From the NCBI RefSeq assembly GCF_031119335.1, contig NZ_JAVHXT010000004.1, positions 46,774 to 110,773 on the forward strand: a DNA stretch of 64,000 bases. Reading direction: 5' to 3'. The notes under the pieces were generated by a model. The model made no database searches. It was not told the DNA's origin and saw only the letters and a program-made list of their open reading frames with translations. The stretch's first letter is position 1; each line of letters starts with the position of its first letter. This document shows positions 1-64,000 of this stretch, one piece after another. This DNA comes from Pedobacter sp. (GTDB lineage Bacteria; Bacteroidota; Bacteroidia; Sphingobacteriales; Sphingobacteriaceae). The translations under genes were made by a program, and so were the position numbers.

Positions 1-96
1 AAAGATGGTGATAAAAACTACTTCCAAGTTGACGTGAAGAAAGAAGAAGAAACAGCTTCATTGAAATTCGACGCTGAAGGTAAACCAGTAGAATAA
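1..96 (+). CDS. 3' end of a truncated small secreted PepSY-like protein; paralog of the 463-768 gene
   Basis: Frame 1 reads KDGDKNYFQVDVKKEEETASLKFDAEGKPVE*, identical to the C-terminal 31 aa of the next ORF. Confidence 0.85.
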   Translation, partial: KDGDKNYFQVDVKKEEETASLKFDAEGKPVE

Positions 97-129
97 TGAG
101 ATCATTCTAAAAACTACATAATTTGAAAG

Positions 130-157
130 AGCCAGCTTTAATGCTGGCTTTTTTTTT
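130..157 (+). terminator. Rho-independent terminator
   Basis: AGCCAGC-TTTAAT-GCTGGCT followed by a T-run. Confidence 0.85.
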
Positions 158-462
158 GTACTGATTTACTCGTTATGGAGAAGGAGGACGACCACAAGCA
201 ACAGTAGAAAGATATGCAACAGAGTTCCTAAGAAAACTTATCAAATTCATAGTAAACACCTTCTAGATCATCAATCTGTTGATTGTCGACATAAGAAACA
301 AGTTGTAGAGAAAGTCCTCAAAACTAATTTTAACACAAAAACTACAATAAACTGATTTTCAAGAAATTAAAGTTTTGACACAACATCAAATCCTTGTTGG
401 CATCATTATGTAGTATTAATTAGTATAATTCACAAAATGTATTAAACTTAAAAATAGATATT

Positions 463-768
463 ATGAAAAAGTTATTTGTAGCAGCTATCGTAGCATTCGC
501 AGGTTTTACAGCAACTCAAGCTCAGGCTTCAATCAATAAAGTAGAAATTGTTTCGGTTCAAGACAGCGTAGTGAAAACTCCTATCGAAATATCAGCTTTA
601 CCAGATGCAATTAAAACAGTATTGGCAACAGATCCATATAAAGATTGGACACCAACAGCAGCATTCAGCGTGAAAGATGGCGATAAAAACTACTTCCAAG
701 TTGATGTGAAAAAAGAAGAAGAAACTGCCTCATTGAAATTTGACGCAGAAGGTAAACCAGTAGAATAG
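463..768 (+). CDS. Small secreted PepSY-like/DUF2874-like protein
   Basis: 101 aa ORF with signal peptide (MKKLFVAAIVAFAGFTATQAQA) and 'ALPDAIKTVLATDPYKDW...YFQVDV...LKFDAEGKPVE' pattern. Confidence 0.7.
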   Translation: MKKLFVAAIVAFAGFTATQAQASINKVEIVSVQDSVVKTPIEISALPDAIKTVLATDPYKDWTPTAAFSVKDGDKNYFQVDVKKEEETASLKFDAEGKPVE

Positions 769-803
769 TTAGATCTATATTACATTCTTAAAAACTAAAA
801 GCC

Positions 804-840
804 GGAAAAGTCAGTTATATAATACTGGCTTTTCCTATTT
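804..840 (+). terminator. Rho-independent terminator
   Basis: GGAAAAGTCAGT...ACTGGCTTTTCC hairpin followed by a T-rich tract. Confidence 0.7.
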
Positions 841-848
841 TTGTATAT

Positions 849-2168
849 ATGGCATCTGTTTTAATTATTGAAGACGACAGCACTTTCGCTCAGATTATTG
901 AAGGATTTTTAATTAAGAACAATTTCGAAGTAACTACCGTAAGTAATGTTGCCAAAGCTCTCAAATTAATTGCGAACGAAGATTTCCAACTTCTACTAAT
1001 CGATTACCGCTTACCAGACGGTACAGGTATAGATGTACTTAATCACAGAAGAGAAACTGGCCTATCAGTACCCGCAATTATCATGACATCATTTAACGAT
1101 GTTCGTACAGCTGTAAAGGCCATACATTTGGGTGCATCGGATTATATCACCAAGCCTATTAATCCCGATGAACTTTTAATGGTAATTAGCAACGCACTTA
1201 AGAAAAAGGAAACTCAAAAAAACACCGAAAACAATTTCATTCGAGGGAAAAGTGACGTTGCCAATAGGTTATATCAACATATAGACTTAGTTGCCGAAAC
1301 TGATATGTCTGTAGTGATACAAGGCGAAAGTGGTACCGGAAAAGAATTTGCCGCAAGAACCTTACACCAACAAAGCAAACGCAAAAACAAACCATTCATT
1401 GCTATAGATTGCGGTGCACTTTCTAAAGATTTAGCCGCAAGCGAACTGTTTGGTCATGTTAAAGGAGCTTTCACTGGGGCTGTTACCGATAAAAAAGGTT
1501 CGTTCGAAGCCGCAAATGGAGGTACTATTTTCTTAGATGAAATTGGAAACCTGAGCTACGAAGTGCAAGTTAAACTGCTTAGAGCTTTGCAGGAGCGAGT
1601 TATTCAACCTTTGGGCAGCAACAAACAAATTCCAGTTGATGTGCGTATCATTACCGCCACCAACGATGATTTGGCCAACAGCATGAAAAATGGCGAGTTC
1701 CGCGAAGACCTTTACCATCGTATCAACGAATTCAAAATTCAGTTACCACCGCTAAGAGAAAGAGGTTCAGATTTGGAGCTTTTCATCGAACTCTTCATCA
1801 AGATATCTAACGAAGAACTAAACAGAAACGTAAAGGAACTGGATAAAGAAACTCGAAGTCTGCTACTTAAATACGATTGGCCAGGCAACCTCCGTGAGCT
1901 ACGAAACGTAATTAAGCGCATGGTTTTGCTTACCGCTGGCAGTGTTGCCACCGCCGATAGCTTGCCAGATGAAATGAAGATTGCTGTTGCAAATGAAGTT
2001 CCGCTAGACAATCCATCTGATTTGAAAGCGGTGAACGAAAGCAACGAAAAAGCACTCATTGCCGAAACTTTAACCAAAGTGAAGTACAACAAATCTAAAG
2101 CAGCAAAACTGTTAAATATCGACAGGAAAACACTGTACGCCAAAATGGAGCGCTACGGAATTGATTAG
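849..2168 (+). CDS. Sigma-54-dependent NtrC-family response regulator (REC-AAA+-Fis HTH)
   Basis: REC domain (IIEDD..LLIDYRLPDG), GESGTGKE, GAFTGA and C-terminal Fis-like HTH. Confidence 0.95.
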   Translation: MASVLIIEDDSTFAQIIEGFLIKNNFEVTTVSNVAKALKLIANEDFQLLLIDYRLPDGTGIDVLNHRRETGLSVPAIIMTSFNDVRTAVKAIHLGASDYITKPINPDELLMVISNALKKKETQKNTENNFIRGKSDVANRLYQHIDLVAETDMSVVIQGESGTGKEFAARTLHQQSKRKNKPFIAIDCGALSKDLAASELFGHVKGAFTGAVTDKKGSFEAANGGTIFLDEIGNLSYEVQVKLLRALQERVIQPLGSNKQIPVDVRIITATNDDLANSMKNGEFREDLYHRINEFKIQLPPLRERGSDLELFIELFIKISNEELNRNVKELDKETRSLLLKYDWPGNLRELRNVIKRMVLLTAGSVATADSLPDEMKIAVANEVPLDNPSDLKAVNESNEKALIAETLTKVKYNKSKAAKLLNIDRKTLYAKMERYGID

Positions 2169-2240
2169 CTTGCGTACGGGCTAAACATTTTCCGCCCATT
2201 TTTTCTGAAAAGCATAACCTCTACCACTATCAACAACAAG

Positions 2241-2305
2241 TCCTTCTTTCCGCTGTAGTCCCTTCTTTCGCTGCGCTCAATTGGGAGCTGCCGCTACAAT
2301 AAGGT
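2241..2305. repeat. Intergenic repeat containing TTTCCGCTGTAGTC ... GCTGCCGCTACAATAAGG
   Basis: CTTTCCGCTGTA(A/G)TC core recurs near 7993-8007; intergenic. Confidence 0.45.
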
Positions 2306-2414
2306 TTATTTAACAATGGCTTATACTACTATTTGCATCTTTTAGAATACGTATTTTCGGGTATCCAAAATTGTAAGCTAAGCAATATATTTACAGCCAG
2401 TTAATTAGCCAAAG

Positions 2415-3779
2415 ATGGAAAAACCTGCTATTAAACAAACTATTGTATTTCTAATCCTTTTAGCAACATCATTAATTGCAAATTCACAACCGAAAACAAC
2501 CCTAGCTAAACCAGCTGCAAATGAGCGAGTAGAAGTACTTAAAAAAGTAATAGCCGTTGCTGTCAACCCCAAAAACAATGGATTACAATTGGTAGATACT
2601 ATGTCTGTTGTTTCCAAAACGCATGGTATGTTGCTCAGTTCCATACCTTTTCCAGAAGCGACAAACGGTACTGGCATTTTATCTCGCTATGTATCGTACA
2701 ACAACAATATGGCTAAAATAAATTACAGCTGGATAGCATATATGAGAAAAATAAATACTGCTGACAGCCTGTCTTTTAATAAACAAATTGGACAATTGCA
2801 AGAAACTGTTGCTCTAGCATTACCTACTAATGTTAGGGACACTTTCTACACCAGAACCGATTATGGTGAGAAAAAAATGATTTGGCAATGGAAACCACAT
2901 CAAAACTATATTATAATTATAAAAGCTGCATCAAACATAAAATACAATTCGCCTTACGAAATTAGTTTAGAAGTGATTGTCGATAAAACCGTAGCTCAAA
3001 ACCAAAAAATAATGTTGGATACTTTAATGAATAAGTATACCACACTCGCTAGAAATGCAACTACTCGACAAGCTGCGGCTGCTTATGGGCTTACCCTATT
3101 CAAACTATTAAAATCAGAACAACTTTCTGATAAAGAAATTTTAGATAAAATGAGGCCTATAGTAATGCAAGCAGCCACAAAAGATATGGGTGCTGCCTTT
3201 GATATTATCATTAACAGTCAGGGGTATTTGCTGAAAGACCTACAAAAAGAGCTAACACCCGAACAATTAAATGCTTTTCGTTCGGAGGCAAAAAAAGTAG
3301 TCGACGATTTCGAAGTTAAGCAAAACGGAAAAAATATAAAAGTAACACAAGCTACCGCACCGCCAAAACCGCAAAAGCAAATTTATAATTTATACTACAC
3401 CAACGACCCAAATCCGGGACCAAACTCAAAGTATGTGTACATTAATTATCAAGATGTAGATGGACAGTATAGTATCAGAGACATTGCATTTATTCCAAAA
3501 AAAGGAAAAGATAAATGGCGAGTGATGGCCATAGGGCCTGACAAAGTGGTAAGCAGTTTACATTTTACTTCGCTAGGCGGTTACTGGAAAGCCGTAAATA
3601 TTAGAGATTGTTTTATTTGCTATGGCACCGGAACAGAAACAAGACAAACACCATACACCTACTATTACGAAGAGAAAGGCATTTACAACAAATATACCTA
3701 CAGCGGTAGTGGCTATAATACCACTTCTAAATTTTGTACTTCTTGTAATGGAGGAGGTTACAAAATTAGCCTAATGTAA
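2415..3779 (+). CDS. Hypothetical secreted protein with C-terminal DnaJ-like CxxCxGxG motifs
   Basis: Signal peptide; C-terminal CFICYGTGTE and CTSCNGGGYK. Confidence 0.7.
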   Translation: MEKPAIKQTIVFLILLATSLIANSQPKTTLAKPAANERVEVLKKVIAVAVNPKNNGLQLVDTMSVVSKTHGMLLSSIPFPEATNGTGILSRYVSYNNNMAKINYSWIAYMRKINTADSLSFNKQIGQLQETVALALPTNVRDTFYTRTDYGEKKMIWQWKPHQNYIIIIKAASNIKYNSPYEISLEVIVDKTVAQNQKIMLDTLMNKYTTLARNATTRQAAAAYGLTLFKLLKSEQLSDKEILDKMRPIVMQAATKDMGAAFDIIINSQGYLLKDLQKELTPEQLNAFRSEAKKVVDDFEVKQNGKNIKVTQATAPPKPQKQIYNLYYTNDPNPGPNSKYVYINYQDVDGQYSIRDIAFIPKKGKDKWRVMAIGPDKVVSSLHFTSLGGYWKAVNIRDCFICYGTGTETRQTPYTYYYEEKGIYNKYTYSGSGYNTTSKFCTSCNGGGYKISLM

Positions 3780-3784
3780 TAACC

Positions 3785-4573
3785 TTAAATAATCTCGAAA
3801 TGCTTCAGAGCATTCCAAATGCCATCACTGTCTACATCATCAGTAACGTAATTTGCTATTGCTTTTACTTCCGGATTGGCGTTGCCCATGGCTACTCCTA
3901 TTTGCACGTGCTTCAGCATTTCAATATCATTACCGCCATCGCCAAAAGCCATGGTTTCGGTTAAATCAATGCCAAAATATTTACAGAAAACATCAATCCC
4001 TACTTTTTTACTTTGGTTTTTTGCGTTAACGTCCGCAAATAAAGGTGTCCATCTAGAGGCGGTAGAATTTGGCATTACCGCAGCCATAAAAGCACTTTCC
4101 TGTTCTGGTCCTAAGAAAATATTTGTCTGCAAAACAGAAGTAACATCAACCTTATCAAAATCGATAATTGGCGGCACCGGAAGGTTAACATGCGCATACA
4201 TTCCAGCAATTTCTGGAGTTACATCATAGATACCAATTTCCTTCTCAGACATGAAAGAAAAACTCAGTGAATTTTCCTTCGCATAAGCTAAAATTCTACG
4301 AATATCATCAGCATCAATGCACTGTTTAAAAAGCAGTTCTTCATCTTTCGTTACACAATAACCCCCATTAAAAGTAATGTATCCATCGAAATTTAAATAT
4401 TTCACATGATCAATACTGTTAATTGAACGACCAGTAGATAAAATAATCTTTATGCCTTTAGCCTGTAATTCGGAAATTGCTTTTTCTGTAGTATCAGCTA
4501 CTTTATGCGTTTTGAAACTTAATAATGTACCGTCTATATCGAAAAAAATAGCTTTTACGGATGGATTTTGCAT
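3785..4573 (-). CDS. Cof-type HAD-superfamily hydrolase
   Basis: FFDIDGTLL, STGRS and GDGGNDIEML motifs. Confidence 0.92.
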   Translation of the reverse strand: MQNPSVKAIFFDIDGTLLSFKTHKVADTTEKAISELQAKGIKIILSTGRSINSIDHVKYLNFDGYITFNGGYCVTKDEELLFKQCIDADDIRRILAYAKENSLSFSFMSEKEIGIYDVTPEIAGMYAHVNLPVPPIIDFDKVDVTSVLQTNIFLGPEQESAFMAAVMPNSTASRWTPLFADVNAKNQSKKVGIDVFCKYFGIDLTETMAFGDGGNDIEMLKHVQIGVAMGNANPEVKAIANYVTDDVDSDGIWNALKHFEII

Positions 4574-4594
4574 GAAACAAAGTTAAGAAACATT

Positions 4595-4681
4595 CCCCGC
4601 TGATCTTCGCAGATTTAGGCCCGCAGATGTAACTTTTCAGTCATTTGTGTCTGCGAAAAAATCTGTGTTAATCTGCGGGAG
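4595..4681. repeat. Imperfect inverted intergenic repeat (CCCGCTGATCTTCGCAGATTT ... AAATCTGTGTTAATCTGCGGG)
   Basis: Self-complementary ends in a non-coding gap. Confidence 0.6.
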
Positions 4682-4687
4682 AAATAA

Positions 4688-7159
4688 TTAGTGAGAAATT
4701 GTGCCGATGCGAAATTCTATAGTCCTTAATAACGATTGCAACTGCTCCAGCAAATCAGTTATGCTAGTTTGAATAGCTTCATCCAACATTTCTACATCGG
4801 CAATCTCTTGCTCCAATTGCCTAAATGCAGCACCTAAATCTTTGGCTCCAATTTGCGCAACCCTTCCAGCTAGGCGATGAACAACCAACCTTGCCTGCGG
4901 CTGATTTCCATCTACCAAACTTTGTTGCAACAGCATTTTATCTTCTTCGCAATCTCGTTTAAAGCTGGCCAAAATCTTTCCCATCATTTCTTGGTCGCCC
5001 ATTGTCATTTTTTGCAAAGAAGTATCATCAAAACTTATTTCTTCTATAGCAGGCGGAATTGCAAACAAGCTCAACAAATCCTCCGCTTTAAAAGGTTTAA
5101 TGATCACGCCTTCAAACCCCTGATCTAAAACCGCCTGCTGTTCATCTGGCAAAACCTGCGCAGTAATAGCGTAATACTTCACATTGGCAGGCAACTTCGC
5201 TTTTAGCTTTTGGTGCAGTTCAATGCCAGTAATCCCTTCTAAACGCATATCTACCAAAACGTAGGCTAAATTATCGTCTAAAGGTTCGTTCAAAATTGCC
5301 TCGGCGGTGCTGAAAGTTTTATACGGAATTTTGTGGGCAGAAAAAATCAAATCGCACAGTTCTAAGATCAGTTTATCATCATCAATTACCCAAACGGTCT
5401 TCGTTCTATCCACAGCTTTCGTTTTCGCCAAACCAATTGTTTCTAATGGAGCAGCCACTTGCTGATATGGCAAATAAACCACAAACGAAGTGCCCTTACC
5501 CGGCTTACTTTTAGCAGTAATTCGGCCCTGCTGTGCATCAACCAATGTTTTTACAATAGCCAAACCCAAACCAGTACCATTTTGGTTAATTACCTGATGG
5601 TCTTGGTTGGCCACCTGCTCAAACTCCTTAAAAATATTTTCCTGATCTTTCTCCGAAAAACCAATGCCAGTATCTTCTACAGTAAAATAGCAGTGTACTA
5701 AACCCTCCGCTTCCTTACAATCTGCCGAAAGCTTCACATAACCTTTCATGGTAAACTTAATGGCATTGCCCAACAAATTGTAGAGTATTTGCTTTAATCT
5801 AAAGGCATCACCATTTACCCAATGTGGTTCGGTTAAATCAAAATTAGCCAACAGACTGATGCCTTTCTTTTCCGCTAAAGGGCGTACCGCATCCAACACC
5901 TCGTCCAATAATTTTTGAAGATCAAAATTCTCCTGTTTAAAGCTAAACTCACCCGAAGTAATCCGATTATAATCTAATACTTCATTTACAATCTGCAACA
6001 AATGCACCGAAGAACGATGTATCGCATCTACATGCTTTTTATCGGGTTGGTCTTGGCGTGCAATAAATTCTGCATAACCCAAAATAGCTTGCAAAGGTGT
6101 TCTAATTTCGTGGCTCATATTAGAAAGGAAGCGCTGTTTAGCCCTGCCGTGATACTCTGCCTCCTCTTTAGCTTTTTCTAGCGCCACCCTATATCTATTG
6201 TTCTTTGTAATATCGATAAGAATTAATGAACCCAAAATCAGGGTAATCACAAAAAACACAATAATGATGATCTTGATTTGCTGAACCCCCTCGCTAACCA
6301 CTGCTCTTGCCTGTTCTCCTGTAGAGTCTATTTGTGTTAAAGCTTCCGATTCTACTTCACGAAGTACATTAAGCATTTGTTTGGTGAGCGCACTACTAGA
6401 ACTGGCCAATTCAGCTTCCTTCTTTAAAAAACGATTGCTCTTTTGGCGCTGTTCGGTTTCTATCGTTTTTAACGAAGCTTCTACGTTCCGCATAACGCTA
6501 TCTTCAACCAGGGGGTTTAGTGTATCTTTCTTCACCTTGTATTCTTCGCTGATAATCTTATAAACCTCTGCCTTCTTTTTCCCGAACAATCTGCTTAAAA
6601 AACCACGAGATTTTTGTTCATCTTCTGGCGCAACTGTGGTGGTTGAAGTTGAAGTTTCTGTAGTAAAAACGGCACTATCCGCTTCTCTGGTGCGCTGTGA
6701 AAACAAAGTGTTTAACTTTTCTACCTCCTCCGAAAAAGATTGCGTATTCACTAAATTTTCCTTCACTTCCAAATAAAGCAGAAACTGCTTATCTCTATCT
6801 TTTAGCAACTGTTTCAGCTTCGAAATTCGCTTTTGCTGTTCTTGGTCGGCATCGTAAAGTGTATTTAAGGTATCTAGTGTTCTGCGTAATTTCTGTGTAG
6901 CAGCAAAAAAGCTCACATTATTTTTCGGCTCCCGCTGCAATTGGTCTAAAGAGGCTATTTGATGCGAAAGTTTGTTTACCAGCCTTAACTTATCATTGGG
7001 GGTCGATATTTTTTCAACCGTACCCAATATTTCTTCAAAAACAAACTTACTTACACCCCAGGCCATCACCAAAGCCAAACCTGCAAACAAAAATCCGAGC
7101 ACCACTTTGCCTTTGGTAGCTCTAAAAAAATGTTTCTGAGGTTGCGTTGTCGAAGTCAT
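4688..7159 (-). CDS. Hybrid sensor histidine kinase (TM sensor, HisKA, HATPase, REC, Hpt)
   Basis: LSNMSHEIRTPLQAILG, HATPase GTGLGLAIVK, REC (VLVDMRL), Hpt-like (VVHRLAGRVAQIGA). The listed ORF begins at 7183; the ATG at 7159 (MTSTTQPQ) looks more likely. Confidence 0.92.
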   Translation of the reverse strand: MTSTTQPQKHFFRATKGKVVLGFLFAGLALVMAWGVSKFVFEEILGTVEKISTPNDKLRLVNKLSHQIASLDQLQREPKNNVSFFAATQKLRRTLDTLNTLYDADQEQQKRISKLKQLLKDRDKQFLLYLEVKENLVNTQSFSEEVEKLNTLFSQRTREADSAVFTTETSTSTTTVAPEDEQKSRGFLSRLFGKKKAEVYKIISEEYKVKKDTLNPLVEDSVMRNVEASLKTIETEQRQKSNRFLKKEAELASSSSALTKQMLNVLREVESEALTQIDSTGEQARAVVSEGVQQIKIIIIVFFVITLILGSLILIDITKNNRYRVALEKAKEEAEYHGRAKQRFLSNMSHEIRTPLQAILGYAEFIARQDQPDKKHVDAIHRSSVHLLQIVNEVLDYNRITSGEFSFKQENFDLQKLLDEVLDAVRPLAEKKGISLLANFDLTEPHWVNGDAFRLKQILYNLLGNAIKFTMKGYVKLSADCKEAEGLVHCYFTVEDTGIGFSEKDQENIFKEFEQVANQDHQVINQNGTGLGLAIVKTLVDAQQGRITAKSKPGKGTSFVVYLPYQQVAAPLETIGLAKTKAVDRTKTVWVIDDDKLILELCDLIFSAHKIPYKTFSTAEAILNEPLDDNLAYVLVDMRLEGITGIELHQKLKAKLPANVKYYAITAQVLPDEQQAVLDQGFEGVIIKPFKAEDLLSLFAIPPAIEEISFDDTSLQKMTMGDQEMMGKILASFKRDCEEDKMLLQQSLVDGNQPQARLVVHRLAGRVAQIGAKDLGAAFRQLEQEIADVEMLDEAIQTSITDLLEQLQSLLRTIEFRIGTISH

Positions 7160-7255
7160 ATCTAAATAATAACCACAAAACACGCACCGAAAGTGTTTTC
7201 AAAATCTAAAATTTTTATTACTTAGAAGTTCTTCACCAAACTATATCTTTGTTAA

Positions 7256-7945
7256 ATGAACAGAATCGATCGGCTATTCGGCATCCTCATTTTATTGCAA
7301 TCTAAAAAGCATGTAAGTGCCGAAACCATTGCCAATCGTTTCGAAATCAGCGTTCGTACCGTTTATCGAGATGTAAAAGCTCTGGCCGAACAGGGTGTGC
7401 CTTTAAGCTTCGAACCCAGCAAAGGCTACTTCATTGTTCAGGGTTATTTTCTTCCGCCAGTTTCTTTTAATACCGACGAAGCCAGTGCTTTATTAATGAT
7501 GGAACGTTTTATAGAAGGCTTTGCTGATAAATCTATCAAACAGCATTACCACAGTGCGCTAGATAAAGTGAAGAACGTACTAAAAAGCAATCAGAAAGAA
7601 GTGCTCGAGAACCTGAATGAGAACATCAGGCTTCAGTTGCCAAAACGTATGCACAGCGATGTTGAGTATCTTTCTTTGCTCCAAAATGCCATTGCAGATA
7701 AAAATATTGTTCACATCAAATACAAAAATTACAAAGAAGAAATTAGCGAGCGCCGTTTAGAACCCATCGGATTAATTTTTTACGCCTTCTCCTGGCATTT
7801 AATCGGCTATTGCCACCTCCGCAACTCCTACCGAGATTTTAAAGTCAACAACATCCTGCAACTCAATTGTTCCTCACTGCCTTTTACACTCGCATCGCAC
7901 ATCAGCATTAACGATTACATGAAACAGCTGCCTGTTGATTATTAG
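7256..7945 (+). CDS. YafY-type HTH_11/WYL-domain transcriptional regulator
   Basis: N-terminal MNRIDRLFGILILLQSKKHVSAETIANRFEISVRTVYRDVKAL; WYL-like C-terminus. Confidence 0.9.
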   Translation: MNRIDRLFGILILLQSKKHVSAETIANRFEISVRTVYRDVKALAEQGVPLSFEPSKGYFIVQGYFLPPVSFNTDEASALLMMERFIEGFADKSIKQHYHSALDKVKNVLKSNQKEVLENLNENIRLQLPKRMHSDVEYLSLLQNAIADKNIVHIKYKNYKEEISERRLEPIGLIFYAFSWHLIGYCHLRNSYRDFKVNNILQLNCSSLPFTLASHISINDYMKQLPVDY

Positions 7946-8024
7946 TTGTTTTTGAAAGCGATTGTCATCCATTATCGGCAATTGCAGCCCCGCTTTCCGC
8001 TGTAATCTTTTTGTATTCTGTTGC

Positions 8025-8106
8025 CGTCATTTCGAACGCAGAGAGAAATCTGTTAAATAGAAGTACTTAACTTACAGATTCCTCCTCATACCTCGTCGAA
8101 ATGACG
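8025..8106. repeat. Palindromic CGTCATTTCG...CGAAATGACG intergenic element (MITE/REP-like)
   Basis: Arms CGTCATTTCGAACGCAGAGAGAAATCTGT / ACAGATTCCTCCTCATACCTCGTCGAAATGACG; second copy at 24774-24898. Confidence 0.8.
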
Positions 8107-8323
8107 CACCAAAAAGTATTTCCACTACAATCGGGCTTAATTAACAAAGCAAGCTCCTATCCAACGCCTCTAGCTAAAATCTTTTCATCCTTTGACGTTG
8201 TAAAACTCAAATACTCTTAAATGTCTTACATGGTAAAAAATAAAAATTTCACCATCAATTTTCCCACTGCCATAGGGTTGTCACTCCCCCATCCCAACTT
8301 TGTTTCAACAAAAAATAAACGTT

Positions 8324-8821
8324 ATGGATATCATCAAATTATTAACACACGAACTAACTGCAGAAGCAGCAACAACCCGTAAATTTTTAGCATTAGTACC
8401 ATTCGACAAACCAGATTGGGCACCGCACGAAAAAAGCATGAAGATGATGGACCTGGTAACCCACATTGCCGACTTATTTAGCTGGCCAAAGTTAGGCGTA
8501 GAAACCGACGAACTCGATTTTGCAACTGCACCTTACAACCCTACAAAAGTTGAAAACAACGACCAGCTAATTGCCATTTTAGACAAAGGTTTAGCCGAAA
8601 GCTTAGCTAGCTTAGCAGAAGTTGAAGAAGCTTTTTTAGAAAAGCCTTGGGTTTTGCGCACCGGCGAGCAAATTCATGTAGAAACAACTAAATACGGATT
8701 AATTAGAGTTTCTCTAAATCAAATTACTCATCACAGAGCCCAACTTGGTGTTTACTTCCGATTGTTAAACATTCCGGTTCCAGGTTCTTACGGGCCAACT
8801 GCCGACGAACAGAATTTCTAA
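8324..8821 (+). CDS. DinB-family protein
   Basis: DinB-like helical sequence with MDLVTHIADL and NQITHHRAQLGVYFR metal-ligand His motifs; start placed at the ATG preceding MDIIKLL. Confidence 0.85.
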   Translation: MDIIKLLTHELTAEAATTRKFLALVPFDKPDWAPHEKSMKMMDLVTHIADLFSWPKLGVETDELDFATAPYNPTKVENNDQLIAILDKGLAESLASLAEVEEAFLEKPWVLRTGEQIHVETTKYGLIRVSLNQITHHRAQLGVYFRLLNIPVPGSYGPTADEQNF

Positions 8822-8828
8822 ATACTAC

Positions 8829-8922
8829 AAACCACATAGACACATAGTTGAAGTAGAATTTTGAAATAAAAATAGGCGCTACTTCGCTGGAATTACCAAA
8901 TACTATGTGCCTATGTGTTTCA
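8829..8922. repeat. Inverted intergenic repeat (ACCACATAGACACATAGT ... ACTATGTGCCTATGTGTTT)
   Basis: Near-complementary ends read directly. Confidence 0.7.
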
Positions 8923-8989
8923 TTTTTTGAAGCCTACAACAAGATATTCAAATTAGAATTGGTTACTTTGCATCTTCGAAGAACCAATT

Positions 8990-9907
8990 ATGGATAGCAC
9001 CACGCGTTTAAATAAATACATCAGCGAAAGCGGACTTTGCTCAAGACGAGCTGCCGATAAATTCATTGAGTTAGGTCAGGTTTTTATCAACGGCAAACGA
9101 GCAAAAGTTGGCGATAAAGTTGCTGTAGGTGATGTAGTAAGCGTAAACGGACAAAAAATTGAAGCTCGTGAAGCTGACAACACCGTAATTTTAGCGTATA
9201 ACAAACCTGTAGGCGTAACTAGTACTACCGAAGCCTCGGTTAAAGACAACATTGTTGACCATGTAAATTACAGCGATCGTGTTTTTCCTATCGGCAGGCT
9301 TGATAAAGATTCGCAAGGCTTAATTTTTCTTACCAATAATGGCGATTTAGTAAACAAAATTCTTCGTGCTGGTAACAATCACGAAAAAGAATATATCGTT
9401 ACCGTAGATAAGCCCATAACCGACCAATTTATTGAAGGCATGGGGCATGGCGTACCCATATTAGGTGTAATGACCAAAAAATGCAAGGTTAAAAAAGAAA
9501 GTTCAAATGTACTTCGAGTTACACTAATACAAGGATTAAACCGACAAATAAGACGAATGTGCGAGCATTTTGGCTACGAGGTTGTTAGATTGGAAAGAGT
9601 GCGTATTATGAACATTTCGCTAAAAGGACTTGCCGTTGGCGATTGGCGTGAGTTAGAAGAACAAGAACTAAATTCTATTTACAAACTGCTATCTAACTCC
9701 AGTTCAGAAGCAGAAACTCAAAAAAAATCCGCTGTTAAAGCCGCAAAAGAATTTAGCAGGCAGAAAGCAATTAAATTTGGTACTAACGCCGACAAGAGAA
9801 CTAAAACAGTATCTAAATCTGCCGGAAAATCTCCAAACAAAAACGCTAGAAACAGTTCTGCTAAAGCAAAACCTAAAAATTTTTCAGCAAAAGGGAAAAG
9901 AAGATAA
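8990..9907 (+). CDS. rluF: 23S rRNA pseudouridine synthase, RluF/RsuA family, with Lys-rich C-terminal tail
   Basis: S4 domain ([20 protein letters not shown]), [35 protein letters not shown]. Confidence 0.9.
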
Positions 9908-10001
9908 GCCATACCCCTTTTTCGATTACTTTTTATTGAAGTAGTGTTGCATTAATCCCCCAATTTCATTATATTAGCGAGGAACACACTATTTATAATC
10001 T

Positions 10002-10568
10002 ATGGACGCACTAAACAATCTCGAACCCTTACTTAGGGTATTTTGGTATCTAGCTATACCCATCAGCTTTATCTTCATCATTCAAACTGTAATGACCTTT
10101 ATTGGTGCCGATTCTGGCGACGGTATTGATGCAGATTTTGATGGCGACTTGGACGGCGGCAACGCTCCTTTTCAACTTTTCTCTTTCAGGAACTTGATTA
10201 ATTTCTTACTCGGTTTTAGCTGGACAGGCATTTCCTTCTATGGTTTAATTACCAACAGGCCTATCTTAATCATCTTATCTGTAGTAGTTGGCGTGGCTTT
10301 CATCCTCATTTTCTTCGCCATCATTAAACAGATACAAAAACTAGCGGAAGACAATTCTTTTAAAATCACCTCACTTTTGCACAGAAGTGGTTCTGTTTAC
10401 CTCCGCATTCCCGAAAAAAGAACTGGAATGGGAAAGATACAAGTGAGTGTAAACGGATCTTACAAAGAAGTAGATGCCATTACCAACGATGAACAAATTG
10501 CCAGTGGTGCAGCCGTAAAAATCGTGAAAATAGAAAGTAACAACTTAGTACTCGTAGAAAAAATATAA
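10002..10568 (+). CDS. NfeD-like/OB-fold membrane protein next to flotillin
   Basis: Several TM segments, C-terminal OB-like domain, 1-nt gap to the flotillin gene. Confidence 0.7.
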   Translation: MDALNNLEPLLRVFWYLAIPISFIFIIQTVMTFIGADSGDGIDADFDGDLDGGNAPFQLFSFRNLINFLLGFSWTGISFYGLITNRPILIILSVVVGVAFILIFFAIIKQIQKLAEDNSFKITSLLHRSGSVYLRIPEKRTGMGKIQVSVNGSYKEVDAITNDEQIASGAAVKIVKIESNNLVLVEKI

Positions 10569-10569
10569 C

Positions 10570-12105
10570 ATGGAAAACCTCTTACAATCGCCTATTACCT
10601 TAATTTTAATTGCTGTTATCGTTGTATTTGTAACGCTCTCAGCCTTATTAGCACGTTACAAACGCTGTCCTTCTGATAAAATCTTAGTGATCTATGGAAA
10701 AACAGGTGGCACATCCGCAAAATGTATTCACGGTGGTGGCGCTTTTATTTGGCCGGTAATTCAAGATTTTGCTTACTTAGATTTAAAACCAATTTCTATC
10801 GAAGCAAATTTAGTTAATGCATTAAGTAGACAAAATATTCGTGTAGATGTTCCTTGTCGTTTCACCATCGCTATTTCTACCGAAGCAGATAGTATGAACA
10901 ACGCTGCTGAACGCTTGTTAGGTTTAGCTCCTGCTGATATTCAAGAATTATCGAAAGATATCTTATTTGGTCAGTTGCGTTTGGTAATCGCTACCATGAC
11001 TATCGAAGAAATCAACTCTGACCGTGATAAATTTCTAGATAATATCTCTAAAAACGTTGATACCGAATTAAAGAAAATCGGTTTGAAATTGATCAACGTA
11101 AACGTAACCGATATTAAAGATGAGTCTGGTTACATTGAGGCTTTAGGTAAAGAAGCGGCGGCAAAAGCCATCAACGAAGCGATCATCAGCGTTGCGGAAC
11201 AAACCAAAATTGGTGAAACAGGTAAAGCTATTGCCGATAGAGAAAAAGACGTTCAAATTGCCGAAACCCAACGTGAGCGTGATGTTAAAATCGCCATTAC
11301 TCAAAAAGATAGAGAAATTAGTATCGCTTCTGCGTTTAAAGATGAAGCTATTGGTAAAGCTGAAGCAGAAAGAGATACACGTATCAAAACTTCAGAAGCC
11401 AATGCGATTGCCGTAAAAGGAGAAAACGAAGCGAAGATTGAGATTGCCAGTTCAGATGCCTTGCGTCGTGAAAAAGAAGCTGAAGCTTTGAAAATTGCAG
11501 TAGCCGCAGAGAAAGTACAACAAGCTAAGGCTTTAGAAGCATCGTACTTAGCAGAGCAAAAAGCAGAGGAGGCACGTTCTGAGAGAGAAAGAGCAACTCA
11601 AATCGCAAATATTGTTGTTCCTGCAGAAATTGCCAAGCAGAAAGCGATCATTCAAGCACAAGCCGACGCCGAAACCATTAGAGAAAACGCAAAAGGTGAA
11701 GCTGATGCGATTTATGCGAAAATGGAAGCAGAGGCGAAAGGTTTATTCGAAATCTTGACCAAGCAGGCAGAAGGTTACCGCGATGTGGTTGCCGCAGCCG
11801 GTGGCGACCCAACCAAAGCTTTCCAATTATTGTTAATTGAGAAATTACCTGAATTAGTTAAAACGCAAGTTGAAGCCGTTAAAAATATCAAGATTGATAA
11901 AATTACTGTATGGGATTCTGGTGCTGGAACAGGAGAAAATGGAGCTGGTTCTACAGCAAATTTCGTATCGGGAATGATGAAGACCGTTCCGCCTTTGAAC
12001 GATCTATTTAACATGGCCGGATTAAACTTGCCTACTTACCTAAAAGGAGAGGATACCGAAATAACGCCTACTATTCAGGCCAATGACACCAATCCAAAGG
12101 CTTAA
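10570..12105 (+). CDS. Flotillin/SPFH-family protein (YqiK/FloT-like)
   Basis: N-terminal TM, SPFH domain, long Ala/Glu/Lys coiled coil, C-terminal flotillin region. Confidence 0.92.
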   Translation: MENLLQSPITLILIAVIVVFVTLSALLARYKRCPSDKILVIYGKTGGTSAKCIHGGGAFIWPVIQDFAYLDLKPISIEANLVNALSRQNIRVDVPCRFTIAISTEADSMNNAAERLLGLAPADIQELSKDILFGQLRLVIATMTIEEINSDRDKFLDNISKNVDTELKKIGLKLINVNVTDIKDESGYIEALGKEAAAKAINEAIISVAEQTKIGETGKAIADREKDVQIAETQRERDVKIAITQKDREISIASAFKDEAIGKAEAERDTRIKTSEANAIAVKGENEAKIEIASSDALRREKEAEALKIAVAAEKVQQAKALEASYLAEQKAEEARSERERATQIANIVVPAEIAKQKAIIQAQADAETIRENAKGEADAIYAKMEAEAKGLFEILTKQAEGYRDVVAAAGGDPTKAFQLLLIEKLPELVKTQVEAVKNIKIDKITVWDSGAGTGENGAGSTANFVSGMMKTVPPLNDLFNMAGLNLPTYLKGEDTEITPTIQANDTNPKA

Positions 12106-12141
12106 AACAAGGATGTTTTCATAGTTTAAGTTTAATAAATA

Positions 12142-12180
12142 GAGGCTTCGGAATTAGGTTTTCGAAGCCTCATTCTTTTT
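12142..12180 (+). terminator. Rho-independent terminator
   Basis: GAGGCTTCG...CGAAGCCTC perfect stem followed by ATTCTTTTT. Confidence 0.85.
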
Positions 12181-12224
12181 ATTAACTTTGTACATTCAAA
12201 TTTGTTAGTATAAATAAATTGAAG

Positions 12225-12434
12225 ATGGAAACTTTAGTAATGCACCCTGCCAATAAAGAGCAATTAGCAGCCCTAAAAGCAATTGCTAAGGCCTTGAAAA
12301 TTCCTTTTGAGAAGAAAGAAGACAAGGAGCAATATGACCCTGCTTTTGTGAAAATGGTTAAAGATGCCGACAACAGAGGAAATTTTAAAACCGTAGACCC
12401 CACTGATATATGGGAAAGTTTAGGGTTGAAATAG
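12225..12434 (+). CDS. Type II antitoxin-like protein (DUF2683-like)
   Basis: Small ORF overlapping the toxin gene; start assigned to METLVMHPANKEQLAALKAIAKAL. Confidence 0.75.
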   Translation: METLVMHPANKEQLAALKAIAKALKIPFEKKEDKEQYDPAFVKMVKDADNRGNFKTVDPTDIWESLGLK

Positions 12435-12691
12435 AGGAATTAGCGGATGAGCATTTCCGAAAGCACTTCAAGTCTGGCGATAAAGCTTCAATTAAGAAAA
12501 TCAAACAAATTGTTGCCGAACTAGCAGAACATCCTTTCACGGGAACTGGCAAACCGGAACTTTTACGCAACGAACTTTCTGGATTTTGGTCTCGAAGAAT
12601 AAACAAGAAGGATAGGCTAATCTATAGAGTTGAGGAAGACATTGTATTCGTCTACATCATATCCGCCATGGGTCACTACAACGATAAATAA
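12410..12691 (+). CDS. Txe/YoeB-family mRNA interferase toxin
   Basis: HPFTGTGKPELLRNELSGFWSRRINKKDRLIYRV...MGHY signature. Confidence 0.88.
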   Translation: MGKFRVEIEELADEHFRKHFKSGDKASIKKIKQIVAELAEHPFTGTGKPELLRNELSGFWSRRINKKDRLIYRVEEDIVFVYIISAMGHYNDK

Positions 12692-12694
12692 ATA

Positions 12695-13744
12695 ATGCAA
12701 AGCACAAAAAAGATAGATATCAGGTCGTTAAGTCCAGAACAGTTAGCCCAACATTTTAAGGATATGGGCGAACCTGCCTTTAGGGCCAAGCAAGTCTATC
12801 AATGGCTTTGGGAAAAATCTGCCCGTAATTTCGATGAGATGAGCAATCTCTCGAAAGATTTGCGCAAGAAACTGAACGAAGGCTATACCATCAACACCGT
12901 TGAAATTAGCAACGCACAATTCAGTAACGACCATACCATTAAAAATGCTTTTAGGTTGCACGATGGCAATATTGTAGAGGGCGTTCTAATCCCAACCGAC
13001 GAAAGAATGACTGCCTGCGTAAGTTCGCAAGTGGGCTGTAGTTTAACCTGCAAATTTTGTGCAACAGGTTATATGGATCGTGTTCGTAATTTAAATGCAG
13101 ATGAGATTTACGACCAAGTGGTTTTGATCGATCAACAGGCAAAGAAAAATTACAACATTCCTTTAACCAATATTGTGTACATGGGCATGGGCGAACCTTT
13201 GCTGAATTACGCCAATGTGCTGAAATCTATCGATCGCATTACCGCCCCAGACGGTTTAAACATGTCTTACAAACGTATTACAGTTTCTACTGCTGGTATT
13301 GCAAAAATGATTAAAAAGCTGGGCGATGATGGCGTAAAATTCAATTTGGCACTTTCACTACACGCCGCTAACGACCAAAAACGCCATGAGATTATGCCCA
13401 TTACAGAACATAATTCTTTAAAGGCATTGGCCGAAGCCTTAAAATACTATTTCCAGAAGACGAAAAACCCGGTCACTTACGAGTACATCGTTTTCAATAA
13501 CTTTAATGATGAAATACAGGATGCAATGGAATTGGCCAAATTCTGTAAGCACGTGCCTTGTAAGGTAAACCTCATCGAATACAACCCTATCCAATTTGCA
13601 GATTTTATTAATGCCGAAGGCGATAAAATTGACGCTTTTGCCAATTATCTAAAAAAACAGGGCATCACTACCAACATTAGGCGTAGCAGAGGTAAAGATA
13701 TCGATGCTGCTTGTGGGCAGTTGGCAGTGAAGGAAAAAGCTTAA
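12695..13744 (+). CDS. rlmN: Dual-specificity RNA methyltransferase RlmN
   Basis: Radical SAM CKFCATG, VYMGMGEPLLN, C-terminal AACGQL. Confidence 0.97.
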   Translation: MQSTKKIDIRSLSPEQLAQHFKDMGEPAFRAKQVYQWLWEKSARNFDEMSNLSKDLRKKLNEGYTINTVEISNAQFSNDHTIKNAFRLHDGNIVEGVLIPTDERMTACVSSQVGCSLTCKFCATGYMDRVRNLNADEIYDQVVLIDQQAKKNYNIPLTNIVYMGMGEPLLNYANVLKSIDRITAPDGLNMSYKRITVSTAGIAKMIKKLGDDGVKFNLALSLHAANDQKRHEIMPITEHNSLKALAEALKYYFQKTKNPVTYEYIVFNNFNDEIQDAMELAKFCKHVPCKVNLIEYNPIQFADFINAEGDKIDAFANYLKKQGITTNIRRSRGKDIDAACGQLAVKEKA

Positions 13745-13763
13745 TTATTTTACGAGTTGTGTT

Positions 13764-14372
13764 TCAGTTTTTATACATTGGAGCTATCATTGTCCATAGC
13801 TTTTTTCCCTGTTCAGTTCCTTTTAATTCGTTGCTCAATTTATCAAAATAAATTTTCAATGTGAGCTCGCCCTTAAAATAAGGTGCGGTCTTCGCCAAGC
13901 CTATCAAAATCCGTAATAAAGTTAATGATACTGGAGAATTTGGATATTTATCGAAAAAATCCAAATAGGATTTATTTCGTAAACATAGAAACATTTCATC
14001 CAATTCTAGATTGTATTGCCCGCCTTTAACTATAGCCTCCTTCGCTACTTTTCCAGCGACAATATATAAATTTTCAATCGCTATGGTACGAGAGTCTTCA
14101 AGACCATTCTTTATCATTTGATAAGCTTGCTCATTAGACAAAGAGTCTGACCAGAAAAAGATAGCGCCAAGTTCATAGCCTTCCTTCTTTGGCAACGTTA
14201 TCTTAAAATCCTTATTGATAATTTTGGCGGAAAAGATTTCTTTACCAAACCCCACATAAGCATAAGTAGATTTTCTATCAACGATTTCGCCTGTAATAGA
14301 TATTACCTCAGTCTGCGCATACAGACCGAGGTTTATAAAAACCAAAATAAAAACGGATGCTATAATTTTCAT
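13764..14372 (-). CDS. Secreted protein resembling a DUF4369-type N-domain of TlpA-like proteins, without a thioredoxin domain
   Basis: Signal peptide; ITGEIVDRKSTYAYVGFGKEIFSAKIINKDFKITLP pattern; no CxxC. It lies 17 nt downstream of the GG-leader gene. Confidence 0.55.
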   Translation of the reverse strand: MKIIASVFILVFINLGLYAQTEVISITGEIVDRKSTYAYVGFGKEIFSAKIINKDFKITLPKKEGYELGAIFFWSDSLSNEQAYQMIKNGLEDSRTIAIENLYIVAGKVAKEAIVKGGQYNLELDEMFLCLRNKSYLDFFDKYPNSPVSLTLLRILIGLAKTAPYFKGELTLKIYFDKLSNELKGTEQGKKLWTMIAPMYKN

Positions 14373-14389
14373 CGTTTACTAATTTAATT

Positions 14390-14647
14390 TTAACTGTAAT
14401 GCCCAGGCAAAGTATAAGGCTGAATCATTTCTTCATATGCCTTGATGCAACCCTCCGACCCAGTGTCATACATTATTTGCTTAACTATATCATTTTCCTC
14501 AGCTTCTATATCTCTAGCAAGCTGTTCAGCACACATCTTAAGGGCAGTTTCTGGACTTATAACTCCCCCCATAACTTTTTTCATTTCTTCTCTGCTAAGT
14601 GGTTTCGCTCCCCCAAAATCAATCTTATTTAAATCTAAATTTTTCAT
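14390..14647 (-). CDS. Double-glycine-leader peptide (Bacteroidetes GG-leader natural-product-precursor-like)
   Basis: MKNLDLNKIDFGGAKPLSREEMKKVMGG leader followed by a 57-residue core with two Cys. Confidence 0.75.
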   Translation of the reverse strand: MKNLDLNKIDFGGAKPLSREEMKKVMGGVISPETALKMCAEQLARDIEAEENDIVKQIMYDTGSEGCIKAYEEMIQPYTLPGHYS

Positions 14648-14672
14648 AATTGTACTTTTGACAGTAAGTTTT

Positions 14673-14763
14673 ATAGGCCCTCCACGCTGGCCTATTTACG
14701 GCGATGCCAATAAACGTCGGCATTCGTTTATTAAGGCAGTTTCGCTTGCAATCGTGCTGCCTT
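14673..14763. repeat. Cluster of three consecutive perfect inverted repeats in the divergent intergenic region
   Basis: ATAGGCC/GGCCTAT (14673-14695), AATAAACG/CGTTTATT (14709-14732), AAGGCAG/CTGCCTT (14733-14763). Confidence 0.75.
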
Positions 14764-14818
14764 ATTTATTTTAAAAGCTTTTCATAAAGCTAAACAACTC
14801 ATCTCCTCAGCCAAAATT

Positions 14819-14844
14819 TTCCGTGAATAAAATTATTCACGGAA
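14819..14844. promoter_or_regulatory. Perfect palindrome, 12-bp arms with 2-bp spacer; candidate operator
   Basis: TTCCGTGAATAA-AA-TTATTCACGGAA directly upstream of the XRE regulator. Confidence 0.65.
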
Positions 14845-14947
14845 TTACCTGCGTTACTTTTATCTTTAACAATTACCTACCAATGAATATGTTTAAAGCA
14901 AAATTAGTCCTTGATAAAATTAAGGCAAAACTTTATCACGAGAAGAA

Positions 14948-15307
14948 TTGAAAACCGTTTTTGGCGGTTGCGAAGAATACATTCGCCGCTACCGAGATGA
15001 AAAATGCCTAAGCCAAGGATACATGGCTACCAAATTGGGTATTAGTCAAAGTACCTATCAGAAAATAGAAACGGGAAAAGTTAATGTAACTAAAGAAAGA
15101 TTGCTGGAAATAGCCAATATTTTAGGAAAAGAAATAGAAGATTTTCTGCCCGATAGCAGAAAAAACACCTTAGACAAAAGCGACATAGAAGCTTTAAAAG
15201 AAATTATTACTTTGCAAGCCCAAGAAATAAAAGAGCTTAAACTTTTGTTAAGTCAAAAAGGTTGGTCTTCAACTACCTGTTCCGATTTATCGGAAAGCTT
15301 AGACTGA
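14948..15307 (+). CDS. XRE-family helix-turn-helix regulator
   Basis: LSQGYMATKLGISQSTYQKIETGKVNVTKERLLEIANILG; TTG start overlaps the TGA of a 22-codon ORF beginning at 14883. Confidence 0.85.
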   Translation: MKTVFGGCEEYIRRYRDEKCLSQGYMATKLGISQSTYQKIETGKVNVTKERLLEIANILGKEIEDFLPDSRKNTLDKSDIEALKEIITLQAQEIKELKLLLSQKGWSSTTCSDLSESLD

Positions 15308-15361
15308 TACATCAGTAAAACATAATCTTTCCCAATCAACTAAAATTCATTAACTTGTGTA

Positions 15362-16060
15362 ATGTTTGCCTTGAAACGTTATACCGAAGATCTCATTAAT
15401 CTGCTTTTCCCAGAACTATGCAATGGCTGCGGAAAACTACTTTATCATGGAGAAAAGGATATTTGCACGAAGTGCCTTTTCGATTTGCCTTATACCGACT
15501 TCCATTTGTACCAAGACAATCCAGTAGCTAAACAACTGTGGGGTAGACTAAATGTAAATGCCGCCATGGCCATGCTGTATTTTAAAAAAGCTACCAAAGT
15601 ACAAAACCTGATACACGGGTTAAAGTACGATGGCAAAACTGAAATTGGTATCACCTTGGGTAAATTGCTAGCGAAAAAGGTAATCGAAAGCGAATTTTAC
15701 GCAGATATTGACCTTATTATCCCTGTTCCATTACATCAAAAGAAAATGAGAACTAGAGGTTACAATCAAAGTGAGTATATTGCAGCTGGTTTGGCAGAAG
15801 AACTAAACATATCAGTAAGTACAAAATATTTACTGCGTGATAAATCTACCGAAAGCCAGACCAAAAAGGCAAGATATACCCGTTACGAAAACATGCAAGA
15901 TGTTTTTAGCGTTATTAAAGCCGAAGAGCTCGCAGAAAAACACATCCTTTTAGTAGATGATGTAGTTACTACTGGGGCTACATTAGAAGCTTGCGGAAAT
16001 ATCTTGCTAAACAATGGAATTAAAAAATTGAGCATCGCTGCTGTAGCATTTGCAGAATAA
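15362..16060 (+). CDS. ComF-family phosphoribosyltransferase
   Basis: CNGCGK zinc motif, PVPLHQKKMRTRGYNQSE, LLVDDVVTTGAT PRPP loop. Confidence 0.93.
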   Translation: MFALKRYTEDLINLLFPELCNGCGKLLYHGEKDICTKCLFDLPYTDFHLYQDNPVAKQLWGRLNVNAAMAMLYFKKATKVQNLIHGLKYDGKTEIGITLGKLLAKKVIESEFYADIDLIIPVPLHQKKMRTRGYNQSEYIAAGLAEELNISVSTKYLLRDKSTESQTKKARYTRYENMQDVFSVIKAEELAEKHILLVDDVVTTGATLEACGNILLNNGIKKLSIAAVAFAE

Positions 16061-16126
16061 TGAACCGTCAAAGATTTTAATCTTTGAAAGCTCCATCTGA
16101 CAAATAAAAAAGTTATAAAAAAACAG

Positions 16127-17512
16127 ATGAAAAATAGAATTCTACTTTTCTTTCTTACCATCATTACCTTATCTTTTGCAGCCTGCAATAAAGACGAGGA
16201 TATCACTTTTGACCCCAACGCTAAGCTCAATTTTTCTACTGACAGTGTATTGTTCGATACCGTTTTCACCTCTGTAGGATCGACAGTACGCAGATTTAAA
16301 ATATTCAATTACAACGAAAAAGCCATTAACTTAGATGAAATAAAAATTGGTGGTGGCGCCAATTCTTCTTTCGTGATGAATGTAAACGGAAGGCAAATTG
16401 TTGATGGTAAAAACGTAAAAATTAACGGTAAAGACTCTATCAATATACTAGTTCGAGTTAACATCAATCCAACTCTAGAAAACCAACCTTTTATAGTACA
16501 AGACTCTATTTTGATGTTCTTCAACGGCAAAAAGGAAAGAATACCATTACTTGCTTATGGGCAAAATGCGATATTTCTCAAAAATGCATCTATAAAAACA
16601 AATACCTCTTGGGATAGCAAACTGCCTTACATTATTTCTAGTTCGGTTACTGTTGAGGAAAATGCAACGTTAAGCATCGCTCCTGGCACAAGGGTGTTGT
16701 TCCACAACGGAGCTACCATGCACGTAAAAGGCACTTTAAATGCAGTGGGAACAAGAAAAGATACCATCCTATTTGCTAGCGACAGAACTGAACGCATTTA
16801 CGAAGAAGAGCCCGGACAATGGAATGGTATTCATATTTATGGTAGCAGCAAAAACTCTATAATTAACTACGCGACCATTAAAAACGGCATTGCAGGTATC
16901 ACTGTAGATTCGCTGTCTTCTAATAGCAATCCGAAATTGGTATTGGCAAATACAGTGGTTAAAAACATGCAAGTGGTAGGTTTATTGGGCTACCATACTG
17001 AATTAGCCGCTTACAATAACTTATTCTATAACTGCGGACAGTATTTGATTTACGGAATTGGTGGGGGTAGCTACGACTTAGCCCAAAACACCTTTGCAGC
17101 TTATAACTTTAATTTTGCCCGTAGAACCTCGGCAGTACATCTATCGGATTTTATTAGTGCCACCGAATTTGCACCATTGAAAGCAACTTTAACCAACAAC
17201 ATCATTTGGGGTAGTTTAGAAGATGAATTGACTGTCGAGAAAAAATCAACCGCCGTTTCGGTTATCGATATCAAAAACAATTTATTAAAAACTACGCAAA
17301 GCGGATTTAATGGAAACGGGAACCTAACAAATTCCGATCCCTTATTCATAAACCCTAGACAGGGTAATTTTAAGCTTAACGACAGTAGCCCAGCAAAAAA
17401 CAAGGGTTTAAATTTAATCTCACATCCGTACTTTTCTAGCTATTTATCGAAAGATATATTAGCAAAAGAAAGATTATTTCCTTCTGAATTAGGATGTTAC
17501 GAGGATAATTAA
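16127..17512 (+). CDS. Lipoprotein with predicted right-handed parallel beta-helix
   Basis: Lipobox LSFAAC; repetitive beta-helix-like segments (GQWNGIHIYGSSKNSIINYATIKNG). Confidence 0.75.
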   Translation: MKNRILLFFLTIITLSFAACNKDEDITFDPNAKLNFSTDSVLFDTVFTSVGSTVRRFKIFNYNEKAINLDEIKIGGGANSSFVMNVNGRQIVDGKNVKINGKDSINILVRVNINPTLENQPFIVQDSILMFFNGKKERIPLLAYGQNAIFLKNASIKTNTSWDSKLPYIISSSVTVEENATLSIAPGTRVLFHNGATMHVKGTLNAVGTRKDTILFASDRTERIYEEEPGQWNGIHIYGSSKNSIINYATIKNGIAGITVDSLSSNSNPKLVLANTVVKNMQVVGLLGYHTELAAYNNLFYNCGQYLIYGIGGGSYDLAQNTFAAYNFNFARRTSAVHLSDFISATEFAPLKATLTNNIIWGSLEDELTVEKKSTAVSVIDIKNNLLKTTQSGFNGNGNLTNSDPLFINPRQGNFKLNDSSPAKNKGLNLISHPYFSSYLSKDILAKERLFPSELGCYEDN

Positions 17513-17584
17513 AAAAATATGAACTTTCTGAAAACTTTTTAACCATGCTTCTCGTTTATTATATCGAGAGCGTTAATTTAGATG

Positions 17585-17624
17585 GTAAGGGTCGATAGTT
17601 CCACTCGGAATATCGGCCCTTTAC
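17585..17624. terminator. Probable bidirectional terminator between convergent genes
   Basis: GTAAAGGGCCGATA-type hairpin (GTAAGGGTCGATA...TATCGGCCCTTTAC) between convergent ORFs. Confidence 0.6.
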
Positions 17625-17625
17625 T

Positions 17626-20385
17626 TTATCCCAAAAAATCTATCAGCACCTTTTTAATCTCGGTTGGACTAAACGGTTTCAATACGTGGCCGTTCATTCC
17701 ACTTTCCTTAAATTTGCTTTCTTCATCGTGCAAAGTTGATGCTGTTAGCGCAACAATCGGAAGTTTCTTATAATAATCCTCCTCCATCCCTCTGATAATG
17801 GTTGTAGTTTCGAAACCGGTAATGCCCGGCATTTTAATGTCCATAAAAACCAAATCGTATCGATTTCTTGTAATGCACTCAATTGCCTTGTAGCCATCAG
17901 AAGCAAAATCAATACTCAGCCCCCACTTCATCAAAATCCGTTTTGCAATAAGAATATTGATTTCATTATCATCTACAATTAAAACTCTTTTACCTTTAAA
18001 ATCTACGGCTTTAGCTTTTTCTTGCATCGCAGTTTGCGATGATTTTCCAAAACTGATTGTAAAAGAGAATGTTGTTCCGCTACCTTCTACACTGTCTACA
18101 GTTACATCAGAATGGTATAACCTTAATAATTTTCTGGTTATAGCTAAACCCAAGCCTGTACCGCCGTACTTTCTAGAAATATCCGTTTTGGCTTGCGTAA
18201 AAGTTTCGAAGATATATTCCTTTTTATCAGATGGGATGCCTATTCCATTATCCTTAACCTCAAAATAAATATCGAGGGTATCGGCATTTTCAGCTTTTAG
18301 TTTTAAACGTAACTCAACGGTTCCCTGCGTAGTAAACTTAATGGCATTACCCAACAAGTTCATCAGTATTTGATAAAGCCTGGTTTTATCCGCCAGTACC
18401 AAATCAGGTATTTCGTTATCAAATATGAGCTTTAGTGAGTTTTTTTGCTTAGCCGCATTTACTTGTAACGAGTTAATGATGTCATTACACAAATGCTGAA
18501 GATTGGTTGGCAAAAACTCTAAATGCAGGTTCCCCGTTTCAATCTTGGTAAAGTCAAGTACATCGTTAATAATGTTCAGCAAGTTTTCGCTAGAAAACTT
18601 TAAGATATTAAGATCTTCGGTTTGGGATGGCTTCGGGTCGTTTTCGATGAGCAAGTGAGTCATTCCAATTATTGCATTTAAAGGCGTACGAATTTCATGG
18701 CTCATTACCGATAAAAACATTTCCTTCGCTTCGCTTAATTGCAATGCTTGCTCTTTCGAATATAGGATGTCTCTTTCTACTTGCTTACGTTCTGTAATGT
18801 CTGTAATTAATTCTATGTAACGTTCTACCGTGCCTTTTTCGTTAACGATTGGCGTGTTAGCTACCAATAACCAAATCGGCGTACCATCTTTTTTCTGCGC
18901 CAACACTTCTATAGAGAACGACTTCTTGTCTTCAGATGCCTTCCTTGCTTCCAAAATCACACGTCTGTCAGTTTCGTCGGTAGAAAGCACGTCGCCTAAC
19001 AGCTTACCTGCTATTTCGGCAGCAGAATAACCCGTTAAACGCTCTAAAGCTTCGTTTACCCAAGTAATCTCTCCATCTTGATTACAAATTGTAACACCTG
19101 TATTTGTTTTGCTCGCAACGGTAGACAAAACTTCCAGCTCCTGCTCTGCTTTCTTTTTGGCAGTCGTATCAATGATAATTTCAATCTCGGTCTCCACCTC
19201 ACCATCTTCACTCAAAATAATAGTGCTGTAGATAGAAAGCCAAATTTTCTTTTTATCTTTTCTGTATGCCAAAATATCAACTGTAAAAGATTTCTTTTGG
19301 CTAATGAGTTTCCTAGCTTCTTCAATTACAGACCAGTCCGTTTCTGGGCCCCTAATTAAATCGCCCAAAGGCTTACCTTGAATATCTTCCAAAGTAAAGC
19401 CCGTAATTTCAGTAAAGGCATCGTTTGCCCAGCTTACCCGATTGTAATCATCGCTAATTACCACACCATTATTTACCTTACTTGCTACCAAGGAAAGTTG
19501 ATTTAATTCGAAGTCTAAACGCTTTTTCTCTGTAATATCTCTTCCGTAGCTATACCACCTGTCCTCTTTGGCCACCATGATCCAGCTTAGCCATTTGATA
19601 TGCTTTGCCTTGTCTACAACACGAAAATCCAAAAAGAACTGTTTTTTACCTTCTTTTAACCCTTCTTCAATGTGAGTTATTATTCGATGGATATCTTCAC
19701 TATGACAAAAGCTCCACATACTTTTACCCAATACTTCTTCAATTTCGTAACCCAGCATTTTCTTTGCAGCTTGGTTGGTAAAAATAATATCGCCGTCTCT
19801 AGTTAAAATACAGTGAATTTCTGGAGAAGCCTCAAACACATTGATGAATTCTTCTGAGCGTTTGGTTTGAACTTCCAACTGTAGATTTTTGCGCCTTAAA
19901 GAAAGTTGTGTAATAATTTGCAGAGACAACGTTTGTAAAGCTTCAGTTTGCAACGATGTAAGCTCTTTCACGCAATCATCTACTACACATAAACAACCTA
20001 AAGCATAACCATCAGCATCTATCAATGGCACACTGGCGTAAAATAAGATATTATCTTGCGAAGAAATTAAGGCATTATCATGAAACTCTTTGGTTAATCT
20101 AAGGTCTGGAGCAACGTAAATGTCTTTATACATTGCATATTGACAAATACTGCCTGCTCTATTGAAAATGCGTTGTTGGGTAATTAAACCGTAGGTAGCC
20201 TTAAAAACAATGTTTTCTTTATCAATGAAACTGATATAGGCTTTTTTGGTAGAGGCGATTTGAGCCGCTAACTTAACTAGGTTATCTAGCTCGTTGTTAA
20301 GTCCTTCTCCAAGAACATCGTAAGAGTAAAGTGCGGCCAAGCGGCGCTCTTCCATCTGATAACTTGGAGAAGGAACATTTAGCAT
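17626..20385 (-). CDS. GAF-PAS(x3) hybrid sensor histidine kinase with receiver domain
   Basis: GAF-like N-terminus, repeated PAS/PAC segments, SVMSHEIRTPLNAIIGMTH, GGTGLGLAITRKLL, C-terminal REC (VFMDIKMPG). Confidence 0.95.
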   Translation of the reverse strand: MLNVPSPSYQMEERRLAALYSYDVLGEGLNNELDNLVKLAAQIASTKKAYISFIDKENIVFKATYGLITQQRIFNRAGSICQYAMYKDIYVAPDLRLTKEFHDNALISSQDNILFYASVPLIDADGYALGCLCVVDDCVKELTSLQTEALQTLSLQIITQLSLRRKNLQLEVQTKRSEEFINVFEASPEIHCILTRDGDIIFTNQAAKKMLGYEIEEVLGKSMWSFCHSEDIHRIITHIEEGLKEGKKQFFLDFRVVDKAKHIKWLSWIMVAKEDRWYSYGRDITEKKRLDFELNQLSLVASKVNNGVVISDDYNRVSWANDAFTEITGFTLEDIQGKPLGDLIRGPETDWSVIEEARKLISQKKSFTVDILAYRKDKKKIWLSIYSTIILSEDGEVETEIEIIIDTTAKKKAEQELEVLSTVASKTNTGVTICNQDGEITWVNEALERLTGYSAAEIAGKLLGDVLSTDETDRRVILEARKASEDKKSFSIEVLAQKKDGTPIWLLVANTPIVNEKGTVERYIELITDITERKQVERDILYSKEQALQLSEAKEMFLSVMSHEIRTPLNAIIGMTHLLIENDPKPSQTEDLNILKFSSENLLNIINDVLDFTKIETGNLHLEFLPTNLQHLCNDIINSLQVNAAKQKNSLKLIFDNEIPDLVLADKTRLYQILMNLLGNAIKFTTQGTVELRLKLKAENADTLDIYFEVKDNGIGIPSDKKEYIFETFTQAKTDISRKYGGTGLGLAITRKLLRLYHSDVTVDSVEGSGTTFSFTISFGKSSQTAMQEKAKAVDFKGKRVLIVDDNEINILIAKRILMKWGLSIDFASDGYKAIECITRNRYDLVFMDIKMPGITGFETTTIIRGMEEDYYKKLPIVALTASTLHDEESKFKESGMNGHVLKPFSPTEIKKVLIDFLG

Positions 20386-20413
20386 AATATTCGGTAATTA
20401 AACCCGAATATAA

Positions 20414-21685
20414 CTATTTATAAAGTGGAAAACGACTTACTAAGGCCTGAACTTTAGTTTTTACCGCTTCAAGTACTTGGTCATCGCCCGAATTCATCAA
20501 TGCTTCATCAATCAAGTCAACAATTTCTTCCATTTGTTCTGCTTTAAAACCTCTAGAAGTAATTGCAGCAGTACCTACTCTAAATCCCGATGTTACAAAC
20601 GGAGATTTATCGTCAAATGGTACCATATTTTTGTTAACGGTGATATCGGCTTTGCCTAAAGCTTCTTCAGCAGCCTTACCAGTAATGTTTTTATTTCTTA
20701 GGTCGATTAACATCAAATGGTTATCTGTACCACCAGAAATGATACCATAGCCTTTTGCAACAAAAGCTTTAGCCATTTCTTGTGCATTTGCACCAACTTG
20801 TTTGATATAATCGCCATATTCGTCAGTTAAAGCTTCGCCAAAAGCAATTGCTTTAGCAGCAATGATATGCTCTAACGGCCCACCTTGCGTACCAGGAAAA
20901 ACAGCCATGTCCAATAAGTTAGACATCATTCTAGTTTCGCCTTTTGGCGTTTTTAAACCCCATGGATTTTCGAAATCTTTGCCCATCATAATCATCCCAC
21001 CACGTGGACCTCTTAAAGTTTTGTGGGTAGTTGTAGTTACAATATGGCAATGAGGAAGTGGATTGTCTAACAACCCTTTAGCGATAAAACCAGCTGGGTG
21101 AGAAATATCGGCCAATACCAAAGCACCTATTTGATCGGCAACTTTACGGATAAAAGCGTAATCCCACTCTCTAGAATAAGCAGATGCACCGCAAATAATC
21201 AATTTTGGTTTTTCGGCTAGTGCAACTTCTTCCAATTTTGCATAATCGATTTTACCATCTTCCTTTTTTACACCATAGAACAAAGGTTGATAAAGTTTTC
21301 CAGAGAAATTAACAGGAGAACCGTGAGTTAAGTGACCACCGTGAGACAAATCGAAACCTAAGATTTTATCTCCAGGTTGAATTACCGCCAACATTACCGC
21401 AGCATTAGCCTGAGCACCAGAGTGTGGTTGTACGTTTACCCACGCCGCACCGAAAAGTTGCTTAGCTCTATCAATAGCGATGTTCTCTATTTCGTCTACC
21501 ACTTGGCAACCTCCATAGTAACGTTTTCCCGGTAAACCTTCAGCGTATTTGTTGGTTAAAACCGACCCCGCAGCTTCCATTACTTGCTTGCTAACGAAGT
21601 TTTCTGAAGCGATAAGCTCTAATCCGTGTTCTTGTCTGTCTAATTCTTTGTCAATTAAATCGAAAACTAATGTGTCTCTGTTCAT
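20414..21685 (-). CDS. glyA: Serine hydroxymethyltransferase
   Basis: [31 protein letters not shown]; start reassigned to [10 protein letters not shown]. Confidence 0.97.
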
Positions 21686-21869
21686 TATTTGGAATTGGAA
21701 ATATGTGTTTGTTTCGGTAAAAATACTCAAAATATTAGGTTATACAATGAACTAATGCGCATAACTAAGTCATTCTCATAAACATTGGCCTACACATTCT
21801 AGCTATTTGGAATTTTTATTGATAAAATTATTAAACAAAATACCGTAATTTGTGCTTTTATAACATTGC

Positions 21870-23798
21870 ATGGAAGTAAAAACAGGAGCCTTATTATCTA
21901 CCATAAATTATCCAGAGGATTTAAAGAAATATAGTGAGCAGGAACTGGAGCAGATTTGCCAAGAGTTACGCCAGTATATCATTGATGTAGTGAGTGTTAA
22001 CGGCGGGCATTTTGGAGCGAGTTTAGGTGTAGTAGAGCTAACTGTTGCTTTGCATTACGCACTCAATACGCCTTACGATAAACTGATTTGGGACGTAGGT
22101 CATCAGGCTTATGGTCATAAAATCTTAACAGGAAGAAAAGATCAATTCCATACCAACAGAATTATTAATGGCATTAGCGGTTTCCCCAAAATTAGTGAAA
22201 GCGAATATGATACTTTTGGCGTAGGCCACTCTTCTACTTCTATTTCTGCAGCTTTGGGTATGGCCGTGGCTTCTCATTACAAAGGCGAAAAAGACAGGCA
22301 GCACGTAGCCGTAATTGGCGATGGTGCTATGACTGCAGGTTTGGCTTTTGAAGGTTTAAACCATGCAGGTATTGAGAAATCTAACGTTTTGGTAATTTTG
22401 AACGACAATTGTATGTCCATTGACCCTAACGTTGGCGCACTAAAAGAATATTTAACAAGCATCACTACTTCAAAATCTTACAATCGTTTTAGGGATGATG
22501 TGTTTAATGTGCTGACCAAACTTTCTGAGCTTGGTCCAAACGCACAGAAATACGTAAAGAAAATTCAGAAGAGCATTAAAGGTACTTTACTTAAACAGAG
22601 TAACCTTTTCGAAGCTTTAAATTTTAGATATTTTGGTCCGGTTGATGGTCATGATGTGAAACGTTTAGCGGCCATCATCAAAGACTTGAAAGATATTCCT
22701 GGTCCAAAACTTTTGCATTGCGTTACGGTTAAAGGTAAAGGTTTCGCATTGGCGGAAAAAGACCAAACCAAATGGCACGCACCAGGTTTGTTCGATAAAA
22801 TTACTGGTGAGATTAAAAAATCGGTTCCAGACAAACCGCAGCCACCAAAATACCAAGATGTTTTTGGGCATACCATGGTAGAATTGGCAGAAGCGAACAA
22901 AAAAATTGTCGGTATCACTCCTGCAATGCCGTCGGGCTGTTCGCTGAATATTATGATGAAAGCAATGCCAGACAGAGCTTTCGACGTAGGTATAGCCGAG
23001 CAACATGCGGTTACTTTTTCAGCTGGTTTAGCTACGCAAGGATTGGTGCCGTTCTGTAATATCTACTCTAGCTTTATGCAAAGGGCTTACGACCAGGTTA
23101 TCCACGATGTCGCTATACAAAACTTGAACGTAGTATTTTGCTTAGATAGAGCTGGTTTAGCTGGCGCCGATGGCGCAACGCACCACGGAGCTTACGACTT
23201 GGCTTTTATGCGTTGCATTCCAAATATGACGGTGGCTTCTCCAATGAACGAAGAAGAGTTGCGTAACATGATGTACACCGCACAATTGGAAAACAAAGGG
23301 CCGTTCACTATTCGTTACCCGAGAGGAAATGGTATGTTGCCAGACTGGAAACGCCCATTAAATGAGTTACAAGTGGGAAAAGGCCGTAAAATATGTGATG
23401 GCGAAGATGTAGCAATCTTAACTATCGGCCATGTTGGTAATTTCGCTGTAGAAGCTTGTAAAGAGTTAAATAGCGATGGGATTAACCCTGCACATTACGA
23501 TTTACGTTTCGTAAAACCTTTAGATGAGGAACTACTTCACGATGTATTTACTCGTTTCAAAAATGTAATTACTGTAGAAGATGGTTGTTTACAAGGTGGA
23601 ATGGGGAGTGCAGTGCTAGAATTTATGGCTGATAATGGTTATAAATCTAACGTAACTAGATTGGGTATTCCTGACGAGATTGTAGAACACGGCGAACAAC
23701 CAGAACTATGGGCACTTTGCGGGTATGACACTGCTGCAATTATCCAAGCGGTAAAAAAAGTTGCGGTAAGCAGAACAACTAAAATAATGGCTTCTTAG
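21870..23798 (+). CDS. dxs: 1-deoxy-D-xylulose-5-phosphate synthase
   Basis: Transketolase fold, [53 protein letters not shown]. Confidence 0.97.
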
Positions 23799-23820
23799 TC
23801 TTCGACAAGCTCAGACTGAC
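23799..23820. repeat. Short dispersed intergenic motif TCTTCGACAAGCTCAGACTGAC
   Basis: Immediately after the dxs stop; from memory this motif is frequent in Bacteroidota intergenic regions. Confidence 0.5.
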
Positions 23821-23833
23821 AAAATACACTCAA

Positions 23834-24760
23834 TTGAAAAAGAATTCTAAAATTTTCGTAGCAGGTCACCGTGGGATGGTTGGTTCTGCTATCTATCGTA
23901 AGCTTCAAAAAGAAGGTTACCAAAATATCATTACAAGAACTTCAAAAGAGTTAGATTTACGTAACCAACAAGCGGTAGCTGATTTTTTTGCTCAAGAGAA
24001 ACCTGATTATGTTTTCCTAGCGGCAGCAAAGGTTGGTGGAATTGTAGCTAATAACACTTACAGAGCAGATTTTCTTTACGAGAACTTGGCTATTCAAAAT
24101 AACGTTATACATCAATCTTATTTAAATAGCGTTACCAAATTGATGTTTTTGGGTTCGAGCTGTATTTATCCAAAATTAGCTCCTCAGCCGCTTAAAGAGG
24201 ACTATTTGTTAACCGGCACTTTAGAACCTACAAACGAGCCTTACGCCATCGCTAAAATAGCAGGAATTAAGATGTGTGATGCTTACAGAGACCAATATGG
24301 TTGTAACTTCATTTCGGTAATGCCAACTAATTTATACGGATTGAACGATAATTATCACCCAGAAAATTCTCACGTTTTGCCAGCTTTAATTAGAAAGTTT
24401 GACGAAGCAAAAAACAATGGCAGCAAAGAAGTTGTAATTTGGGGAACAGGCTCGCCAATGCGTGAATTTCTATACGCTGACGACCTAGCAGATGCTTGTT
24501 ATTACTTAATGGAAAATTATAGCGAACCTACTTTAATTAATATCGGTACTGGAGAAGATTTAACCATTAAAGATTTAGCTCTAGCTGTTAAAGAAACTGT
24601 AGGGTTTGAAGGAGAGTTAGTATTCGATACGAGCAAACCAGATGGTACACCACGTAAACTAATGGATGTTTCTAAGCTTCATAATTTGGGTTGGAAACAT
24701 CAAATTGAATTGGAAGAAGGTTTAAAGTTAGCATATCAGGATTATTTGAGTAGGCGATAG
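23834..24760 (+). CDS. fcl: GDP-L-fucose synthase
   Basis: [51 protein letters not shown] start. Confidence 0.95.
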
Positions 24761-24773
24761 GTAAGTCTAAAAT

Positions 24774-24898
24774 CGTCATTTCGACCGCAGGGAGAAATCT
24801 GCAAGTTCTTTAGTAGAAAACCCGACATACGGCAGTGCCCCAATTTCGGTTTGCGCTACTATGCAATAGATTTCTCCTCGTTCCTCGTCGAAATGACG
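24774..24898. repeat. Second copy of the palindromic CGTCATTTCG...CGAAATGACG element
   Basis: CGTCATTTCGACCGCAGGGAGAAATCTGC ... ATAGATTTCTCCTCGTTCCTCGTCGAAATGACG between convergent genes. Confidence 0.85.
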
Positions 24899-24908
24899 GA
24901 GCAGCGGG

Positions 24909-26546
24909 CTAAAAATCATAATAAAGGTTTCTAAAGCTAGTCCTCAATCCGAAAGTCACCATAGCTGTATTATGTTTAGACAAGCTATTTTTCTCTTGTC
25001 TCAAGATACCACCTAACTCTAACCTTAAATTATATTTTGGATTTAGTAGATAAGCTACTTTTCCTTGCAGGGTATAAAGTTCAGTTAAGATACCATTGCC
25101 AACTTTACTTCCGTAGTTGACAGTTCTAGTGTTATAACTTTTAAAAATATCTTTTCCGTAGTTAGTCCCAGCCTCATCCAATCCATAAGCGGCATACAAA
25201 GCCTGTCCCTGGAAATCAAATCTTTTTACGCTATAGTTTAACAAGCCTAAAAACTCTCTAAAATTAGCACCAAAAGGATGCGCCAATGGCTGATTGTAGT
25301 TGGCATAATTAGACAACCTGTCGAAATGTGCATAAGTATAAGGACGGGCTGTATTAAACTCTGCTAAATAGTTAAGTCGCTCAACTTTGAATAAATCAGC
25401 CCCTCTTAACCCTAACTGTACGGCCCATTTATTTGCCCAATATCCATTTCCGGCAAAGAACTCTTTTGCTGTAAATTCATCGAACATAAACTGTCCGTAA
25501 AGTGCTGTCTTTTCCAATAGCTCATACTTTACGTTCAATCCTAATCTCATCTTATCCGGCGAAGTAGTATTGGTGTTCTCTACTGGTCTTAAGAACATAA
25601 AAGGATGGATGTAATTAAAATCAAATCCTCTTTTACCTTCAACTTCAGCATCAGCCCATGTTACGGCTTGGAAAAAACCAACCGAAAAACGATTTGTAGC
25701 ATTCCAATCTAAATAATGTGCAGCCATCCATTTGCCTCTATCGCCTAATCTTCTGTCACTAGCCAACTTTGGAGCGCCAGGGTCTAGCATATAAGCGTAA
25801 ATGGTTTGGTATTGTAGGCTTCCCAAGCTTGCTCTCAATCTAAAAAAAGAATAATTAGAAGAAACATCAGATAATAATACGGAACGATAACCGTCGCCGA
25901 TGAAGTTCTTATCGTAACCGAGAGCAAAATTTAAATACTTATTTGGGGTGTAAGAAAGCAGCGCAGTCACATAAGCCCAATCTTGTTTATCAGTTGCGAG
26001 CTTACCATAACCTTGTCCAGGCACTACTTGATTGGCAACAATGTAATCGTTCACATAATCAGCAAATTTACCTTGGTTCTCAAAACCGTTAAGATAAAAT
26101 GAGAACTTCTCGCCCACATTTCCGCCCACTTGAAAACCACGGGTATTTAACCAAGTGCTTCTATTGCCTTCAATATCCTTACCAATTTGAAAATCAGCAA
26201 GAAAGTCAGCATAGATATTATATTCATCAGTTTTAAATTGAATTAAATGTTCTTGAAACAACTTGCGGTGAACCCAACTTCTTTTATTCAGCGTGTCGGT
26301 ACCGTAATTCATTAAAGAATCGAAATACGGCTTTAACCTCTCATCGTCTGCATAAAAACCACGAATAGAAGAATGGAATTTAGTTTTTGTATCGTAAACT
26401 GGTCTATTCAGTTTTTGATAAAGCTGATAATCGTGAAGGATGTATTGATTTGCGGTTTGATCAACCTGTTGAGCGTTTACTTCAAAAACAAAAAAGGCCA
26501 ATAAAATGGCCAATATATTATATCTTTTCATCAATTTGTTATTCAT
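24909..26546 (-). CDS. Capsule-assembly Wzi/RemB-like outer-membrane protein
   Basis: Signal peptide, beta-barrel-like composition, location at the end of the polysaccharide locus. Confidence 0.7.
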   Translation of the reverse strand: MNNKLMKRYNILAILLAFFVFEVNAQQVDQTANQYILHDYQLYQKLNRPVYDTKTKFHSSIRGFYADDERLKPYFDSLMNYGTDTLNKRSWVHRKLFQEHLIQFKTDEYNIYADFLADFQIGKDIEGNRSTWLNTRGFQVGGNVGEKFSFYLNGFENQGKFADYVNDYIVANQVVPGQGYGKLATDKQDWAYVTALLSYTPNKYLNFALGYDKNFIGDGYRSVLLSDVSSNYSFFRLRASLGSLQYQTIYAYMLDPGAPKLASDRRLGDRGKWMAAHYLDWNATNRFSVGFFQAVTWADAEVEGKRGFDFNYIHPFMFLRPVENTNTTSPDKMRLGLNVKYELLEKTALYGQFMFDEFTAKEFFAGNGYWANKWAVQLGLRGADLFKVERLNYLAEFNTARPYTYAHFDRLSNYANYNQPLAHPFGANFREFLGLLNYSVKRFDFQGQALYAAYGLDEAGTNYGKDIFKSYNTRTVNYGSKVGNGILTELYTLQGKVAYLLNPKYNLRLELGGILRQEKNSLSKHNTAMVTFGLRTSFRNLYYDF

Positions 26547-28479
26547 TTATTGCTCCGTCTAACTCTTCGAAAACGGAATTTTTACTCTTGAACTCAATGA
26601 CCAACTTTTTCATGGCAATCACTACCTGTCTGTCATCATTTACATTAGCATATTTTATTAGTGAATAAATTTGACGTTCCACATCCTCAAAAATATATTC
26701 ACGAACCCTACCGATCATAATTTTCTCATGATGTGTTGGCAAGGTATTTTCATTGTCGTTCAATAGTTCTTCGAAAAGCTTTTCTCCTGGTCTAAGCCCA
26801 GAATATTGAATTTTGATATCTTGATTTGGGATTAATCCCGCCAAGCGGATCATTTTCTTCGCCAACTCTACAATCTTCACAGATTTACCCATATCAAAAA
26901 CGAAGATTTCTCCACCTTTCCCCATGCATCCAGCTTCTAAAACCAAACGGCAAGCCTCTGGTATGGTCATGAAGTACCTTGTAATTTCCGGATGCGTTAC
27001 CGTAACAGGTCCGCCTTTTTCTATCTGCTGTTTAAAACGAGGTATTACCGAACCATTTGAGCCTAATACATTACCAAAACGAGTAGTAATAAATTTTGTA
27101 ATAGGCTTAACTTCTAAATCATTGATATAACTTAATCCATTACTAAATACCAAATCTTTTTTATTAAGAGAATTGTTGAGCGATTGCACATAAATTTCAG
27201 CAATACGCTTAGAAGCCCCCATAATATTGGTTGGGTTTACTGCTTTGTCTGTAGAAACCATTACAAACTTTTGAACCCCATATTTCACTGAAAGATCAGC
27301 AATCATTTTGGTGCCTAGTACGTTATTTTTTATGGCTTCCGAAGGATTGTCTTCCATTAAAGGAACATGCTTATAGGCTGCTGCATGGTAAACGTAATGA
27401 GGTTTATACATCTCAAATAAATGTACCATTCGCTTCTCATCCTTCACATCCCCAATAAAAGCGTGGAAGTTATTTTGTTTATGGTTCTCCTCTAACTCAA
27501 GATAGATATCGTGCAGTGCAGTTTCAGATTGGTCGCAAAGGATAATCAATCCAACCTCAAAGTTCATCAACTGGCGCACAATTTCGCTACCGATAGAGCC
27601 CGCTGCACCAGTAATCAGTATTCTTTTATCTTTGAGTTGGTTCTGCAAGCCCTGAACATCAATTTCTATAGGCTTACGGTTTAATAAATCTTCAATGTTA
27701 ATGGTTTGTATTTGCGACTTGTTTAACTTGCCACCTTCCCAGGCATCTGCAGGTGGAATATTCAATACGGTCACTTCATTTTCTAAACAAACATCAACGA
27801 TATTGTTTTTTCTTTCTAAAGGGATAGTGTAGGACGCAAAAATTACTTCATCAACTTCATGATCTTTAATAAGTTCTTCTAAGCGTGCCGCACTTAAAAT
27901 TTTCACACCGTCAATAGCTTTTCCAACTTTTCTCTCATCATCATCAACAAAAGCCATAATGGTTTTATTTACCTTACCGTCATGATCGAAAGTTCTTTTT
28001 GTTGCCAGTCCAGCTTCACCTGCTCCGTAAATAATCACTTTCTTTTTATCCAAATTCAAGTTTTTGATGTACATAAAAAAGTACTTTATCAATACCCGAT
28101 AAGTAATCAATAAAAGAAAAGAGGTAAGTAGATTGATAATTAAAACAGTATTAGATATGTACGGTGGATGACCAAGTGCCGTAATGACAAAATTGATAAA
28201 TGAAAAGATGCCGTTGCTGATAATTACAGCAAAAAGTATCCTAAACGTATCTTGCGCACTAGTATAGCGAATAATACCAGCATAGGTTTTTACATTAAAG
28301 AATACAACGATGTTGATGGCTGTAATAATCAGTACATTTCTGCTAAATTCTATAATATCGATGGCTGATAGTGCAAGATTCAGCTTAACAGCATAAGCAA
28401 TCACTACAGAAGCCAAGCAGATGCTTAAATCTAGAAGGAAAATAATCCAACGAGGAACGATATTTATTTTACCAAACAA
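26539..28479 (-). CDS. Membrane-bound UDP-GlcNAc 4,6-dehydratase (WbpM/CapD family)
   Basis: Four N-terminal TM helices, second Rossmann ITGAAGSIGSEIVRQL, VSTDKAVNPTNIMGASKRIAE. Confidence 0.93.
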   Translation of the reverse strand: MFGKINIVPRWIIFLLDLSICLASVVIAYAVKLNLALSAIDIIEFSRNVLIITAINIVVFFNVKTYAGIIRYTSAQDTFRILFAVIISNGIFSFINFVITALGHPPYISNTVLIINLLTSFLLLITYRVLIKYFFMYIKNLNLDKKKVIIYGAGEAGLATKRTFDHDGKVNKTIMAFVDDDERKVGKAIDGVKILSAARLEELIKDHEVDEVIFASYTIPLERKNNIVDVCLENEVTVLNIPPADAWEGGKLNKSQIQTINIEDLLNRKPIEIDVQGLQNQLKDKRILITGAAGSIGSEIVRQLMNFEVGLIILCDQSETALHDIYLELEENHKQNNFHAFIGDVKDEKRMVHLFEMYKPHYVYHAAAYKHVPLMEDNPSEAIKNNVLGTKMIADLSVKYGVQKFVMVSTDKAVNPTNIMGASKRIAEIYVQSLNNSLNKKDLVFSNGLSYINDLEVKPITKFITTRFGNVLGSNGSVIPRFKQQIEKGGPVTVTHPEITRYFMTIPEACRLVLEAGCMGKGGEIFVFDMGKSVKIVELAKKMIRLAGLIPNQDIKIQYSGLRPGEKLFEELLNDNENTLPTHHEKIMIGRVREYIFEDVERQIYSLIKYANVNDDRQVVIAMKKLVIEFKSKNSVFEELDGAINE

Positions 28480-28540
28480 AGTAGATAATTTTAGCTAAGG
28501 TACAATTATAATTATAGTCTATCAATTTTATTACATTTTG

Positions 28541-29512
28541 CTATTGATACGAAACCAATAACTTCTGTCTTCCTTCGAGCTTAATTCTAAGAAAGAGGTA
28601 AATAAAAATGAATATGAAAAACATAAATAAAGGATATATTATACCAGTTTCTATTACAGTTATTAGAACAAAATTTATCAATAACTGAGCCATTATGTAT
28701 ATACTAGCAACCAAAATGTGTGAATATTTTCGATGATTAGACAAGTGCTGATAGAAATGGCTACGATGCGCCTCAAAGATATTTTCGCCCCTCACTTTCC
28801 TAAACAGAACGGTAAAAGCCGTATCGGTTCCATAGACTAATAGCAATAATATATAGGACAAGTTTTGAGTAGTTAATATCAATTGGCCAATAAAGAATAC
28901 GACGATAAACGCAATGCTCACACTACCTACATCGCCAGCAAAACATTTGGCTTTTTTTCTGAAATTAAAGAAATTGAATACAATTAAAGACAAACCAACA
29001 ATAATCAAAAGTTCGCTTGACGTAAAACTTACTACTTGTTCGTTGATATAATATAACGTTGCAATTGTGAGTAGGCTATATCCACCGGTTATTCCATTTA
29101 TACCATCCATAAAGTTGTAAGCATTTATTGTAGCAATTACAAAAATTAGAGCTATCAGTATCCAATACCAATTTAAACTGAATAAATTCCATTGAAAAAA
29201 CAATAACAATACTGAGCTCAAATGAATGCTCAATCTAACTTTGTTATTCAGCGTTAGTACATCATCTAAAAAGCTAATGGCAGATATAGCTAACAAACCG
29301 ATAAGAAAATAAACATTTTCAAAACCATTAGCGATTGAATAAGCCAAAACAGCTAAAGGAAAGATGACGCCCCCGCCTCGAATAGTGACGCTGGTGTGCG
29401 AGCTTCGATGATTTGGCTTATCAATAATGTTGAAGCGATCTGCGATTTTAAAATAAACCAGTTCTAAAATTATAAAAAGAACAAAATATAGAAGTAGAAT
29501 TGAATTTTGCAT
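28541..29512 (-). CDS. WecA/WbpL-type polyprenyl-phosphate sugar-1-phosphate transferase (GT4)
   Basis: Polytopic; RGGGVIFPLA, NAYNFMDGINGITGG, CFAGDVGSVSIAF. Confidence 0.92.
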   Translation of the reverse strand: MQNSILLLYFVLFIILELVYFKIADRFNIIDKPNHRSSHTSVTIRGGGVIFPLAVLAYSIANGFENVYFLIGLLAISAISFLDDVLTLNNKVRLSIHLSSVLLLFFQWNLFSLNWYWILIALIFVIATINAYNFMDGINGITGGYSLLTIATLYYINEQVVSFTSSELLIIVGLSLIVFNFFNFRKKAKCFAGDVGSVSIAFIVVFFIGQLILTTQNLSYILLLLVYGTDTAFTVLFRKVRGENIFEAHRSHFYQHLSNHRKYSHILVASIYIMAQLLINFVLITVIETGIIYPLFMFFIFIFIYLFLRIKLEGRQKLLVSYQ

Positions 29513-29592
29513 TAAGTGAAATGGAAATTATTATGCAAGCATAGATTAGTACTCTCACAGTACTCTATCCCTACTTGAAGTGTACTTTAAAC

Positions 29593-30495
29593 CTAGGGTT
29601 GAGGTGGAGTTATACTATTGAACGATTTTGCCGTAATTGCTAACCCTTCTATGGTACTAATTGGAAAATGAACGCCTAAAGCAGTTTTGATTTTATGATT
29701 ACTCACTACATAACTTTCTGTCAGTTTCTGAAGGCGTTCTGAGCTAAGGGGCAATCTCAACACGTCGCCGATTTTGGCCATGCCTTTGATTAATCCAGTT
29801 GGAATTTTCCAAAGTTTAGCTTGTTTATTTGAGGATGACGCTAAAATCTCTACCACTTTATTGGTCGACAACGCTTCATTGTCGGCTACGTTATACACAC
29901 CAGAAGCAACTTCCTTTTCTAATAGCTGCTTAATCACGAAACAAAGGTTTTCAACACTTAGAAATGAGCGTTTGTTCTCAAAAGCAGCCAAAGGATATGG
30001 AATACCTTTTTGAACAAATTTATAAAGCAAATTCAAATTTCCCTTATTGCCGGGTCCATGAATCATACAAGGCCTTAAAATATAGTATGATTTACCTTCT
30101 GGTAGCGCCTGAGACTGTATATATTGTTCGGCCATCAGTTTAGACTTTCCGTAATCTGTTTGCGGATTAGGTTGATGTTCTTCAGTTAAAATATTTTCTA
30201 CGCTATCCGCCGCAGCCTTTACTGAACTAATAAAAATAAACTTCTTTACATCCGACTTTAAGAACGCATCGTAAAGTTTCTTGGTCAATTCGTAGTTAAC
30301 TTGGTAATACTCGTCGGGATTTGAAGTTTTCTTTAAATCGTGGGCTTTACCTGCGAGGTGGATGATGGAGTTACAGTTGTTAACTATTGGAGTACTTAAT
30401 TTCTGGCGGGAAAGCTTGGTAATAATCACGTCTTGTAGGTAGGCGATAAGATTTTGGCCAACGAAGCCTGATGAGCCTGTGATGGTAACTTTCAT
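29593..30495 (-). CDS. NAD-dependent epimerase/4-reductase (WbpK/WbpV-like)
   Basis: ITGSSGFVGQNL, HLAGKAHDL, YGKSKLMAEQ; adjacent to WbpL-like gene. Confidence 0.85.
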   Translation of the reverse strand: MKVTITGSSGFVGQNLIAYLQDVIITKLSRQKLSTPIVNNCNSIIHLAGKAHDLKKTSNPDEYYQVNYELTKKLYDAFLKSDVKKFIFISSVKAAADSVENILTEEHQPNPQTDYGKSKLMAEQYIQSQALPEGKSYYILRPCMIHGPGNKGNLNLLYKFVQKGIPYPLAAFENKRSFLSVENLCFVIKQLLEKEVASGVYNVADNEALSTNKVVEILASSSNKQAKLWKIPTGLIKGMAKIGDVLRLPLSSERLQKLTESYVVSNHKIKTALGVHFPISTIEGLAITAKSFNSITPPQP

Positions 30496-31301
30496 TTTTT
30501 AAATTGCTCCAAAGTCGCTTTGTTAAACCATTTTCTCTCCTTGTCGAAAAACCAACCCCATTTGTTAAAATAAGTTATCATAGAGTCAATAAATATTTTA
30601 AAAAGCTTCCAACTTTTATTAGCACCACCCTCATATAAATGTACAACGGATACTTTTGAAAAATAAACTGTCTTATATTTTTGATGTATTCTTCTAGACA
30701 AATCAAAATCTTCAAAATACATGAAAAATTTCTCGTCATACATTCCAACTTCCTTTATTGCATCAACTTTCAATAATGTAAAACATCCAGAGAGGATGGG
30801 AACGTTATAAATTTGATTTTTTGGTACTGATCTAAGCTCATATTTATTTATAAATTCAGTACCAAATGGATCTATCTTTTTCAATTTTCTTCTAAAAATC
30901 CAAAACGGATGCGGCAACAGTTTTGGAAGGTTTTGTACTGAACCATCTTCGTTCAGTATTTTAGGCATTATCATACCAATCTCAGGATTAGCCTCCATAA
31001 AATCAATCATTGGAGTAAACACATCTTCTTGAATCTTAATATCTGGATTGATAATAAAATGATATTTCGCACCATCTTCTATAGCTTTTCTTATAGCAAT
31101 GTTGTGGGCTGCGCCAAAGCCTGGATTTGATGGGTTATGGATATAAACTACCTTATCATCTTTAAAAACATCTTCAAGTTCGTTTGTAGGCGAATTGTCT
31201 ATTAAAAAAAGTAATCCTTGTTGATAAAAAAGAAAACTTTTGATCGCTTGGTGCAAAACAAATCTTTCATTTTTATATAAAACAATACTAGCTGTTACCA
31301 T
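30492..31301 (-). CDS. Family 2 glycosyltransferase (rhamnosyltransferase-like)
   Basis: IVLYKNE, FIINPDI, FMYFEDFDLSRRI. Confidence 0.88.
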   Translation of the reverse strand: MVTASIVLYKNERFVLHQAIKSFLFYQQGLLFLIDNSPTNELEDVFKDDKVVYIHNPSNPGFGAAHNIAIRKAIEDGAKYHFIINPDIKIQEDVFTPMIDFMEANPEIGMIMPKILNEDGSVQNLPKLLPHPFWIFRRKLKKIDPFGTEFINKYELRSVPKNQIYNVPILSGCFTLLKVDAIKEVGMYDEKFFMYFEDFDLSRRIHQKYKTVYFSKVSVVHLYEGGANKSWKLFKIFIDSMITYFNKWGWFFDKERKWFNKATLEQFKK

Positions 31302-31387
31302 TGCATTGATTCAGTATATACTCAATTGTTAAATTTTTTGTCACTAATTAAACCATTTAGATTTTTATGATTAAAAAAATAGATCAT

Positions 31388-32449
31388 CTAATCTATCTTG
31401 AAATTATACGGAAGAAATTGATAAGGTCTATCAATACCTGGAATATTCGTAACTTTATAGAGAAAGAAGAAATCTATTCCAACAATAACCAAAAAGAAAA
31501 AAAGTTTATAATATAGATTTACCTTGATCTGGCTTATAGACGCAAATATAAATATGAGTGACATCAGAAATACATTTGCAATACGTTCGACAAAAATAGA
31601 TACCGAAGCAAATAAAAGGATGACACAAATACCCAAAAACAAAAATCGAGTTAATGTATTAATGGTTAAATAATTCTCAAAATATTTAGCACAAAGCCGG
31701 AAAGTAACATAAACAACTAAATACAATAAAAAACCAAGTCCAAATTTATATCTAGCTACACCTTCTGCGTAAAAATCATTTTCGTAATATTCCAATCTAC
31801 TACTCGAAAAAAATAAATTAATTATTCCAAATAAGTTCTGTGCTAGATTTCCAATCACATAGAGGAATATTAATATCAGTATTTCAAAAAAAAATCTAAT
31901 TTTTATTTTGTACAGAAATTGGAAAGGTAATAATATAATTCCTATTTGGTGAAAACTAGTAGCTAAAAAATATGCCAAAAAAGATTTAACTACTTTTCTA
32001 TTTGAGTATAGTGTTATTCCAACCCAAACTAAAGTTGCCATAAGTCCATGGCGAATTGTATTGAAATTGTGATTAAGAAAGAATAAACTATAATAAGTTA
32101 AAAAACCAAGTGATAAATTTAGTCTCCATTTACTAAGTACGAAAAGAATTGCGACTATATTTATCAAAGCGCAAAAACCTAAAACAGCCCTAAAGCCACC
32201 AAACAACATAGAAATATAATTTAGAATGATGAAGCCCCATTCTGTACTATATAATTGTTGGTTAGTTGTTTCTTCGTAAATCTTCTTATAATTATAAAAA
32301 TCGGTACCAATGCCTTCTCTAAAAATAGTCAGTATTAACAATACAAATAATGAAACCCCAAGAATTATAGCTGCAGACACCCGCTGACCTAAGGTTTCTA
32401 CAATAGCTGCAATCGACAATAATAAAAAAACAAATAAATAAATTGCCAC
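31388..32449 (-). CDS. EpsG/Wzy-like O-antigen polymerase
   Basis: Highly hydrophobic polytopic protein; N-terminal EpsG-like REGIGTDFYNYKKIYE. Confidence 0.75.
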   Translation of the reverse strand: MAIYLFVFLLLSIAAIVETLGQRVSAAIILGVSLFVLLILTIFREGIGTDFYNYKKIYEETTNQQLYSTEWGFIILNYISMLFGGFRAVLGFCALINIVAILFVLSKWRLNLSLGFLTYYSLFFLNHNFNTIRHGLMATLVWVGITLYSNRKVVKSFLAYFLATSFHQIGIILLPFQFLYKIKIRFFFEILILIFLYVIGNLAQNLFGIINLFFSSSRLEYYENDFYAEGVARYKFGLGFLLYLVVYVTFRLCAKYFENYLTINTLTRFLFLGICVILLFASVSIFVERIANVFLMSLIFIFASISQIKVNLYYKLFFFLVIVGIDFFFLYKVTNIPGIDRPYQFLPYNFKID

Positions 32450-32486
32450 CTATTAGTAAATTGAGTAAAATGGAATTGTACCGTTA

Positions 32487-33494
32487 TTACTTTAAAAACA
32501 GCAAATCTTGAAGTTGATCAGGTGTGTACTTGATGTCACTTCCCCAGAACTCCTCAACAATGTCTTGTTGCTCTTTAGTAATTATAAATTCATCGCTAGT
32601 AAAATTGAATTCTATTCGATCGCTATCTATTTGTTCCAGCTCTTGGTGCTCGTTTACTTGGGCGAGGTCTTCTTGCCCTTTTTTACCAATAAAATCTTCG
32701 TGATATCTTTGTTTGAATATGTAATGTGGCTTACCCAGTGAAACCGCATATCCCACATGAGTACCAACCCTATTAGACATTGTCAAATCCGATAGCTCTA
32801 AAATAGTTCTCAGATTTGGCAGGAAATTTTCACTTAACCAGTACCCAGCAGAACAAACTTTAAATCCATTTTCTTCATAAAAAGCTACTGATTCTTTTGA
32901 ACAATCACTATAAAATAAATTAATTAGAACTGTTTTAACAGCATGCCTTTCCTTAATCTCATTTATTTTATCTATTAAACTAATTTGGTCAAAGTTAATT
33001 TTAGTTCTATCAACCGAAGAATGTGCTGGAAAAACCAATAAAGTTTTACCATATGTTTCTTTCAGTTTTTTAAATTCTACTGGAGAAAGCCTGCTTTTAC
33101 TATACTGGATGTATGGCCCCACAGCAATAACTTTTTTCCCAGTTTGCAGTTTTATAATATCTTGTCTCTTTTTTGAGTATGTGATAATTGTAGTAGCAAA
33201 AGAGTCTTTCATGATTTTTTGCACCAGATTACCTAATATTACACCATGCTGTACATGGATGTTGAGCAAGTTTGATTTATTACCTAGGTATTTTTTAAAC
33301 ACGCTGATGTGACCAAATAAATTGCTTTCAGGAATTGGGTGAAGTGGAACATAAAATTTTACTGGTTTGTCTCCTAAGAGCTGAAATTTCCCATTTCCTT
33401 TAATAGACCTTCTGATTTGATGATATCCATTAAAAATGGAGTAAAAAAAATTGGCAACAGTTTTATTTTCGTTAAAAATTTTTGAAATCTTCAT
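32487..33494 (-). CDS. Uncharacterised GT-B-like protein; possible nonulosonate glycosyltransferase
   Basis: HVQHGVILG, LLVFPAHSSVDRT, MSNRVGTHVGYAVSLGKPHYIF suggest a donor-binding C-domain; location near pseI. Confidence 0.45.
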   Translation of the reverse strand: MKISKIFNENKTVANFFYSIFNGYHQIRRSIKGNGKFQLLGDKPVKFYVPLHPIPESNLFGHISVFKKYLGNKSNLLNIHVQHGVILGNLVQKIMKDSFATTIITYSKKRQDIIKLQTGKKVIAVGPYIQYSKSRLSPVEFKKLKETYGKTLLVFPAHSSVDRTKINFDQISLIDKINEIKERHAVKTVLINLFYSDCSKESVAFYEENGFKVCSAGYWLSENFLPNLRTILELSDLTMSNRVGTHVGYAVSLGKPHYIFKQRYHEDFIGKKGQEDLAQVNEHQELEQIDSDRIEFNFTSDEFIITKEQQDIVEEFWGSDIKYTPDQLQDLLFLK

Positions 33495-33497
33495 TTA

Positions 33498-34700
33498 TTA
33501 TAAGGAACTAAAAAGCTTTTTATAAGAATTATACATTTTCTGCTCTTGAAAAAGCTCATTGAATATTTTTTTTGAATTAATCCGTTTCTGTTCATACATA
33601 TCCCAATTTATAACCAAGGCTGTAACTCCATCTACTATTTCTTGGACATTAGGATTAACTAGAATTCCATTTGAGTCATTAACCATGGATGAAGAACAGC
33701 CAACATCTGTTGTTAGGACGATTAAGGATGCCCTAAGTGCTTCAAGTATAGAAAGAGGTTGTCCCTCATTTCTACTTAACAGGAAAAAAACGTCTGATTC
33801 AGCAAGTAATTCTGCCACTTGCGATGATTCTCCCATTACATTTAAATTAAGATGCAGTCTAGACAAAGCATAAAGTTCAGTTATTAATGGTCCATCACCA
33901 ACAACAACAAACTCTATCTTTTCTTCAAAAGTATTATTGATAATCGGAATAGCCTCGATCAACAGGTCAATACCTTTCCGTTCATTCAAAGTACATACGG
34001 TAATAAACTTAATTCTATTGCCTTTTCTTTCTGAAAAATTAACACCATCTAAAGGTTTAATACCATTAGGTATTGAAATGGCCTTTTCGTTACTTAATTG
34101 GTAAGCATTTAAAAAACGATGTTTTGCTTTGTCACATAAAAAAACAGCTTTATCAACATGTCTCACAACTTTGGTCATTTGATATGCTAGATAGTTTGAC
34201 AACAATTTTCTTTTCCAAACCGTTTGGATACCTAGGGTAATCATATCTATTGGGTTTCCATCGTTATGCATAATCAATACCACTTTTCTTTTGCTCAAGT
34301 TGAAAAATAACCCGGCATAAAAAAGAGTTAAATGATCATGAAACAATAATATAGAGTTATCATCTATTTGTTTTTTTAAACGCAGCCCAATTAATAACTT
34401 AAGTGCATTTAAATCATTACGTAAAAAATAGATGGTTAATTCAAACAAGTTATTTTTTAGAACCCATTGCTTGAGTTTTGCAGAAATGCCTATACTTGTT
34501 CTATTCTCTAGCGCCTCTACTTTTTCACTGTAGCCTTTTTTAATATTGCAATAAATACTTGACAGGAAAGAATTAGAGGTATTTAAAAAAGTATCAAGAT
34601 TTTTAGCAAAAATAGCTCCCCCATTCTTTTGATTGACATCAAAATAACTTATTGTAGATACCTTTATTTTTGTATCCTTATCATCAACATCCAACATCAT
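33498..34700 (-). CDS. Family 4 glycosyltransferase
   Basis: FITVCTLNERKGIDLLIEAI, VVGDGPL, FFLLSRNEGQPLSILEALRAS. Confidence 0.88.
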   Translation of the reverse strand: MMLDVDDKDTKIKVSTISYFDVNQKNGGAIFAKNLDTFLNTSNSFLSSIYCNIKKGYSEKVEALENRTSIGISAKLKQWVLKNNLFELTIYFLRNDLNALKLLIGLRLKKQIDDNSILLFHDHLTLFYAGLFFNLSKRKVVLIMHNDGNPIDMITLGIQTVWKRKLLSNYLAYQMTKVVRHVDKAVFLCDKAKHRFLNAYQLSNEKAISIPNGIKPLDGVNFSERKGNRIKFITVCTLNERKGIDLLIEAIPIINNTFEEKIEFVVVGDGPLITELYALSRLHLNLNVMGESSQVAELLAESDVFFLLSRNEGQPLSILEALRASLIVLTTDVGCSSSMVNDSNGILVNPNVQEIVDGVTALVINWDMYEQKRINSKKIFNELFQEQKMYNSYKKLFSSL

Positions 34701-34711
34701 CAGTCCCTATA

Positions 34712-35749
34712 CTAAAACAATTGTGAGAAATCCAATCTATCTCCTTTCTCCAACTTTACTTTTACACGCTTCCCAAGAACTTCAGGATAGAATTTAGGAT
34801 GCAAGCCAAATCCTGGTCTTATAGATTTCACATTTTGCGGGGTGATTTCGTCTCCGGCTTCGATATCTTCCACTATGTATAAAGAGCGAGAGAAATCGCG
34901 ACCTTTTAGCTGTTTAGGCGTCAGCTCATAATCTATATTTCCAATAGCCTTTTCTGCTTCACGAACAGCTTTGACCATTTCTGAAAACTCTTGTTCATTC
35001 ATTGAGAATGAAGCATCCGGTCCACCAATTTCTCGATCTATTATAAAATGCTTTTCTATAATCTTAGCCCCAAAACACGTAGCAACTACCGGTACAGTAC
35101 TTCCTAGCGTGTGATCGGAAAGTCCACTTATAACTCCGTATCTTTCGGCTAAATCTTTAACCATAACCATGTTCGCTTCTTCAATTGGTGCTGGATAGCT
35201 AGATGTGCATTTCAACAAAGCAATTTCATCATTCCCCATTCTTTTACAAGCGTCTACTGCCAGTTCTATGTCTTCTTTTTGAGCAATACCCGTTGATATA
35301 ATGATTGGTTTACCTTTCGAAGCAACATATTCAATTAAGGGAATATCAGTAATTTCAAAAGAGGCTATTTTATATGCAGGAGCGTTAAGTTCCTCCAAAA
35401 AATCTACTGCCGAAAAATCAAATGGAGAAGAAAAGCATATTAAACCTTCTGCTTTTGCAGCTTCAAATAACTGCTTATGCCATTCCCAAGGTGTAAAAGC
35501 TTCTTTATATAATGAATGTAATTTTCTACCGTCCCAAATGGTATCTTTAATCATAAAATCTGGCTTATCACTATCTATCGTAATCGTATCAGCCGTATAT
35601 GTTTGAAGCTTTATGCAATTCGCTCCCGCTCGTTTAGCTGACTTTATAGTTTCAAGAGCATTCTCTAAACTTCCATTATGGTTAGCAGACAACTCAGCAA
35701 TAATAAACACGGGACTTCTTTCATCTATCTTAAAACTATCTATCCTCAT
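34712..35749 (-). CDS. pseI: Pseudaminic acid synthase (NeuB family)
   Basis: FIIAELSANHNGSLENALE, IKLQTYTADTITID, GLSDHTLG, C-terminal SAF domain. Confidence 0.93.
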   Translation of the reverse strand: MRIDSFKIDERSPVFIIAELSANHNGSLENALETIKSAKRAGANCIKLQTYTADTITIDSDKPDFMIKDTIWDGRKLHSLYKEAFTPWEWHKQLFEAAKAEGLICFSSPFDFSAVDFLEELNAPAYKIASFEITDIPLIEYVASKGKPIIISTGIAQKEDIELAVDACKRMGNDEIALLKCTSSYPAPIEEANMVMVKDLAERYGVISGLSDHTLGSTVPVVATCFGAKIIEKHFIIDREIGGPDASFSMNEQEFSEMVKAVREAEKAIGNIDYELTPKQLKGRDFSRSLYIVEDIEAGDEITPQNVKSIRPGFGLHPKFYPEVLGKRVKVKLEKGDRLDFSQLF

Positions 35750-36215
35750 TTCTTTTTGTGTAGTGAAAACTATTTACTTCTTTATAATTTATCATTCCCT
35801 CAAGTTTAAATCCTGATTTTTCAAATGAAAATTTCGACTTGAGATTTGTTTCCTTTATATACGCATTGATAACCATGCTCTCATTAGCATCTATAAAAAT
35901 GTTTGTTGCTAATAGCAACATTTCTGCTGCATAGCCTTTACCCCTATGCTCTGGCAAAATAGAAATACCTATCAACGCATTGAGTTTATCCTGTTGCTGA
36001 ATGCGTACCTGGCCAACATCTTCTGCCTTTTCATTCTGGAATATATACATCCAAGAGAACTCGTCTTCCAATACCGACTTAAACCAATTGGTGTGATTTT
36101 CAAAACTAATAATGTCGGAGTTAAAAGATTGTTCTCTTACTTCAGGGTCATTCACCCATTTGTAATAACGTTCTAAATCTCCAATATTAGCTCTCCGATA
36201 CTTCAACATCCCCAT
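35736..36215 (-). CDS. GNAT-family acetyltransferase (PseH-like)
   Basis: YRRANIGDLERYYKWVNDPEVREQSF...LPEHRGKGYAAEML...FEKSGFKLEG. Confidence 0.82.
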   Translation of the reverse strand: MGMLKYRRANIGDLERYYKWVNDPEVREQSFNSDIISFENHTNWFKSVLEDEFSWMYIFQNEKAEDVGQVRIQQQDKLNALIGISILPEHRGKGYAAEMLLLATNIFIDANESMVINAYIKETNLKSKFSFEKSGFKLEGMINYKEVNSFHYTKRNEDR

Positions 36216-36762
36216 TAATTTTTGAATTTATAACTACATCGATGTACCTCCCCTGAAATAAACAATGTTCTTTCAATCTGGCATCTTCGAAGAATCCCAT
36301 ATTCTCCAAAACTGGATATAAGTGTGGTCTTAGATCAAATGCGTATGTAAATAGCTTATGAAATTTCAAATCTTCGAAACCTACTTTTTCCAATAACTTT
36401 ATAAATCTACTCCAGTAACAAGAAAACTTATCTTTCTCAAGCTCAGTTCTCATAATAAAAGAAATTTCAGCATGACGATCAATCCAATTAATATGAACTA
36501 ACCCCCCGTATCCAATAAAACAATTATTTTCTAAAAATGAGAACAGTATTTGTTCGGGTTTTTCTTGATCAAACAATTTACCAATTACAGATTTGAAATA
36601 AAAGTCTTGCATCTCAACTGTTAAGGGCTTCTCTTGCCTGAGGTGATATAATTGCTCATTGCGCATCTTTAATATTACCAGTTTATCTTCATCTCTTATC
36701 GGTAATAGCTGAAATTCTGCATCAACATAAATTTTATGCTTGAGACATTTATAATTCTTCAT
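36187..36762 (-). CDS. GNAT-family acetyltransferase
   Basis: LPIRDEDKLVILKMRNEQLYHLRQ; FHKLFTYAFDLRPHLYPVLENMGF. Confidence 0.75.
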   Translation of the reverse strand: MKNYKCLKHKIYVDAEFQLLPIRDEDKLVILKMRNEQLYHLRQEKPLTVEMQDFYFKSVIGKLFDQEKPEQILFSFLENNCFIGYGGLVHINWIDRHAEISFIMRTELEKDKFSCYWSRFIKLLEKVGFEDLKFHKLFTYAFDLRPHLYPVLENMGFFEDARLKEHCLFQGRYIDVVINSKINGDVEVSES

Positions 36763-36810
36763 TTGTAAATTTTCAAAAAAGCAGATTATTTAATTAAAGC
36801 ACTTAATATA

Positions 36811-37596
36811 TTATTTATGCATTCTAATATCTACACCAGAATTTTTAATCTGTGAACGAGTTTGCATAAAGTTTTGATCTCGATGTGCAAAAAAACTACC
36901 TGCGGCTACTGCATCTGCTTTCCCAAGTAAAAAGCCATCTGAAAATTGTTGAGCTAAGCCGCATCCTCCACTTGTAATAATGGGGATCTTAACACTCTCA
37001 GATATACTACGAGTAATCTCTAAATCAAGTCCTATTCTCATACCATCATGATCTATATTACAGAGCAACAATTCACCAGCTCCTCGTTCTTCGGCCAATA
37101 ACGCCCATTCTAAAGGGTGATAATCAGTTTCGATTTGTCCGCCTTCAATAAAAACTTTATAATCTCCACCTGCATTTTTCTTATAATCGATACTAACTAC
37201 AACACACTGAGCTCCATATTTATCTGAAGCTTGTTTGATAATATCAGAATTTTGCACTGCCGCAGTATTAATTGAAATTTTGTCTGCTCCATTACTAAGC
37301 AATAACCTAAAATCATCTACAGTTTTAACACCTCCCCCCACTGTAATAGGCATAAAGATTTCTTCGGAGACTTTGTTAATAACCTGAGCAAGCTTTAAGA
37401 TATCTCCATGGTTCCTGTTTATGTCGATAAAAATAAGTTCATCGGCAGCTTGTGCCTGAAAAATTTTAGCTTGAGAAACAGGGTCGCCGATTTCAATAAC
37501 ACCATTAAATTGTTTAGTAATTACCAAAACCATTTTATTAGGATTATTTTGGCTAGTTCTAAGTTGTAATTTGGGGATTAATCTACGTTTCGACAT
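36811..37596 (-). CDS. hisF: HisF-like cyclase subunit of an amidinosugar-forming amidotransferase
   Basis: HisF barrel (IGDPVSQAKIFQAQAADELIFIDINRN, PITVGGGV, CNIDHDGMRIGLD); N-terminal catalytic Asp region altered (PKLQLRT). Confidence 0.88.
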   Translation of the reverse strand: MSKRRLIPKLQLRTSQNNPNKMVLVITKQFNGVIEIGDPVSQAKIFQAQAADELIFIDINRNHGDILKLAQVINKVSEEIFMPITVGGGVKTVDDFRLLLSNGADKISINTAAVQNSDIIKQASDKYGAQCVVVSIDYKKNAGGDYKVFIEGGQIETDYHPLEWALLAEERGAGELLLCNIDHDGMRIGLDLEITRSISESVKIPIITSGGCGLAQQFSDGFLLGKADAVAAGSFFAHRDQNFMQTRSQIKNSGVDIRMHK

Positions 37597-37597
37597 A

Positions 37598-38215
37598 TTA
37601 GGGATTCCAATCTATAAAATTATCTAACAACTGTAATCCATAGTCTTGACTTTTTTCAGGATGAAATTGTGTTGCGAAGATATTATCTTTCAATATAGCA
37701 GCTGTGACAGGGTAGGTATACTCATAAGTAGCTACCACATCATTGGTGTTATTAGACTTTACATAGAACGAATGAACTAAATAAAAGTCGGGGTTGGTTG
37801 GCAAATTTTTAAAAAGACTAACTTCACTATCATATTCTATTGTATTCCAACCAATATTGGGAACCCGTAAGTCTGGGTCAGTCGGCGAAAGCCTTATTAC
37901 ATCAGCATCAAACCATCCTAATCCTTTATATTCCCCACCTTCAAAACTTCTATTTGACATTACCTGCATGCCTAAGCAAATACCTAACGTTGGTTTAGCT
38001 TTAACTATAACCTGCTCATTAAGTGCCTCCAAAAAACCTGTGCTAGTTATCTTTTCTATACAGTCTTTAAACGCTCCCACACCAGGGATTACAATCTTGT
38101 CTACGCTCTCTATCTCCTCTGGGTTATTACAAATCTTCACCTCTGCACCTAAATAGTCGAAAGCATTATAGACTGACAATAAATTACCCATTCCATAGTC
38201 AACAATACCTATCAT
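37598..38215 (-). CDS. hisH: HisH-like glutamine amidotransferase subunit
   Basis: GMGNLLSVYNA, GICLGMQVM, ATQFHPEKS. Confidence 0.93.
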   Translation of the reverse strand: MIGIVDYGMGNLLSVYNAFDYLGAEVKICNNPEEIESVDKIVIPGVGAFKDCIEKITSTGFLEALNEQVIVKAKPTLGICLGMQVMSNRSFEGGEYKGLGWFDADVIRLSPTDPDLRVPNIGWNTIEYDSEVSLFKNLPTNPDFYLVHSFYVKSNNTNDVVATYEYTYPVTAAILKDNIFATQFHPEKSQDYGLQLLDNFIDWNP

Positions 38216-38216
38216 C

Positions 38217-39413
38217 TTATTGTGATTTTTTCCAGTTATCTAACTGTTTTTCTGCATCTTTACGATCCATTTTCCCTTCTCTTGTCCAATGTTCGAAATC
38301 AGGCAGCTTTGTTCCTGCTTCCTGCTCAAAAACATTCAATCTCCAAGGGGACACCGTATGGCTCTTTGAAATTTCGAAAAACTCCTCTTCTGTAAGCCCT
38401 ACCATTTCCAAGAAAATTTCTAAACTTGCTGGTTTTTTACCTTCATATCTTTGAAGCATTTCCAAACCATCCTCTCTTTCTAGCCTATCGTGTCTGATAT
38501 CGATAGATGCCAGAGCAGTAGGCCTTGTATAACCTCTCTTAATGTATTTAATATAATCTCGAACTCCTTGCATATGGCACTCAATTTTTTCGTAGGTGTA
38601 TTGCTCCGGTACATTTTCCACTAAATCTCCTTGCCAACCTAATTCGTCCATAATAATTTTAGATTGTCTTTTAACATCCCACGGAATATACGAGCCTAAA
38701 CACACACTCTTATAATTCAGCTGGCGTAGTTCTTTTAGCGGAGGGTATGAATAAGGTTTAAAATCACGCTCATCTAAATCTCCACCAAGTCTAACTGCCA
38801 TATCCAAAGCGGTTATACCTAAGTTCACAAAGCGATTAAATCTTTTTTCATCAACTTCTTCTGCTTGATCATAGCTATAATAAGAAGTATATTCTGCAGA
38901 AGGTTCACCCCAAAATATTAAAGGTACTTTATACTTAATTGCAATATGCATTGGATAAGAAAAAATTCCAGTGTGACAATGCCAACAGAAGTCTCCTTTT
39001 TCTAGAAAACTCTGCAACATGAGTTTTTGAACAACTTTCCAATTCGGGGTGAAAGAAAGGAAGTCAGCACCTAAATTTCTCAGAACTTTGATTGTATTTT
39101 CGTTCAAATTCGGTCGTAAAAAGCCATGGTCAAATCTAACAACTAAAGGTTTTACTTTAAACTCCTTCATCAAATAGTAAAGTGTCCACACACTGTCTTT
39201 ACCCCCACTAAAAGGAACGATACAATCGTAATCATATTTGCCCCTATGGCTCTCGATAAGTTCACTCAGCTCTCTTTTTCTAGCTTCCCAATCAATCCTA
39301 CCTTCTTTGTATTCTACCTGACGGCATACGCTACAGACTCCATCTTCATCAAAAGTGATACTTTCATGTGTTTCTGGCAACAAACACTTTTTACATCTTT
39401 TTAAATCAACCAT
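38217..39413 (-). CDS. N-acetyl sugar amidotransferase (WbpG/PseA family)
   Basis: CKKCLLPETHESITFDEDGVCSVC, PP-loop PFSGGKDSVW, CWHCHTG; directly upstream of hisH/hisF. Confidence 0.92.
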   Translation of the reverse strand: MVDLKRCKKCLLPETHESITFDEDGVCSVCRQVEYKEGRIDWEARKRELSELIESHRGKYDYDCIVPFSGGKDSVWTLYYLMKEFKVKPLVVRFDHGFLRPNLNENTIKVLRNLGADFLSFTPNWKVVQKLMLQSFLEKGDFCWHCHTGIFSYPMHIAIKYKVPLIFWGEPSAEYTSYYSYDQAEEVDEKRFNRFVNLGITALDMAVRLGGDLDERDFKPYSYPPLKELRQLNYKSVCLGSYIPWDVKRQSKIIMDELGWQGDLVENVPEQYTYEKIECHMQGVRDYIKYIKRGYTRPTALASIDIRHDRLEREDGLEMLQRYEGKKPASLEIFLEMVGLTEEEFFEISKSHTVSPWRLNVFEQEAGTKLPDFEHWTREGKMDRKDAEKQLDNWKKSQ

Positions 39414-39484
39414 ATCAATTTAATTTCTCTATTTTACTGCAAAAATACCAATATATATATACTGATAATTAAACTTTTAAATTA

Positions 39485-40792
39485 TTAATTTAATCTTTTA
39501 AAACCTGAATGACATACAGGTCCCTGCAACAAATCATCTACAGCTAAGCTTCCTTCTTCGCATTTAGCAATTTGTGAAAAAACCTCTCCCAATGCATTAA
39601 AATAAGCTTCAAAATCTGCGTCAGAATGTTCTGTACTAGCATAGAAATTGGTACTTGCTAAAAAACCTTTTTTTAACATATCTTGTGCTATTAAAGTTTT
39701 ATACTTTAGAGCGTTGTCTCCAATAAACGAGTAAGTGCTCAAAGCAGGTATACCCGAAATAGAAATATCAAGCCCGTAACTTTTTGCTAATTTTTCCCAC
39801 CCATCCTGCATTGATTTACCTTTTGCAGTAATGATTTCCCAAGATTTAATTTCTTCCATTACTTTTAAAGTAGCGAGCGCTGCAGTTGGCCCAATTCTCT
39901 CTGTCCAAAATGTACTACTAATGAAAGTGGTCTGTGCAGCTTCCATAATAGCTCTTCTTCCAACTACGGCAGTTAATGCATATCCATTCCCTATGGTTTT
40001 ACCATACATTGCAATATCCGGCTCAACTCCATACTTTTTATATATACCACCAAATGTTTCTCTAAAACCAGAAGTGCATTCATCAAATATTAATACAATC
40101 CCTTTCGCGGTAGCTAGATCTCTCACTTTTTGAAGGAAATTATCTTCGGGACCAAAATTTCTAACAACCTCCATCTTGATAACACCAATCTCATTCTCTT
40201 GAACAATTTTGATCAACTCCTCAAAGTTATTATACCTAAAAGGGTACACAGTATCTTTAAGGTTTTTGGGCACTCCTGTGGGATTTAATCCTGGCAATAA
40301 GTGTCCAGACAGTTCATCGTTATCATTATGGTTTGCCGACAAATACCAATCATGCCAACCATGGTATCCACAGATGGCAACTTTATCTCGTCCAGAAGCT
40401 GCTCTGGCAATTCTTATGGCAATGGAATTAGCCTCTCCTCCACTTCGAGCAAATCTTACCATATCTGCCCATGGATTCAACTCCACTAGCTTTTCTGCAA
40501 GATAGACTTCCTCAGGGCAGCTCAAAGTAGACATATTTCCTTTTTTTACAGTATCTAATACAGCTGCATCTACTTCGTCATTACCATAACCCAGCGTATT
40601 GGTACCAATCCCCATTATACACATGTCGATCAGTTCTCGCCCATCTAAATCCCATACCCTGGTACCCTTTGCTTTAGAGAAATAAGAGGGCCAATGTTCC
40701 GGTAGGAACATTTCTGGTCTCTTGGAAAGCAGCATCGTACCTCCTGGAATTAATGTTTTTGCTTTGCGATATAGTTTTTGTCCAGTATCCAT
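39485..40792 (-). CDS. Class-III PLP aminotransferase (glutamate-1-semialdehyde aminomutase-like)
   Basis: LYRKAKTLIPGGTMLLSKRPEMFLP, RFARSGGEANSIAIRIARAA, FDECTSGFRETFGG, MYGKTIGNGYAL. Confidence 0.9.
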   Translation of the reverse strand: MDTGQKLYRKAKTLIPGGTMLLSKRPEMFLPEHWPSYFSKAKGTRVWDLDGRELIDMCIMGIGTNTLGYGNDEVDAAVLDTVKKGNMSTLSCPEEVYLAEKLVELNPWADMVRFARSGGEANSIAIRIARAASGRDKVAICGYHGWHDWYLSANHNDNDELSGHLLPGLNPTGVPKNLKDTVYPFRYNNFEELIKIVQENEIGVIKMEVVRNFGPEDNFLQKVRDLATAKGIVLIFDECTSGFRETFGGIYKKYGVEPDIAMYGKTIGNGYALTAVVGRRAIMEAAQTTFISSTFWTERIGPTAALATLKVMEEIKSWEIITAKGKSMQDGWEKLAKSYGLDISISGIPALSTYSFIGDNALKYKTLIAQDMLKKGFLASTNFYASTEHSDADFEAYFNALGEVFSQIAKCEEGSLAVDDLLQGPVCHSGFKRLN

Positions 40793-40794
40793 AT

Positions 40795-41556
40795 TTAATC
40801 ATTTTTAAGAGATTTCAACAGACCTTCATTTCTAATAATGTTTTTGTTGATTTCATCTAATTTTGTTTCTATTATGTGTTTAGTATAAGTGATCCAGCTT
40901 TCGGACGTCCCTAGTTGATTTATCAATTCACTTATAAGTTCAAAATCATGAGGTTCATCAACGGTCATCCTGATATTTGAATAGTCATAGAAGGAGGGGA
41001 AATTTAATGCCTTAAACAAAGTACCCCCTTTGAAAGTAGAATTGGATCTTATATACAATGTTACATGTTCTCGATCCGACTTAAGTTTAGCCTCTTTCCA
41101 AGCTCTCTCTAAGGCAGAAAACTTAAATACTTCTACGTCTTGACCATCTGGAAATCGTTCTTCCAAAATGTTAGCCGCATAATCTAAGTCATTAATTTTC
41201 GCTAATTTAATGACTGCGTCAACCATATCGGGATCAATGAGAGGGCAATCGGAAGTGACGCGAACAATCCACTTAGCCCCGAATTTTCTTGCTGCCTGAT
41301 AAAATCTATCCAAGACGTCATCTACAGCTCCTCTAAAACTTGAGATCCCCCATTGTTTACATAAATCTACAATTACTTTATCTTCATCAGCAACTGTTGT
41401 AGCTACAATTATATGATCAATTTCTGAGGATTTTTTTAATCTATCTAGGTGAATCTTCAATAATTCTTGATCATTTATAGTTAAAAGTACTTTTTTGGGC
41501 AATCTCGTACTTCCTGATCTTGCTTGAGTTATCAATACAGTTTGTTCTAATTCCAT
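40795..41556 (-). CDS. pseF: Nonulosonate cytidylyltransferase (PseF/SpsF family)
   Basis: LITQARSGSTRLPKKVL, RVTSDCPLIDPDMVD, RMTVDEPHDFELI. Confidence 0.85.
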   Translation of the reverse strand: MELEQTVLITQARSGSTRLPKKVLLTINDQELLKIHLDRLKKSSEIDHIIVATTVADEDKVIVDLCKQWGISSFRGAVDDVLDRFYQAARKFGAKWIVRVTSDCPLIDPDMVDAVIKLAKINDLDYAANILEERFPDGQDVEVFKFSALERAWKEAKLKSDREHVTLYIRSNSTFKGGTLFKALNFPSFYDYSNIRMTVDEPHDFELISELINQLGTSESWITYTKHIIETKLDEINKNIIRNEGLLKSLKND

Positions 41557-42434
41557 AATGCAGGATTTAGTAGATTGGTGTCCATTACTTTGATTTTATT
41601 TAGTTCCTCAATTAAATCAGTAGGCATTACTAAATCAACATCGTTAAGGTTTTGCTTAAGTTGCTCCAAATTGTCAACACCAATAAGCACCTCATCTATA
41701 TTTTTTTGATCGAGGCAGTAATTTAGTGCCATTTGCCTGATAGGAATATTGTAAAATCTACTAATTTCTTGTATTCTCCTAAGTGATGGTTCCAGAGAAC
41801 GAACTATCTTGTTAGGGTCTTCTATCGCCTTGAAAAATAAACCTTGTAGAAAAGCCGAGCGAGTATGAATAATTTTACCTGCTTCTTTAGCTTTTTGCAA
41901 AAGTCCTCCTTTTATTGAAACGTTATCAAGCATATTGAATGGTAATTGTATTATATCTATCTCAGTGTCTTGAATTAGTTCTTCTAGGTGGCTATTACTG
42001 TAAATAGACACGCCAATATATTTTACCTTACCACTCTTTTTAAATTCTCCTAATAATCCAATCGATCCTTTACATTCTTTATATGTTTCGAACGAGTGGA
42101 ACAAAAGACCTTTTAAGCACGGTACATCTAAATCTTTTAGATAAGTTTCTACTTTTGTTTCGAAATCTTTATCGAGTTTATGTGGTAACTTAGAAATAAC
42201 CTCAAATTTAGCTGATAGATTTTTTTTGTGGAAGTCTCCAATAATCTGATGAGCATTCCCGTAAGCTTCTGCCGTATCAAGGCACTGAATACCCGCTTGC
42301 ATTGCAGTCAACAGTATTTCATTTACCTGATTTTGTTCTGGTTTTCCATTATAATTGTTAATTCCATAATTGAGTCCAAATTGAACAGTGCCCAAAATTA
42401 TTTTTAGTTTACTCATTGCCCTTGTAGTTCTCAT
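41547..42434 (-). CDS. Aldo/keto reductase
   Basis: LGTVQFGLNYGI, CLDTAEAYGNAHQIIGDF, TRSAFLQGL, VLIGVDNLEQLKQNL. Confidence 0.88.
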   Translation of the reverse strand: MRTTRAMSKLKIILGTVQFGLNYGINNYNGKPEQNQVNEILLTAMQAGIQCLDTAEAYGNAHQIIGDFHKKNLSAKFEVISKLPHKLDKDFETKVETYLKDLDVPCLKGLLFHSFETYKECKGSIGLLGEFKKSGKVKYIGVSIYSNSHLEELIQDTEIDIIQLPFNMLDNVSIKGGLLQKAKEAGKIIHTRSAFLQGLFFKAIEDPNKIVRSLEPSLRRIQEISRFYNIPIRQMALNYCLDQKNIDEVLIGVDNLEQLKQNLNDVDLVMPTDLIEELNKIKVMDTNLLNPALWN

Positions 42435-42948
42435 TGAAAATAGCCATTCTTATAATATCTGACCATTTTCCATCATAATATCCATGGCGCTTATAAACGC
42501 CTTCTATTTCAAAACCCAATGTCTTATACAAGTTGACTGCTGCCTCGTTATCTGCTACCACCCCCAATGTTATTTTTCTCATCTTGAGGTTATCAAAACA
42601 GTGCGAAATAATAGCCTTTGAAGCTTCCTTTGCATAACCTTTTCCCCATTCTTCGGTATCTCCCATCATAATTCCATATTCACCTAATCCATACTTACTG
42701 TTAACAGGATCTATTTTGATGTTTCCTATATGTTTACCATTCGATTTAAGATGAATAGCCCAAAACAGAATATCTTTCTTTGAGACAACTTCACTAAGAT
42801 ATTCGCTCAGTTTCTCCTTGTTGTAATTTCCGCCCGTTTCTAGATATCTATAAACCTGCGGATTATTCAGCCAGGAAACATAGTCATCTGTGCAATGCTC
42901 AAGATTCAACTTTTTATAGGCTAATCTTTTTGAAAAAAGAGTGTTCAT
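42409..42948 (-). CDS. GNAT-family acetyltransferase (RimJ/PseH-like)
   Basis: EWGKGYAKEASKAIISHCFDNLKMRKITLGVVADNEAAVNLYKTLGFEIEG. Confidence 0.85.
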   Translation of the reverse strand: MNTLFSKRLAYKKLNLEHCTDDYVSWLNNPQVYRYLETGGNYNKEKLSEYLSEVVSKKDILFWAIHLKSNGKHIGNIKIDPVNSKYGLGEYGIMMGDTEEWGKGYAKEASKAIISHCFDNLKMRKITLGVVADNEAAVNLYKTLGFEIEGVYKRHGYYDGKWSDIIRMAIFNENYKGNE

Positions 42949-44135
42949 AAGGAATAAAATTCATCAATTTTCTCGATTACATAGGATTGTTCCGCTTCCG
43001 TCAGAGTTGGATACATTGGTAAACTGATGCATTCACGATAATATTTTTCTGCCGCCGGCGCATCACCTTCCGCCCATCCCAATCCTCTGTAATAGGGCAT
43101 CAAATGACATGGGATATAATGTATTTGTGCAAAAACCTTCTTTTCTCTTAGGTAATTGTATAGACCAATTCTGTCAGGTGTTTCTATGATATACAAATGG
43201 TAGGCATGTCCATCAATAGCACCTGATTGCCCATTTATGTAGTCTTTACTTTCAAATGCTTGATTATATACCCCTGCTATCCTCCTTCTTTCAAGCAATC
43301 CTTTTTCGGCTCTTTCTAGCTGACTTAGACCTAGTGCAGCTTGAAAGTCGGTAAGTCGGTAATTATATCCTAAATCCTGCATTTCCATATACCACCCTGG
43401 ATATTCATTATTTATACCTCCAGCAAACTCAACTGAATTTTCATAATTGTCACTATTTTTAACTATTCCATGAGTCCTCAGTTTCAAAAGTTTGTGATAT
43501 AGTTCCTCATCATTCGTAGTAATCATCCCTCCCTCACCACAAGCTATGTGCTTAACGGGATGAAATGAAAATATTGCCAAATCCGCAAAACTACCATTAC
43601 CACAATTTTGTTTAATCCCGTTGCTATCTTTAAAAAAACCTCCAGGTGCATGACAGGCATCCTCTATGATCCAAAGACCATATTCTGCTGCAAGCTCCTT
43701 AAATTCTTCCATATTTATAGCCCTTCCAGCAAAGTCAACAGGAATTATCCCTTTAAAAGTTCCTTTCGGAGCTGTTTCCAAAATACGTTTTACACTATTT
43801 ATATCTAATAAGTACGTATGGGGATCTATATCTCCAAAAACTACTTCACCATCGCAATATCGAACACAATTTGCAGAAGCTGCAAAAGTAATCGGTGTTG
43901 TTATAACTTTATCTCCAGTCTTGACGTCTAATGCTAACGTACATAAATGCAGTGCCGCAGTACCATTCGCTACAGCTACAGCATATTTACTTCCAATATA
44001 ACTGGCGAATTGCTTTTCAAATTCTAGAATTTTAGGTCCCTGTGTTAAATACTCAGCAGTTAAAGTTTTTACTACCGCTTGAATATCTTTTTCAGTTATA
44101 TCCTGTTTTCCATAAGGTATAATTGCTTTTCCCAT
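42945..44135 (-). CDS. pseC: UDP-4-amino-4,6-dideoxy-N-acetyl-beta-L-altrosamine transaminase
   Basis: IPYGKQDITEKDIQAVVKTLTAEYLTQGP, SFHPVKHIACGEGGMITTND. Confidence 0.93.
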   Translation of the reverse strand: MGKAIIPYGKQDITEKDIQAVVKTLTAEYLTQGPKILEFEKQFASYIGSKYAVAVANGTAALHLCTLALDVKTGDKVITTPITFAASANCVRYCDGEVVFGDIDPHTYLLDINSVKRILETAPKGTFKGIIPVDFAGRAINMEEFKELAAEYGLWIIEDACHAPGGFFKDSNGIKQNCGNGSFADLAIFSFHPVKHIACGEGGMITTNDEELYHKLLKLRTHGIVKNSDNYENSVEFAGGINNEYPGWYMEMQDLGYNYRLTDFQAALGLSQLERAEKGLLERRRIAGVYNQAFESKDYINGQSGAIDGHAYHLYIIETPDRIGLYNYLREKKVFAQIHYIPCHLMPYYRGLGWAEGDAPAAEKYYRECISLPMYPTLTEAEQSYVIEKIDEFYSL

Positions 44136-45148
44136 TACGCTTTAAAGCTTGAGTCTACATGTTCAGTAATCAATTTTCTTAGGCTTTCGACAGTTTCCCA
44201 TTCTGTATTATCTCCAGAATTATACGCAAATCCCGGATTAACAAGCTTTGCTCCAAAATGACTTTTAAAATCGTCGAGTTTCCACTTGTGTGTAGCCGGA
44301 AGGATTGTATAATATTTATCTAAATCATAAGTATAAAACGAGTCAGATGGTGTAATCATTTCCTCATGTACTTTCTCACCTGGACGAATTCCAACAATTT
44401 CATGTTTACAATCTGGAGCAATTGCCGTAGCGACATCTGTAATTCTGTAGGAAGGTATTTTAGGTATAAATATTTCTCCTCCCCAAGCATTTTCTAATGC
44501 GTGGATAACCATATCTACCCCACCCTGTAATGAAATATTAAATCTTGTCATATTTGGATCAGTAATTGGCAACTTTCCTTCTTTTCTCTTATTAATGAAA
44601 AATGGAATAACGGATCCATTGGATCCCATCACATTACCATACCTCACCACAGAAAATACTATGGGATTATCTCCTTTAATGTTGTTTGCTGCAACAAATA
44701 GCTTATCAGAAGTCAATTTAGTTGCACCATATAAATTAATAGGTGCACATGCTTTATCTGTTGACAATGCTACGACTCTTTTAACATCAGTCTGAAAGCA
44801 AGCATTTATTACATTCTGCGCACCATTAACATTTGTTTTAATACATTCATCCGGATTGTACTCAGCGATTGGCACATGTTTCATTGCGGCTGCATGAATA
44901 ACATAGTCTACTCCTTTAAACGCCCTTATTAAACGCTGTTCATCTCTAACGTCACCTATAAAAAAACGTAATTGCGGATATTTGTCTTCTGGATATTCCT
45001 GAGCCATTTGAAACTGCTTCTGCTCATCTCTAGAAAATATAACTAGGCGTTTGATATCAGAATGTGCAGACAAAATATATTTTGTTAGTGCTTTCCCTAA
45101 AGACCCCGTACCACCAGTAATTAGAATTGATTTGTTATTAAAGATCAT
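44135..45148 (-). CDS. pseB: UDP-N-acetylglucosamine 4,6-dehydratase (inverting), PseB
   Basis: ILITGGTGSLGKALTKYIL, SRDEQKQFQMAQEYP, LSTDKACAPINLYGATKLTSDKLF. Confidence 0.95.
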   Translation of the reverse strand: MIFNNKSILITGGTGSLGKALTKYILSAHSDIKRLVIFSRDEQKQFQMAQEYPEDKYPQLRFFIGDVRDEQRLIRAFKGVDYVIHAAAMKHVPIAEYNPDECIKTNVNGAQNVINACFQTDVKRVVALSTDKACAPINLYGATKLTSDKLFVAANNIKGDNPIVFSVVRYGNVMGSNGSVIPFFINKRKEGKLPITDPNMTRFNISLQGGVDMVIHALENAWGGEIFIPKIPSYRITDVATAIAPDCKHEIVGIRPGEKVHEEMITPSDSFYTYDLDKYYTILPATHKWKLDDFKSHFGAKLVNPGFAYNSGDNTEWETVESLRKLITEHVDSSFKA

Positions 45149-45184
45149 ATATAAATTATTTTTATAGGTTTATTAATAATAAAC

Positions 45185-46117
45185 CTAGTTATTCTTTACG
45201 AAGATATTTTGTATTAAAAATTTAGATGATTTTCCAATTAGCGACATATTTCGCGTCCCTAAAAAATAAATAATATTAAGCTTGTCACGAAAAGGAGAAG
45301 ACAAAATCATACGTAGGTAACTAGAGATAAATCTCATATAATACAAATGTAACATATATCGTACCTCTTTAGTAGAAAACCCAAAATTTAAAGCCCTTAT
45401 TATGGCATTTGGCACTCCCCAACCAAATATCTTTGATGAACTACTTTTCCAAGTTGCATTTGCATAGCGATCTAACACAAATACCTCATTTTCAATATAA
45501 ATTGGACCACTGCTAGCGCAAACTAAAGAATACAGTAAAGGATCTTCTATATGCTTTTCCTCATCATTACCATCGAAATAATGCTTTAATACAGATACGT
45601 TATAGACGCAAGCTGTAATAAACATTAAAGATGTGAAATTGGCCTTAAAAAGGTTCATAATGCACTCTTTTCCATTAATAACCTTATCCGCATATCCTAT
45701 AAGATCTAACTTACTCACAATATTTGATGATACGTCCACAAATCCACAGTGATTAAAGAAGATGAAATTTAATACCCCATTTTTGGTCAATATATTAATT
45801 AGTCTTTCAACTACATTAGGCAGTAGTACGTCATCATCCCCTACAAACCAAACATATTTGGTTTGTACTTGTGACAAAAGATAATGCATATTACCAATCA
45901 AACCGCAATTTTTTTCTTGATACGTTAAAGTAAAGAAAAAATTTTGATTAGCATATTTTTCCAAAGCTATGCGGTGTTCTAAGTCAGAATTATTATCTGA
46001 TACATAAATCTCTATTAAATCTTTAAAATTTCTAAAATCCTCTTTTAAAAATTCCAACTGTTCAATTACGAAATTACTCCTATTGTAAGTAGGTAAACAA
46101 ATAGTTAGCGTTTTCAT
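45185..46117 (-). CDS. Family 2 glycosyltransferase
   Basis: LTICLPTYNRSNFVIEQL, WFVGDDDVLLPN. Confidence 0.88.
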   Translation of the reverse strand: MKTLTICLPTYNRSNFVIEQLEFLKEDFRNFKDLIEIYVSDNNSDLEHRIALEKYANQNFFFTLTYQEKNCGLIGNMHYLLSQVQTKYVWFVGDDDVLLPNVVERLINILTKNGVLNFIFFNHCGFVDVSSNIVSKLDLIGYADKVINGKECIMNLFKANFTSLMFITACVYNVSVLKHYFDGNDEEKHIEDPLLYSLVCASSGPIYIENEVFVLDRYANATWKSSSSKIFGWGVPNAIIRALNFGFSTKEVRYMLHLYYMRFISSYLRMILSSPFRDKLNIIYFLGTRNMSLIGKSSKFLIQNIFVKNN

Positions 46118-47583
46118 TAAGCTTTAAAAAAATTGAGTAACCCGAGTTTCATTTTTTTGTCTAGCTTTCTTAAAGAAAGAAAGAGCAAAAACAAAGACAT
46201 CCCTATAGGAAAAATTAGATTAATCTCTTGCATTACAAGAAATATCAATAATAAACAAATTGCAGTAGTGTAAATAAATGTTACAAGTGCCCCTTTACCC
46301 AAGAATATTGCATATTTTCTTTTTACAATTACATATACCATTATAAAATAAACAATATTACTTAACAAAAAAGCATAGCCTAGACCATTTAACCCCCATT
46401 TTTCATACCCTAATATATGGGTAACAAGAATAGTGAGATTACCAACCACTTCATATAATACAAAATATTTCTTGTCACCTTTTGAAAGTATCACGTAGCT
46501 AAATGACCAACTTAACACTTTAAAAAAGATTCCAATTAAAGACCAATACATAATTGAAGTTATTGACAAAAATTCATTAGAATATAAAATTCTAATTATA
46601 ATGGGTGCCCCTATAATCAAAAATGCAACTATTGGACCTAAAATGAGTAACCCCATTTCAATCTGATAATTTGCTATTTTACCCGCAGCATTGGTATCTT
46701 CATTTAATTCGCACAAGCGAGGATAATAGTCTTTTGACATCGCAGTAAATAATAGGCCTACATATCCATTTAAAATAGCAAAAGCAGCCTGATAATATCC
46801 AACATCTGCCATACTACCCTTATTACTAATATAAACACGTATAACGAACATGACGGCATATACCATAATTGAACTCATAGCCATAGCTAGGCCAAATTTA
46901 AGTATATCAACTGCTACTTCTACTTTCCTCTCCTTAAGAAAATTACTTGTTGGAAGTTTTATTTTATTTGTGTATAAAAAAGGAATTAATGCACTAAATA
47001 GATAAGTTATAAGTAATGAAGGGACTATAGCTTTCAAACCGTAAAAGTAATACAAAGGAAGTACCAATACAGTGCCGCAAAATGAGCTGATAACACTTGA
47101 TTTTGCTAGCCATTTCAATTCCCTCAATCCTTGCAAAATTGCATTCTCTCCACTTTCCCATGCCATAAAAAAGACACTTAAAGATAAAAGTGCAAATGCT
47201 ATTGTATAATTTTCGTAATTAGATTCAAAAGACACTTTACTCAAGATACCTGAAAAAAAAACAGTTATAAGTAATCCCAAAATACCAGACCCAAAGGATA
47301 GCGTTCTCACGACTGAAATAGTTCCTTTAATAGCATTCAAATTGTTATTTGCCTTCTCTTGAGATATATTTCTCACAGAACTGCTACCTATACCAAAACT
47401 ACAAATAGAAAATACAAACGTAATTGCGGATATAAAAACGCCCATTACACCAATCCCATCAGGGCCGAGCCAAAGTGCTATAGCCTTAGATCTAATAATT
47501 GAAAAAATTATTACAATAACCTGAACACCTCCAAACAAACTTGTTGCCTTGAAGATATCACGATAAGATTTTTCCTCAGACAT
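46117..47583 (-). CDS. Wzx-like O-antigen flippase
   Basis: About 12-14 TM segments; RSKAIALWLGPDGIGVMGVF; polysaccharide context. Confidence 0.88.
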   Translation of the reverse strand: MSEEKSYRDIFKATSLFGGVQVIVIIFSIIRSKAIALWLGPDGIGVMGVFISAITFVFSICSFGIGSSSVRNISQEKANNNLNAIKGTISVVRTLSFGSGILGLLITVFFSGILSKVSFESNYENYTIAFALLSLSVFFMAWESGENAILQGLRELKWLAKSSVISSFCGTVLVLPLYYFYGLKAIVPSLLITYLFSALIPFLYTNKIKLPTSNFLKERKVEVAVDILKFGLAMAMSSIMVYAVMFVIRVYISNKGSMADVGYYQAAFAILNGYVGLLFTAMSKDYYPRLCELNEDTNAAGKIANYQIEMGLLILGPIVAFLIIGAPIIIRILYSNEFLSITSIMYWSLIGIFFKVLSWSFSYVILSKGDKKYFVLYEVVGNLTILVTHILGYEKWGLNGLGYAFLLSNIVYFIMVYVIVKRKYAIFLGKGALVTFIYTTAICLLLIFLVMQEINLIFPIGMSLFLLFLSLRKLDKKMKLGLLNFFKA

Positions 47584-47597
47584 CTATTCTCTTAGAA

Positions 47598-48860
47598 TTA
47601 CGCTATGTAATTTTTTATAACATCAGAAATGTAATCATAATGGCTTTCATTTAACCCAGGCCAAACTCCTAGCCAAAACGATTGGTTCATAATAATATCT
47701 GTATTATTTAGATTGCCTACTACCCGATGATTAACGTTTGTATACGCTGGTTGTCTCAATAAATTTCCAGCAAATAACAACCTTGTTCCTATCTTATTTT
47801 CTTCTAAATGCTGTACCAACATATGTCTATCATTAGAATCGCCTTCTCTCAAAGTCATTAAGAAGCCAAACCAAGATGGGTCTGAATTTGGAGTTGGTTC
47901 TGGAAGTACAAAAATCTCTTCAAACTCTTTCATCCTTTCATAAAGTGCTGTGTAATTTTCTCTTCTTCTTTGTACAAAGCGGTCAATTTTTCTCATTTGG
48001 GATACACCCAAAGCTGCCTGCATATCAGTCACTTTCAAGTTAAAACCAATGTGCGAATAAGTGTATTTATGATCATAGCCATAAGGTAATGACCCCAATT
48101 GTTGTCCAAAACGACAACCACAGGTGTTATCTTTTCCTGGCTCGCAATAACAGTCTCTACCCCAATCTCTAAAGCTCTCTGCAATTTTAGCCAATTCTGG
48201 ATTATTTACAACAACCGCTCCTCCTTCGCCCATAGTAATATGATGTGCTGGATAAAACGAAAAAGTGGAGATATCACCAAAGGTTCCTGTTTTTTTCCCT
48301 TGATATGTCGCTCCTAAAGAATCACAATCATCTTCTACTACCCAAAGATTATATTTCTTTGCTACACGCATCACTTCTTCTAAATCAAATGGATTACCCA
48401 GAGAGTGCGCTATCATGATAGCTTTTGTCTTTGGTGAAACTGCTGCCTCGATCATTTCTGGCTTTACATTGTGCGTAGCTATATCAACGTCAATAAAAAC
48501 GGGAACTGCACCAAATTGCACAATTGGATTTACCGTGGTAGGAAATCCAGCAGCTACAGTTATAACTTCATCTCCAGGTTTTATTGCTCTATCACCCAGT
48601 TTTGGAGAAGTAAGTGTATAAAAAGCCACTAGATTTGCCGACGAGCCTGAATTAACTAACAGTGCTTTTTTTGCTCCAAAATACTTTGCAAATTCATATT
48701 CAAATTCATTTGCAAATCTTCCAGCAGTTAACCACCCATCTGCTACTGAATCCATACACAAAAGAAGGTCATCCTCTTCAATTATTTTTCCGGTAACTGG
48801 AATATAATTTTCACCGGCTATTGGTTCCCTAAAAGTCTTTAAGTCAAACTCCTTTATCAT
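47598..48860 (-). CDS. rfbH: CDP-4-dehydro-6-deoxyglucose 3-dehydratase (E1)
   Basis: DegT fold with His at the PLP-Lys position ([12 protein letters not shown]) and [14 protein letters not shown] cluster motif. Confidence 0.93.
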
Positions 48861-49765
48861 AAATCAAATCTTGTTTTTTCTATTCTTATTATTGATTGAA
48901 TCTCCTTATCCAAAGTATTCTTAATTTCCCAACCTAAATTAATTAGATTTTGATTATTTGCATTAGATTCTTCGATATCTCCTTCCCTGGGCTTAAGTGC
49001 TCCGAAGTTAAGTTTGCTAGTTGAATTAGCAAATTCAGCTAGCTTAATTACGAAATCTCTAATTGTGATCGAACTACCTCTTCCCACTTCAAACTCTTGA
49101 TAGCTCTCTAAAAAATCTAATCTCTTTAATATTAGAATATAGGCTCTTGCCACATCTTCTACATATATAAAATCTCTTTTTTGAATACCTTCGGTAAGCT
49201 GAATAGTTTTTTTATTTTCTAAAAGATTTTTTAATGTTGATGTAAAAAATTTTCCATCTGCATCTAGTTCTCCAAATACATGCTCTAACCGTAAATTTAC
49301 AATTTTGACTTTTCCATTATAAGCTTTCAAAATGTTCTCTAACGCACGCTTAGAATTAGTGTATTGCTTTAGATACGTTTGGTTAAATTGTGGTTTAGCA
49401 AAAAAAGTGTCTGTATTGATAAAGATTTTTAAGAATTCATTTCCCGTTTCTAGCAGTTTAATTGGAAAAATAACGTTGGTCTCGACAATATCAGCCAACG
49501 AACTATCTCTACCGTAGTCGGTAGCAAGATGTATTATACCGTATATTTGATGATCTTCAAATATTCTACCAAAATAAAAACTTGAAGCATCGGAATAATA
49601 GATCACACATTTCGAATCTTGTACTAAATCTCTAATTCGCCATAAACTTGATTCCTTACGGAGAATTAATATGGGGCAAAAGCTATTCTTTAATAGTAAT
49701 TTAAGTACATGACTACCTACAAAACCGTTTGCCCCAGTTACTAGAATTTTCTTCAGACTGCCCAA
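48857..49765 (-). CDS. NAD-dependent epimerase/reductase, CDP-abequose/paratose synthase-like
   Basis: [18 protein letters not shown], extended SDR; located between rfbG and rfbH. Confidence 0.8.
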
Positions 49766-50844
49766 TTAATGCCTTTCTCTTGCCCTATCTTGGTATACTC
49801 TTCTATTTGTTTTCTACGTTTTATATATACACTAATATTATCCTCAATGTCCGCCAAATAACCTTCCAGAGTAAACGCTACAGTCTCCTTAAACCCAAGA
49901 ACTGGTTTCCATTTCAAAGAACTTGCAGCTTTAGATATATCTAACTTTAATAGTACAGCTTCGTGTAATTTAACTGTGTTTTCTGGAATAACATAACCTG
50001 CGGTACTATCTAATAACAATATTTCGTCTATCAAATCTTTTACTGAATAATTAGACATGTCTTCTGGTCCAAAATTCCAACCGCCACTAAATTCCTTACC
50101 TTTTAAAAATAATTCTGCCCCGAGATTTAAATAGCCACTAAGAGGTTCAAGTACATGTTGCCATGGTCTTGTAGCATAAGGATTTCTAATTTCCAATTTT
50201 TGTCCTTTTTGATAGGCCCTGAAATAATCTGGGATAATTCTATCTGGCGCCCAATCACCTCCGCCTATCACATTACCTGCTCTTGCCGATGCAATGTTGC
50301 ACGTCCCACTTTGTTTGAAAAAAGACTCTAAGTAAGAACTCGTAATTAATTCAGAACAACCTTTTGAAGCGCTGTAAGGATCTTTTCCGCCCATAGGATC
50401 GTTTTCTCTATATCCCCAAACCCATTCTTTATTGTCGTAGCATTTATCAGTAGTAACATTTACAGCTACCTTAATGCTTGAGGTAGCCCTAACTGCTTCA
50501 AAAAAATTAACCGTACCCATCAAATTAGTATCAAATGTTCCAACCGGATCTTGATAGGAAGCTAAAACTAAGGGTTGTGCTGCTAAATGGAAAGCAAAAT
50601 CTGGCTGTACTTCTGCAAAATATTTTTTCAGATGTTCTCCATCTCTCACATCACCAATTCTATGATTAACTTCTGTCTCTAAATCACAAGTCACAAAGTT
50701 ATCCATATTAGAACTAGGCGCCAATGCATATCCATAAACTTCTGCACCAAGTTCTTTAAGCCATATAGCTAACCAAGATCCCTTAAAACCCGTGTGGCCT
50801 GTGATCAAAACTCTTTTCCCTTTATATATTTCAAAAAAACTCAT
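49753..50844 (-). CDS. rfbG: CDP-glucose 4,6-dehydratase
   Basis: VLITGHTGFKGSWLAIWLKELGAEVYGYAL, DKCYDNKEWVWGYRENDPMGGKDPYSASKG. Confidence 0.96.
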   Translation of the reverse strand: MSFFEIYKGKRVLITGHTGFKGSWLAIWLKELGAEVYGYALAPSSNMDNFVTCDLETEVNHRIGDVRDGEHLKKYFAEVQPDFAFHLAAQPLVLASYQDPVGTFDTNLMGTVNFFEAVRATSSIKVAVNVTTDKCYDNKEWVWGYRENDPMGGKDPYSASKGCSELITSSYLESFFKQSGTCNIASARAGNVIGGGDWAPDRIIPDYFRAYQKGQKLEIRNPYATRPWQHVLEPLSGYLNLGAELFLKGKEFSGGWNFGPEDMSNYSVKDLIDEILLLDSTAGYVIPENTVKLHEAVLLKLDISKAASSLKWKPVLGFKETVAFTLEGYLADIEDNISVYIKRRKQIEEYTKIGQEKGINWAV

Positions 50845-50845
50845 T

Positions 50846-51622
50846 TTACCAGATCTTCCATTTTGCTACATTATTAGACCAATCTTCCTCTAACTCATGC
50901 TTATCGCGTAGTGTATCCATAGGCTTCCAAAAACCTGAATGATTAAAAGCCATCATTTGACCATCTTTTGCTATATTTTCCATCGGCTCCTTTTCAAAAA
51001 TTGTTTTATCACCTTGAATATAGCTGAAGACTTCTGGCTGGCAGACAAAAAAACCACCGTTAATCCAAGCACCGTCACCCTTAGGTTTTTCCATAAAAGA
51101 TTCGACAGTTTTATTAACTCCTATATTTAATGCACCAAATCTGCCGGACGGCTGAACAGAGGTAACGGTACAATGCTTCCCGTGAGATTGGTGAAATTTA
51201 ACTAGTTCTCCAATATTTACGTCGCTTACACCATCACCATAAGTTAGCATGAATGGCTCATTACCTACGTGCTTTTGTATTCTTTTTACTCGTCCACCAG
51301 TCATAGATTCGTTGCCTGTATCCACCAAGGTTATTTTCCAAGGTTCAGCTTGTGAATCATGCACGTTAATCGAATTATCTGAAAGATCGATAGTGACATC
51401 AGATTTATGCAAAAAATAGTTAGCAAAGTACTCTTTTACTACATATCCTTTATAGCCTAAACAAACTACAAAATCATTATAACCGTGAGATGAGTAAATT
51501 TTCATAATGTGCCACAATATTGGCATCCCCCCTATTTCCACCATTGGTTTAGGTTTCAGTACGGTTTCTTCAGATAATCTAGTTCCTAGTCCACCAGCTA
51601 ATATAACTACTTTCATATTCAA
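50846..51622 (-). CDS. rfbF: Glucose-1-phosphate cytidylyltransferase
   Basis: VILAGGLGTRLSEETVLKPKPMVEIGGMPILWHIMKIYSSHG, GFWKPMDTLRDK. Confidence 0.97.
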   Translation of the reverse strand: MNMKVVILAGGLGTRLSEETVLKPKPMVEIGGMPILWHIMKIYSSHGYNDFVVCLGYKGYVVKEYFANYFLHKSDVTIDLSDNSINVHDSQAEPWKITLVDTGNESMTGGRVKRIQKHVGNEPFMLTYGDGVSDVNIGELVKFHQSHGKHCTVTSVQPSGRFGALNIGVNKTVESFMEKPKGDGAWINGGFFVCQPEVFSYIQGDKTIFEKEPMENIAKDGQMMAFNHSGFWKPMDTLRDKHELEEDWSNNVAKWKIW

Positions 51623-52650
51623 ATTTCTATAATTACGTTTTCAGTCATCGGATATGAACAACACAATAAATATTCATCGTTCAGCAAGTCTTGTCTTTGT
51701 TTCGTCAAACCAATCATGCGCACTTGCCCACTTATAACCCTGCCTTTACAACTACTGCAGTTTCCAGTTTGACAAGAATAGGGCAATTCTATATTTGCAT
51801 CCAATCCAGCTTCTAAAATACTTTTTCCTTTTATAATTTCTAAAGAATGTCTTTCTCCCTTAAAATTAAGCTGAATGGTTTCTGTATGTATACCTTTGAA
51901 GTCAGCAGGATCTTTAATTAATTCAAAATCCTCAGAAAAAATAGAATCTAAAGATACATTTCTTTTCTCAAGGGATTTCTTAACTGAGGTTTTTAATCCT
52001 ATAGGCCCACAGATAAAATGCAGTCCTTGTCGGATATCCAATTCCATTATAGAATTCAAAACCTCTTCGGCATCAATCCTTCCTTGAACAACGTGAGGCA
52101 ATGCTTCATCGATTACTGCTTCCGTATGGAAATGCCATACGCTTAATTGTTCTGAATGATTATTTCTGAGCTCATTAATTGCGCTGCTAAAGATCACTGT
52201 ATCCCTTCTTCGATTACCGTAAACCAAGTTTACTTTAATCATAGGATTTTCATGCAGTATTTTTTTTGCGATAGAAAATAGGGGCGTAATACCACTGCCT
52301 GCTCCCCATAGGAAAATGGCTTGACAACTATTATCTTCAGGAATAACGAAGTCCCCCATTGGCGACATTACTTCAATTGAGTCCCCAACTTTTACAACAT
52401 CATTAATGTGGTTCGAAACAATTCCATTTGGTACTCTTTTAATAGTAACGTCTAAAGTAGAGTCCACCATTGGTGCTGATGAAAAAGAATATGGTCGTAT
52501 GTATCTCCGGCCATTTATTCTAAAAATTAGTGTCAAATATTGACCAGCCTTATATTTAACCTTTTTTAATGCGGGCTGCTTAAAGCAAAGCGTAACCGTA
52601 TCTGCAGTTTCTCTACGAATTTCAACAACTTTTAAAGTATATGTTTGCAT
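51619..52650 (-). CDS. Ferredoxin reductase-like protein, candidate CDP-6-deoxy-delta-3,4-glucoseen reductase (E3), FAD-NAD-[2Fe-2S] order
   Basis: RPYSFSSAP, GAGSGITPLFSIAKKIL, C-terminal YSCQTGNCSSCKG...LLCCSYP. Confidence 0.85.
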   Translation of the reverse strand: MQTYTLKVVEIRRETADTVTLCFKQPALKKVKYKAGQYLTLIFRINGRRYIRPYSFSSAPMVDSTLDVTIKRVPNGIVSNHINDVVKVGDSIEVMSPMGDFVIPEDNSCQAIFLWGAGSGITPLFSIAKKILHENPMIKVNLVYGNRRRDTVIFSSAINELRNNHSEQLSVWHFHTEAVIDEALPHVVQGRIDAEEVLNSIMELDIRQGLHFICGPIGLKTSVKKSLEKRNVSLDSIFSEDFELIKDPADFKGIHTETIQLNFKGERHSLEIIKGKSILEAGLDANIELPYSCQTGNCSSCKGRVISGQVRMIGLTKQRQDLLNDEYLLCCSYPMTENVIIEI

Positions 52651-53753
52651 TAATTTCGCATAATATTTTTAACAGCAGCTCTAAACAATAAAGCTAAAGT
52701 TATAAGAAAACCAAAAATAATTCCACCTAATGCAGTTCCCTTTGCCTTACCTAATCTTTCTTTCTGTAAAGGATAAACTGGCTGATCAACCACTTGTATC
52801 AGGGGAGTTTCCTTCATCAAGGACATTTTACTCATTTCCAAATTCTTCACCATTTCCCCTAGAACCGCCTTATTAGTTTCGGCAGAAAATTGAGCCCGTT
52901 GTACGGGTGCCGCACGCTGTACCTGTCTAGTAGGATTTAGATTAGGTGTCGCATCTGCCACAACGGCCGCAGAATAGATTGCCCCATTCATTACTGCTCG
53001 CACAGAGTCCGTTTTGCGCTGCAAAATAATCACATTGTCTAGCGACTTTTTAGTCTTGGTCTGGATATAAAATTCGTTTACGTTATTTACTAATTCTTCA
53101 TTAAAGCGTTTTGCAAAAATCTCATCTTTTGATTTTACATCCACTTTAATAATACTCAACTTCTTATCTGGCTTTGCAACAGTTAAGTCTGCTTTTGCGA
53201 TAGACTCTACAATTTTCCCAATCAAACTGTCGCGAAGCCGTTGTGACTTTTCGTTTAATTTTGGCTTTTTAAGTTCATCAACGTTAAATCTGATATCTTC
53301 AAGCTCAGTTTTTTTCTCCCAGCCTTTGCGTAACTGATTTACTTCTACATATCTTTCTATTAATGGTTGTTTCGATGCACTGTCTAAGGAGCTAAACAAA
53401 GTTTTCTCCAACATTGTTCTAGACTTATATAATTCCAAGATATTATCTCCCTGGAAAATACCACCACCACCACCACCTAAATCTATCCCCATCATTGAAG
53501 CAACGCCTACGTAAGCGCCTAATCCACCACCTTTTTCACCGCTCTCTAAAACAAATGTAGTCGTTGCAGTATAAATTGGCTTCTTCATATAAGCATAACC
53601 AAAACCTAGTAGGCCACCGATAAGTCCTGCGACAATGATGATCCATTTTTTACTCCAAAGGTATTGCCACCATTCTCCAATTTTCAAGATGAGCTCTTTT
53701 AAAGAAATCTCGTCATCTTTTATATTATTTTTTTTCACCGATTCGCTTGCCAT
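52650..53753 (-). CDS. Wzz/GumC-like chain-length determinant (no kinase domain)
   Basis: N- and C-terminal TM helices flanking coiled coil; PVYPLQKERLGKAKG near C-terminus. Confidence 0.88.
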   Translation of the reverse strand: MASESVKKNNIKDDEISLKELILKIGEWWQYLWSKKWIIIVAGLIGGLLGFGYAYMKKPIYTATTTFVLESGEKGGGLGAYVGVASMMGIDLGGGGGGIFQGDNILELYKSRTMLEKTLFSSLDSASKQPLIERYVEVNQLRKGWEKKTELEDIRFNVDELKKPKLNEKSQRLRDSLIGKIVESIAKADLTVAKPDKKLSIIKVDVKSKDEIFAKRFNEELVNNVNEFYIQTKTKKSLDNVIILQRKTDSVRAVMNGAIYSAAVVADATPNLNPTRQVQRAAPVQRAQFSAETNKAVLGEMVKNLEMSKMSLMKETPLIQVVDQPVYPLQKERLGKAKGTALGGIIFGFLITLALLFRAAVKNIMRN

Positions 53754-53767
53754 TTTTAATTATGATA

Positions 53768-54811
53768 CTAATCTAGTTTTTCCAATAAGATTTCTTCAAC
53801 ATTTCTGTTGTCGTAAGTATTTGAAATCATCACTACTACCTTAATCGCCTCCTCCAAAGATACGTCTGGTTGTGAAGAGTTTTTCAATGTCTCTATCACA
53901 TTCTCTATCACTTGCTGATGATTAGACGCCGAACCTTTGTAACTGCCATAGTCATTAAATGCATCTGAAGCCTCGATGATAGGCTGTTCAGTTCCTTTAA
54001 TCTGACAGTACTCCAGACAATTCATATACTGTCCACCGATTTTTACCGTGCCTTTTTCAGCCAGAACGGTAATGCTGCTTTCAAAATTGCTCTCAAAAGC
54101 TGATGTTGAATAATTAATTGATCCTACAGCGCCATCCTTTAAATCAAATGTAACTACACCGCTGTCTTCAAACTCTGTGCTTTGTTCGTGGTTGAAATTG
54201 GCGAACTTTCCTTTGATATTTGTGATGTCTCCGAAAATCCAAAGCAACACATCTACAAAATGAGAGAATTGCGTAAACAATGGGCCGCCATCTAAAGCTA
54301 ACGTGCCTCGCCAGCCACTACTTTTATAGTACTGATCATCTCTATTCCAAAAACAGTTTAATTGCACCATATAGATCTTCCCTAGCGCCCCTTTATCTGC
54401 AATATCTTTAAGCCACTTTACCGTTGAAGAATATCTGTTCTGAACTACAGGAAAAACATATTTGCCACTCTCTGATGCGGCTACAGAAATTGCGTTCGCA
54501 TCATCAATATTTAGGGCAATTGGCTTTTCAATGACTACATTGATGCCATGATTTAAGCAAGTAATTGCTTGACTAGCATGTAATCCGTTTGGCGTGCAGA
54601 TGTTCACCACATCCACAGCTAAGTCTGCAGCTAAAAAATCATCAAGATTTTTAAAATGAGGTACGCTAAAAATTGAAACTTGCAATTTTTGTTCATCTGC
54701 TGGATCAATAACGGCAACCAACTCCGCTTCTGGATGCATAAGCACCAATTCTGCATGTCGTTTACCGATATGGCCACAGCCTAAAATCGCAAATTTGATA
54801 GTACTAGCCAT
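53768..54811 (-). CDS. Gfo/Idh/MocA oxidoreductase (WbpB/WlbA-like UDP-GlcNAcA 3-dehydrogenase)
   Basis: FAILGCGHIGKRHAELVLMHPEAELVAVIDP, VIEKPIAL. Confidence 0.88.
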   Translation of the reverse strand: MASTIKFAILGCGHIGKRHAELVLMHPEAELVAVIDPADEQKLQVSIFSVPHFKNLDDFLAADLAVDVVNICTPNGLHASQAITCLNHGINVVIEKPIALNIDDANAISVAASESGKYVFPVVQNRYSSTVKWLKDIADKGALGKIYMVQLNCFWNRDDQYYKSSGWRGTLALDGGPLFTQFSHFVDVLLWIFGDITNIKGKFANFNHEQSTEFEDSGVVTFDLKDGAVGSINYSTSAFESNFESSITVLAEKGTVKIGGQYMNCLEYCQIKGTEQPIIEASDAFNDYGSYKGSASNHQQVIENVIETLKNSSQPDVSLEEAIKVVVMISNTYDNRNVEEILLEKLD

Positions 54812-55392
54812 TATGTCAATTCGACTAATTGATGATCTACTAGTTTGTATTTCTCGTTACTTTCTGAGCAAACTGCCACTTCACCTACGTTGAAATTAAG
54901 TACATTTCCGCATTTGCTCACCCAGCCTTTGTGTTTCCCTGGGTTGCCTACGATTAACGAATGTGCTTTTACATCTTTTGTGACTATCGCACCGGCTCCG
55001 ATCATTGCATAACTACCTATCGTTACTCCACAAATAATAGTTGCATTAGCGCCGATAGTAGCCCCAAGACCAACAGTTGTCTTTAAAAATTGATGTTTAC
55101 GGTTAACGAAACTTCTCGGCACTCTTACATTTGTAAACACTACAGATGGACCAATAAAGGCATCATCTTCTATTACAACGCCATCGTAAATAGATACGTT
55201 GTTCTGCACCTTAACTCCATTTCCTAGTATCACATTGTTTGCAATCATTACATTTTGTCCTAAAATACATTTTTCTCCTATTACTGCATCTGGCATTATA
55301 TGCGAAAAGTGCCAAATTTTGGTGCCTTCACCAATTTGAGCGCCTTCGTCAATAACTGATGTTTCATGGGCAAAGTAATTAGGCATTAGCAA
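54811..55392 (-). CDS. Left-handed beta-helix N-acetyltransferase (WbpD/WlbB-like)
   Basis: Hexapeptide repeats; HETSVIDEGAQIGEGTKIWHFSHIMPDAVIGE. Confidence 0.92.
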   Translation of the reverse strand: MLMPNYFAHETSVIDEGAQIGEGTKIWHFSHIMPDAVIGEKCILGQNVMIANNVILGNGVKVQNNVSIYDGVVIEDDAFIGPSVVFTNVRVPRSFVNRKHQFLKTTVGLGATIGANATIICGVTIGSYAMIGAGAIVTKDVKAHSLIVGNPGKHKGWVSKCGNVLNFNVGEVAVCSESNEKYKLVDHQLVELT

Positions 55393-56512
55393 AGAAACGG
55401 TTGATATGATCGATCACGTAGTTTTGATGTTCGAAGCTGAGTGCAGAAGAAATAGGTAACGCCAAGACCTTCTTGCAAATATCTTCAGATATAAGGAAAT
55501 CGCATTCTTTAAAGCCTAAAAATGAAAAAGCTTCTTGTAAATGATTAGGTTTAGCATAATATATCATCGTTGATATACCTTGATCTGCTAAATATTTTTT
55601 TAATCTATCCCTTTGAGATTCATTTTGCAGCAGGATACAATATTGATTAAAACTATGCTTGATATGGGCTGTTTCTTTTGGAAGCTCAATATCTAGGTTG
55701 TTTAGACCGTCCGAATAGCGTTTCGCTAATTTGCTCCGCTTTTCAATATTATCATCCAACTGTTTAAGCTGATGCGTCAGTATTGCCGCTTGAAGCGTGT
55801 CTAACCTTGAATTAACACCTATGTATTGATGCTCGTATTTTTTTTTCTGACCGTGATTAGCCAGCATCTTAATCTTTTCTGCCAGCTCCACATCATTAGT
55901 AAAGACAGCACCGCCATCGCCAAAACAGGCTAAGTTTTTAGTTGGAAAAAAAGAAGTACAAGCAATTGTACCTATTGTACCAAGCTTACGGCCTTTATAT
56001 TCGCCTCCCAAAGATTGAGCAACATCTTCTATTACAGGGATTTGATATTCATCTGCTAGCGACATAATTGTATCCATATCTGCGGCTGCGCCAAAAAGAT
56101 GGACTACGATAATAGCCTTGGTTTTTGGTGTTATTCTTTTGACTATGCTTTCTGCATCGATATTAAAATTGTCCTCATTTACATCTGCAAAAACAGGTGT
56201 TAATCCTAAAAAAGCCACAGCCTCTGCCGCTGCAATGAAATTGAACGTGGGAACTATTATTTCATCACCTTTGTTTAAATCTAACGCCATTAGTGCTAAA
56301 CAAAGTGCATCGGTTCCGTTGGCACAAGGAATAACTTGGTTAATATTTAGATAGTCTGCAAGATCATTCGCAAAAATATTTACTTCCGGACCATTGATAT
56401 AGGCACCTTTTTTTAGTACTTCCTGCATTACCTCGTCAAGTTCGGCTTTGTTGGCAATATATTGTGCAGAAGCATCAAAAAAAGGTACTTTAATTTTATA
56501 ATCGAGCATCAA
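55379..56512 (-). CDS. DegT/DnrJ/EryC1 aminotransferase (WbpE/WlbC-like)
   Basis: VPFFDASAQYIANKAELDEVMQEVLKKGAYINGPEV, SFFPTKNLACFGDGGAVFTND. Confidence 0.92.
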   Translation of the reverse strand: MMLDYKIKVPFFDASAQYIANKAELDEVMQEVLKKGAYINGPEVNIFANDLADYLNINQVIPCANGTDALCLALMALDLNKGDEIIVPTFNFIAAAEAVAFLGLTPVFADVNEDNFNIDAESIVKRITPKTKAIIVVHLFGAAADMDTIMSLADEYQIPVIEDVAQSLGGEYKGRKLGTIGTIACTSFFPTKNLACFGDGGAVFTNDVELAEKIKMLANHGQKKKYEHQYIGVNSRLDTLQAAILTHQLKQLDDNIEKRSKLAKRYSDGLNNLDIELPKETAHIKHSFNQYCILLQNESQRDRLKKYLADQGISTMIYYAKPNHLQEAFSFLGFKECDFLISEDICKKVLALPISSALSFEHQNYVIDHINRFFANA

Positions 56513-57770
56513 TTATAATTCTATCTAAAAATGCTTTGGTATCAAAGATAACAGATATTTCAGCCCTTTTAAGTTTTTCAAAATCTAAAGCCAAAAATTC
56601 TGAATGAGATACTGCTAATATTATCGCATCAAAAAGATCATCAATTTTATCTAACAGATTAATGCCGTATTCTTCCTGCACTTCTTCTTTGTTAGCATGA
56701 GGATCATAAACGTTTACTGAAATCCCAAACTGTTCTAATTCAGTATAAATATCTATTACCCTGGAATTTCTGATATCTGGACAGTTTTCCTTGAAAGTAA
56801 CGCCTAGAATTAACGCCCTTGAGCCTTTTACAGCATTTCCTTTGTTAATGAGCAACTTTACCACTTTATTAGCGATAAACATGCCCATATTATCATTTAC
56901 CTTTCTGCCAGACAGTATCACCTCTGGATGATAGCCTAAAGTTTGCGCTTTATGAGCCAAATAATAAGGATCAACGCCTATGCAATGTCCACCAACCAAG
57001 CCTGGTTTAAATTTTAAAAAATTCCATTTGGTTCCAGCGGCTTCTATTACGTCAGTGGTGTCAATACCAATTCTATCGAAGATAAGTGCCAGTTCATTCA
57101 CAAATGAGATGTTGATATCCCTTTGTGCATTCTCGATGGCTTTGCTCGCTTCTGCTACCTTAATTGAAGGAGCCTTATGTGTACCGGCTTCTATAATACT
57201 CAAATAAAGCTCATCAACAAATTCTGCAGCTTCTATTGTAGAGCCAGAAGTCACTTTCTTGATAGAAGAGAGCGTGTTGACTTTATCGCCGGGGTTAATA
57301 CGTTCTGGAGAATATCCTACGAAAAAATCTTTATTAAAAACCAATTCAGAGTACTTCTCTAAGATAGGTACACAATCGTCTTCGGTACAACCTGGATAAA
57401 CAGTTGATTCATATATAACGACATCATTTTTCTTCAATATTGAAGCTAACATTTCCGAAGCAGTCAATAAAGGCGAAAGATTTGGTTTCTTATATTGGTC
57501 TATAGGCGTTGGAACAGTAACGATAAAAACATTGCAATTTCTGATATCTTCTAGTTGGTCTGTTACGGTAAGCATCCCATTTTCTATAGATTGCTTTAAT
57601 TCTTCATTTTTAGTTTCGTTGGTAAGATCTAAACTGCTTTTTAGCTGTTCGATTCTCAAAGTGTTGATATCGAAACCAAATACTTCGTATTTCTTAGAGA
57701 ATGCCAATGCCAAAGGCAACCCAACATAACCTAGGCCAATTATCGAAATCTTTAGTTCGGACCTCCTCAA
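56496..57770 (-). CDS. wbpA: UDP-N-acetyl-D-glucosamine 6-dehydrogenase (WbpA-like)
   Basis: KISIIGLGYVGLPLALAFSKKY, GGHCIGVDPYYLAHKAQ; the track start (TTG 57812) overlaps wza, and TTG at 57770 just after the wza stop is likelier. Confidence 0.93.
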   Translation of the reverse strand: MRRSELKISIIGLGYVGLPLALAFSKKYEVFGFDINTLRIEQLKSSLDLTNETKNEELKQSIENGMLTVTDQLEDIRNCNVFIVTVPTPIDQYKKPNLSPLLTASEMLASILKKNDVVIYESTVYPGCTEDDCVPILEKYSELVFNKDFFVGYSPERINPGDKVNTLSSIKKVTSGSTIEAAEFVDELYLSIIEAGTHKAPSIKVAEASKAIENAQRDINISFVNELALIFDRIGIDTTDVIEAAGTKWNFLKFKPGLVGGHCIGVDPYYLAHKAQTLGYHPEVILSGRKVNDNMGMFIANKVVKLLINKGNAVKGSRALILGVTFKENCPDIRNSRVIDIYTELEQFGISVNVYDPHANKEEVQEEYGINLLDKIDDLFDAIILAVSHSEFLALDFEKLKRAEISVIFDTKAFLDRIIIDARL

Positions 57771-57771
57771 A

Positions 57772-60231
57772 CTATCTAAGTAGCGTAATGATAATTGCCG
57801 CCAAAGATGCAACGCCAGTTCCTAATCCTATCCACGCTTGGGCAGTCATTTTTTCTCGTTCAGCTCTCTCAGGCACCAAAATCTCTGCACCAGGTTTTAC
57901 TTTAGGATAGTTATTGAAAAACAAGAATTTCTTAGCAGCCTCTGCTGAACCGTTAGCATATTTGATGTAAGCTCTATTTTTCCAGGCACTACTAGTAAAA
58001 CCACCAGCACCATTAATGTATTGCTTAAAACTCTTTCCTGGGATATAGACAATACTGTTTGGATTTAATACCTCACCAGTTACCTTAACCGTCTGAAGCT
58101 GTTTAGGAACTCGAATAATATCACCTTCTTCTAAAATCAAATCTTGCCTAGACAAAGGTTTCTCCAAAATACGTTCCAAGTTAATTCCAACCAAATCAGA
58201 TTGAACCAACTTCTCGTCAATTTTTTTAGTGCCTTCGTTTTCTTTGGAATTCTTTTCCTGCACACGCTCCAAATTCAAGAACTTCTTTTCTTCTTCTTCT
58301 TTATTGTTGATTGCATTCTTATCTGCTGGATTAACTTTCTCAGCCCCTGGACGCTTCAAAGATGCACCTTCAGCGTAAGCAAACGGTGTTAAACCGCCAG
58401 CTCTTTTAATTAGATCTGAAATACGGTAATCTTTACTAGTGATTGTATATGGCCCTGGATAAAGTACCTCACCTTCAATTTTCACTTGCTTCTGAATAGC
58501 GTAGCCTTCCGAGTTTCTCACAGAAATAATATCAAATGGTTTGATTTCAAACTTGTCACCTAAAACTCTTAAGTTTTCATCAACGTTAACCACAAACACA
58601 TCTGCTGTCTTAGATGAGGTAGAATTTGGATCCGTATTTTTTATTCTTCTAGAAACCTCGATTCTATTTGGCGCTGCACCTTCCCTTAAGCCGCCGGCCA
58701 TTTGTATAACGTCTTCTAGTTTCAGATTTTCCGCATATTGGAAAGTACCAGGTGCCCTTACTTCGCCCTGCACTGTCACTGAATATTCTTCTCTTAAATC
58801 AAAGATAGAACTTATTGTTACCTTGTCTTCTCTTGTCAAAGGGATATCTTTTTCCTCGCCAGAAAGCATTTTAGCAACATCAAAAGAAACGAAATACTGT
58901 GTTTTATCTGGGTTTAAACGATTGATATAACCTCGGTTTAAAAAAGCATCTTCGGTTATCCCGTCGGCTTTCCTTATTAATCCCCTTAGCGTAAGCCCCT
59001 TATCTAAAGCATAAACACCTGGCCTAAATACAGCCCCGATGATTTCAACACGATTTTCGAAGCGTTCTAAGATTGCTTCTACTACAAATTTATCTCCGTT
59101 TTTTGGTTGAAATGTAGCATACTGTGATGACGAAATATCTCTAATTCTTCTCTCTTTACTTGTATTTTGAAAAGTCTTAATTTTTGCTGTATAGGCTTCA
59201 GCAGTAAAACCTTTAGCAAAGTTGATTACATCTTGTAAAGTTTCAGTACCTTTTATCTCAAAGATCGCAGCTTCTTTTACTTCTCCAGAAATTTCTACCC
59301 GTTTATCATAAGCTGGAATATTAATTACATCTTGATCTTGTAAACGTATATTCCCCTGTTGAATTCCTTTCAATAAAAAGTCGTATACATCAATTGTAGC
59401 CATAACTTTATTATTTCTAATGACTTGGATATTTCTCAAAGAACCATTTTGCGATGGTCCGCCCGAAACGTAGAGTACCCTAAATACATTTGCAAGTGAG
59501 GGCAATGTATAAGTACCAGCCTTCACCGCTTGGCCTGTTACCGTTACTTGGATGCTTCTGATATTCCCTAAATTGATAGCAACTGAGGTTCTACCTGTTC
59601 TTAGAGCCGGATAGGTTTTAGACATTGCAGTTCTAATTTTAGAAGTAGCTTGTTCTATCGTTAAACCACCCACTGCTATTCTGCCTACAAATTCTAGATT
59701 AATAACTCCCTCTGGACTAACCTGCAAATCATAAGTACGTTCGTTATCTCCTGTAAGGTCTATGATTAGTTTATCATCCGGACCAACGATGTAATTTTTG
59801 GGTGTTGCAATTCTTAAATTCGGCTCAAAAGTTATAGTACCTCCCCTAAACAAATCCGATCCAAATATTTTTGCTTGGATTTCACCATCATCCTCTTTCT
59901 TATCGTTTGTGATAGAACCACCATCTGTGGTTTCGCTATACTCTCTGCCAGTACCTGTTGTAGGTTTATCAGTGGTTTGCACGCCAGCCCCCTGCTTCTT
60001 TAGCTTCTCTACCCTTGCCTTAAATTTTACCAGTTCCTCTGGTTTAACCCCTCTATTTTGAGCCACTTGCGCCAGTTGTGCTTCGGAGGTATAGCCCATT
60101 GATTCTGCTTGTTTTACTATCTGTAAAATCTGAGCATCAGAAAGCTCATCTACTTTGATGTTAGATCCTACCTGTGCAAAGCTAGAAGCAGCTAAAATGA
60201 TTAAAGAGAGCAGTAGAAATATTTTTTTCAT
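57772..60231 (-). CDS. Wza-like outer-membrane polysaccharide export protein with multiple SLBB domains
   Basis: Signal peptide, Poly_export domain (YIVGPDDKLIIDLTGDNE), repeated SLBB, C-terminal TM. Confidence 0.93.
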   Translation of the reverse strand: MKKIFLLLSLIILAASSFAQVGSNIKVDELSDAQILQIVKQAESMGYTSEAQLAQVAQNRGVKPEELVKFKARVEKLKKQGAGVQTTDKPTTGTGREYSETTDGGSITNDKKEDDGEIQAKIFGSDLFRGGTITFEPNLRIATPKNYIVGPDDKLIIDLTGDNERTYDLQVSPEGVINLEFVGRIAVGGLTIEQATSKIRTAMSKTYPALRTGRTSVAINLGNIRSIQVTVTGQAVKAGTYTLPSLANVFRVLYVSGGPSQNGSLRNIQVIRNNKVMATIDVYDFLLKGIQQGNIRLQDQDVINIPAYDKRVEISGEVKEAAIFEIKGTETLQDVINFAKGFTAEAYTAKIKTFQNTSKERRIRDISSSQYATFQPKNGDKFVVEAILERFENRVEIIGAVFRPGVYALDKGLTLRGLIRKADGITEDAFLNRGYINRLNPDKTQYFVSFDVAKMLSGEEKDIPLTREDKVTISSIFDLREEYSVTVQGEVRAPGTFQYAENLKLEDVIQMAGGLREGAAPNRIEVSRRIKNTDPNSTSSKTADVFVVNVDENLRVLGDKFEIKPFDIISVRNSEGYAIQKQVKIEGEVLYPGPYTITSKDYRISDLIKRAGGLTPFAYAEGASLKRPGAEKVNPADKNAINNKEEEEKKFLNLERVQEKNSKENEGTKKIDEKLVQSDLVGINLERILEKPLSRQDLILEEGDIIRVPKQLQTVKVTGEVLNPNSIVYIPGKSFKQYINGAGGFTSSAWKNRAYIKYANGSAEAAKKFLFFNNYPKVKPGAEILVPERAEREKMTAQAWIGLGTGVASLAAIIITLLR

Positions 60232-60261
60232 AGGCCGTAGCTGTATTCTTTTAATTATGTT

Positions 60262-61398
60262 TTATTCGAAGTAATTTAAGGTTTTGTAATCTCCTTGCTT
60301 TAAATATTCATCTTTCTTCATTAGGTTCAAATCAGACTGCATCATATCTTCTACCAAGGCTTGCAAATCGTATTTTGGTTGCCAATTAAGCTGAGTTTTA
60401 GCTTTAGTCGGATCGCCTAATAACAAATCTACCTCTGTCGGCCTAAAATATTTAGGATCTACTTTAACTACTGTTTCACCAAGTTTAAGTGCTTCAACAT
60501 TTAAACCTAATTGCAAACCTTTTTCTCTATCGATATCTATAATTACACCAATCTCCTTTTCATCTTTACCAGAAAACTCAACGGTAATGCCAAGTTCTGC
60601 AAAAGCCATGCGTACAAAATCGCGTACCGTAGTAGTAATGCCAGTAGCAATAACGTAATCTTCAGCTCTTTCTTGTTGTAGTATTAACCACATTGCTTCA
60701 ATATAATCTTTGGCATGCCCCCAATCTCTTTGTGCAGAAAGATTACCAAGATATAAGCATTTTTGAAGACCCAAAGCGATTTTAGAAGCAGCCCTTGTAA
60801 TTTTACGTGTTACGAAAGTTTCGCCACGTAAAGGACTTTCATGATTAAACAGAATACCGTTACAAGCATACATATTATAAGCTTCACGATAGTTAACTGT
60901 AATCCAATAGCCATATATTTTTGCTACAGCATAAGGTGAACGAGGATAGAAAGGTGTATTTTCACTTTGAGGTACAGCTTGCACTAAACCATAAAGTTCT
61001 GAAGTAGATGCCTGATAAATCTTCGTTTTCTCGGTTAAACCTAATATTCTAATCGCTTCCAACAACCTCAACGTTCCAATACCATCTGCATTAGCAGTAT
61101 ATTCTGGCATTTCGAAACTTACTTGTACATGGCTCATTGCTGCCAAGTTGTAAATTTCGTCGGGCTGTGTTTCTTGAATTATACGGATAAGATTTGTAGA
61201 GTCGGTAAGATCGCCATAGTGCAATTTAAACCTCACGTTACTCTCATGCTGATCTTGATATAGATGGTCTATTCTATCTGTGTTAAATAGCGAAGATCTC
61301 CTTTTAATACCATGCACAAAATAGCCCTTTTTAAGTAAAAACTCTGCCAAATAGGCGCCATCCTGGCCGGTCACCCCCGTAATCAGTGCAACTTTCAT
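60262..61398 (-). CDS. gmd: GDP-mannose 4,6-dehydratase
   Basis: [52 protein letters not shown]. Confidence 0.98.
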
Positions 61399-61647
61399 TT
61401 ATATTTTGAGTAAGATTTTTTTGTGCGTTATCATATACATTACTTTGTTTGTAATAAAAAAGTTGTAGATGAGCAACGCCGCAAAAATAGTATTTTTATC
61501 GAACTTCTTTAGTAATTTTACGAAGGTAGATTATTGATTCACACTAAATAGGAATAATATATATACATCCATTTCCTAAACTATTGCTAAACAGCTTTTC
61601 TGAAATTTCATTAGAGGTTAAATAAAAATCAGGGGCCTACGCCTTAT

Positions 61648-62166
61648 CTACATCAGCTTATCTAGTACCTGTTGCCAATTATCTACACGTTCGTATTCTG
61701 TAATGAGTACATTATGAGGCGAGGTAAAAAGCAGCGGCCGCCCATTGAAGTTAACAAAGTTCTTTATCCTATCGTCAATCATCACATCTACGTTTACAAT
61801 TTTTTCCCCACAGAATATGATATTTTTCCATCCGATAAAAGGAAAATATTCTGCCAGCCAGTCTAATTTATCTTCTAATGAATTTCGAAATTCCATTGCT
61901 GCCGACACTACGTAGACCTCATATTTTTCTTGCAATGCTTTTACTGCATCAACAGCGCCGTCTATTACCGGCAAATCTCTAAAGAAACCTTTTGTATTAA
62001 TATATTCAAACCACTTTCGATTGATTTCTTCGGGAACATTTTGGAAGATTTCTGTTCCAGGTTTGATGACTAAATCTAAAGGAACTTGGTGGTCTCTATT
62101 ATAAAGTTGTATAAATTTATGGATCGGGTCTGCCAAAACTTCGTCCATATCTATGGCTATTCTCAT
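61648..62166 (-). CDS. 5'(3')-deoxyribonucleotidase-like HAD protein
   Basis: IAIDMDEVLADP, VVSAAMEF, VDVMIDDR. Confidence 0.88.
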   Translation of the reverse strand: MRIAIDMDEVLADPIHKFIQLYNRDHQVPLDLVIKPGTEIFQNVPEEINRKWFEYINTKGFFRDLPVIDGAVDAVKALQEKYEVYVVSAAMEFRNSLEDKLDWLAEYFPFIGWKNIIFCGEKIVNVDVMIDDRIKNFVNFNGRPLLFTSPHNVLITEYERVDNWQQVLDKLM

Positions 62167-62450
62167 TGATAATATTGAATTTAGATGTGCAATGCAGTGA
62201 TATAACCAAATATCGTTAAAAAGATGTTTCAGTTTTCATAATTGTTATTGAGGCACTGTATATTGCACTGGTTTTTTGGAAATAAACCTAATGGCAGCGG
62301 ATATACTTTTTGTTTTTCCAAGCTAAACTTACGAAGTTTTCACGTGCACTTACTTTTGCAAAAAGATAGCAACGTACAGCAGGACTGTGCTCGCCATGGA
62401 AAGATAGCTTTGATTTTCAAACATTTATAAATGATTATTTTTTCGTAGGC

Positions 62451-62481
62451 TTGCTAATTACCAACATATTGTTTACTTTTG
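62451..62481 (+). promoter_or_regulatory. Bacteroidota-type promoter for rpsP
   Basis: TTG-N20-TACTTTTG matches the TTG/TAnnTTTG consensus, upstream of the rpsP start at 62539. Confidence 0.55.
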
Positions 62482-62538
62482 CAGCCCCGCAATACGAAGT
62501 TCCGGGAACTATGTTGAATACATAAACTATAAAAAAGA

Positions 62539-63114
62539 ATGGCAACTAAAATCAGATTGCAAAGATTCGGTAAAAAAGGAAAGCCTTTTTACCACGTGGT
62601 AGTAGCAGATGCTCGTGCTCCAAGAGATGGAAAATTCATCGAGCGTTTAGGTTCTTACAACCCAAACACTAACCCAGCAACTATCGAACTTAACTTCGAT
62701 AAAGCTGTAACTTGGGTACTTAACGGTGCTGAACCTACTGACACAGCTCGTGCTATCCTTTCTTACAAAGGTGTGCTTTACAAAAAACACTTAGAAGGTG
62801 GTATCAGAAAAGGTGCTTTAACTCAAGAACAAGCAGATGCTAAATTTGCTACTTGGTTAGAAACTAAAGCTGGTAAAATTTCTGGAAAAACAGAAGGATT
62901 GGCTACTAGCAAAGCTGAGGCACGTAAAGCGGCTTTAGCAGCAGAAGCTAAGAAAAATGAAGACAGAGCAGCAGCTATTGCAGCTAAAAACGCACCAGTT
63001 GCGGAAGAAGTTGTAGAAGAAGAAGTGGCTACTGAAGAGGCTCCAGCGGTAGAAGCTGAGGCAGCAACAGAAGCTCCTGCTGAAGAAACTCAAGCGGAAG
63101 ATAAAGCTGAATAA
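62539..63114 (+). CDS. rpsP: 30S ribosomal protein S16 with long Ala/Glu-rich C-terminal extension
   Basis: [42 protein letters not shown]; acidic low-complexity tail. Confidence 0.97.
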
Positions 63115-63133
63115 TTAACTTTACTTCAAAAAG

Positions 63134-63168
63134 AAATAGCGTTTCGAGTAAATCGGGACGCTATTTTT
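63134..63168 (+). terminator. Rho-independent terminator after rpsP
   Basis: AAATAGCGT...ACGCTATTTTT hairpin. Confidence 0.7.
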
Positions 63169-63169
63169 A

Positions 63170-63198
63170 TACCCCTAAATCCCCTAAAGGGGACTTTC
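63170..63198. repeat. Short dispersed motif ACCCCTAAATCCCCTAAAGGGGACTTT
   Basis: CCCCTAAAGGGG mini-palindrome just upstream of rimM; from memory common in Bacteroidota intergenic DNA. Confidence 0.5.
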
Positions 63199-63207
63199 CA
63201 AAAGCGC

Positions 63208-63735
63208 ATGACTAAAGACGAAGCATTCTACATAGGTTATATTACTAAAACTAAAGGCTTAAAAGGCGAGGTACAACTTTTCTTCGAGTTTGAAGATTAC
63301 CACGATCTGGAGCTAGATGTAATATTTTTGGAATTGAATGGAAAAATGGTTCCCTTCTTTATTGCCAGCCATAAACTTTACGAAAACAAAACAGGCTTGT
63401 TCTATTTTGATGACATTGATCATGTAGACAAGGCACTGCCTTTGGTAAAGAAAAAAGCTTACTTGCCTTTGAGCAAAAAACCAGAACGTGATGAAGATGA
63501 ATTCTACTATACCGATTTAAAAGGTTTTATTGCTGTTGATGAAACTTTGGGCGAACTGGGCGAAATTATAGAAGTAAATGAATATCCACAGCAGTTTGTA
63601 GCGACGGTGCATTATAAAAATACCGATGTGCTGTTTCCTTTAAACGAAGACTTTATTGTAGAGATAGACGATGAAGAAAATATTCTTACCTTAGATTTAC
63701 CAGAGGGATTATTGGATGTTTACCTTAATCAGTAG
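63208..63735 (+). CDS. rimM: 16S rRNA-processing protein RimM
   Basis: YIGYITKTKGLKGEVQLFFEF; PRC-barrel C-domain; follows rpsP. Confidence 0.95.
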   Translation: MTKDEAFYIGYITKTKGLKGEVQLFFEFEDYHDLELDVIFLELNGKMVPFFIASHKLYENKTGLFYFDDIDHVDKALPLVKKKAYLPLSKKPERDEDEFYYTDLKGFIAVDETLGELGEIIEVNEYPQQFVATVHYKNTDVLFPLNEDFIVEIDDEENILTLDLPEGLLDVYLNQ

Positions 63736-63777
63736 CGTGCAGCAAACAAAAGCTAGTTTATTTAAGTTTGTATAATT

Positions 63778-64000
63778 ATGAAAGGGTTTGGCGCTTATTG
63801 TCTCATTATTTTAACGTCGTTAATTATTGCTTGTACGGGCACTGATCGTTCGGCGGATTCTACATTATCAAAAGATACGATTAAGAACCAAAAGCCAACA
63901 GACACCATTGGCGACGAGGAAACGATTAGCACCATTGCCTCAGAAATACTTACAACCTTAAAAGCAAAAGACTACAAAGCATTTGCGGCTTACTTTCACC
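63778..64000 (+). CDS. 5' part of a lipoprotein gene truncated by window end (absent from ORF track)
   Basis: MKGFGAYCLIILTSLIIACTGTDRSADST... lipobox LIIAC; open to the window edge. Confidence 0.7.
   Translation, partial: MKGFGAYCLIILTSLIIACTGTDRSADSTLSKDTIKNQKPTDTIGDEETISTIASEILTTLKAKDYKAFAAYFH

Follow-up and report, generated by a model that had tools for sequence, protein, structure and literature searches.

Within the 64-kb stretch of DNA analyzed herein (the window), a gene for an XRE-family regulator and a gene for a GG-leader peptide precursor were arranged head to head, separated by a perfect inverted repeat, candidate promoters for both genes, and a structured RNA (Table 1). The precursor was followed by a 202-aa gene with a signal-peptide-like N-terminus, for which neither Pfam nor NCBIfam gave a match. 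Genes of similar appearance, judged by eye, occupied the same place after the precursor at loci in G118, G134, G027, and G028, and a signal-peptide-like gene directly after the GG peptide recurred in L006, L009, L016, L017, and L099.

Table 1. Features of the regulator–precursor locus (window coordinates)
Feature	Position	Strand	Basis or remark
202-aa gene, signal-peptide-like N-terminus, downstream of precursor	13764..14372	-	ORF list
GG-leader peptide precursor, 85 aa, MKNLDLNKIDFGGAKPLSREEMKKVMGG-	14390..14647	-	ORF list, leader profiles
Three-hairpin structured RNA, precursor 5′ UTR	14665..14763	-	Model matches, covariation
Possible precursor promoter, TTG-N19-TAGCTTTA	14785..14814	-	Consensus match; TTG 17 bp from operator centre
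Perfect inverted repeat TTCCGTGAATAA-AA-TTATTCACGGAA, probable operator	14819..14844	.	Palindrome; covaries with recognition helix in homologues
Possible -7 box TACTTTTA of regulator promoter	14855..14862	+	Consensus match only; -33 region overlaps operator
22-codon leader ORF, reads MNMFKAKLVLDKIKAKLYHEKN	14883..14951	+	ATG start; stop TGA 14949-14951
Frame-break interval, if a single 1-base change	14924..14935	+	Inference: after XRE-frame TAA, before conserved leader codons; homologues in frame
Leader-like motif LSREELKTVFGG in XRE frame	14933..14968	+	Codon reading, leader profile, pattern scan
XRE-family regulator ORF, 119 aa	14948..15307	+	TTG start overlaps TGA of leader ORF

The regulator ORF encoded an HTH_3 domain (PF01381; 53.1 bits against a gathering cut-off of 23), located at approximately 14981–15145. 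As described in the initial annotation, an ORF of 22 codons preceded it from the ATG at 14883, and in the letters TTGA at 14948–14951 the stop codon of the first ORF overlapped the start codon of the second, the arrangement of a translationally coupled pair. Immediately 5′ of the HTH domain, the XRE-frame codons that follow a TAA at 14921–14923 read GKTLSREELKTVFGG-CEEYIRRYRDEK and included the FGG of a cleavage site. The resemblance that had been proposed between these codons and the leader of the divergent gene was borne out: in a six-frame scan of the window, the core GG-leader pattern matched in only two places, at 14933 and in the divergent gene (LSREEMKKVMGG). The XRE-frame motif was also the top match of the whole genome to the leader_Chryseo profile (NF047798), at 20–22 bits and thus slightly under the cut-off of 23.5, while the read-through N-terminus scored below both curated cut-offs (21.9 versus 23.5 bits for NF047798, and 15.2 versus 25 for TIGR04149). 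This likeness was no accident of the window locus, in that homologues had a leader-like stretch in frame.

To delimit the family, 146 same-genus genomes were searched with the XRE frame as query and then with a profile. The subfamily was sharply bounded, comprising about 18 copies at 139–183 bits in 14 genomes (including that of the window), with the next score at or below 89 bits. About 16 of these copies were a single ORF in which an ATG and a leader-like N-terminus were followed without interruption by the XRE domain and then by a C-terminal helix or coiled coil. The N-terminal segment of the single-ORF homologues followed L-T/S-R/K-x-E-M/L-K-x-I/V (LTRxEMKxI) and was worn down in L011. The latter locus also had a second XRE gene (1151–1423, minus strand), in tandem with the family member and with a leader-like start of its own, LLSANEMKAF. 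Orthologues that start cleanly at the HTH domain were looked for, and leader-like N-termini in frame were found in their place. The leader-tagged regulator suggested initially is thus supported for the family, the same-genus homologues being in-frame leader–XRE fusions beside a GG-peptide gene, and the fusion is, judged by this comparison, the ancestral state of the family.

Wider samples added one remote member, in another genus (L098), which had neither a leader-like start nor a GG-peptide neighbour; the order-level search overlapped mostly with the same-genus genomes. A scan of a genome collection with the regulator protein returned a single remote Clostridia match only. On this sampling, the subfamily is so far restricted to one genus, the gene content of which is, in our judgement, that of a Sphingobacteriaceae-type Bacteroidota. 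When the sequences in the PDB were searched with the family profile, no solved homologue was found at E 1e-6; NCBIfam gave no equivalog-level match for the regulator, and the open-licence papers searched contained no description of a GG-leader/XRE fusion.

Within the subfamily, pairing with the peptide gene was invariable. A head-to-head GG-leader peptide gene was present in 20/20 pairs examined, decayed copies and the window included, and the distance from start codon to start codon was 141–281 bp (235 bp in the window). Among fetched loci, a GG-leader ORF adjoined all 18 family members, 17 of these partners being identified by script and that of L015 (EVK), which escaped the pattern, being recognised on inspection. 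Of the control XRE loci drawn from the same searches, 0/37 had such an ORF within the fetched flanks. Genes flanking the pair varied (comF, nuoAB, a peptidase, and others), indicating that it is a stand-alone unit residing at several chromosomal sites.

With respect to export, no C39 domain or transporter was detected in the window genome (95% complete), and the precursor leader there was intact despite this. C39 was present in 12 of the 13 other carrier genomes, the exception being a genome that is 84% complete. In G118:C1:748000-760000 (L107), GG peptides and copies of the RNA were clustered with genes for C39 domains. In other parts of G118, several C39 open frames were short (144, 343, and 367 aa), which suggests decay or assembly errors.

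In the window, the leader was out of the XRE frame by one base. The ATG at 14883 lay 51 bp from the operator centre, and the corresponding distances in two syntenic relatives, G047 (51 bp) and G118 (54 bp), point to this ATG as the ancestral start of the leader–XRE gene. G047 was in frame throughout. In G118 (83% identical), the leader was in frame and a 3-base insertion created a TAA after GGCEE, at the leader/XRE junction, while its precursor was frame-broken at a G-run. Since the junction TAA has no good restart codon, loss of function is tolerated in this lineage.

One origin raised at the outset for the window arrangement was a programmed -1 frameshift at AAAA, which would yield a free leader peptide as well as the fusion. 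The A-run is present at 14927–14930, and a lysine tRNA could in principle shift back by one base and pair again. However, there was no canonical tandem slippery heptamer, the run was not conserved as a slippery site, neither G118 nor G047 needs a shift there, and all clear homologues were plain in-frame genes. Given the lack of a conserved slippery site, we regard programmed frameshifting as very improbable. A break introduced by sequencing or assembly, the strain itself carrying an unbroken fusion, would be consistent with frame data that come from one assembly, a position beside a short A-run, and intact homologues. Against such an error, a 4-base run is a poor error source, the syntenic junction in G118 is disrupted too, and 0/22 comparable window genes were frame-broken relative to G118, making an error-prone assembly unlikely; we judge the artefact to be improbable.

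A further explanation is that the module is decaying in the window lineage since the export machinery is gone, such that no functional regulator is made. The frame break in the window, the different break and the broken precursor in G118, the decayed family copies elsewhere (L102, and a truncated copy in L101), and the failure to find a C39 gene all fit this account. The XRE body, on the other hand, had a dN of 0.068, a dS of 0.77, and a dN/dS of 0.09 over 90 codons between the window and G118, similar to the neighbouring comF, and hence the protein was under selection until a recent time, or remains so. Additionally, the window precursor is intact, its operator is perfect, and the TGA/TTG overlap offers a restart. 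Loss of the regulator by decay therefore seems to us rather unlikely, although it deserves consideration. Translational coupling through the overlap, also among the initial suggestions, is possible and would agree with an XRE body under purifying selection. Damage of recent date, or a gene that is split but coupled and restarts at the TTG, is likelier than programmed frameshifting, and the simplest reading of the window is that the tag is less needed there, with translation of the XRE body resuming at TTG 14948 or the body having been lost only lately.

We then considered the leader-like segment itself. In the C39 peptidase LahT150, a hydrophobic groove accommodates leader residues -4, -7, and -12; cleavage is impaired when a charged residue is placed at -4 or -7 and by most substitutions at -12 (PMC6363468). 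Across 19 regulators, the hydrophobic character of these positions was kept, with L/V/M at -12 in 19/19 (L itself in 17), M/L/I at -7 in 15/19, and I/V/L at -4 in 18/19. Further pseudo-leader positions were R/K at -10 (17), E at -8 (16), and K/R at -6 (all 19). The GG at -2/-1 was retained in 5/19 and lost in 14/19. The regulator N-terminus is, on these residue patterns, a pseudo-leader in which the recognition residues are kept and the cleavable GG is mostly lost. AlphaFold modelled the leader part as a short helix at low confidence and the HTH domain and C-terminal helix confidently, such that the leader segment is predicted to be a flexible tag.

Regulator N-termini resembled the leader of their own partner over those of others (753 versus 629 ± 27, with 0 of 20,000 permutations as high), in tests that, like those for covariation, are inflated by the relatedness of the loci; the own partner was not the top-scoring leader for many loci (ranks 0–16). 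Regulators with a long N-terminus faced long-type leaders in 6/6 cases. Between N-terminus and partner leader, synonymous difference was saturated and non-synonymous difference limited (pS 0.78, pN 0.30). Chance resemblance to a leader was considered and rejected on the DNA similarity between regulator and precursor, the retention of residues, and the two-match pattern scan.

That DNA similarity is, however, also what would be expected if a local duplication of the adjacent precursor gene had supplied the 5′ end of the regulator gene, the segment then having no leader function and providing only a start and an N-terminal helix. The 5′-end similarity was about 70–77% in several loci and stood above 200/200 shuffles in L009, L012, L017, L099, L100, and the window, and both the frequent loss of GG and the low model confidence in the leader part are in keeping with such neutral capture. 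Yet the leader-recognition residues were kept while neighbouring and GG positions drifted, and in L017 eight of nine residues matched the partner with codons differing at six of those eight, indicating that the match is maintained at the protein level. We accordingly consider capture without leader function somewhat unlikely, although the N-terminus common to the family may be a mere relic of its ancestry or may function in dimerisation. The suggestion that the segment is a decayed duplicate of the precursor holds in part: the first codons of the regulator look related to the leader of the precursor, but the module, taken as a whole, is old and maintained.

The palindrome lay 34–84 bp from the regulator ATG across loci, mostly at 40–58 bp, and varied together with the recognition helix: QS[AT]YxKIE helices (K-type) were paired with GAATAANNTTATTC (GAATAA) in 13/13 cases, and QSTYQR[IL]E helices (R-type) with GCATAANNTTATGC (GCATAA) in 5/5. 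These operator positions come from a pattern scan, as a plain palindrome scan misplaced operators at several loci. A second, weaker copy was located exactly 21 bp nearer the precursor (mean mismatch 4.3 versus 8.3 ± 0.7 at other offsets) and formed the best upstream match in 13/20 loci. The helix covariation and the second copy together make it very likely that the palindrome is the operator of the regulator. In many loci, a TTG-N18-21-TAnnTTTG-like precursor promoter was found about 15–18 bp past the nearest operator (17 bp in the window), both promoter positions being placed by consensus match. This arrangement leads us to infer that the regulator represses itself and activates the precursor: with an operator over its own -33 region, the regulator would repress its own gene, and with one just upstream of the -33 box of the peptide promoter, it would activate or otherwise control the peptide gene.

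Building on the fusion, the pairing, the retained recognition residues with loss of GG, and the operator covariation, all of which, like the RNA covariation, were observed by comparison, we consider it probable that the window gene belongs, as a frame-broken copy, to a genus-restricted XRE family whose members carry a non-cleavable leader copy of their divergent peptide for export-linked control. The flexible pseudo-leader would dock on whatever reads the leader of the peptide, for which the transporter's C39 domain is the simplest candidate, and expression would in turn track export capacity or precursor level, which would give the leader mimicry its reason. In the window, translation of the XRE body most likely continues from TTG 14948 through coupling, the alternative being a very recent break. 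A more specific and quite tentative form, which we rate as doubtful, has the transcription factor act as a sensor, its non-cleavable leader being docked to the C39 exporter as long as no precursor awaits export and being freed when precursor accumulates (or the reverse), which would tie transcription of the peptide to its export.

Each of the known systems that the module recalls differs from it in some respect. It resembles XRE/Cro-CI regulators (HTH_3, PF01381) in an HTH domain above cut-off, a C-terminal helix, and probable palindromic operators two helical turns apart, and departs from them in its leader-like N-terminal extension and obligate divergent GG-peptide partner. With Bacteroidota GG-leader peptides (NF047798, TIGR04149) it shares the L-S/T-R/K-x-E-M/L-K-x-I/V-x-G-G pattern, as found in its own partner peptide, whereas in the regulators the scores stay below the cut-offs, a DNA-binding domain follows the motif, and the GG is usually lost. 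Similarly, the -4, -7, and -12 positions of C39/PCAT (AMS) recognition, as in LahT150, are retained in the regulator N-terminus, while the cleavage site is mostly lost, the carrier is a transcription factor, and the interaction is putative. In streptococcal Rgg GG-peptide loci (e.g., rtg), an XRE-type regulator controls a GG peptide, as is proposed here. Rgg senses imported SHP-type peptides via a repeat domain and, to our knowledge, carries no leader copy. How bacteria match their output of secreted GG peptides to the capacity for export is known largely from two-component or Rgg circuits in Gram-positives. Here, regulation and export of the peptide may be linked through the tag-like front end of the regulator, in a compact two-gene module of one Bacteroidota genus in which the regulator itself bears the export tag. 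Should the pseudo-leader bind the exporter, the module would constitute a minimal export-sensing switch, of which the window copy, its tag being separated and its genome having yielded no exporter, would be a natural knock-out of the pseudo-leader part.

Finally, we examined the three-hairpin RNA upstream of the precursor. A model built from six copies gave about 70 matches in 41/146 same-genus genomes, that of the window included, and many of these shared stretches with C39 genes. In the plus-strand fetched loci, the RNA ended about 19–25 nt 5′ of the ATG of a small GG-leader peptide ORF. In an alignment of 43 copies, standard pairs made up 91.7% of pair cells, and 22/23 pairs had changed on both sides; the covariation score was 0.54, compared with 0.21 for shuffled and at most 0.11 for slid alignments, the alignment being fitted to the model. 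The intergenic RNA had no match in Rfam 15, was confined to the window genome within a thinly scored phylum sample, and was not described in the open-licence papers searched; it is possibly a new cis-regulatory RNA. An extra copy was seen just past the regulator stop, on the opposite strand, in L017 (1904–1996, minus strand), L099 (1908–2002, minus strand), and L016 (1353–1446, plus strand), and is perhaps a trace of the insertion of the pair.
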